This document shows positions 1 to 23,355 of a stretch of 23,355 bases of DNA, piece after piece. Numbering within the stretch: position 1 is the first letter of the stretch; every line of letters starts with the position of its first letter. Position numbers and translations under genes: made by a program. The notes under the pieces were generated by a model. The model saw only the letters and a list, made by a program, of their open reading frames with translations. It was not told the origin of the DNA and searched no databases. Source of the DNA: a virus; the IMG/VR virus record IMGVR_UViG_3300021440_000124, positions 1 to 23,355 of that record; one strand, 5' to 3'.

Positions 1-131
1 GACACCGGAGTGCCGCGCAGCTTCTGAGGTTGCTCCCTGGGCCCCATATCGCAAGGTTACGCGGTTGGCCTGTTGCGCAGTATGCCCATTCTCGTTGACT
101 GGAAATTGGGCATAGTGTACCCATTCTGATC
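1..131 (+). promoter_or_regulatory. Leader region with operator-like repeats and a possible promoter
   Basis: No gene is supported on the + strand here. An 8-bp perfect inverted repeat (TATGCCCA at 81-88, TGGGCATA at 107-114) brackets a TTGACT hexamer at 95-100 that resembles a sigma70 -35 box. The octamer CCCATTCT occurs at 85-92 and again at 120-127. No convincing -10 hexamer follows at the correct spacing, so the promoter call is weak. Its position just before a small HTH gene makes an autoregulatory operator a reasonable inference. Confidence 0.3.
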
Positions 132-356
132 GTGCGTACCCTTGTTGAACAACTCCGAGACGCCTACGACAAAACCGGCTGGACGATGGATGAGCTGCTG
201 GAGCGCAGCGGCCTCGACCTCGACCGCTCGTCGCTGCGGCGAAAGCTGCTGGACGTTCGCGATCCCATCCCCATGAAGACCGAGGAGTGCGAGGCGCTCG
301 CGTCTGCACTTGAGGTCACGCTGGTCGTGTTGCCCGAAGAGGCGCGCGCGTCGTGA
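132..356 (+). CDS. Small helix-turn-helix (XRE/Cro-like) DNA-binding protein
   Basis: A 74-residue protein starting at GTG 132. Its layout fits a minimal XRE-type domain: an N-terminal helix (LVEQLRDAYDKTG), then the TMDELLERSGL segment that would form the first HTH helices, a basic SSLRRKL stretch, and a final helix (KTEECEALASALEV) typical of Cro/CI-like folds. There is room for only the DNA-binding domain. No Shine-Dalgarno sequence is obvious, and ATG 186 is a possible alternative start but would remove the first helix. It lies just downstream of operator-like repeats and upstream of the replication gene, which suits an early transcriptional regulator. Its stop nearly touches the stop of the minus-strand gene that follows. 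The fold is inferred from pattern; the DNA target is unknown. Confidence 0.65.
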   Translation: MRTLVEQLRDAYDKTGWTMDELLERSGLDLDRSSLRRKLLDVRDPIPMKTEECEALASALEVTLVVLPEEARAS

Positions 357-358
357 GG

Positions 359-691
359 TCATCTGACGCCTACGCAGCGTCCATCAACGCCGTGGTTCCC
401 GCTCTGGCACAAGGAGAGAGTTGGTTCGCATGTCGCGGCCATCTTCCCATCGTCGCCAGGGTTGAACGCGCAGAACGCGATGAACTGTCGAGTGCACTCC
501 TTCGGATAAGCCTTCAACTGCCCGAAGAAAGTACGGCAGTCGTCCTCGGAGCGGGTGCAATAGAGATCGTTGCACCACCACTCAGGCGCGCTCGCTTTCT
601 CGAGTGCTGCGAGGCGTCTCTCCACGCTCGCATCGGTCTTCGTTCCGCCGCTGCACGCCGCAACGGCCACCAACAGAATTATCACCCGCAT
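359..691 (-). CDS. Cys-rich lipoprotein, probable moron
   Basis: A 110-residue minus-strand protein in an otherwise + strand region. The N-terminus is a short classical lipoprotein signal: MR, a hydrophobic run (VIILLVAV), and lipobox VAAC with the lipidated cysteine at residue 13. A heptad-like helix (ERRLAALEKA) follows, then eight more cysteines at 40, 45, 52, 66, 74, 88, 95 and 106, enough for four disulfides in the periplasm or at the cell surface. WWC-type starts with spaced cysteines are, from memory, common in myxobacterial secreted proteins; this was not searched. The reverse orientation between regulator and replication genes suits an independently expressed moron, for example for superinfection exclusion, but no function is shown. 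A + strand ORF (353-742) covers the same DNA; the lipobox and cysteine pattern favour the minus strand. Confidence 0.68.
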   Translation of the reverse strand: MRVIILLVAVAACSGGTKTDASVERRLAALEKASAPEWWCNDLYCTRSEDDCRTFFGQLKAYPKECTRQFIAFCAFNPGDDGKMAATCEPTLSLCQSGNHGVDGRCVGVR

Positions 692-726
692 GTTGGAACG
701 GTAAGTCCCAGCGCCGGGTGCGGTCT

Positions 727-731
727 AGGAG
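727..731 (+). promoter_or_regulatory. Shine-Dalgarno AGGAG that sets the start of the replication gene
   Basis: AGGAG lies 7 nt before GTG 739. The reading frame stays open upstream to 604, but no comparable ribosome binding site precedes that upstream start, and the upstream part would overlap the lipoprotein gene. This site therefore supports GTG 739. Confidence 0.6.
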
Positions 732-738
732 TTTCACT

Positions 739-1722
739 GTGAGTCGCGTCAACCTGGATGGGAAGATCTGGAACGAACCGCGCGCGAAACGTCTGGCTAG
801 ACGCTACGGGTGGTCGATGCGCGAGGTCGTCGGGACCCTCGCGGCGATCTGGGACGTGGCCTACAACGCACGCTCGGCGGTTGTGTCGATCGCTGACATC
901 GACACCGCTGCGGAGACCGACGGCTTTGCGCAGAGCATGGTTGCAGAGAGCCTTGCTGACGTCATCGAAGGCGACATGTTGTGTGTTCGCCTGCGTGGAG
1001 TAACGGAGCGCATCCAGTTCCTAATCCAGCAGGCGGAAAGGGGAAAGCGCGGAGGTGAAGCGAAGGCTAAGCCAACGCCAAGCAAGCGCCAAGCGAACGC
1101 TAAGCGAACGCTAAGCCTATCTCCTTCTCCTTCTCCTTCTCCTTCTCCTTCTCCTTCTCTGTCTCTTCCTCCGGCTCTGGATCAGGATCAGATCTCAGAG
1201 AAGAATTCCGCTGCGCCTTCGGCTGGCGGGATGGTTGGGTTGGAATCTGCCATCCAGCGCAACCAGGGTGACGTCGGCCTCGCGCGCGCTAAGAAGCGCA
1301 AGCCCAGCGAGCTGACCCCGGAAGAGCAGGCCACGGCACGCGTGGTGCTGGACAAGCTCGGCAGCTACAACGGCGTGCGCTACAGCGGCACGGCTGAGCA
1401 CACGCGGCTGATCGTTCGCCACCTGCGCGAAGGCATCACCGAGCGCGACCTGCGCATGGTCATCGGCTACTGCTGCTTCGAGCTCGGCTGGCTCGAGAAG
1501 CCGGACATGTTCAAGTACCTGCGGCCTGAGACGCTGTTCGGCGCGCAGACGCTGAGCAAGTACCTCGACCCGGCGCGCACCTGGTTCGCGAAGCTGCCAC
1601 AGGACCAACCCTCGTCGAGCGCACAGGGAGCGCCGTCGGAGGATCGAATAGCCCGAGCGCTGACGTTCACGGGACCCGAGTGGGAAGAGCCGGCCTGGAT
1701 GGCCGCGGGAGGTGATGCGTGA
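739..1722 (+). CDS. Phage replisome organizer / replication initiator-like protein
   Basis: A 327-residue protein from GTG 739. The N-terminal part (about 1-100, with RLARRYGWSMREVVGTLAAIW) looks like the winged-helix region of phage replisome organizers. A basic and low-complexity linker follows (about 107-145), including six Ser-Pro repeats. The C-terminal part (about 192-286) carries the hallmark of the conserved phage C-terminal domain family seen in replisome organizers: a Leu/Trp-rich helix, then YLRPETLFG at 260-268 and a KYLDPARTWF segment. Such proteins bind the phage origin and help load the host helicase. The linker-coding DNA holds five 11-bp tandem repeats and a pyrimidine tract, an arrangement like the lambda O gene with its internal origin. 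The next gene starts at an overlapping GTGA. No helicase or loader was recognised nearby, so dependence on host helicase is inferred. Confidence 0.75.
   Translation: MSRVNLDGKIWNEPRAKRLARRYGWSMREVVGTLAAIWDVAYNARSAVVSIADIDTAAETDGFAQSMVAESLADVIEGDMLCVRLRGVTERIQFLIQQAERGKRGGEAKAKPTPSKRQANAKRTLSLSPSPSPSPSPSPSLSLPPALDQDQISEKNSAAPSAGGMVGLESAIQRNQGDVGLARAKKRKPSELTPEEQATARVVLDKLGSYNGVRYSGTAEHTRLIVRHLREGITERDLRMVIGYCCFELGWLEKPDMFKYLRPETLFGAQTLSKYLDPARTWFAKLPQDQPSSSAQGAPSEDRIARALTFTGPEWEEPAWMAAGGDA
1058..1112. repeat. Five tandem 11-bp repeats (iteron-like), putative replication origin
   Basis: Five consecutive units with no gap: AAGCGAAGGCT (1058), AAGCCAACGCC (1069), AAGCAAGCGCC (1080), AAGCGAACGCT (1091) and AAGCGAACGCT (1102), then a partial AAGCC at 1113. 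Units 4 and 5 are identical and contain the inverted arms AGCG-AA-CGCT. Eleven is not a multiple of three, so the repeat runs through all frames and does not give a repeated peptide. This argues for constraint, or recent expansion, at the DNA level. Location inside an initiator-like gene, next to a pyrimidine tract, suggests initiator binding sites spaced about one helical turn apart. Confidence 0.7.
1120..1160 (+). repeat. Hexanucleotide (TCTCCT) repeat, 41-nt pure pyrimidine tract
   Basis: Six complete TCTCCT copies (1120-1155) plus TCTCT make an uninterrupted 41-nt pyrimidine run, followed after one G by another pyrimidine stretch to 1172. It encodes Ser-Pro repeats in the linker of the initiator-like protein. 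The hexamer preserves the reading frame, so copy-number changes would alter linker length only. It lies 7 nt after the last 11-bp repeat, where a duplex-unwinding element would sit in a lambda-type origin. It is not AT-rich, so the unwinding role is inference. Confidence 0.65.
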
Positions 1723-2243
1723 GTTTCGACGACGAAGACCCCGAGGTGCGTGCCGATGCGATGGCGCGACGGTACCCGGACACGAGCGGGCGTGAGTGCA
1801 TGTCCGAAGAGGCTTTCGCGACGGCCATCCGCCGGACGGCCACACCCAACGTGATCGGCGTCGTGCCGTGTCGAGCTCGCTGCGGCGCGGTCGTCGACTG
1901 GACCGACGAGGCCGATCACGCCTTCGACACGTGGAACCGGCACCTGCTGGCCAAGCGCGAGGCACCGCTGGACAAGACCCGCATCGCGTTCTGTCCGTCG
2001 TGTCAGCGCAAGGGCATGACCATGCGCGCCGAGCAGAACCGCAAGCAGGTCGACCGCCCGGCCGAGCTCATCCGCGAGCTCAAGGACGAACAACCGCCGA
2101 GTCCGACCCGTGAGCGCGAGCTGCTCGAGGCCATCAAGGCGCTGAATCACCCCGACGTGGACGGGCTTATCCAGGCCGTGCGCGAGAAGCGCGCGAAGCA
2201 ACCCGTCGGCAAGCGCATGAGAAGCGGGGAGTTGCTGCGATGA
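1719..2243 (+). CDS. Zinc-ribbon-like protein of unknown function
   Basis: A 174-residue protein whose GTG start overlaps the stop of the replication gene (GTGA), so translation is probably coupled. Two cysteine pairs, C51-x3-C55 and C92-x2-C95 (FCPSC), could bind one zinc ion. The C-terminal half is charged and helical, with RELKDEQPPSPTRERELLEAIKAL and a very basic tail. The position directly after an initiator-like gene is where many phages put a helicase loader, but no P-loop or DnaC-like motif is visible. A nucleic-acid-binding accessory role in replication is possible. No family was recognised. Confidence 0.6.
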   Translation: MSFDDEDPEVRADAMARRYPDTSGRECMSEEAFATAIRRTATPNVIGVVPCRARCGAVVDWTDEADHAFDTWNRHLLAKREAPLDKTRIAFCPSCQRKGMTMRAEQNRKQVDRPAELIRELKDEQPPSPTRERELLEAIKALNHPDVDGLIQAVREKRAKQPVGKRMRSGELLR

Positions 2244-2425
2244 GCGAGCACGACGAGAAACACTGCACCGTCCACTGCGACGCCGATGGTTGTTCGGCGC
2301 GCATCTACACCAACCGCGACATCACCGAGGAGCAAGCCGCCGAGATGGCGACTGCTGCCGGGTGGGAGAGCACGAAAGGAACCGCGCGATGGCATCACCA
2401 CTGCCGACGTCACAAGACGCAATAA
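2240..2425 (+). CDS. Small zinc-finger-like protein
   Basis: A 61-residue protein starting at ATG 2240 in an ATGA overlap with the previous stop. Cysteines at 9, 13 and 18 and a C-terminal HHHCRRH cluster (52-58) flank a helix (TEEQAAEMATAAGWE). This resembles the short zinc-binding proteins often seen in phages of high-GC bacteria, where CxxxxC, an AAGW helix and a closing His/Cys pair recur. It probably binds one zinc and may bind nucleic acid or a protein partner. Specific function unknown. Confidence 0.6.
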   Translation: MSEHDEKHCTVHCDADGCSARIYTNRDITEEQAAEMATAAGWESTKGTARWHHHCRRHKTQ

Positions 2426-2586
2426 TCCCACTGCCGCTCCTGTGGCGGCTCCTGGCTGAAGCACACAAGGGCGTGCGCCGCAGCGGTTCAACCGAGGCGG
2501 ATACCTGGGCGTATCAGCGGCGTGTGCACGTCAGGTTCAACGCACTGCTGCGCGAGCGGGGCATCACGTTCGAGGGGTTCCGATGA
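2389..2586 (+). CDS. Hypothetical small basic protein
   Basis: A 65-residue protein. ATG 2389 is chosen over an upstream in-frame start at 2290 because GAAAGGA (2374-2380) lies at a suitable distance, while the earlier start would overlap the preceding gene almost entirely. It overlaps that gene by 37 nt. The sequence is helical and basic (LLWRLLAEAHKGVRRSG, YQRRVHVRFNALLRERG). No family was recognised. It ends in an ATGA overlap with the next gene, placing it in the same coupled series. Confidence 0.5.
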   Translation: MASPLPTSQDAIIPLPLLWRLLAEAHKGVRRSGSTEADTWAYQRRVHVRFNALLRERGITFEGFR

Positions 2587-2810
2587 CCCGGCGTGTACAC
2601 CGCGACGACACCCCGGACGTGGCTCAGCTGCGCGCCAGGCTGGACAGGGCATGCATCACGGTCGCTACGGTGTTGGACGGCGGCGAGCGCGACCCGACCT
2701 GGGGCGAGTCACAGGAGCTCGAATCGGCGGCCATCGAGTTGGGCAGGGCGCTGCAGCAGAAGCCGCGCAGGTCCACGGCTGACGTGTTCGTGGGGAAGGT
2801 GCTGCCGTGA
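2583..2810 (+). CDS. Hypothetical small protein
   Basis: A 75-residue protein with an ATGA overlap at its start and a GTGA overlap at its end, consistent with coupled translation in the early series. Two amphipathic helices are likely (VAQLRARLDRACITVATVL and QELESAAIELGRALQQK), separated by a short turn containing RDPTWGES. No catalytic motif, cysteine pair or signal peptide is visible, and no family was recognised. Confidence 0.5.
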   Translation: MTRRVHRDDTPDVAQLRARLDRACITVATVLDGGERDPTWGESQELESAAIELGRALQQKPRRSTADVFVGKVLP

Positions 2811-2992
2811 AGTTTGTGGCGGTAAAGGTCGGACCATCGATTAGCTCACGTCTGGCGCACGTTCGCGGTTTGCCGCGCCTCGCATTCGAGCGAGCCATTT
2901 TGCGCGCGCTGGCGGCAGAGCAGGCCCGTTTTCAGGCACGCCAGAGGGCTGAGGCCAGCCGCTACCGGAGATTCCTGGGCTGGACCTGGTAA
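2807..2992 (+). CDS. Hypothetical small basic protein, last of the early gene series
   Basis: A 61-residue, strongly basic protein starting at GTG 2807 in a GTGA overlap. It is dominated by one long Arg/Ala helix (LAFERAILRALAAEQARFQARQRAEASRYRR is the region at about 26-55) and ends in a Trp-rich tail (LGWTW). No family was recognised. Its stop is followed at once by a short hairpin and the largest gap in this part of the window. Confidence 0.5.
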   Translation: MKFVAVKVGPSISSRLAHVRGLPRLAFERAILRALAAEQARFQARQRAEASRYRRFLGWTW

Positions 2993-3058
2993 GTCCGGCG
3001 TTCGGACAGTGTGCAGTTGTGCAGTCTGAACAGTAATGCAGAGTGGTGGAGTGTCAGT
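2993..3058. promoter_or_regulatory. Module-boundary gap with hairpin and CAGT repeat cluster
   Basis: A 5-bp stem (GTCCG 2993-2997, CGGAC 3003-3007) starts at the first base after a stop codon. CAGT then occurs at 3007, 3014, 3022, 3031 and 3055, with CAGA at 3039. An 8-bp unit TGTGCAGT is tandemly duplicated at 3010-3025. The hairpin lacks a T-run, so it is not a convincing terminator. The cluster could be a protein-binding site for transcription or packaging. No strong promoter hexamers were found. Confidence 0.35.
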
Positions 3059-3081
3059 GTGATCTGATATGGCGACTGGAC

Positions 3082-3495
3082 ATGGGCACCAGGGAAGCGC
3101 CAAGCGGGGCGGGGGTCGCCACGGTCGCGGAGTGGCTCCGCAGTGAGCACGGCAAGCACTGCAGCCTGCTGACGCAGCTACGCGACCGCCTGTCGCAGAC
3201 CATCGCCTCGGACATCACCGAGGGCGGCGTCCCATCTCGCGATTGGTGCCGTGCCTACGGGCGCTACCAGACCGGGCTGACCGCGTACATGACCGAAGAG
3301 CGCGAGCGCGTGAAGCTGTCGCTGCTCGCAGGGAAGCAGGGCGACCAGCCGCTCACCGATGACGAGTACCAGGCGGGGCTTGAGCAGCTTGCTCTGGAGA
3401 GTCTCGGCGAGGCCAGCGACGTCGAGCTCAAGGCCGAGATCCAGCGGCGCGGCCTCAAGGTCGTCGTGGTTGACGAGGAAGGCGAGGACGAGTGA
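3082..3495 (+). CDS. Hypothetical protein, possible small terminase-position gene
   Basis: A 137-residue protein from ATG 3082; GTG 3043 is an in-frame alternative that would add MVECQCDLIWRLD, and neither start has a strong ribosome binding site. The protein is mainly helical (AEWLRSEHGKHCSLLTQLRDRL, then YMTEERERVKLSLLAGKQ) and ends in a very acidic tail (VVVDEEGEDE). It opens the gene block that leads to TerL and lies just after a repeat cluster, the place where a small terminase subunit often sits, but no clear helix-turn-helix is visible. That role is only a positional guess. It overlaps the next gene by GTGA. Confidence 0.5.
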   Translation: MGTREAPSGAGVATVAEWLRSEHGKHCSLLTQLRDRLSQTIASDITEGGVPSRDWCRAYGRYQTGLTAYMTEERERVKLSLLAGKQGDQPLTDDEYQAGLEQLALESLGEASDVELKAEIQRRGLKVVVVDEEGEDE

Positions 3496-3926
3496 TCCGC
3501 GGCCCGCGTCAGTCCGACCAGAACTACATCGCATCGACCTGGGTGCGGTCGCTGGCTGGCGTCGCCAACCGTCGCCTGGGGCGTCGCGGCGGTGAGATTG
3601 GCATCGCCGTCGACCAGGTGCTTGACCGCGGCGACACACGTGCGCTGATTCGGCACCAGGCCGGCAACCGGGACCACATCCTCGGCTATGTCGTGTTCGT
3701 CGAGGGCGCAGGCGTGCCGGTGGTTCACTATATCTACGTCAGACAGGACTACCGCGGACGCGGCCTGGCGACGCAGCTCCTACGCGAAGCGGGCGTCACG
3801 AGTGACAGCAGCGTCGTGTGCACGTCGCTCGGACCTGACTCGGCGCGCATTCGTAGCCGGTACCAGGGAGCGGTGTACATGCCGCTGGATGAGTTTCTGC
3901 AGCCACCGAAGGGAATCAGACCATGA
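3492..3926 (+). CDS. GNAT-family N-acetyltransferase
   Basis: A 144-residue protein from GTG 3492 (GTGA overlap). The GNAT fold is shown by a beta strand VVHYIYV (78-84) leading into the acetyl-CoA pyrophosphate loop Q85-D-Y-R-G-R-G-L-A (85-93) and helix TQLLREAG, the classical motif A. An N-terminal helix with NYIASTWVRS matches phage GNATs that begin similarly, from memory. It transfers an acetyl group from acetyl-CoA to an amine on a protein or small molecule. The substrate cannot be deduced; a host protein or a phage virion protein are both possible. The gene is coupled to the GroES-like gene by an ATGA overlap, so both would be made together. Confidence 0.8.
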   Translation: MIRGPRQSDQNYIASTWVRSLAGVANRRLGRRGGEIGIAVDQVLDRGDTRALIRHQAGNRDHILGYVVFVEGAGVPVVHYIYVRQDYRGRGLATQLLREAGVTSDSSVVCTSLGPDSARIRSRYQGAVYMPLDEFLQPPKGIRP

Positions 3927-4297
3927 ATCAGACTGCCAATGTCGAGATGCTTTACGATAGGTTGCTCGTGCGCGTCGTGGGCGAGTCCAACCGCACCAAG
4001 TCCGGCTTGTTCATCCCGGACATGGCCGTGCAGAACACGCCGTACCTGCGCGCCGAGGTCATCGAAGTCGGCCACGGTCGCGTTGCGATGAGCGGCGAGG
4101 TGGTGCCGCTGCGCGTGAAGGCGGGTGACGTCGTGGTCTTCTTCCGTGTCAGCGGCGGTGAGCAGCTCGTGTTCCCGTCGGACACCGGCGAAGACCTGCT
4201 CATCATCCGCGAGAACCACGTAGCGATGATTCTGCGGGACTTGCCCAAGGACACCGGCCTCGTCAACCAGGACGGCGCTGCCGTGGTCGTGCAGTGA
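3923..4297 (+). CDS. GroES-like co-chaperonin (Cpn10)
   Basis: A 124-residue protein, slightly longer than the usual 95-100 for GroES. The order of Cpn10 elements is clear: LYDRLLVRVV (10-19) as first strand, a mobile-loop region (about 20-37) with SGLFIP in place of the usual GGI(V/L)L, then AEVIEVGHGRV (44-54), VPLRVKAGDVVVF (61-73), and EDLLIIRENHVAMIL (90-104). It should form a heptameric lid on a GroEL-type chaperonin, here presumably the host's, since no GroEL is present in the window. By analogy with T4 gp31 it may adapt the host chamber for folding the phage capsid protein. The C-terminal extension (DLPKDTGLVNQDGAAVVVQ) after the last strand is extra to the family. Confidence 0.88.
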   Translation: MNQTANVEMLYDRLLVRVVGESNRTKSGLFIPDMAVQNTPYLRAEVIEVGHGRVAMSGEVVPLRVKAGDVVVFFRVSGGEQLVFPSDTGEDLLIIRENHVAMILRDLPKDTGLVNQDGAAVVVQ

Positions 4298-4440
4298 CTG
4301 ACACCTGCTCATGGTGCGGCCTGCGTGCCGCGACTCGCGTCCTGTTCAACTCACCGACGTGTGACACATGCGGCGACGCTGACCGCCGCTTCCGCGCTTA
4401 CCAGTACCTGCAGCGGCTCAAGCGGGCCGCGGGAGAGTAG
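4294..4440 (+). CDS. 48-residue zinc-ribbon-like protein
   Basis: A very small gene starting at GTG 4294 in a GTGA overlap with the GroES-like gene and ending at TAG 4438-4440. The protein has two Cys-x2-Cys knuckles, CSWC (5-8) and CDTC (23-26), followed by a basic helix (RRFRAYQYLQRLKRA). This is the form of a minimal treble-clef or zinc-ribbon domain and would bind one zinc. The coupling, stop position and knuckle spacing support a real gene despite its size. Function unknown. Confidence 0.6.
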   Translation: MTDTCSWCGLRAATRVLFNSPTCDTCGDADRRFRAYQYLQRLKRAAGE

Positions 4441-4442
4441 CC

Positions 4443-4682
4443 ATGCTCGTATCCGTGACGTTCCTAACCCCCATCGTTGCCGAGCCCTGGCCCGGCGGAA
4501 CCAACCACTGGAGCGTGAAGAGCGACGGCGAGCGCGGTGTCGAATGTGTCGACAAGGGCACGCACATGCTCGTGATGTGGACGAGCAAGAGCGACGTGTG
4601 GAAGGGGCGTAAGTGCCGCGTCAAGGTGCCGCTCACCAACATCGCGCAGACCTTCGAGGTAGACGACGCGGAGAAGCCATGA
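4443..4682 (+). CDS. Hypothetical protein
   Basis: A 79-residue protein from ATG 4443, with GGGAGAG just upstream. It is rich in beta structure: MLVSVTFLTP, HMLVMWTSKSD and KCRVKVPLTNIAQTFEV. The final segment, a strand followed by a PLTNI turn and an FEV strand, resembles small phage proteins of unknown function found near packaging genes. No catalytic motif is seen. It ends in an ATGA overlap with the next gene. Confidence 0.55.
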   Translation: MLVSVTFLTPIVAEPWPGGTNHWSVKSDGERGVECVDKGTHMLVMWTSKSDVWKGRKCRVKVPLTNIAQTFEVDDAEKP

Positions 4683-4864
4683 TCGACCCCGAGGACCGCC
4701 GGGGCGGCATCAGTGACGTACTGCTCAGCGGCGAGCAGGCCGAGGCCTATCGCGAGTACGTCGACGCCAGCAAGCAGCTTGAAGGGCTGTTCAAGGCGTA
4801 CAACATCGCGAAGGAGCGACACCAGGTCGCGCTTGCCAAGCTGACGAAGTTGGCAGCACAGTGA
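4679..4864 (+). CDS. Hypothetical helical protein
   Basis: A 61-residue protein from ATG 4679, chosen because it overlaps the previous stop as ATGA; the frame stays open further upstream but inside the previous gene. It is almost entirely helical after residue 17 (EQAEAYREYVDASKQLEGLF, then KERHQVALAKLTKLAAQ) and could form a coiled-coil dimer. No family was recognised. It ends in a GTGA overlap. Confidence 0.55.
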   Translation: MIDPEDRRGGISDVLLSGEQAEAYREYVDASKQLEGLFKAYNIAKERHQVALAKLTKLAAQ

Positions 4865-5067
4865 GAGTCATGTGGGGGCTGTGGACATTCGCAGAAGTGG
4901 ATGGCGGCGCCCGCATCGTCGAGCGCGTGGTAAGCCTGTTCGCGTCAAGGGAAACCGCAGTGAAGGCAGCAGCAGACCAGATGCTCTCGGAAATCAGCGA
5001 TGAGAACATGAACCCGCGAGATCGTATGCGGCTGTTCGTGCGCGAAATCTCGGTCCACGAGGACTAA
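4861..5067 (+). CDS. Hypothetical protein upstream of terminase
   Basis: A 68-residue protein from GTG 4861 (GTGA overlap). It begins with beta-type sequence (MWGLWTFAEVDGG, RIVERVVSLFAS) and continues as a helix (ETAVKAAADQMLSEIS). Its stop TAA shares a base with the ATG of the terminase gene (TAATG), so terminase translation is probably coupled to it. No family was recognised; it is too short for a typical small terminase. Confidence 0.55.
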   Translation: MRVMWGLWTFAEVDGGARIVERVVSLFASRETAVKAAADQMLSEISDENMNPRDRMRLFVREISVHED

Positions 5068-6653
5068 TGGACGAAGCCCGTGCCCGAGCGCTCATTGCCG
5101 AGCGCCGTGCGCGGCGTGAGCGGGACAAGAAGCGCCAGCGCGTCCTTGCGCTGACGGCCATCATCCGCTCGTTCTACTACCCCGAGCAACACGCCTTCCT
5201 CACGAGCAAGGCCAAGCGGCGGGCCACGCGCAAGACGCGCCGAGCTGGCGCTACCACCGGCGGTTGCCGCGAGATGCTGTGCAGGGCGCTCGAGCAGGAC
5301 CGCTTCCGCGCCACGTACATCAACGCCACGCGTATCGAGGCGCGTCAGCTCGCATGGGAGAGCGACACACAGGGCGGCCTGGTCGACCTGGTGCGCCAGT
5401 ACGGCAAGGACGTCAGCGCCGGCGGTGTCACCCGGTTCGACGTCGCTGGCGTCATCGTCGAGGTGCGCGAAGCCGAGCTCGCACTAGAGTTCAGCAACGG
5501 CAGTCGGCTGGACTTGTTCGGCGCTGACGATGAACGCAGCCTGAACAAGCTCCGCGGGCGCGCCAAGCACCTGTTCTGGATTGACGAGGCGCAAAAGTTC
5601 CGCTTCCTCGAGAAGTTCTACAAGGCCGTCATCAGCCCGGCGCTCGCTGACTTCGACGGCGAGTGCTGGATGACGGGCACGCCGGACGTAGACTGCGCGG
5701 GCTTCTTCTACGAGGTGACGCGTGACGATGGGGCCACGGTTGGCGGCTGGGAAATTCACGTGCTGCGCGTCGTGGACAATCCCTTCTTTGGTGCCACTGT
5801 CGAGGAGCGATGGGAGCGCACTGCCGGCGCGGCCATCCGTGAGAACGGCTGGAATGACGACGACCCGGACCTCCTGCGCGAGTGGTTCGCGCGATGGGTG
5901 CGCACGGATGCCCGCTTCGTGTACGCGGTCAACGCCGTGCCCGCGCACGAGCTGACCTACGCCCCGCTGCGCCTGGATGACGACGGCTTCCCAGACCTGC
6001 AGGCGGCCCTGCGTGACCTGCCGAGCTATGTCGAGGGCCTCGAGTACTTCCTGGCGCTCGGCGGCGACCTCGGTACGCGCGATGACTTCGCCTTCGTGGT
6101 CTACGCCTGGTCCCTCAAGGACACGACGCTCTACGAGCTCGTGTCGTGGAAGCGCCCCGGCCTCGACTACGACGAGATGGCGGCCTACCTGCGCGCCGTG
6201 TGTGACCAGGTCCACGTCAGCATCGTCGTGTGCGACGCGGGTGGCGGCGGCAAGCCCGCTGTGATGGGCTGGTCGAAGAAGTGGGTGGACCGCTACGGCT
6301 TGCCCATCACCGAGGCCACGAAGACGAACAAGGCCATCGCCATCAAGCAGAAGAACAACGACATCCGGCGCGGCCTGCTCAAGTTCCGGCAGGGCAGCCC
6401 GCTGTTGACCGAGATGATGGTCCACCGATGGGCACCGCAGCGCAGTGCGACCGGAAAAATGGTGGAAGACCCAAGCACGCCGAATCACTGCTGTGACGCG
6501 GGCCTGTATGCGCACCGCGAGAGTTACCACCACCGTTTCCGCGAGGAAGTCTTGAAACCCGAAGCCGGTTCGCCAGAATGGATCGCACATGAGGAGCGGG
6601 ACCTCGAAGAAGCAGCCATCAGCCCGGACGAGGACATCGTCCTCAGCTGGTGA
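5067..6653 (+). CDS. terL: Terminase large subunit (packaging ATPase-nuclease)
   Basis: A 528-residue protein with both TerL domains. ATPase: a deviant Walker A, K56-T-R-R-A-G-A-T-T64, lacks the usual Lys before Thr but has a Lys at the start of the loop, as in lambda gpA. Walker B is HLFWIDEA (168-175) with D173 and catalytic E174, and motif C is TGT (203-205). RNase-H-like nuclease: metal-binding aspartates are expected at D334 (GGDLG), D390 (VVCDAGG) and D477 (CCDAG). It pumps DNA through the portal and cuts it at the ends of packaging. The basic N-terminus (about 1-60, with ERRARRERDKKRQR) may bind DNA or the small subunit. Start ATG 5067 overlaps the previous stop. Portal, scaffold and capsid genes follow in the usual order. 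Confidence 0.93.
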   Translation: MDEARARALIAERRARRERDKKRQRVLALTAIIRSFYYPEQHAFLTSKAKRRATRKTRRAGATTGGCREMLCRALEQDRFRATYINATRIEARQLAWESDTQGGLVDLVRQYGKDVSAGGVTRFDVAGVIVEVREAELALEFSNGSRLDLFGADDERSLNKLRGRAKHLFWIDEAQKFRFLEKFYKAVISPALADFDGECWMTGTPDVDCAGFFYEVTRDDGATVGGWEIHVLRVVDNPFFGATVEERWERTAGAAIRENGWNDDDPDLLREWFARWVRTDARFVYAVNAVPAHELTYAPLRLDDDGFPDLQAALRDLPSYVEGLEYFLALGGDLGTRDDFAFVVYAWSLKDTTLYELVSWKRPGLDYDEMAAYLRAVCDQVHVSIVVCDAGGGGKPAVMGWSKKWVDRYGLPITEATKTNKAIAIKQKNNDIRRGLLKFRQGSPLLTEMMVHRWAPQRSATGKMVEDPSTPNHCCDAGLYAHRESYHHRFREEVLKPEAGSPEWIAHEERDLEEAAISPDEDIVLSW

Positions 6654-6885
6654 TGCGCTCGAGCTCGCCCGCGCCCTGCGCCGCGATGGTTTCGTGGCCA
6701 CGCACATCACCGTGGGCGACGTGAGCTTGGAGCTTGCGCCGCTTGTCACCGCATCCAGCGCCCCATCGCGCGGCGCGGCTGACGCTCGTGGCGTGGTCGA
6801 CGAGTACGGCGGTGCAGCCATCGCCAAGGTCCTCGGAGACGATGACGGCGGCGATGATGACTACGTGACGGCGGTGAAAGCGTGA
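6589..6885 (+). CDS. Small acidic protein between terminase and portal
   Basis: A 98-residue protein from ATG 6589, overlapping the end of terL by 65 nt. No in-frame start is available nearer the terL stop, although the recognisable part begins there: a helix DALELARALRRDGF followed by strands ATHITVGDVSLELAPL, a pattern I recall from small phage proteins placed between terminase and portal. The middle is an Ala-rich linker, and the end is acidic (LGDDDGGDDD). No function is known. The long overlap leaves the true start uncertain. Confidence 0.55.
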   Translation: MRSGTSKKQPSARTRTSSSAGDALELARALRRDGFVATHITVGDVSLELAPLVTASSAPSRGAADARGVVDEYGGAAIAKVLGDDDGGDDDYVTAVKA

Positions 6886-6930
6886 CCCTCAACCTCGTCA
6901 GCGCCCCAGAGTCCGCGCAGCCCATGACGG

Positions 6931-8934
6931 GTGCGCCGCTCACGCCGTAAGTCCGACGAGGACGGCGAGCACCTCGGCACGAGCCGGTGGTGGTGCTGCG
7001 AAGGTGACCAGGCTGCGTCTGCCCTGTGGGGCTGGATTGACCGCCTGAAGCGCCACCACCGCGTGCAATCCGCGATGGATGCCGTGTGGGAAGCGGTCTA
7101 CCGCGACGTTCCCATCACCGTAGCCCGCGACGGCTCGGCCCTGGTGCGTCGAGCGCAGACCGACAGCCGCATCAAGCTCGCCAAGAGCATGGTTGGCACG
7201 ATGGCCAGCCGCATCAGCAAGCGGCGGCCCATGCCGACCATCAGCGCCGACGATGCGACGTGGAGCGAGAAGCGCTACGCCAAGAAGGCATCGCGTGTGC
7301 TGCGTCGCAAGATGGGCCAGTCCATCGTAGAGCGCCTGTGCCCGAAGGTCGTGCGCGATGGCCTCATCCGTGGCACCGGCGTCGCCAAGGTCTACCGCGA
7401 TGGCGGCGACGTAGCCATCGAGCGCGTGCCGCGCCGGGAGATCGTCGTCGACCCGACCGAGGCGCGCTACGGCACGCCCCGCGTCATGGGGCAGATCAAG
7501 CGCGTCAGCAAGGACGTGCTGGCCGAGATGTTCCCGGACCACCGTGACGCCATCATGGCCACGGCGGCGGCCACTCGCGAGGAGTGGGAGCCCTTCGAGG
7601 GCGAGATGGAGTCGGACCAGGTCGAGGTTGCCGAAGGCTGGCACCTGCCGAGCGGGCCCAACGCCGAGGACGGAAAGCACGTCATCGCCCTGCGTGGCCA
7701 CCTGCTCATGTGTGAGGAGTGGGAGCGCCCCCGCTTCCCGTTCGCCTTCTTCCACTGGTGCGCGCCCGTCGACGGATTCTGGGGCACGGGCCTCGTTGAA
7801 GAGGCAGCGCCGACGCAGAAGGAAGTCAACGACACGCTGGCCGGCATGGGCGAGAACATCAGCGCAGCTCTGGCGCTCAAGGTGTTCGCGTTCCGTGGTG
7901 CCAACGGCATGAACGTCAACAAGCATCATCTCAAGGCCAAGGGGCCCGCGGTGATCGAGGTCGACGGCCAGGCACCGCAGTACGTGGCCCCCACGCCCTT
8001 CAACCAGGCCACGCTGGAATACCTCAAGTGGCGCATCCAACAGGCCTATGAGATGTGCGGCATCTCGCAGGCGTCGGCTGCGTCTAAGAACCCGCTGGGG
8101 TCCAACGCATCGGGCAGGGCGCTCGATACGATGTATGACCTCGAGTCGGACCGCTTCGCTGACGTCGAGAGTGAATATGCCCAGTTCCGCGTAGAACTCG
8201 GCCTGCTCACGCTCGACGAGGCGCGCGCAATTGCCGACGACGCATCGGAAGGCGAGCTACCCGAGAGCACGAAGGTCGCGCCGTGGATTGACGAAATCGA
8301 CTGGTGCGCCATCGACCCCGACTCGGGCAACTACCACCTGGTGCTAGAGCCCATCAACTTCCTGCCTGATGCGAAGAGCGGCAAGCTCGCCACGGTCCGC
8401 GAGATGGCGGACGCCGGCCTGCTTTCCAACCCGATGCAGACGGCGGCGCTGTTCGACGAGCCTGACATCGCGGCAGCCAACCGACACATGCTCGGCCCAT
8501 ACCGCCGCATCGAGAAGTGGCTCGAGGACCTGGCCAACGCGGACATCCCGCTCGAGGACTGCGTCCCCACGCCGTACATGCTCCGCGTGCCCAACCTGGC
8601 GAAAGAGATGCTGCTCGGTGAGCTCGACATGGTCGAGGCCGAGATGGACAGCACCCGGCGCACCAAGGACGAGGACGAGGTCCTGGGCCGCTTCCGCTGG
8701 GCTGCCGACATGCTGAAGAGCGCCGAAGAGGAGCTCGCGCAGCAGGAGGCAGCGAAGGCACCTGTGCCAGCACCCGGCGCGATGCCGATGCCCGCCGACC
8801 CGGCAGCAGCCGCAGCCCCGGCGATGCCGATGGACCCGACGATGATGCCGCCCCCGATGCCCGGAAACGGCATGGGCGGCTTGGACGCGATGGCGGCGGC
8901 TGGATTGCCGCTTGAACAGGGAGTCATCCAGTGA
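6931..8934 (+). CDS. Portal protein
   Basis: A 667-residue protein from GTG 6931, the only in-frame start before ATG 7075. Size, position between TerL and scaffold, and sequence all fit a podovirus-type portal, the dodecameric ring through which DNA enters and leaves the head. The most telling segment is 281-300, DGFWGTG followed by EEAAPTQKEVN, which matches the stem region of portals where a Gly-rich turn precedes a long helix and an N-rich motif. A beta-rich wing region (150-260) comes before it. The C-terminus (about 612-667) is a Met/Pro/Ala-rich disordered tail after a helix EELAQQEAAKA. The scaffold gene starts at an overlapping GTGA, suggesting coupled expression. Confidence 0.88.
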   Translation: MRRSRRKSDEDGEHLGTSRWWCCEGDQAASALWGWIDRLKRHHRVQSAMDAVWEAVYRDVPITVARDGSALVRRAQTDSRIKLAKSMVGTMASRISKRRPMPTISADDATWSEKRYAKKASRVLRRKMGQSIVERLCPKVVRDGLIRGTGVAKVYRDGGDVAIERVPRREIVVDPTEARYGTPRVMGQIKRVSKDVLAEMFPDHRDAIMATAAATREEWEPFEGEMESDQVEVAEGWHLPSGPNAEDGKHVIALRGHLLMCEEWERPRFPFAFFHWCAPVDGFWGTGLVEEAAPTQKEVNDTLAGMGENISAALALKVFAFRGANGMNVNKHHLKAKGPAVIEVDGQAPQYVAPTPFNQATLEYLKWRIQQAYEMCGISQASAASKNPLGSNASGRALDTMYDLESDRFADVESEYAQFRVELGLLTLDEARAIADDASEGELPESTKVAPWIDEIDWCAIDPDSGNYHLVLEPINFLPDAKSGKLATVREMADAGLLSNPMQTAALFDEPDIAAANRHMLGPYRRIEKWLEDLANADIPLEDCVPTPYMLRVPNLAKEMLLGELDMVEAEMDSTRRTKDEDEVLGRFRWAADMLKSAEEELAQQEAAKAPVPAPGAMPMPADPAAAAAPAMPMDPTMMPPPMPGNGMGGLDAMAAAGLPLEQGVIQ

Positions 8935-10085
8935 GCACCGACCGCGACGAGTATGAGCCGGCCCTTGATGTGTCTGACCTCTCCACCGAGTCCGCTGACA
9001 CCGTCGGCATGGACGAGGGAGCCCCCGTCGAGGTGCGCGAAGTTGTGCGCGACCGCGGCGTCAAGGAAACGACCCGGCGGCTGTTCGCGGAAGCGGCCAA
9101 GAAGCTCAAGCCCCAACTCGATGCAGGCGAGGGAGCCGAGGAACTCGAGCCAGCCATCAGTGACGATCAGCCGGTAGCAGCGGCAGCAGCCTCCGCGACC
9201 CCACCCGCCGCGTCGAAGGCCTTGTCCCCCGACGCTGCCGCTGCCACACCGGCCCTTGATCCCGTGTCGAAGGCCGTAGACACGCACGCATCGGCGCAGC
9301 TCGAGCTCGCGCGCAAGGCGTTCGATGACGAGCGCGCTGCCTTCGAGAAGACCCGCGACGAGTGGGCGGCCAAGTTCGACATCCGCGAGAAGTACGCGGA
9401 CGACCCCGCAGGAGCTATCGTCACGCTCATCAAGGAGTGGACGGGCGCGGCCACTGATGACGAGCTGCGCGACGAGGTGTCGGACCTGGTCACGATGCTG
9501 TCGGGTAGCACGCTCGGTGCGTCCATCCCGGAGCACCTCAAGATCCGCATTGACTCCAAGCGCGCACTGCGCCAGGTGAAGGCGTACAAGGCCGACCAGG
9601 CCAAGCGCGAGGCCGAAGCCGCCAAGCGCGCCGAGGTCGAGCAGCGCACCCGCGCCGAGCAGGATGCCGTGCGCACGCTCGCACGCGAGCTCGACGCGGC
9701 CAAGGACAAGTTCCCGCACCTCGCAGCCGAGGACGACCCCGGCGCAATCGTGTGGGAGGTCATCAAGACCAAATACGCGCGCGAAGGCGTCGAGCCCAAC
9801 TGGGAGGACTGCGCCAAGCTCGCCGAAGAGCACTTCAAGAAAAAGTCCGACGCTTGGATCGCCCGGCGTCGGCACCTGCTTGCCCCGGCAGCGCAGACAG
9901 CGCCTGTCTCGAAGGCAAGCGTGCCCCAGGGAGACCCCCAGAGTCGCAGGTCCAGCACGCTGACCAACCAGACAGCCGCCCCGGTCCAGCCCGCATCTAC
10001 GGATGAGGGTGAACACGACCGGGATGCGCATCGACGCCGGTCCCTCGCGAATCTTCGCGGGCGAATGAAGGAAGGCGCTGCGTAG
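8931..10085 (+). CDS. Capsid scaffolding protein
   Basis: A 384-residue protein starting at GTG 8931 (GTGA overlap with portal). It is highly charged and helical with disordered Ala/Pro linkers (about 83-110), as expected for an internal scaffold that guides capsid assembly and is then lost. Coiled-coil stretches are likely at about 115-150 (LELARKAFDDERAAFEKTRDEW) and 215-260 (KRALRQVKAYKADQAKREAEAAKRAE region). A helical domain with DDPGAIVWEVIK follows, and the C-terminus is basic (RRRSLANLRGRMKEG), resembling the capsid-binding tail of known scaffolds. The position directly before the major capsid gene supports the call. No protease motif is seen. Confidence 0.82.
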   Translation: MSTDRDEYEPALDVSDLSTESADTVGMDEGAPVEVREVVRDRGVKETTRRLFAEAAKKLKPQLDAGEGAEELEPAISDDQPVAAAAASATPPAASKALSPDAAAATPALDPVSKAVDTHASAQLELARKAFDDERAAFEKTRDEWAAKFDIREKYADDPAGAIVTLIKEWTGAATDDELRDEVSDLVTMLSGSTLGASIPEHLKIRIDSKRALRQVKAYKADQAKREAEAAKRAEVEQRTRAEQDAVRTLARELDAAKDKFPHLAAEDDPGAIVWEVIKTKYAREGVEPNWEDCAKLAEEHFKKKSDAWIARRRHLLAPAAQTAPVSKASVPQGDPQSRRSSTLTNQTAAPVQPASTDEGEHDRDAHRRRSLANLRGRMKEGAA

Positions 10086-10102
10086 CGCACTGACTTCGGT
10101 GG

Positions 10103-10132
10103 GTAGGTCCTAACCGGCGAACAAGGACCTGC
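10103..10132 (+). promoter_or_regulatory. Hairpin over the major capsid ribosome binding site
   Basis: In the 50-nt gap before the capsid gene, AGGTCCT (10105-10111) and AGGACCT (10124-10130) are perfectly complementary, with a 12-nt loop. A U-G and a G-C pair extend the stem to 9 bp (10103-10111 with 10124-10132). The Shine-Dalgarno AAGGA (10123-10127), 8 nt before ATG 10136, lies in the 3' arm, so folding would hide it. This could time or limit capsid translation. Confidence 0.55.
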
Positions 10133-10135
10133 GAC

Positions 10136-11374
10136 ATGGCACAGCTCGATCTGACCGCATTCGACCCGATGCTCAAGGACCACTACGCCCCCGGCGAAGT
10201 GGCCAAGATGGCGTTCCAGAACAACAAGGCTCTGGGCCTCATCAAGAAGTCCCGCAAGAAGATGGTGGGAGGCCGCAAGTGGGTGCAGCCCGTTGGCTAC
10301 GCACTCCCCGGCGGCGGCTCGTCCACCTTTGCCACGGCGCTTGCCGCGGCGAACAACACCAGCAAATACGAGGCGTGGGAAGTCACCCGCGCGTCGCACT
10401 ACCGTCTCGCGAAGGTGCAGAACGAAGTGATCGAGGCCACCGCCACCGGTGACGTCGACGCCTTCGAACCGGCATTCGACGAGTTCGACCGCGCCATCGA
10501 CGCGGAGTCGAACTGGATCAACTTCCGGTTCTTCCGCTCGAAGTCGGGCGCATTCGGTCGCCTGAACAACAGCGGCGTGGCCACCGCGGTCGCGACGCTC
10601 GACGACAAGGCCTCGGTGTGGGCGTGCCGTGAAGGCGACGTCATCAAGCTCGACAGCGCCGCGGCGGGCACCTCTCTCCGCGCCGGCACAGTCACGGTTG
10701 CGTCGGTCCAGCGCATGGACGGCACCATCACCATGACGGGCAACCTGTCGGCCGGCATCGCGGCAGCCGCGGTTACGGATTACATGTTCCTGGACGGGGA
10801 TGCTACGCTCTCCCCGGCTGGCCTCGCGGACTGGGTGCCGGACACGGCCCCGACGTCCACGGCGTTCTACGGCGTCGACCGCACGCTCGAGCCAGAGTAT
10901 CTCGGCGGCATCCGCATCGACGCGACGGATGGTCGCTCGGTGGCAAACGCCCTCGTGGATGCGGTCGCGGCCTGCGACAACATCGGCGGGACGCCTGACG
11001 TCTGCTTCATGAACCCGCTGACCTTCGGGACGCTGGCGAAGCAGATGGAAGGCAAGTGGACCATCACCTCGGCTGCCGGCTACGACGGCAATAAGGTCGC
11101 CACGGTCGGCTTCAAGGGCTTCACGGTCAACCTCAACGGCCAGGAGCTCACCATCTACACCGACCGGTGTTGCCCGGTGAAGCGCATCTACGTCCTGACC
11201 TGGTCGAGTTGGACGATGTTCTCGGCGGGCCCGGCGCCCAACTTCCTGCAGCGCCGCGCTGGCTCGATCATCAAGGTCAGCGAAGCGAGCGACGGCTACG
11301 AGGCCCGCGTGGGTGAGTACCTGAACTTCTGCTGCGCGACCCCCGGCTGGAACGCCGTGATTCTCCTGCCGTAA
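10136..11374 (+). CDS. Major capsid protein (HK97-fold expected)
   Basis: A 412-residue protein with its own ribosome binding site, directly after the scaffold. It begins MAQLDLTAFDPMLKDHYAP and continues with KMAFQNNKALGLIKK and GGRKWVQPVGYA, a start typical of podovirus-type capsid proteins where an N-terminal arm leads to a conserved strand. Later segments FDRAIDAESNWINFRFF, GTPDVCFMNPLTFGTLAKQ and the C-terminal FLQRRAGSIIKVSEASDGYEAR region fit the peptidase-like core and last strands of the fold. It forms the icosahedral shell. No separate head protease was found, so maturation probably depends on scaffold exit alone. Call rests on order, size and sequence character. Confidence 0.88.
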   Translation: MAQLDLTAFDPMLKDHYAPGEVAKMAFQNNKALGLIKKSRKKMVGGRKWVQPVGYALPGGGSSTFATALAAANNTSKYEAWEVTRASHYRLAKVQNEVIEATATGDVDAFEPAFDEFDRAIDAESNWINFRFFRSKSGAFGRLNNSGVATAVATLDDKASVWACREGDVIKLDSAAAGTSLRAGTVTVASVQRMDGTITMTGNLSAGIAAAAVTDYMFLDGDATLSPAGLADWVPDTAPTSTAFYGVDRTLEPEYLGGIRIDATDGRSVANALVDAVAACDNIGGTPDVCFMNPLTFGTLAKQMEGKWTITSAAGYDGNKVATVGFKGFTVNLNGQELTIYTDRCCPVKRIYVLTWSSWTMFSAGPAPNFLQRRAGSIIKVSEASDGYEARVGEYLNFCCATPGWNAVILLP

Positions 11375-11397
11375 GGCCAGGACGAGAAAGGAACCAC

Positions 11398-11808
11398 ATG
11401 AACCGCTCTCCCAATCCACTAGTCGCGCTACCCGTCGAGGGCTGCGTGATGTTCGGCTCGGTGCAAGGCGCTGGCGCGGCGATCCCCGTGATCCCCACGA
11501 CTACGCTGAGTGTCAGCTCGAGCATCCAGCCGATGACGGCAGCCGACAACATGGTGTCAGGCACTGCCGGCGACATCACGCGCTCGGGCGTGGGCGTCTA
11601 CACGCTCAAGCTCAAGGAGGCACTACCGGTCATCCTCGACATCTACCCCGATGTCTGGGGCACGGACGGCAAGCGCGCGCAGGTCACGGACTACGTGCCC
11701 AACACGCGCATCCTCTCGGTGAAGGTCTACACCGCCGCGGGTGTCGCGGCCGACCTCGCGAGCACCGACAACCTCAAGCTGGTCATCTTCGGCCGGCTGT
11801 CGGTCTAG
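11398..11808 (+). CDS. Small virion protein, possible head decoration
   Basis: A 136-residue protein with an AAAGGAA site before ATG 11398. After a short leader it is mostly beta-rich: TTTLSVSSSI, SGVGVYTLKLKEALPVILDIYP, TRILSVKVYTAAG and LKLVIFGRLSV. The repeated SGVGVYTLKL and closing strand with FGRLSV resemble small structural proteins encoded directly after major capsid genes. Position suggests a capsid-decoration or head-completion role. No enzyme motif is visible. Confidence 0.6.
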   Translation: MNRSPNPLVALPVEGCVMFGSVQGAGAAIPVIPTTTLSVSSSIQPMTAADNMVSGTAGDITRSGVGVYTLKLKEALPVILDIYPDVWGTDGKRAQVTDYVPNTRILSVKVYTAAGVAADLASTDNLKLVIFGRLSV

Positions 11809-11818
11809 CACCATGAAC

Positions 11819-11823
11819 AGGAG
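11819..11823 (+). promoter_or_regulatory. Shine-Dalgarno AGGAG that sets the start of the exported fibre-like protein
   Basis: AGGAG lies 4 nt before ATG 11828. The earlier in-frame ATG 11813 has no such site, and starting there would put charged residues (NRSH) before the signal peptide. The site therefore supports ATG 11828. Confidence 0.55.
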
Positions 11824-11827
11824 CCAC

Positions 11828-13828
11828 ATGCGCATCGGCGTTGCTGGGGCCATCTGGCTCCTGTTCGCTACCCTTTTCACGGCGCCTGCTCACGCACAGC
11901 GCCTATCACCGCAGGGCGGGACCATCGTCGGCGCAACCACCGGGGGTGGCCTGGCGGTCAGCGGGTCAAAGCTAGGCCTACTTACGTCCTGCGCCACCAA
12001 CGAAGTGTTGAAGTGGAATGGCTCAGCATGGGCCTGCGGGACTGGTGGAGGCGGCGGCGGAACAGTGTCCGGGACCACTGGCAACCTGTCCGTGTTCACG
12101 TCCTCGACCGCCGTCGGAGACTTCGCCGGCAACTCGCCGACGGCTTGCACGGCAGGCAACGCGCTTACCCGCGTCACGATTGCGTCGACCGGCGCTCTTA
12201 CGTTCACGTGCTCGGCGTTCGGCTCGTCGAGTCTGACGAACAGCGCGGGCGCCAACGTCGTCACGAAGAGCGACGGAACGAACCTCGTAGCTTCGAGCAT
12301 CAGCGACAACGGTACGTACGTTCTGACGTCCGAGCCGACCGGCATCGGCAACGTGACGACGCCATCCGGGCAACTCGATGTGCGCATCAACGCGGACGCG
12401 ACGACTGCGCAGCCGATCCAGTCGTGGGGTAACAACTTCACGGGTCAGAACTTCGCCGTGAGTCTCAATCTCGACTCTGCGAAGAACGTCATCATGAAAA
12501 CGTCGAGTGCAAACACGGCGTGGAAGTTCAACAACTCATCCGCGTCCACGATCGTGACGATTGACACGAAGGCCGGAAACACGGCCATCGTGAACGCCGG
12601 AAACACTCAACTCGGCAGCACCAATACCAACACGACCACGATCAACGGTGGATCGACGCTATACGACGCGACTGGATCCACGATCTCAGCGATAGGCGGG
12701 ACGGGGGCAACGGTATACGACGACACCGCATTTGCGGCGGGCGTCGGCGGCGCTGTCATCCTCGGAGGAAAATATACGAGCGGAGGAGCGTATCGCGATG
12801 GCGCCTTCATCAAGGCAAAGAAGACGAACGCGACCGATGCAAACGACGCATTTGATCTCGCACTTGGCACGCGGGCAAACGGTGGATCGCTCACGGAGCG
12901 GATGACGATCGGCAACTCCGGGAACATTGATCTAAACGTCGGTGGAACAGGCACGACGACGATCCAGGGAAACCTAACTGTAAACAGTGGCGCGACGGTC
13001 ACGATCGGAAGCGCCACCACGTTCAACTCAACAGCGCCGACGACAACCTACGAATTTCGAGGGACTGTCATCTCCCCCGCGCAGATCACGGCGAACCAGA
13101 ACGACTATGCGGCCTGTTTGTCGAAAACGTGCCTAATCAACTCGGACGCAGCACGCAACATCACAGGGTTTACCGGCGGAAACGACGGAGAGGAGCGGAC
13201 GATCTGCAACACCGGATCGTTTCAGATCGTAATCAAGAACGAAGACGCCGGATCTACCGCAGCGAATCGGGTGACTACGCTAACCCCGGTCAGCGGAGAC
13301 ATTCGACTCCCGGCAAGCCAGAACGCTTGCGCGTCACTGGTCTACTCGTCGGCAACGTCGCGATGGAGGCAGATCGGCGGGACGTATCTCCCAGCGCTGA
13401 CGATTGCTGCCGGTCTTACCGTCGAGTCCAGCGGTACGACGACTAACTCGCTCGTCGTCAGTGGCCTGACTACGACACAAGGCACGATGACGTTTGGCAA
13501 CGACGACGCGGATACTGCGACGTTCGCGGGCAAGATTTCCGCGACCGGGACCGATCCTGCACTGTCCTCGTGCGGAACATCGCCGACGATCCTCGGCTCG
13601 GACCACGCCGGCACGGTAACGGTAGGCACCGGCACAGCGACGAGTTGCACGCTTACATTTGCCTCAGCGTATTCAACGAACGCGCCCGCGTGCATCCTTA
13701 CGAGCGAGGCGAATAACGCTGATCCGCTCTACTTCTCCGCGAAGTCCACGAGCGCCTTCACCATCACCACTGCCGCCAGCACTAACCTGGCCGGCCAAAA
13801 GTTCAACTACATATGCACGGGAATCTGA
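11828..13828 (+). CDS. Fibre-like protein with an N-terminal signal peptide
   Basis: A 666-residue protein. The first 23 residues form a textbook Sec signal (MRIGVAG, then a hydrophobic core AIWLLFATLFT, then APAHA before Q24). The rest is low in charge, Thr/Ser/Gly/Asn-rich and beta-repeat-like (GNTAIVNAGNTQLGSTNT, NLTVNSGATVTIGSATT), typical of fibre or beta-helical adhesins. A poly-Gly linker occurs near residue 75. The C-terminal part (about 575-666) contains SSCGTSP and SCTLTFASAY, a small Cys-containing domain I recall at the ends of environmental phage fibre proteins. It probably binds host or substrate. A Sec signal is unusual for a phage fibre. Codons are richer in GGA and the DNA is less GC-rich than neighbours, hinting at separate ancestry. 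Confidence 0.72.
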   Translation: MRIGVAGAIWLLFATLFTAPAHAQRLSPQGGTIVGATTGGGLAVSGSKLGLLTSCATNEVLKWNGSAWACGTGGGGGGTVSGTTGNLSVFTSSTAVGDFAGNSPTACTAGNALTRVTIASTGALTFTCSAFGSSSLTNSAGANVVTKSDGTNLVASSISDNGTYVLTSEPTGIGNVTTPSGQLDVRINADATTAQPIQSWGNNFTGQNFAVSLNLDSAKNVIMKTSSANTAWKFNNSSASTIVTIDTKAGNTAIVNAGNTQLGSTNTNTTTINGGSTLYDATGSTISAIGGTGATVYDDTAFAAGVGGAVILGGKYTSGGAYRDGAFIKAKKTNATDANDAFDLALGTRANGGSLTERMTIGNSGNIDLNVGGTGTTTIQGNLTVNSGATVTIGSATTFNSTAPTTTYEFRGTVISPAQITANQNDYAACLSKTCLINSDAARNITGFTGGNDGEERTICNTGSFQIVIKNEDAGSTAANRVTTLTPVSGDIRLPASQNACASLVYSSATSRWRQIGGTYLPALTIAAGLTVESSGTTTNSLVVSGLTTTQGTMTFGNDDADTATFAGKISATGTDPALSSCGTSPTILGSDHAGTVTVGTGTATSCTLTFASAYSTNAPACILTSEANNADPLYFSAKSTSAFTITTAASTNLAGQKFNYICTGI

Positions 13829-13830
13829 CC

Positions 13831-14220
13831 ATGCCGATCAATGCAAAGTTTGCCAGTCTCGCAATCGCTGCGGCGTCGGTTTTTGCCGTGGTTGGAGTCG
13901 TTGAGTTCAGCGAGTCTGATTACGTCGACAGCACCAACTCCATGATGGGTGATGCTGGCCTCTCCCGCACAACTGGAAGCGAACGAACGACTGACCTCCT
14001 GACGGGTGAGGTCGAGCCCGGCGGTACTGTCACCACGGGAGTCACGCTGCCGCTCGGCGCCAGGGCGTCCGACGTCATCGGCCCAGGAACGTTCGACGTG
14101 GTTTCGTTTACGCACACCGACCGGAAGGACGGCACGTGGCTCGAGGTCGTTTCCCGCAACACGACGGATGCACCCCTGCGCTTCGTCGGTTTCGTCACGT
14201 ACACGATGGGAGTTGAGTAG
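13831..14220 (+). CDS. Protein with N-terminal membrane or signal segment
   Basis: A 129-residue protein starting at ATG 13831, two nucleotides after the stop of the fibre-like gene; ATG 13813 is an in-frame alternative overlapping that gene. Residues 5-25 (AKFASLAIAAASVFAVVGVVEF) are hydrophobic after a short basic start, giving a signal anchor or uncleaved signal; no clear AxA cleavage site follows. The remainder is beta-rich (GTFDVVSFTHTDRKDGTWLEVVSRNTTDAPLRFVGFV region), with a WLEV...APLRFVG pattern like an Ig-type or C-terminal barrel domain. It is the middle gene of three with export signals. No family was recognised. Confidence 0.6.
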   Translation: MPINAKFASLAIAAASVFAVVGVVEFSESDYVDSTNSMMGDAGLSRTTGSERTTDLLTGEVEPGGTVTTGVTLPLGARASDVIGPGTFDVVSFTHTDRKDGTWLEVVSRNTTDAPLRFVGFVTYTMGVE

Positions 14221-14490
14221 ATGCGCGGAGTCCTGTTCCTGAGCGTCATGCTTGCCTGTAATACGCCTCACAACCTTGTATGTGAGCGTGTTGCCATTCT
14301 CAGCCCGAAGGCCGAGTGCATCCCGGAGATGTCGGGCGTCGGATCGTCCAACGTTCACACGGCCCGCATCACGGTCGAGCAAAACGGCTCGAAGTCCACC
14401 GTTGTCTGCGGCGTGTCACAGGGGCAGCTCGCGATGGCGTGTGATGCGTTGCAAGTGCAGCCAAAGCCCGCCGAGGCGCCGAAGCAGTAG
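14221..14490 (+). CDS. Small lipoprotein-like secreted protein
   Basis: An 89-residue protein starting directly after the previous TAG. The start MRGVLFLSVMLAC has a short hydrophobic run ending at C13 with Ala before it, close to a lipobox although Met at -3 is not ideal. Four more cysteines follow at 21, 33, 63 and 74, which could form disulfides outside the cytoplasm, and the C-terminus is Pro/Lys-rich (QPKPAEAPKQ). It might be a lipoprotein at the envelope. A spanin role is conceivable from size and lipobox, but no partner lysis gene is nearby. Function unknown. Confidence 0.55.
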   Translation: MRGVLFLSVMLACNTPHNLVCERVAILSPKAECIPEMSGVGSSNVHTARITVEQNGSKSTVVCGVSQGQLAMACDALQVQPKPAEAPKQ

Positions 14491-14492
14491 CC

Positions 14493-15488
14493 ATGATCTT
14501 CCTCGATGAAACCGTCGACGCCCAACGGGAGGTTCCATTCCACCTCCCGGACAGCACTGACCCGCTCACCGGCGTCATCGGGCACACCTTCGCGACTGGC
14601 GAAGTGCTCATCCGCATCCCTGGCGCTGGCTACGTCAACGCCGACGTGTCGCGCGTGGTCGAGAAGGGATACGGCGACTACGCGCTGCAGCTCACCGACG
14701 CCCAGGTGGCGACGGCGGGCAAGGTCTACATCCGCGTGTCCGTCACCGGCGCGCAGCCGTGGACGAGCTTCGAGGACATCATCAGCCGTTCCGACTTCGT
14801 GTCGGGCGGCGTCGTCACGCCAGCCACGCAGCGGACCTTCACGCTGGCCGACTTGCGGGACATGGCCCTGCGCCGCGCGGGCGTCGAAGAGTCCGGCGAC
14901 CTGACTGCCGCTGTCCTCAACGACTTCATCAACGGAGCGCTGGCCGAGCTCTGGGACATCTTGAAGGCCAAGGCTGACGAGCGGCTGCTTACCTCGACCA
15001 CGCTGTCTGTGACCTCGGGCAACGCGAACGCGTCGCTCCCGGCGGGCTTCTACACGCTGCGCAAGCTCGAGATCGTCGACACCGGCGTATCCAGCGGCTA
15101 CCGGCAGCTCCGGTCCATCTCACTGGACGCCACGCACCGCTACGGCACCGTGGTAAGCAAGCGGTACCGGTACTGGCTGAACGCCTACAACATCACGCTG
15201 GTCCCGACGCCCAACGCAGCGGAAACCCTGCGCCTCTGGTACGTGCCCGTTGCCCCGTACCTCGTCGACGACACGGACAGCATCGACGGCTGGAACGGCT
15301 ACGAGGAGCTCGTCACGGCGCTCGTGTTCAAGCGCATCCTGGCCCGCCAGGACCTGAGCACGTCGGACGTCGAGCGCGAGTGTGCCCGGCTGGCCGACCG
15401 CATCGCAGCGGCCTCGGATGGCCGCGACGCCGAGCCCTTCTACCTCAACGACCCGCAGCCTGACTTCTACGACGACGAGGTGGACTGA
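14493..15488 (+). CDS. Head-tail adaptor fused to an N-terminal virion domain
   Basis: A 331-residue protein of two parts. The C-terminal part (about 115-331) resembles podovirus head-tail adaptors: helices LRDMALRRAGVEE and LNDFINGALAELWDILKAK, strands with PAGFYTLRKLEIVD, then LRLWYVPVAPYLVDDTDSI and a final helical GYEELVTALVFKRIL, the pattern of the adaptor ring under the portal. The N-terminal part (about 1-98) looks like a separate beta domain often found alone in phage virion proteins (GEVLIRIPGAGY, YGDYALQLTDAQ, GKVYIRVSVTG). The fusion would place an extra domain on the outside of the neck. Assignment comes from pattern and from position before the tail genes. Confidence 0.68.
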   Translation: MIFLDETVDAQREVPFHLPDSTDPLTGVIGHTFATGEVLIRIPGAGYVNADVSRVVEKGYGDYALQLTDAQVATAGKVYIRVSVTGAQPWTSFEDIISRSDFVSGGVVTPATQRTFTLADLRDMALRRAGVEESGDLTAAVLNDFINGALAELWDILKAKADERLLTSTTLSVTSGNANASLPAGFYTLRKLEIVDTGVSSGYRQLRSISLDATHRYGTVVSKRYRYWLNAYNITLVPTPNAAETLRLWYVPVAPYLVDDTDSIDGWNGYEELVTALVFKRILARQDLSTSDVERECARLADRIAAASDGRDAEPFYLNDPQPDFYDDEVD

Positions 15489-16756
15489 TGCCCGCGAAGC
15501 GCAAGTCACCGCCACGGAAGCGCTCGACGTTGCTCGGCAGCAGCGTCGAGGACGTGGCGACCTCGCGCGCGTTGGATGACATCACGGCAGCCGTCAACCG
15601 CCTCGAAGACATCGCCGTCTTCACCACGGGCAAGGACGGCTACGTGCCCGCGCCGGGCACGGATGCCGCCGACACTGACGTGCTGCGTGCTGACGGCACC
15701 TGGGGCGCAGGTGGCGGCGGCACTGGGCCCGCTGGACCTGCCGGGCCGACTGGCGCGACCGGCGCAACGGGGCCCGCTGGCGCTACGGGAGCAACCGGCG
15801 CAACTGGAGCCGATGGCCCTGCCGGCCCTGCGCTGTTCATGCTGGCCGCCGACGGCGAACCCGGCGAGCTCGGCCCGCCTGGACCCCCCGGCCCGCAAGG
15901 CAGCCCAGGCAGCGCGGGCAGCACCGGAGCGCAGGGCGCACCTGGTCCTGCGGTGTATCTCGAGGCGGAACCCGGAGCCGATGGCGACATGGGACCACCG
16001 GGGCCTGTCGGTCCTGCGGGTACCGCGGGCAGCACTGGCGCTCAGGGCCCAGCTGGGCCTGCCATCTACCTCGAAGCAGAGCAGGGCGCAGACGGCGACA
16101 TGGGACCTCCCGGTCCCGCTGGTGTCGCTGGCGCTGCAGGTGCGCAGGGCATCCAGGGCGTCCCTGGTCCCGCTCTCTTCTTCCTCGCAGATGCAGGCGA
16201 CGATGGCGAGCGCGGACCTCCTGGTGCTGCAGGTTCCAACGGTGCCGCGGGTGCAGCCGGAAGCGCTGGACCGATGGGGCCTCCCGGCGACGACGGCCCA
16301 GCCTGCGATTGCATGCTGATTCCTGGACCTGCGGGCCCCGTCGGCGCGACCGGTCCATCTGGCAGCGGCGGCGCGTCGGCCACGGTCGTCGAGGTCAACG
16401 TCAGCGGAACGCCTGTCACGCGCGGCACGTTCACGATCACCAACGGCACCATCACCGCAACTAGCAAGGTCCTCGTGTGGCAGTCCTATGGCCCCTATAC
16501 GGGCAAGGGCACCGTTACCAAGGACGAGGGCGAGATGGATCCCATCGTGGCGCTCGCTGTCCCCGCGGCTGGCTCGGCCCTGGTTCGATGGCACACGGAA
16601 CACGTTGTTGTCGAGTCGCCCGTCTTGACCACTGCGCCAAGTCTCGGCGGCGGCACTGCAGCCAACAGCGGAACCAACCGCGACCCGCGCGCGACGGCGC
16701 TTCGTCTCGGGCGCGTCAAAGGAAATGTGAAGTTCGCGTACGTCGTCTTCACCTAG
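15488..16756 (+). CDS. Collagen-like tail fibre protein
   Basis: A 422-residue protein starting at ATG 15488 (TGATG overlap). After a basic start and a helix that may trimerise ([17 protein letters not shown]), a motif VLRADGTWG leads into long Gly-X-Y repeats (about 79-295), expected to form a collagen-type triple helix. The repeats are broken at regular places by GPA followed by a hydrophobic and acidic stretch: LFMLAADGE (116), [10 protein letters not shown] (156), [10 protein letters not shown] (193) and [10 protein letters not shown] (230), plus CDCMLI (273). The C-terminal 125 residues form a beta-rich globular domain ([13 protein letters not shown] to FAYVVFT). It is probably a trimeric fibre or head/tail appendage. 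Collagen repeats without prolyl hydroxylation are known in bacteria and phages. Confidence 0.82.
15836..16310 (+). repeat. Repeating module in the collagen-like gene
   Basis: The Gly-X-Y interruptions recur at protein spacings of 40, 37, 37 and 43 residues. Modules 2 and 3 are nearly identical in protein ([16 protein letters not shown]), and the fifth interruption is Cys-containing (ACDCML). This indicates module duplication with divergence and not simple triplet slippage. Coordinates mark the first to the last interruption approximately. Confidence 0.6.
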
Positions 16757-16764
16757 GAGCACAC

Positions 16765-17430
16765 ATGGCCATTCTTGAAGGCGGAACAAGCGGATCACTG
16801 ATGGGCGTAGGCGCCGAGTCGGGCATGCCTGCGCACTTCGTCGCCAAGCCCGACCCGGCTGGCGCGCTGGGCATCTACCGCACGTCTCATCGCTGCGCAG
16901 TCATTGCTGCACAGGCGGCCAACTCGCGCTTGTTCGAGATCCAGAACGCGCACGCTACGAACCTCGTAGTCGTCCACTCGGTGCGCGTGCAGTGGCTGCA
17001 GACGGCAGCGCACACAGCGGCCATCGAAGACTCGCTCGACATGTTCAAGTGCACGAGCTTTTCAGCAGTGGACACGACGAACACCGTGACCCCCGCCGTG
17101 TCCAAGCTCCGCACGTCATTCGGTACACCTGGCGCGAACGTCCGCGGCGTCACCGTCGCGGGCGCTGCGGCTGGCATGACCGGCGGCACGCTCACCAAGG
17201 ACACGAACCCCATCGTTCAGGTGCCGCAGTGGCTCCTGCTCGCAGTGCCTACGGGCGGTCCCACGCCATTCGTGTCGTCTGGCTGGAACGCCAACGTGGC
17301 CGACGGAGAGTCGCCGCTCATCCTCGTCCAAAACGAGGGCTTCATCATCGAGAACCGCGTGCTGCTCGGCGCTGCGGCTGGCTCGAGTGTCTACATCGAC
17401 GTCCTGTGGTCCGAGTTGACCGCTTACTAG
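16765..17430 (+). CDS. Virion-type structural protein
   Basis: A 221-residue protein from ATG 16765, preceded by AGGAG (16755-16759) overlapping the previous stop; an upstream in-frame start would lie inside the collagen gene. It is Ala/Thr/Val-rich and beta-like, with few charges: GALGIYRTSHRCAVIAAQ, TNLVVVHSVRVQWLQTAA, WLLLAVPTGGPTPFVSSGWN, and SSVYIDVLWSELTAY at the end. This is the style of minor virion proteins placed among tail genes. No specific family was recognised. Confidence 0.62.
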   Translation: MAILEGGTSGSLMGVGAESGMPAHFVAKPDPAGALGIYRTSHRCAVIAAQAANSRLFEIQNAHATNLVVVHSVRVQWLQTAAHTAAIEDSLDMFKCTSFSAVDTTNTVTPAVSKLRTSFGTPGANVRGVTVAGAAAGMTGGTLTKDTNPIVQVPQWLLLAVPTGGPTPFVSSGWNANVADGESPLILVQNEGFIIENRVLLGAAAGSSVYIDVLWSELTAY

Positions 17431-17439
17431 GAGAGAGTC

Positions 17440-17811
17440 ATGGCGCAAAACAAGATCTTCCGCTTCGGCCCCATCGCCCTCACGGCGACCACGACCACGA
17501 ACCTACTGAACCCGCCAACCGCAGCGGGCGGCGTGAACGGTGGGTCGAGCTCGCAGTACATCGTGCTTAAGCACATCCGTATCGTGAACAAGACCGCGGG
17601 CGCGGTGACGTTCTCGCTGTGGCTCGGCGGCACCGGCGGCAACGTCGCAGGCACGGAAGTCGTCGGCACGGCCACCAGCGTCGCGGCGAACAGCTACCTC
17701 GACTGGTACGGCTCCCTGCGCCTCGATGCCGCTGACTTCCTGGTTGGCGGTGCCTCTGCAGGCACATCGCTCACCATCCAGGGCGAGGGCGAAATCGGCG
17801 TGGCGGGCTAA
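17440..17811 (+). CDS. Small virion-type structural protein
   Basis: A 123-residue protein from ATG 17440 with AGGAGAG upstream. Nearly all of it is predicted strand with Gly/Ala/Thr: FRFGPIALTATTTT, YIVLKHIRIVNKTAGAVTFSLWLGG, SYLDWYGSLRLDAADFLVGG and LTIQGEGEIGV. The HIRIVNKT...FSLWLG stretch followed by a LDWYGSLRL strand is a pattern I recall in short phage virion proteins of jelly-roll type. It probably decorates the tail or head. Partner and position in the particle are unknown. Confidence 0.62.
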   Translation: MAQNKIFRFGPIALTATTTTNLLNPPTAAGGVNGGSSSQYIVLKHIRIVNKTAGAVTFSLWLGGTGGNVAGTEVVGTATSVAANSYLDWYGSLRLDAADFLVGGASAGTSLTIQGEGEIGVAG

Positions 17812-17814
17812 GTC

Positions 17815-18948
17815 ATGCCGACAGCGAACATGGGACTCACGCTGCCGACCGACCACGGCAGCAATGACGTCTGGGACACCATCCTCGATGACGTCTTCGG
17901 CCTGCTCGACGCCCACGACCACTCGTCGGGCAAGGGCGTCAAAGTCCCGTCTTCGGGGCTCAACATCAACGCCGATGTGGCCTGGAACAGCGGTGGCACC
18001 TACTACGCCATCACCGGCGCCAAGGCGCTCGACTTCCAGCCGAGCCCGAGCGCGGGAATGACCAGCTACGCCTGCGCGCTGTTCGTGAACAGCAGCGACA
18101 ATGAGTTGTACTGGCGCACGTCGGGCGGCACCAACGTCAAGCTGACCGACGCCAGCAGTCTCAATGTCACCGCGTTCACAGGCGGCATCGGCGGCGACTA
18201 CTCGTCTATCAGCGCGCTACTCGACTACGACGACGCCACCGACACGTATCGGATGCGCCAGGAAAGCAGCGGCGGCGTGCGTCAGTACGCGAAGCTCGGC
18301 GTGGCTGACATCATCCTGCGCGAGTACGACCCATCTGGAGACGTCACGGTCCCGACGAACGCCGTCACGATCAAGAGCCCCGACGCGCTCGCGGCCAGCT
18401 ACTCGGTCACGTTCCCGGCGACGGTGGCGGCAAGCAATGGGCTGTTTCTGCAGGGCACGACCGCGGGCGTGCTTTCGTTCAGCAACACGACCACGCAGAA
18501 CATCACTGCACCTGACTACAAGTTCAGCAACAACATCGAGCTGTCGGTCCCCACGCTGCCTGGAAAGGAAATCGGCGGCACGACGCACGCGCAGATTGCT
18601 GACCGGTTCACCACCGGGGCCAGCACGAACCCCATCTACATCCCGATCAGCGGGCTGCGCGTAGGTGACCGCATCAAGGCATGGAACGTCGCGATCAAGA
18701 AGAACACGAGTTCAGCAACCACGCTGACCGCGCGACTCTACAAGACATCAAGCGGCGGGACTGCCACTCAAATCGGTACCGACCAGACCAACAGCGGAAA
18801 CGCCACCGGGAATGGCTTTCTCGGCGAGCTGCTCGGTAGTCCAGAAACCGTCGCTGCGTACTGCCAGTACTACCTCTATATCGCGCCAAGCACGTCCACG
18901 GGCGGGGACCTTGTGCTCGGCGGTGACATCGAAGTGGACAGGCCGTAG
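17815..18948 (+). CDS. Tail fibre protein
   Basis: A 377-residue protein from ATG 17815, three bases after the previous stop. The N-terminus has the hallmark of many phage fibres: MGLTLPTDHGSNDVWDTILD leading to LLDAHDHSSGKGVKV (about 5-43), a likely attachment domain. The middle is beta-rich with AFTGGIGGDYSS and a SYSVTFPATVAASNGLFLQ strand common in fibre shafts. The C-terminal third (TNPIYIPISGLRVGDRIKAW to LGGDIEVDRP) looks like a jelly-roll receptor-binding domain. It sits directly before the tail hub gene. This would be one of at least two candidate host-recognition fibres in the window. Confidence 0.75.
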   Translation: MPTANMGLTLPTDHGSNDVWDTILDDVFGLLDAHDHSSGKGVKVPSSGLNINADVAWNSGGTYYAITGAKALDFQPSPSAGMTSYACALFVNSSDNELYWRTSGGTNVKLTDASSLNVTAFTGGIGGDYSSISALLDYDDATDTYRMRQESSGGVRQYAKLGVADIILREYDPSGDVTVPTNAVTIKSPDALAASYSVTFPATVAASNGLFLQGTTAGVLSFSNTTTQNITAPDYKFSNNIELSVPTLPGKEIGGTTHAQIADRFTTGASTNPIYIPISGLRVGDRIKAWNVAIKKNTSSATTLTARLYKTSSGGTATQIGTDQTNSGNATGNGFLGELLGSPETVAAYCQYYLYIAPSTSTGGDLVLGGDIEVDRP

Positions 18949-18951
18949 CCC

Positions 18952-21900
18952 ATGCCCATCCAGAAGCAGCCACTGCCCATCGCCTTCGCTGGCGGCATCG
19001 AGTCGAAGACCGACTCGAAGCAGGTGCCGTCCACGCAACTGCTCAACCTGGAAAACGCGACCTTCATCAAGAAGAGCACGCTGGCCAAGCGCAACGGCTA
19101 CGCGGCACTCGGGCAGTCCATCGAGGAAGGCGGCGCCGACCTGTCTGGCATCGTCGGCATGGCGAAGCGCGGCACCGAGCTGCTCACGTTCGACGAGGAC
19201 CGCGCCTACAGCTACCGCAGCAGCTCCGACACATGGGCGGAAGCCGACGAGGTGTCGTCGGTCGTCGCCACGGAGCTTCCGCTCGCGCGCACGGGCACCA
19301 ACCAGACCACGCCGGACCACGCCACGAACAACGGCGTCACGGTCATCGCGTGGGAGGACTCACGCGGTGGTGTCTACTGCTCGGTGCTCGAGGATGCATC
19401 CAAGCGCATCCTGGTCGCTGAAACGTCGCTGGATGCGACTGGCATCAGCCCGCGCTGCGTGGCGGTTGGCGAGGTCATCCACGTCTACTGGGCGCAGTCG
19501 ACCACGAGTCGCATCTACGTCGCAGTCATCAACCCGGCTACCGCGACCGATACGCCGGTTCCGGCCATCCTGACCGAAGACCTGTCGAGCTCCAATCCCA
19601 GCTACGACGCCTGCGACGGCCTCCCGCTGTACTCGCCCAACCGCCCGGCGGTCATGGCGTGGGCGCTCCAGGGCGGCGGCTACCGCGTGGGGTACGTCCA
19701 TGCATCGGGGCGTCTCGGTTCGCCGGTGACCAGCCTCCCGAGCGTTGCGACGTACACCGACACCGTCACCGGCCCCATTGCCTGCACCATCGACCGCTTC
19801 TCGGAAGCGGCGCTCTACGTCGCCTGGACCGACACCGTGCCGCGTGCTCGAGTAGTTTCCCCGACGGCCCTAAACACGTCCGTGGCGTCGGCGGCGCTGT
19901 CCGCCACGAGCGGCACATGGAACCGCATCACCATCGAGGTGTGCGACGACAGCACGGTGTGGTGGGCTGCGGAATTCGACGACACGGTGGATAACCTCAA
20001 CCGCATCGAGTCGGGTCAGGTCAGCTCGACCCTGACCACTCTGACGGCTTCGAGCTCGCGCCTACTCCGCGGCCATGGCCTCGTGTCTCGCGCGTTCTAC
20101 GACCTGGGGCACGTCTACGCCCTGGTCGGGCACCCGGTGTTCTACTTCCCCTACGTGGCGCTCGTGCGCTTGTCGGCTGCCGAGTTCGGCGGCGCGACGT
20201 CGACCGGATGCTACGCGCGCCTCGTGCCGGGACAGTTCCCTGGGCTATCTACGCGCAAGCACCTGGCCTCGGTGCAGTACGTTGGCCAGGACAGCGCCGA
20301 CACGGGCGACACCTGGCCGCGGCAGCACTCGGTGTGCCTGGGCTACCGCATCCAGCTCGACAGCGAGGACGGTGACCAGTTCAGCGAAGTCGGCGTCAAA
20401 CTGACCACGCTCGACTTCGACAACGACGCCTCCCACCAGTGCGCCGAGCTTGGGCGTGGCCTGTACATGGCCGGCGCGTGCCCCTCGCACTATGACGGGC
20501 GGCGGTGGGCAGAAGCTGGCTTCCACTGCGCTCCCGACACGACCAGCGGCAGCACGTGGGCGGCCGCCGACGGTTCTGGCTCGCTCGACGCCGGGACCTA
20601 CGGATACAAGGTCACATATGAAGAGATCGACGCCCAAGGCGAGTGGCACCCCGGCCCCGAGTCCGTGGCTCAACTCGTTACCGTCGGAATCGAGGCGGCT
20701 GCGACGCTGACAATCCCAACGTACCGGCTCACGTCCAAGCGCCGCGTGCGGATTGGCGTGTTCCGCTCGCCCGTCAATGACTCATCAGCCTACTACCGAG
20801 TCAGCAGCACTGACCCATCCGACACCGGGACGAACGGCTACGTGGTCAATGACCCAACCGTCGACACCGTCAGCTTTACCGATGCCCTGTCAGACGCGGA
20901 CCTGCTGCTGCGCGAACCGCTCTACACCAACGGCGGCATTCTCTCCAACGACCCGACGCCGATGAAGGGCGACGTGCTGGCAGGCGGTAAGTCGCGCCTG
21001 TTCGCCACGGACCCGACCGACCCGCACATGGTCCGCTACTCCAAGGAGCTCGCGGAGGATGACACCGCTGTCGAGTGGCCGGTCCACCTGCGCCAGCGAA
21101 TCGACCCCTACGGCGGGCGCATCGTCGGCCTCGGCGTCATGGATGGCGCGGTCTATGCCTTCTGCGAGACGGCCATCTACGTCTTCGGCGGCCCTGGTCC
21201 CGACGCTGACGGCGGCACGACCTCGCAGAACGCCTTCACGCCTGCCGAGCTCGTCACGAGCGACGTCGGCCTGAAGTCTCCGAAGAGCATCTGTCAGACG
21301 CCCAACGGCATCGCCTTCCAGAGCGAGAAGGGGATTAAGCTGCTCGACCGCAGTCGCCAGGTCGTCGACATCGGCGCGGCGGTCTACGCCTACAACGACC
21401 AGACCATCACGCGCGCGACACTGCTACCCGACCGGCACCAGGTGCTCTTTCTGACCGACAGCGGCTACACGCTCTTGTGGGACTACGAGCGCGAGCAGTG
21501 GTCGAAGTTCACCAACCACGAAGGCCTTGACGCGGTGGTGCTGGATGGCACCTACCACTACCTGCGCAACGACTCGCGCATCTTCCGGGAGACACCGGGC
21601 GAGTACGTCGACGACAACCGTCACATCCCCATGCGCATCGACACCGCGTGGATCAACATGACCGGCTACCTGCAGGGCTGGCAGCGGGTGCTTTGGGCCT
21701 ACTTCCTGGGTACCTACAAGTCCAGTCACACCCTCGGCGTACGCTACCGCCTCGACTACAACGAGGCTTGGTCCCGTCGTTTCGAGATGAACGTCGACGG
21801 CAACTACAACCCGTCCTTGTACGGCGAGGGCATCTACGGCGCTGGCGCCTACGGCGGAAGCGGCGGCGACACCACGCGCTACCAGCGCCGACTGCACATC

Positions 21901-22047
21901 AACAAGCGGTGTCAGTCCATCCAGTTCCGCATTGAAGACATCGAGGCTACCGCGCAGTACGGCGCGGCCTTCGAGCTCTCCGAGCTGCTGTTGGTCGGCG
22001 GTGTGCTCGGTACCGACTTCAAACCCGGCTCAGCAAGGAGCGGTTGA
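18952..22047 (+). CDS. Tail hub / stabilization protein (P22 gp10-like)
   Basis: A 1031-residue protein, the largest in the window. The N-terminus has the typical start of podovirus tail hub proteins: GGIESKTDSKQVPSTQLLNL, then ENATF and KRNGYAALG (about 14-54), a motif shared with P22 gp10-type and T7 tail-tubular-B-like families. A long beta-propeller-like middle follows. Around 660-860 come the other family marks: GGKSRLFATDPTDPHMVRYSK, VGLGVMDGAVYAFCETAIYV, FGGPGPD, then VGLKSPKSICQTPNGIAFQS and KGIKLLDRS. The C-terminal part is Gly/Tyr-rich (GEGIYGAGAYGG) and beta-rich. It closes the short tail below the adaptor and anchors fibres. Length is greater than P22 gp10, suggesting an inserted domain. 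Confidence 0.82.
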   Translation: MPIQKQPLPIAFAGGIESKTDSKQVPSTQLLNLENATFIKKSTLAKRNGYAALGQSIEEGGADLSGIVGMAKRGTELLTFDEDRAYSYRSSSDTWAEADEVSSVVATELPLARTGTNQTTPDHATNNGVTVIAWEDSRGGVYCSVLEDASKRILVAETSLDATGISPRCVAVGEVIHVYWAQSTTSRIYVAVINPATATDTPVPAILTEDLSSSNPSYDACDGLPLYSPNRPAVMAWALQGGGYRVGYVHASGRLGSPVTSLPSVATYTDTVTGPIACTIDRFSEAALYVAWTDTVPRARVVSPTALNTSVASAALSATSGTWNRITIEVCDDSTVWWAAEFDDTVDNLNRIESGQVSSTLTTLTASSSRLLRGHGLVSRAFYDLGHVYALVGHPVFYFPYVALVRLSAAEFGGATSTGCYARLVPGQFPGLSTRKHLASVQYVGQDSADTGDTWPRQHSVCLGYRIQLDSEDGDQFSEVGVKLTTLDFDNDASHQCAELGRGLYMAGACPSHYDGRRWAEAGFHCAPDTTSGSTWAAADGSGSLDAGTYGYKVTYEEIDAQGEWHPGPESVAQLVTVGIEAAATLTIPTYRLTSKRRVRIGVFRSPVNDSSAYYRVSSTDPSDTGTNGYVVNDPTVDTVSFTDALSDADLLLREPLYTNGGILSNDPTPMKGDVLAGGKSRLFATDPTDPHMVRYSKELAEDDTAVEWPVHLRQRIDPYGGRIVGLGVMDGAVYAFCETAIYVFGGPGPDADGGTTSQNAFTPAELVTSDVGLKSPKSICQTPNGIAFQSEKGIKLLDRSRQVVDIGAAVYAYNDQTITRATLLPDRHQVLFLTDSGYTLLWDYEREQWSKFTNHEGLDAVVLDGTYHYLRNDSRIFRETPGEYVDDNRHIPMRIDTAWINMTGYLQGWQRVLWAYFLGTYKSSHTLGVRYRLDYNEAWSRRFEMNVDGNYNPSLYGEGIYGAGAYGGSGGDTTRYQRRLHINKRCQSIQFRIEDIEATAQYGAAFELSELLLVGGVLGTDFKPGSARSG
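22035..22040 (+). promoter_or_regulatory. Shine-Dalgarno AAGGAG that sets the start of the Gln-rich protein
   Basis: AAGGAG lies 8 nt before ATG 22049. The frame remains open upstream to 21932, inside the tail hub gene, with no such site. It therefore decides the start and lies in the last codons of the hub gene. Confidence 0.65.
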
Positions 22048-22048
22048 T

Positions 22049-22855
22049 ATGGGCTTCATGGACTTCATGTTCGGCGGCGCGGGCAAGTCTCCAAACGACT
22101 ACCAGAAGCAGTCGCAGTTCCAGGACCGCAACCAGGTCCAGGGCATCATCAAGCAGGGCCTGGCCGGCGTCGACAACCGCACGGCCCCGCAGGCGACGCA
22201 GCAGAGCGCCTTCGCGCCGATGCAGATGCAGCAGGCGCAGCAACTCCAGTCCATCGCGTCGGGCCAGCAGAAGGGCGCGGGCGAGCTCGCAGCCCAGCGC
22301 CAGGTCCAGAACGCTCTTGCAGCACAGCAGGCGCAGGCGCGCATGGCTCGAGGTGGCAACGCAGCACTGGCGATGCGTCAGGGCGCGCAGAACGCGGCAG
22401 GTATCGGCCTCGCGGGCGTCGGTCAGGCGCAGCAGGCCGCGATGCAGGACCAACAGGGCGCGCAATCGCTGCTCACCAACGCGCTCGGCCAAGGGCGCGG
22501 CCAGGACCAGCAGATGCAGCTCGCGAACCTCGACGCGCAGCTCAAGTCCCGCGGCATGGACGATGCCCAGCGCATCGCCTTTTTGTCGCAACTGACCGGC
22601 ATGAACGCCGCGCAGCTTCAGGCGCAGATGCAGGCATACAGCGCAGGCACGCAAGACAAGGGCATGTTCGGGTCGCTGCTCGCGGCGGGCGGCCAAGTCC
22701 TCGGCGCGTCCATGGGTTCTCCGTCGATGCCATCAGCGCCCAAGATGAGCCCCATTGCCGCGGGCAATCCTGGCGCGGGTGGTTACTTCACACCGACGGC
22801 ACCGGTGTCCACGCCACAGATTCCGGTCAACGACTACACCGGCCGCTCGCGCTGA
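22049..22855 (+). CDS. Gln/Ala-rich helical protein, probable DNA ejection protein
   Basis: A 268-residue protein from ATG 22049. It begins MGFMDFMFGGAGK and is then dominated by Gln, Ala and Met helices (QMQMQQAQQLQSIASGQQ-like stretches, about 60-210), with a Gly/Ala-rich segment (LLAAGGQVLGASMG) and a Pro-rich tail. This composition and the position after the tail hub are typical of podovirus internal virion proteins released with the DNA to cross the cell envelope. The Gly/Ala segment near 215-230 could insert into membrane. No catalytic motif is seen, so the role comes from composition and gene order. Confidence 0.6.
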   Translation: MGFMDFMFGGAGKSPNDYQKQSQFQDRNQVQGIIKQGLAGVDNRTAPQATQQSAFAPMQMQQAQQLQSIASGQQKGAGELAAQRQVQNALAAQQAQARMARGGNAALAMRQGAQNAAGIGLAGVGQAQQAAMQDQQGAQSLLTNALGQGRGQDQQMQLANLDAQLKSRGMDDAQRIAFLSQLTGMNAAQLQAQMQAYSAGTQDKGMFGSLLAAGGQVLGASMGSPSMPSAPKMSPIAAGNPGAGGYFTPTAPVSTPQIPVNDYTGRSR

Positions 22856-22864
22856 GGAGACACT

Positions 22865-23355
22865 ATGGCACTCGTCGACATCAATGGGCGCTCGGTAGTC
22901 GTGCCTGACGACATGGCGCAGCATTTCGACCCATCGTCGGCTCTCGTCGGCTCGGTGTTCGACATGCCGAAGACGCTCATCCCACCGGCTCCACAGATGC
23001 CCGAGCCACCAAAGCCGGACCCGTACCCGTTCGACCCTGCCGAAGTCGCGTATCACACGGGTCGCGCGCCAGTGTTCGACAGTGACCAGGGCACGCTCGT
23101 GAACCCTGCGACGGGTATGCCGTCCGGCGTTCCGAAGTCGCAGCCGCGCACGGATGCCGCGCGCATCGGCATCCAGGGCTTCGGCGACGGCCAGGAGTAC
23201 GCGGGCCCGCCGGATACGAGCATCCCGAGCGTCACCGGCGGCGCGATGCCTACGCAGGACGCACAGAACGTCGCTGGTGCACCGGCGGCACCGCGTGAGT
23301 ACGTGGCGGGCAAGTTCGACAACAGCGACCAGGCCATCGCGAAGAGCAACAAGGC
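22865..23355 (+). CDS. Start of an internal virion-type protein, cut by window end
   Basis: An open frame from ATG 22865, preceded by GAGGAG that overlaps the previous stop, runs to the window end without a stop (163 codons visible). The start MALVDINGRSVVVPDDMA is a compact beta hairpin-like unit; the following 140 residues are Pro/Gly/Asp-rich and probably disordered, with PPAPQMPEPPKPDPYPF and a GTLVNPATG motif. It is the second gene of the likely ejection block, and a long protein with enzymatic domains further on would be normal here. The visible part does not show which. Confidence 0.65.
   Translation, partial: MALVDINGRSVVVPDDMAQHFDPSSALVGSVFDMPKTLIPPAPQMPEPPKPDPYPFDPAEVAYHTGRAPVFDSDQGTLVNPATGMPSGVPKSQPRTDAARIGIQGFGDGQEYAGPPDTSIPSVTGGAMPTQDAQNVAGAPAAPREYVAGKFDNSDQAIAKSNK

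Follow-up and report, generated by a model that had tools for sequence, protein, structure and literature searches.

The window analysed here, the whole stretch of 23,355 nucleotides of a viral record (IMG/VR IMGVR_UViG_3300021440_000124), contains a gene for a replication initiator of the replisome-organizer type, with a Shine-Dalgarno-like AGGAG ahead of it at 727-731. Elsewhere in the window, a phage-encoded GroES-like co-chaperonin (Cpn10, E=3.7e-16) is found at 3923-4297, and collagen-like Gly-X-Y repeats at 15488-16756 probably belong to a tail-fibre protein. The features of the initiator gene are the following (evidence in brackets).

739-1722, plus strand: replication initiator gene, replisome-organizer-type (GTG start, 327 aa)
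751-1053, plus strand: part coding for the folded N-terminal domain, aa 5-105 (AF2 model, winged-helix matches, phrog_9474)
1058-1116, plus strand: iteron array, five 11-bp units AAGCGAACGCY and a sixth AAGC core (Tandem Repeats Finder, synonymous null, AAGC phasing)
1120-1172, plus strand: strand-asymmetric hexamer tract (TCTCCT)n, predicted DNA unwinding element (Tandem Repeats Finder, codon bias, stability)
1208-1229, plus strand: tentative candidate for an imperfect hairpin, CCGCTGCGCC-TTC-GGCTGGCGG (position of the hairpin in relatives)
1345-1566, plus strand: part coding for the Phg_2220_C domain, aa 203-276 (Pfam match, AF2 pLDDT about 90)

The five units of the array occupy 1058-1112, and Tandem Repeats Finder (TRF) delimited 1058-1116 as a repeat of period 11 (5.4 copies, 83% match, score 76). 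AAGC starts at 1058, 1069, 1080, 1091, 1102 and 1113, and this spacing of exactly 11 bp, one helical turn, makes the motif rotate through all three reading frames; it occurs 8 times in the 81 nt at the array vs 5 times in the remaining 904 nt of the gene. Coordinates, TRF and AAGC phasing agree with the initial annotation, which had described five 11-bp units across the three frames of the linker, to which a sixth AAGC core at 1113 is now added. Units 4 and 5 are identical as described (AAGCGAACGCT, with the arms AGCG-AA-CGCT), but the other three units have only imperfect inverted arms, and relatives do not preserve the arms. The 7-nt gap between array and tract (1113-1119, AAGCCTA) and the 41-nt pure pyrimidine core (1120-1160) were also exact; TRF resolved 1120-1159 as period 6 (TCTCCT, 6.7 copies, 100%), and the tract extends beyond the core, where it had been taken to end, as TCT/CTT codons to about 1172. 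The second-longest pyrimidine run in the window measures 14 nt, so that the core is three times longer than any other. Array and tract have the two top TRF scores of the 23 kb (76 and 80), whereas 60 sequences simulated from the window with a first-order Markov model scored at most 65. Among all 50-nt stretches of the window, purine content is highest (78%) at 1028-1077, just before and into the iterons and opposite in sense to the pyrimidine tract.

The stability of the duplex was computed from nearest-neighbour energies over all 23 kb. The minima of the window start at 1117 (45 bp), 1111 (60 bp) and 1118 (90 bp), although at the 30-bp scale ten windows elsewhere are weaker than the tract. 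The tract is thus a low-stability element, though with a GC content of about 50% it is not AT-rich by composition. The initial annotation had set it against the AT-rich stretch of lambda, and this contrast is correct for absolute composition but not for function: being the least stable 45-, 60- and 90-bp stretch, the tract is better regarded as the unwinding element of a GC-rich genome than as an exception.

Residues 203-276 of the initiator match Pfam family PF09524 (Phg_2220_C; E=2.9e-10, 40.5 bits vs a gathering cut-off of 27), and the protein also matches phrog_428 and phrog_9474 ("replication initiation protein"), the latter covering aa 7-91. PF04492 (Phage_rep_O), which lambda O itself matches at 5.7e-36, was not found in the protein up to E=1, which places it outside the lambda O family. 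In an AlphaFold model built from six sequences, the protein is folded at residues 5-105, disordered at 106-187 and folded again in the C-domain (194-285); array and tract encode residues of about 107-145, within the disordered linker. The N-terminal domain, with a pLDDT mostly between 78 and 91 per 10-residue block, gave weak winged-helix matches (VIA-align; best Z 5.5 to the winged-helix domain of MCM8, also Cdc6 and MarR proteins) and no significant structural match in Foldseek. It is probably a winged-helix domain that binds the iterons. The Phg_2220_C domain is presumed to be the part that recruits the replisome or helicase, and Pfam and phrog searches recognised no helicase-loader gene downstream of the initiator.

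More than 200 loci were obtained from protein-guided scans with C-domain alignments, which were used instead of a nine-sequence alignment that was too diverged as a search query; one further relative (L338) came from two sets of about 400 genomes, taken from the groups to which the closest relatives belong, and a search of viral contigs with the single window protein found no relative. As the relatives were recruited by C-domain similarity, other families are sampled only as single anchors. Four homologues have a similar N-terminal domain (L094, L095, L175 and L338; overall identity to the window protein 44%, 42% and 39% for the first three), and when they were checked for repeats at the same linker position, as the initial annotation had advised, AAGC cores were found there 10-13 bp apart (11 bp in L094 at 820-864; 11, 12 and 11 in L095; 13, 11 and 11 in L175; 12 and 10, read by eye, in L338). 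In two relatives whose N-termini are of other types, different iterons occupy the same place: GTTACG repeats with a purine tract in L174, the C-domain of which is 57% identical, and CCACCAGC repeats followed by (GCTCCT)8.8 in L014. The type of iteron therefore follows the N-terminal domain. The tract is less stable than its own gene in L175, L338, L174 and L095, less clearly so in L094 and not in L014 (0-21% of gene windows weaker). A block AAGAATTCCGCTRCGCC...CGGCTRGCGG, located between tract and C-domain, is common to several sequences (window 1203-1229; L094 ~957-983; L095 ~2748-2775; L174 ~1563-1594). It is present in L174 despite the different N-terminus, iterons and tract, and is possibly a recombination junction.

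A comparable layout is known from several phages. The lambda origin, inside gene O, consists of four 18-bp iterons followed by a 38-bp AT-rich region (PMC3349717), and O binds the iterons as well as single strands of the AT-rich region (PMC7466680). The window resembles it in the position of the array in the middle of the initiator gene and in the order of iterons and a weak, strand-asymmetric stretch, but differs in the protein family (PF09524 instead of PF04492), in the repeats (direct AAGC repeats of 11 bp, where lambda has inverted ones of 18-19 bp) and in the tract (pyrimidines of about 50% GC instead of AT-rich). In SPP1, theta replication of which has been reconstituted in vitro, the replisome organizer gp38 binds direct repeats at oriL in gene 38, next to an AT-rich unwinding element (PMC6316719); compared by layout, direct repeats within the initiator's own gene together with an unwinding element are common to both, whereas SPP1 has two origins and its element is AT-rich. 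Rep2009 of Tuc2009 and ORF13 of TP901-1 each bind a repeat-rich region within their own gene, and these regions were shown to act as origins (PMC8965321). Tuc2009 rep, annotated "contains origin of replication", has CAACCAAATGN / CAACCAAATG repeats spaced by 11 bp and then AGGAT/AGGTT pentamers, i.e., like the window, 11-bp repeats followed by a short-period tract (of 5 nt in Tuc2009), although Tuc2009 and TP901-1 are low-GC lactococcal phages with DnaD-like proteins and a purine-rich tract. For the Francisella phage KIRK, a lambda-like putative origin has been proposed inside a Phg_2220_C gene (PMC7924643); KIRK shares the C-terminal family with the window but is a single, AT-rich case, and the part of its description considered here contains no family-wide pattern, GC-rich form or hairpin.

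The initial annotation had proposed a candidate origin laid out like that in lambda gene O. This proposal gains support from the relatives, from the layout of Tuc2009 and from the tests for selection at the DNA level given below. Array and tract both lie within 739-1722, a gene assigned to initiators by its PF09524 and phrog matches, and with high confidence we regard them as a putative intragenic replication origin of the lambda/SPP1 type, in a version for GC-rich DNA. The winged-helix-like N-terminal domain would bind the AAGC-core iterons every 11 bp on one face of the helix, and the loaded array would strain the DNA and open the adjoining pyrimidine tract, the weakest duplex of the window; the C-terminal Phg_2220_C domain may then help to recruit the replicative helicase to the strand thus exposed, after which theta replication would begin. 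Cumulative GC skew, suggested at first annotation as a check, has no inflection at the array (1.1 kb) and peaks at 7,967, which is uninformative as the record is a fragment; the skew extremes of the L014 contig, which may also be a fragment, do not coincide with its tract. If the reading is correct, the disordered linker of the initiator is where origins could be located, from sequence alone, across a large family of phages and prophages that have not been cultured.

The repeats might instead be an autoregulatory operator, through which the initiator controls its own expression or copy number while replication starts elsewhere, and the control sites of plasmids offer a precedent, as their iterons often serve this second purpose. 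No intrinsic terminators, sigma-70 promoters, Rfam families or tRNAs were found near the array, and with no promoter-like site there an operator could regulate only as a roadblock. An operator also leaves unexplained the adjacent low-stability tract, which keeps its position while its sequence changes, and the Tuc2009 origin with the same layout; we consider this alternative improbable.

Still less likely is an explanation at the protein level or by neutral processes, in which a linker of low complexity (SP repeats) that is prone to slippage, together with a local duplication of recent date, would have produced the repeats with no function of the DNA. The tract does encode a Ser-Pro dipeptide repeat, close relatives have Pro-rich linkers, and the perfect hexamer copies look recently expanded. 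However, a period of 11 bp cannot preserve a peptide, and when codons were shuffled synonymously inside the gene 739-1722, leaving the protein unchanged, the observed self-match was reached in 0/1000 permutations at lag 11 and in 0/1000 at lag 6, which upholds the original statement that a protein repeat does not explain the units. In the tract, 15/16 codons end in T vs 35/312 in the rest of the gene (p=1e-12), and T-ending codons are likewise frequent in the tracts of GC-rich relatives (16/16 in L014, 12/16 in L095, 12/16 in L175 and 9/16 in L094), although the peptides encoded differ across the window and these relatives (SP, VPDP, AP). The AAGC phasing, moreover, recurs in independent sequences. 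These comparisons indicate that selection acts on the DNA of the linker, beyond the protein, and a GC-rich phage would thus build an unwinding element within coding sequence through T-ending codons.

The neutral explanation also fails to account for the lack of such arrays in control ORFs of the same loci. With the synonymous null applied to 70 diverged Phg_2220_C linkers, arrays were found in 50 at a family-wise p<=0.05 (20 missed this level) and in 33 at p<=0.01, vs 1/63 and 0/63, respectively, of the control long ORFs. Among the single lag tests, 157/1890 passed p<=0.01 in the linkers vs 6/1728 in the control ORFs, and 11 passed in the C-domain part of the same genes. Enrichment is seen, among others, at lags 5 and 6 (roughly half a turn of the helix), 11 (a full turn) and 22-24 (two turns), from which we infer that array periods are tied to the DNA helix; lags 10, 15, 18 and 20 are also enriched and are partly multiples of short tracts. 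Across the family, relatives that are homologous in the N-terminal domain have about threefold more repeated 5-mers in common than those that are not (0.103 vs 0.030, at an equal C-domain identity of 45-60%). Iterons lie upstream of the tract in 14/20 clusters with both elements, an order test made less clear-cut by lags 10, 15 and 20, which tracts of 5-nt period also produce as multiples.

The least credible alternative is that the tract acts through a triplex (H-DNA), which the initial annotation had considered possible, or through another special structure rather than simple low stability. Its 41-nt pure pyrimidine run speaks for this. However, (TCTCCT)n does not form a mirror repeat, and the tracts of relatives (GCTCCT, TCCGGATCCGGT, GTTCCG) are not homopyrimidine but contain 18-38% top-strand purines (L014, L094, L095, L175, L338) or are purine-rich (84% in L174). 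What the tracts have more in common is low stability relative to the gene, if only weakly so in L094 and L014. An H-DNA element would be a homopurine-homopyrimidine mirror repeat; as read from the sequence, the run is homopyrimidine but lacks the mirror symmetry (TTCTCC vs TTCCTC).

Downstream of the tract, a hairpin that begins with GTC and ends with GAC was detected in 21/71 clusters vs 1.2 expected from flanking DNA (synonymous permutations averaged 1.7 and never exceeded 5). The common form is TTGTCGGG-NAAN-CCCGAC, i.e., GTCGGG-NAAN-CCCGAC, with examples in L234-L313 (e.g., L238, L235, L296), L039, L040, L042, L166 and L175, the last with GTCGGC-AAA-GCCGAC (p=0.03); these examples were selected by pairing, and covariation among them was therefore not counted. 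A scan of viral contigs for the exact pattern gave 98 stretches, and most of the 80 retrieved follow immediately on a short-period tract, in ORFs that are 200-400 codons long; the tract is within the top 5% of its locus in 24/40 hairpin clusters, and Phg_2220_C was found in 8/9 tested hairpin-bearing proteins. The hairpin usually encodes LSG-K/N-PD in one frame, so its conservation may partly be that of a peptide or reflect common descent. In the window, the hairpin at 1208-1229 is not significant (p=0.37) and is not claimed, and neither is the C6/G6 hairpin of L338 significant; the counterpart of the window hairpin in L174 has p=0.023.

Taken with the survey, these patterns lead us to favour slightly the view that Phg_2220_C initiators share a portable linker origin of three parts, namely iterons spaced by one or two turns of the helix, a strand-asymmetric tract with a period near half a turn (5-7 nt) and, just before the C-domain, the hairpin in its common form or a compensated variant. 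Each part would vary in sequence on its own, with the iterons following the N-terminal domain, and GC-rich phages would rebuild the tract with T-ending codons. If this is true, the hairpin would be an undescribed third origin element, e.g., a priming or helicase-loading site. The window also makes it testable to what extent iterons, unwinding tract and initiator domains are independently exchangeable.

In lambda gene O (L231, ~1158-1192), inverted arms GTCAGAG...CTCTGAC, which are likewise GTC/GAC-ended, follow the AT-rich stretch at the corresponding place, and the lambda tract itself contains AAAAGAA heptamers.

Follow-up and report, generated by a model that had tools for sequence, protein, structure and literature searches.

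Gene content and organization of the locus

The window (the whole stretch of DNA analysed, 23,355 nt) is a 23-kb metagenomic viral fragment that is podovirus-like by gene content. The genes are ordered terminase, SU10/P22-type portal, a scaffold-like gene, major capsid protein (MCP), a small gene, a three-gene block, SU10-type adaptor, collagen-like fibre and a large tail protein. The MCP gene (10136–11374, + strand; phrog_14242) and the small conserved head-region gene g11398 (11398–11808, +) lie to the left of the block, and the adaptor gene (14493–15488, +; PF24175, E 1.7e-16) forms its right flank. The first gene of the block (11828–13828, +) encodes a fibre-like protein of 666 aa, identified from its ORF and from relatives of one of its domains. 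The second (13831–14220, +) encodes a 129 aa protein with an N-terminal hydrophobic segment, and the third (14221–14490, +) an 89 aa protein with a lipoprotein-like start at Cys13 and four further cysteines; both of these were called from ORF and hydrophobicity score, and no relatives of either were found.

All three genes are oriented as the virion genes are. The intergenic gaps are 19 nt ahead of the fibre gene and then 2, 0 and 2 nt up to the adaptor, and the initial annotation of three ORFs at 11828–14490 with almost no spacing is exact in its coordinates, with 2 and 0 nt within the block. No promoter-like site was found inside the block; thus, it is likely to be transcribed together with the virion genes. 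One terminator-like site is present in the block, which is below the count in shuffled sequences, and an Rfam search gave no match.

N-terminal signals of the block proteins

Signals were scored with a rough custom script, not SignalP, that combines a 10-residue Kyte–Doolittle core, a net positive start and small residues at −3/−1. Just three of the 22 window ORFs scored have a core of at least 2.2, and these are the block proteins: the fibre (2.35), the anchor protein (2.63) and the lipoprotein-like protein (2.80, the strongest of the 22). At a looser core cut of 1.8, g11398 is added with a score of 1.90. When the three block proteins were shuffled over their whole length (20,000 shuffles), 1.9 %, 2.1 % and 4.9 % passed the loose test. 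Among 93 distinct N-termini of the relatives' conserved virion proteins, which served as the control, none passed at 2.2 and one passed at 1.8. The export signals first proposed for three adjacent genes of the virion region are therefore upheld. A greedy list of 247 ORFs from the window and 16 relatives, in which the anchor and lipoprotein-like ORFs are displaced by a longer antisense ORF, yielded further passes outside the window (in L011, L019, L020 and L023); these were set aside as not fibre-like, and three of the four lie on the minus strand.

The signal peptide predicted for the fibre (residues 1–23; 11828–11896, +) was assigned from its sequence and hydrophobicity score, with predicted cleavage after residue 23. 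Its N-terminus (MRIGV...PAHA-Q) has a positive start, a hydrophobic core and small residues at −3/−1. An AGGAG lies just 5′ of the start codon at 11828, and the next in-frame start codon is only at residue 60; any near full-length fibre must therefore carry the signal, which is not a start-codon artefact. Judged by these features, the N-terminus is convincing as a Sec signal, and the description of it as a textbook case (AHA-Q) stands, as does that of a hydrophobic anchor on the second protein. The 129 aa protein lacks a good cleavage site, and its hydrophobic segment is read as a signal-anchor. The lipoprotein-like cysteine of the third protein is less certain: the motif VMLA-C was judged against the strict lipobox pattern, which it does not match, and Cys13 comes early, so that the 89 aa product is only a possible lipoprotein. 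Elsewhere in the window, a 110 aa Cys-rich lipoprotein-like ORF (359–691, −; MRVIILLVAVAAC-S...) likewise has its cysteine at residue 13, which hints that the phage or its host may commonly use lipoprotein signals of such short length.

Neither the anchor protein nor the lipoprotein-like protein, each searched alone, has a relative in IMG/VR. The 89 aa protein has no Pfam match, and its only PHROG match is phrog_37257 (unknown function) at E 0.018. The two genes could be a two-component spanin (lysis) pair that by chance lies behind the fibre gene, since adjacent genes for an inner-membrane-anchored protein and a lipoprotein are the spanin arrangement described in PMC3556154. However, neither protein matches a spanin family in Pfam or PHROGs, the lipobox is not canonical, and the genes lie between the capsid and adaptor genes with no lysis gene identified beside them; a spanin pair is thus very improbable here.

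The fibre and its domain

At the curated cut-off the fibre as a whole matches no Pfam family; it also matches no PHROG and no PDB sequence. Residues 414–521 match tail fibres in five phage records, and the surrounding domain (approximately residues 400–524; 13025–13399, +) is common to annotated phage tail fibres. A profile of this domain matched 50 viral loci and 15 genome loci; the structure alignment comprised the window and 52 of these 65 loci, the remainder being mostly near-copies. The domain is modelled as all beta with a pLDDT of 88.5. A comparison of the model with BFVD gave 146 viral matches at E≤0.001, some of which are phage fibres or minor tail proteins. In the PDB no match reaches E≤0.001, and the fold match to tailspike 4 of CBA120 is weak, with E 0.004 and a TM of about 0.42. 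By its recurring domain the window fibre is of a real phage-fibre type, as had been supposed for the first product of the block. In L004 only short stretches are held in common with the window fibre.

No docking module was recognized in the window fibre: residues 23–201 have no phage match at E≤1, and the GLE...DDHIR..K module of the PaP3-type fibres described below is absent on inspection.

Insertion and codon usage

The MCP search of IMG/VR returned 22 relatives (L006 being L005 again). The interval from MCP to adaptor was inspected in 13 of these loci, the others being near-copies or contigs that end before the interval. It spans 418–1728 bp in the 13 relatives versus 3.1 kb in the window, and none of the 13 has a fibre, anchor or lipoprotein gene there. 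In L005 the counterpart of g11398 runs straight into the adaptor gene. Synonymous codon usage of the block deviates from that of the phage backbone (fibre, z −11.2; anchor, −4.7; lipoprotein-like, −3.0), while the two parts of the adaptor (z +0.8 and +1.9) fit the phage. Absence from all inspected relatives together with foreign codon usage bears out the proposed cassette nature of the three genes, and the block was probably acquired as a unit. Foreign codon usage is not specific to the block, since g3492 (z −3.0), the scaffold gene (−2.9) and the collagen-like gene also deviate; the last of these (15488–16756, +) does so strongly (z −6.9).

The first 113 residues of the adaptor (14493–14831, +), directly 3′ of the block, are an N-terminal extension without counterpart in the L005 adaptor and have native codon usage; a link between this extension and the new fibre is speculation. 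Two relatives carry another single gene of 156 aa just 5′ of the adaptor (L017, 7266–7736; L019, 11492–11962), at the same site as the window block. With the window, these make the site a possible insertion hot spot.

Signals on other fibres with the same domain

Sec-type starts, counted at the first or second start codon only, are present in 6 of the 50 viral loci with the domain (L035, L038, L040, L048, L049 and L075) and in 4 of the 15 genome loci (L078, L081, L083 and L087), L081 being the same fibre as L035. Score passes at internal starts were left uncounted (L052, L060, L080, L084, L085, L086, L089, L091 and L123). In one bacterial family, the domain was matched in 45 of 296 genomes. 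Thirty-two loci of the bacterial set, further genomes included, were read, and a signal was present at the start in two; loci in this set may be cut at their ends, and a third, L120, seems signal-less only because it is cut off before the start, the same gene being signal-bearing in L083. Most bacterial copies of the domain have no signal. Relatives without hydrophobic N-termini had been named in advance as evidence against export, and on this point the outcome is ambiguous: 44 of the 50 viral loci have no signal, yet several unrelated lineages have one. A role for disulfides was considered and rejected, as signal-bearing fibres show no cysteine enrichment (0–3 Cys vs 0–5).

A number of these fibres also lie next to other genes with signals. 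In L040 (IMG/VR 3300005937_000009), whose MCP and portal belong to the same PHROGs as those of the window, three consecutive signal-bearing genes lie between the MCP and the tail genes. Unlike the small genes of the window, however, all three are larger, and only the second has the domain in common with the window fibre. Clusters are also present in L078, L083, L100 and L101. In the latter two, a second signal-bearing gene (L100, 6170–6688, 172 aa; L101, 6182–6700) separates the gene of the signal-bearing fibre from that of the nozzle.

A tail fibre of Bradyrhizobium phage ppBdUSDA122-1 (OP596612) resembles the window fibre in its Sec-type N-terminus and in its internal domain, with 44 % identity across about 100 residues. 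It differs in belonging to a siphophage, in having another N-terminal module and in a C-terminal part that recurs in numerous tail fibres and collar proteins of phages. Virions of this phage have been seen by microscopy, and particles are released by its lysogen (PMC10127595).

The signal at the module border of PaP3-type fibres

A second family is informative as to what a signal on a phage fibre may mean. Among 25 viral loci with the PaP3-type module, eight carry a signal of 19–28 aa that ends in (A/S)-x-A directly before GLE; the remaining 17 have no signal, their first residue lying at GLE or LE or shortly before it. In L075, fibre residues 25–86, behind the signal, match residues 2–63 of PDB 9nxk, ‘Tail fibers protein’, a chain near-identical to gp12 of the Bruynoghevirus PaP3 and probably from phage Pa223. 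The gene context is likewise that of a tail fibre: the fibre gene of Pseudomonas phage PaP3 lies directly 5′ of the homologue of the L075 nozzle-type gene, L075 has adaptor, signal-bearing fibre and nozzle-type gene in a row, and all eight signal-bearing fibres are flanked by homologues of the adaptor and of the nozzle. Among the signal-less members, L102 is their closest relative. The eight loci probably represent one origin, not eight. Between L094 and L095 the signals are only 46 % identical versus 98 % for the module, with charge, core and small residues kept. Because the end of the signal coincides with the start of the N-terminal module of ordinary members, the simplest reading is that the signal would be cleaved to leave an ordinary fibre N-terminus.

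The initial annotation took an export signal to argue against a virion protein. That premise is weakened, since eight of the 25 loci have their predicted cleavage site where a tail-fibre module known from the PDB begins; such a signal does not of itself place a phage fibre outside the virion. The argument extends to the window fibre by analogy only, since no docking module is recognized there; PaP3 gp12, for its part, has the module and no signal.

The hydrophobic N-terminus might instead not serve export at all; the fibre would then fold in the cytoplasm and keep the segment as a peptide that anchors it in the virion or nucleates the trimer. Tailed phages as a rule assemble in the cytoplasm, which speaks for such a peptide. 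However, in all eight PaP3-type cases the small residues at −3/−1 fall right at the border of the module, the start is charged, the segment diverges fast while these features are kept, and homologues attach without this segment. A retained peptide therefore appears improbable.

Virion protein or envelope product

Alternatively, the exported fibre may be a non-virion envelope product, held or helped by the anchor and lipoprotein-like proteins, that covers or competes for receptors, either in superinfection exclusion or in protecting progeny from binding to debris. The succession of three products targeted to the membrane or for export is in keeping with this, as is a fibre without a recognized docking module. 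Lom of phage lambda provides a precedent, as an exported phage product encoded among the tail genes (PMC12309495), although Lom is an outer-membrane beta-barrel and not a fibre. Against an envelope role, the PaP3-type family keeps a known tail-fibre module behind its signal, and searches of Pfam and PHROGs relate none of the block proteins, the 89 aa protein included, to known exclusion proteins. The roles first suggested for the block (decoy, exclusion factor, adhesin or alteration of the host surface) find no homologue or domain that points to them, and an envelope product is considered unlikely.

In the open full-text literature on signal peptides and fibres or on secreted phage proteins, a scope that takes in few subscription papers, no report of signals on tail fibres was found in the text available. 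Published work describes phage DGR proteins without signal peptides (PMC6199706) and a signal-bearing esterase of phage PBR31 (PMC10975493), and reports no signal peptide for gp38 (PMC12946066).

Proposed mechanism

The explanation favoured here, for which confidence is evenly divided, is a Sec-exported fibre precursor acquired as a block with two small membrane-targeted companions. It builds on what is present in the sequence data: the features of the three proteins, the insertion, the foreign codon usage, the recurrence of signal-bearing fibres, and the coincidence of signal end and module start in a second family. A podovirus would have gained a tail-fibre-type gene encoding a Sec precursor, which entered the late virion operon in a single block with the genes of the two companions. 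The fibre would be exported via the Sec translocon and cut by signal peptidase at AHA-Q, and the mature protein would fold in the periplasm, where its 12 cysteines could pair. At lysis, the mature fibre would meet the released particles and dock on the adaptor or tail; if it is not part of the virion, it would act at the envelope instead. Docking after lysis is preferred over action at the envelope by analogy with the PaP3-type case. The anchor and lipoprotein-like proteins may have some role in this process. Counting against the favoured explanation, a secreted fibre has no obvious route to the particle before lysis if assembly is cytoplasmic.

Implications for tailed phages

A signal on a phage gene is no proof of a non-virion role, and the fibres described here are a warning to that effect. 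Tailed phages are taught to be assembled wholly in the cytoplasm; a signal that, at several loci, ends precisely where a known tail-fibre module begins suggests an exception, and one that is directly testable in a phage already in culture. More generally, and more tentatively, some tailed phages may make a virion tail fibre as a Sec-secreted precursor that matures in the periplasm and joins capsid–tail particles no earlier than lysis, aided by membrane proteins encoded alongside; this remains somewhat doubtful. If true, particle assembly in these phages would be split between two compartments.
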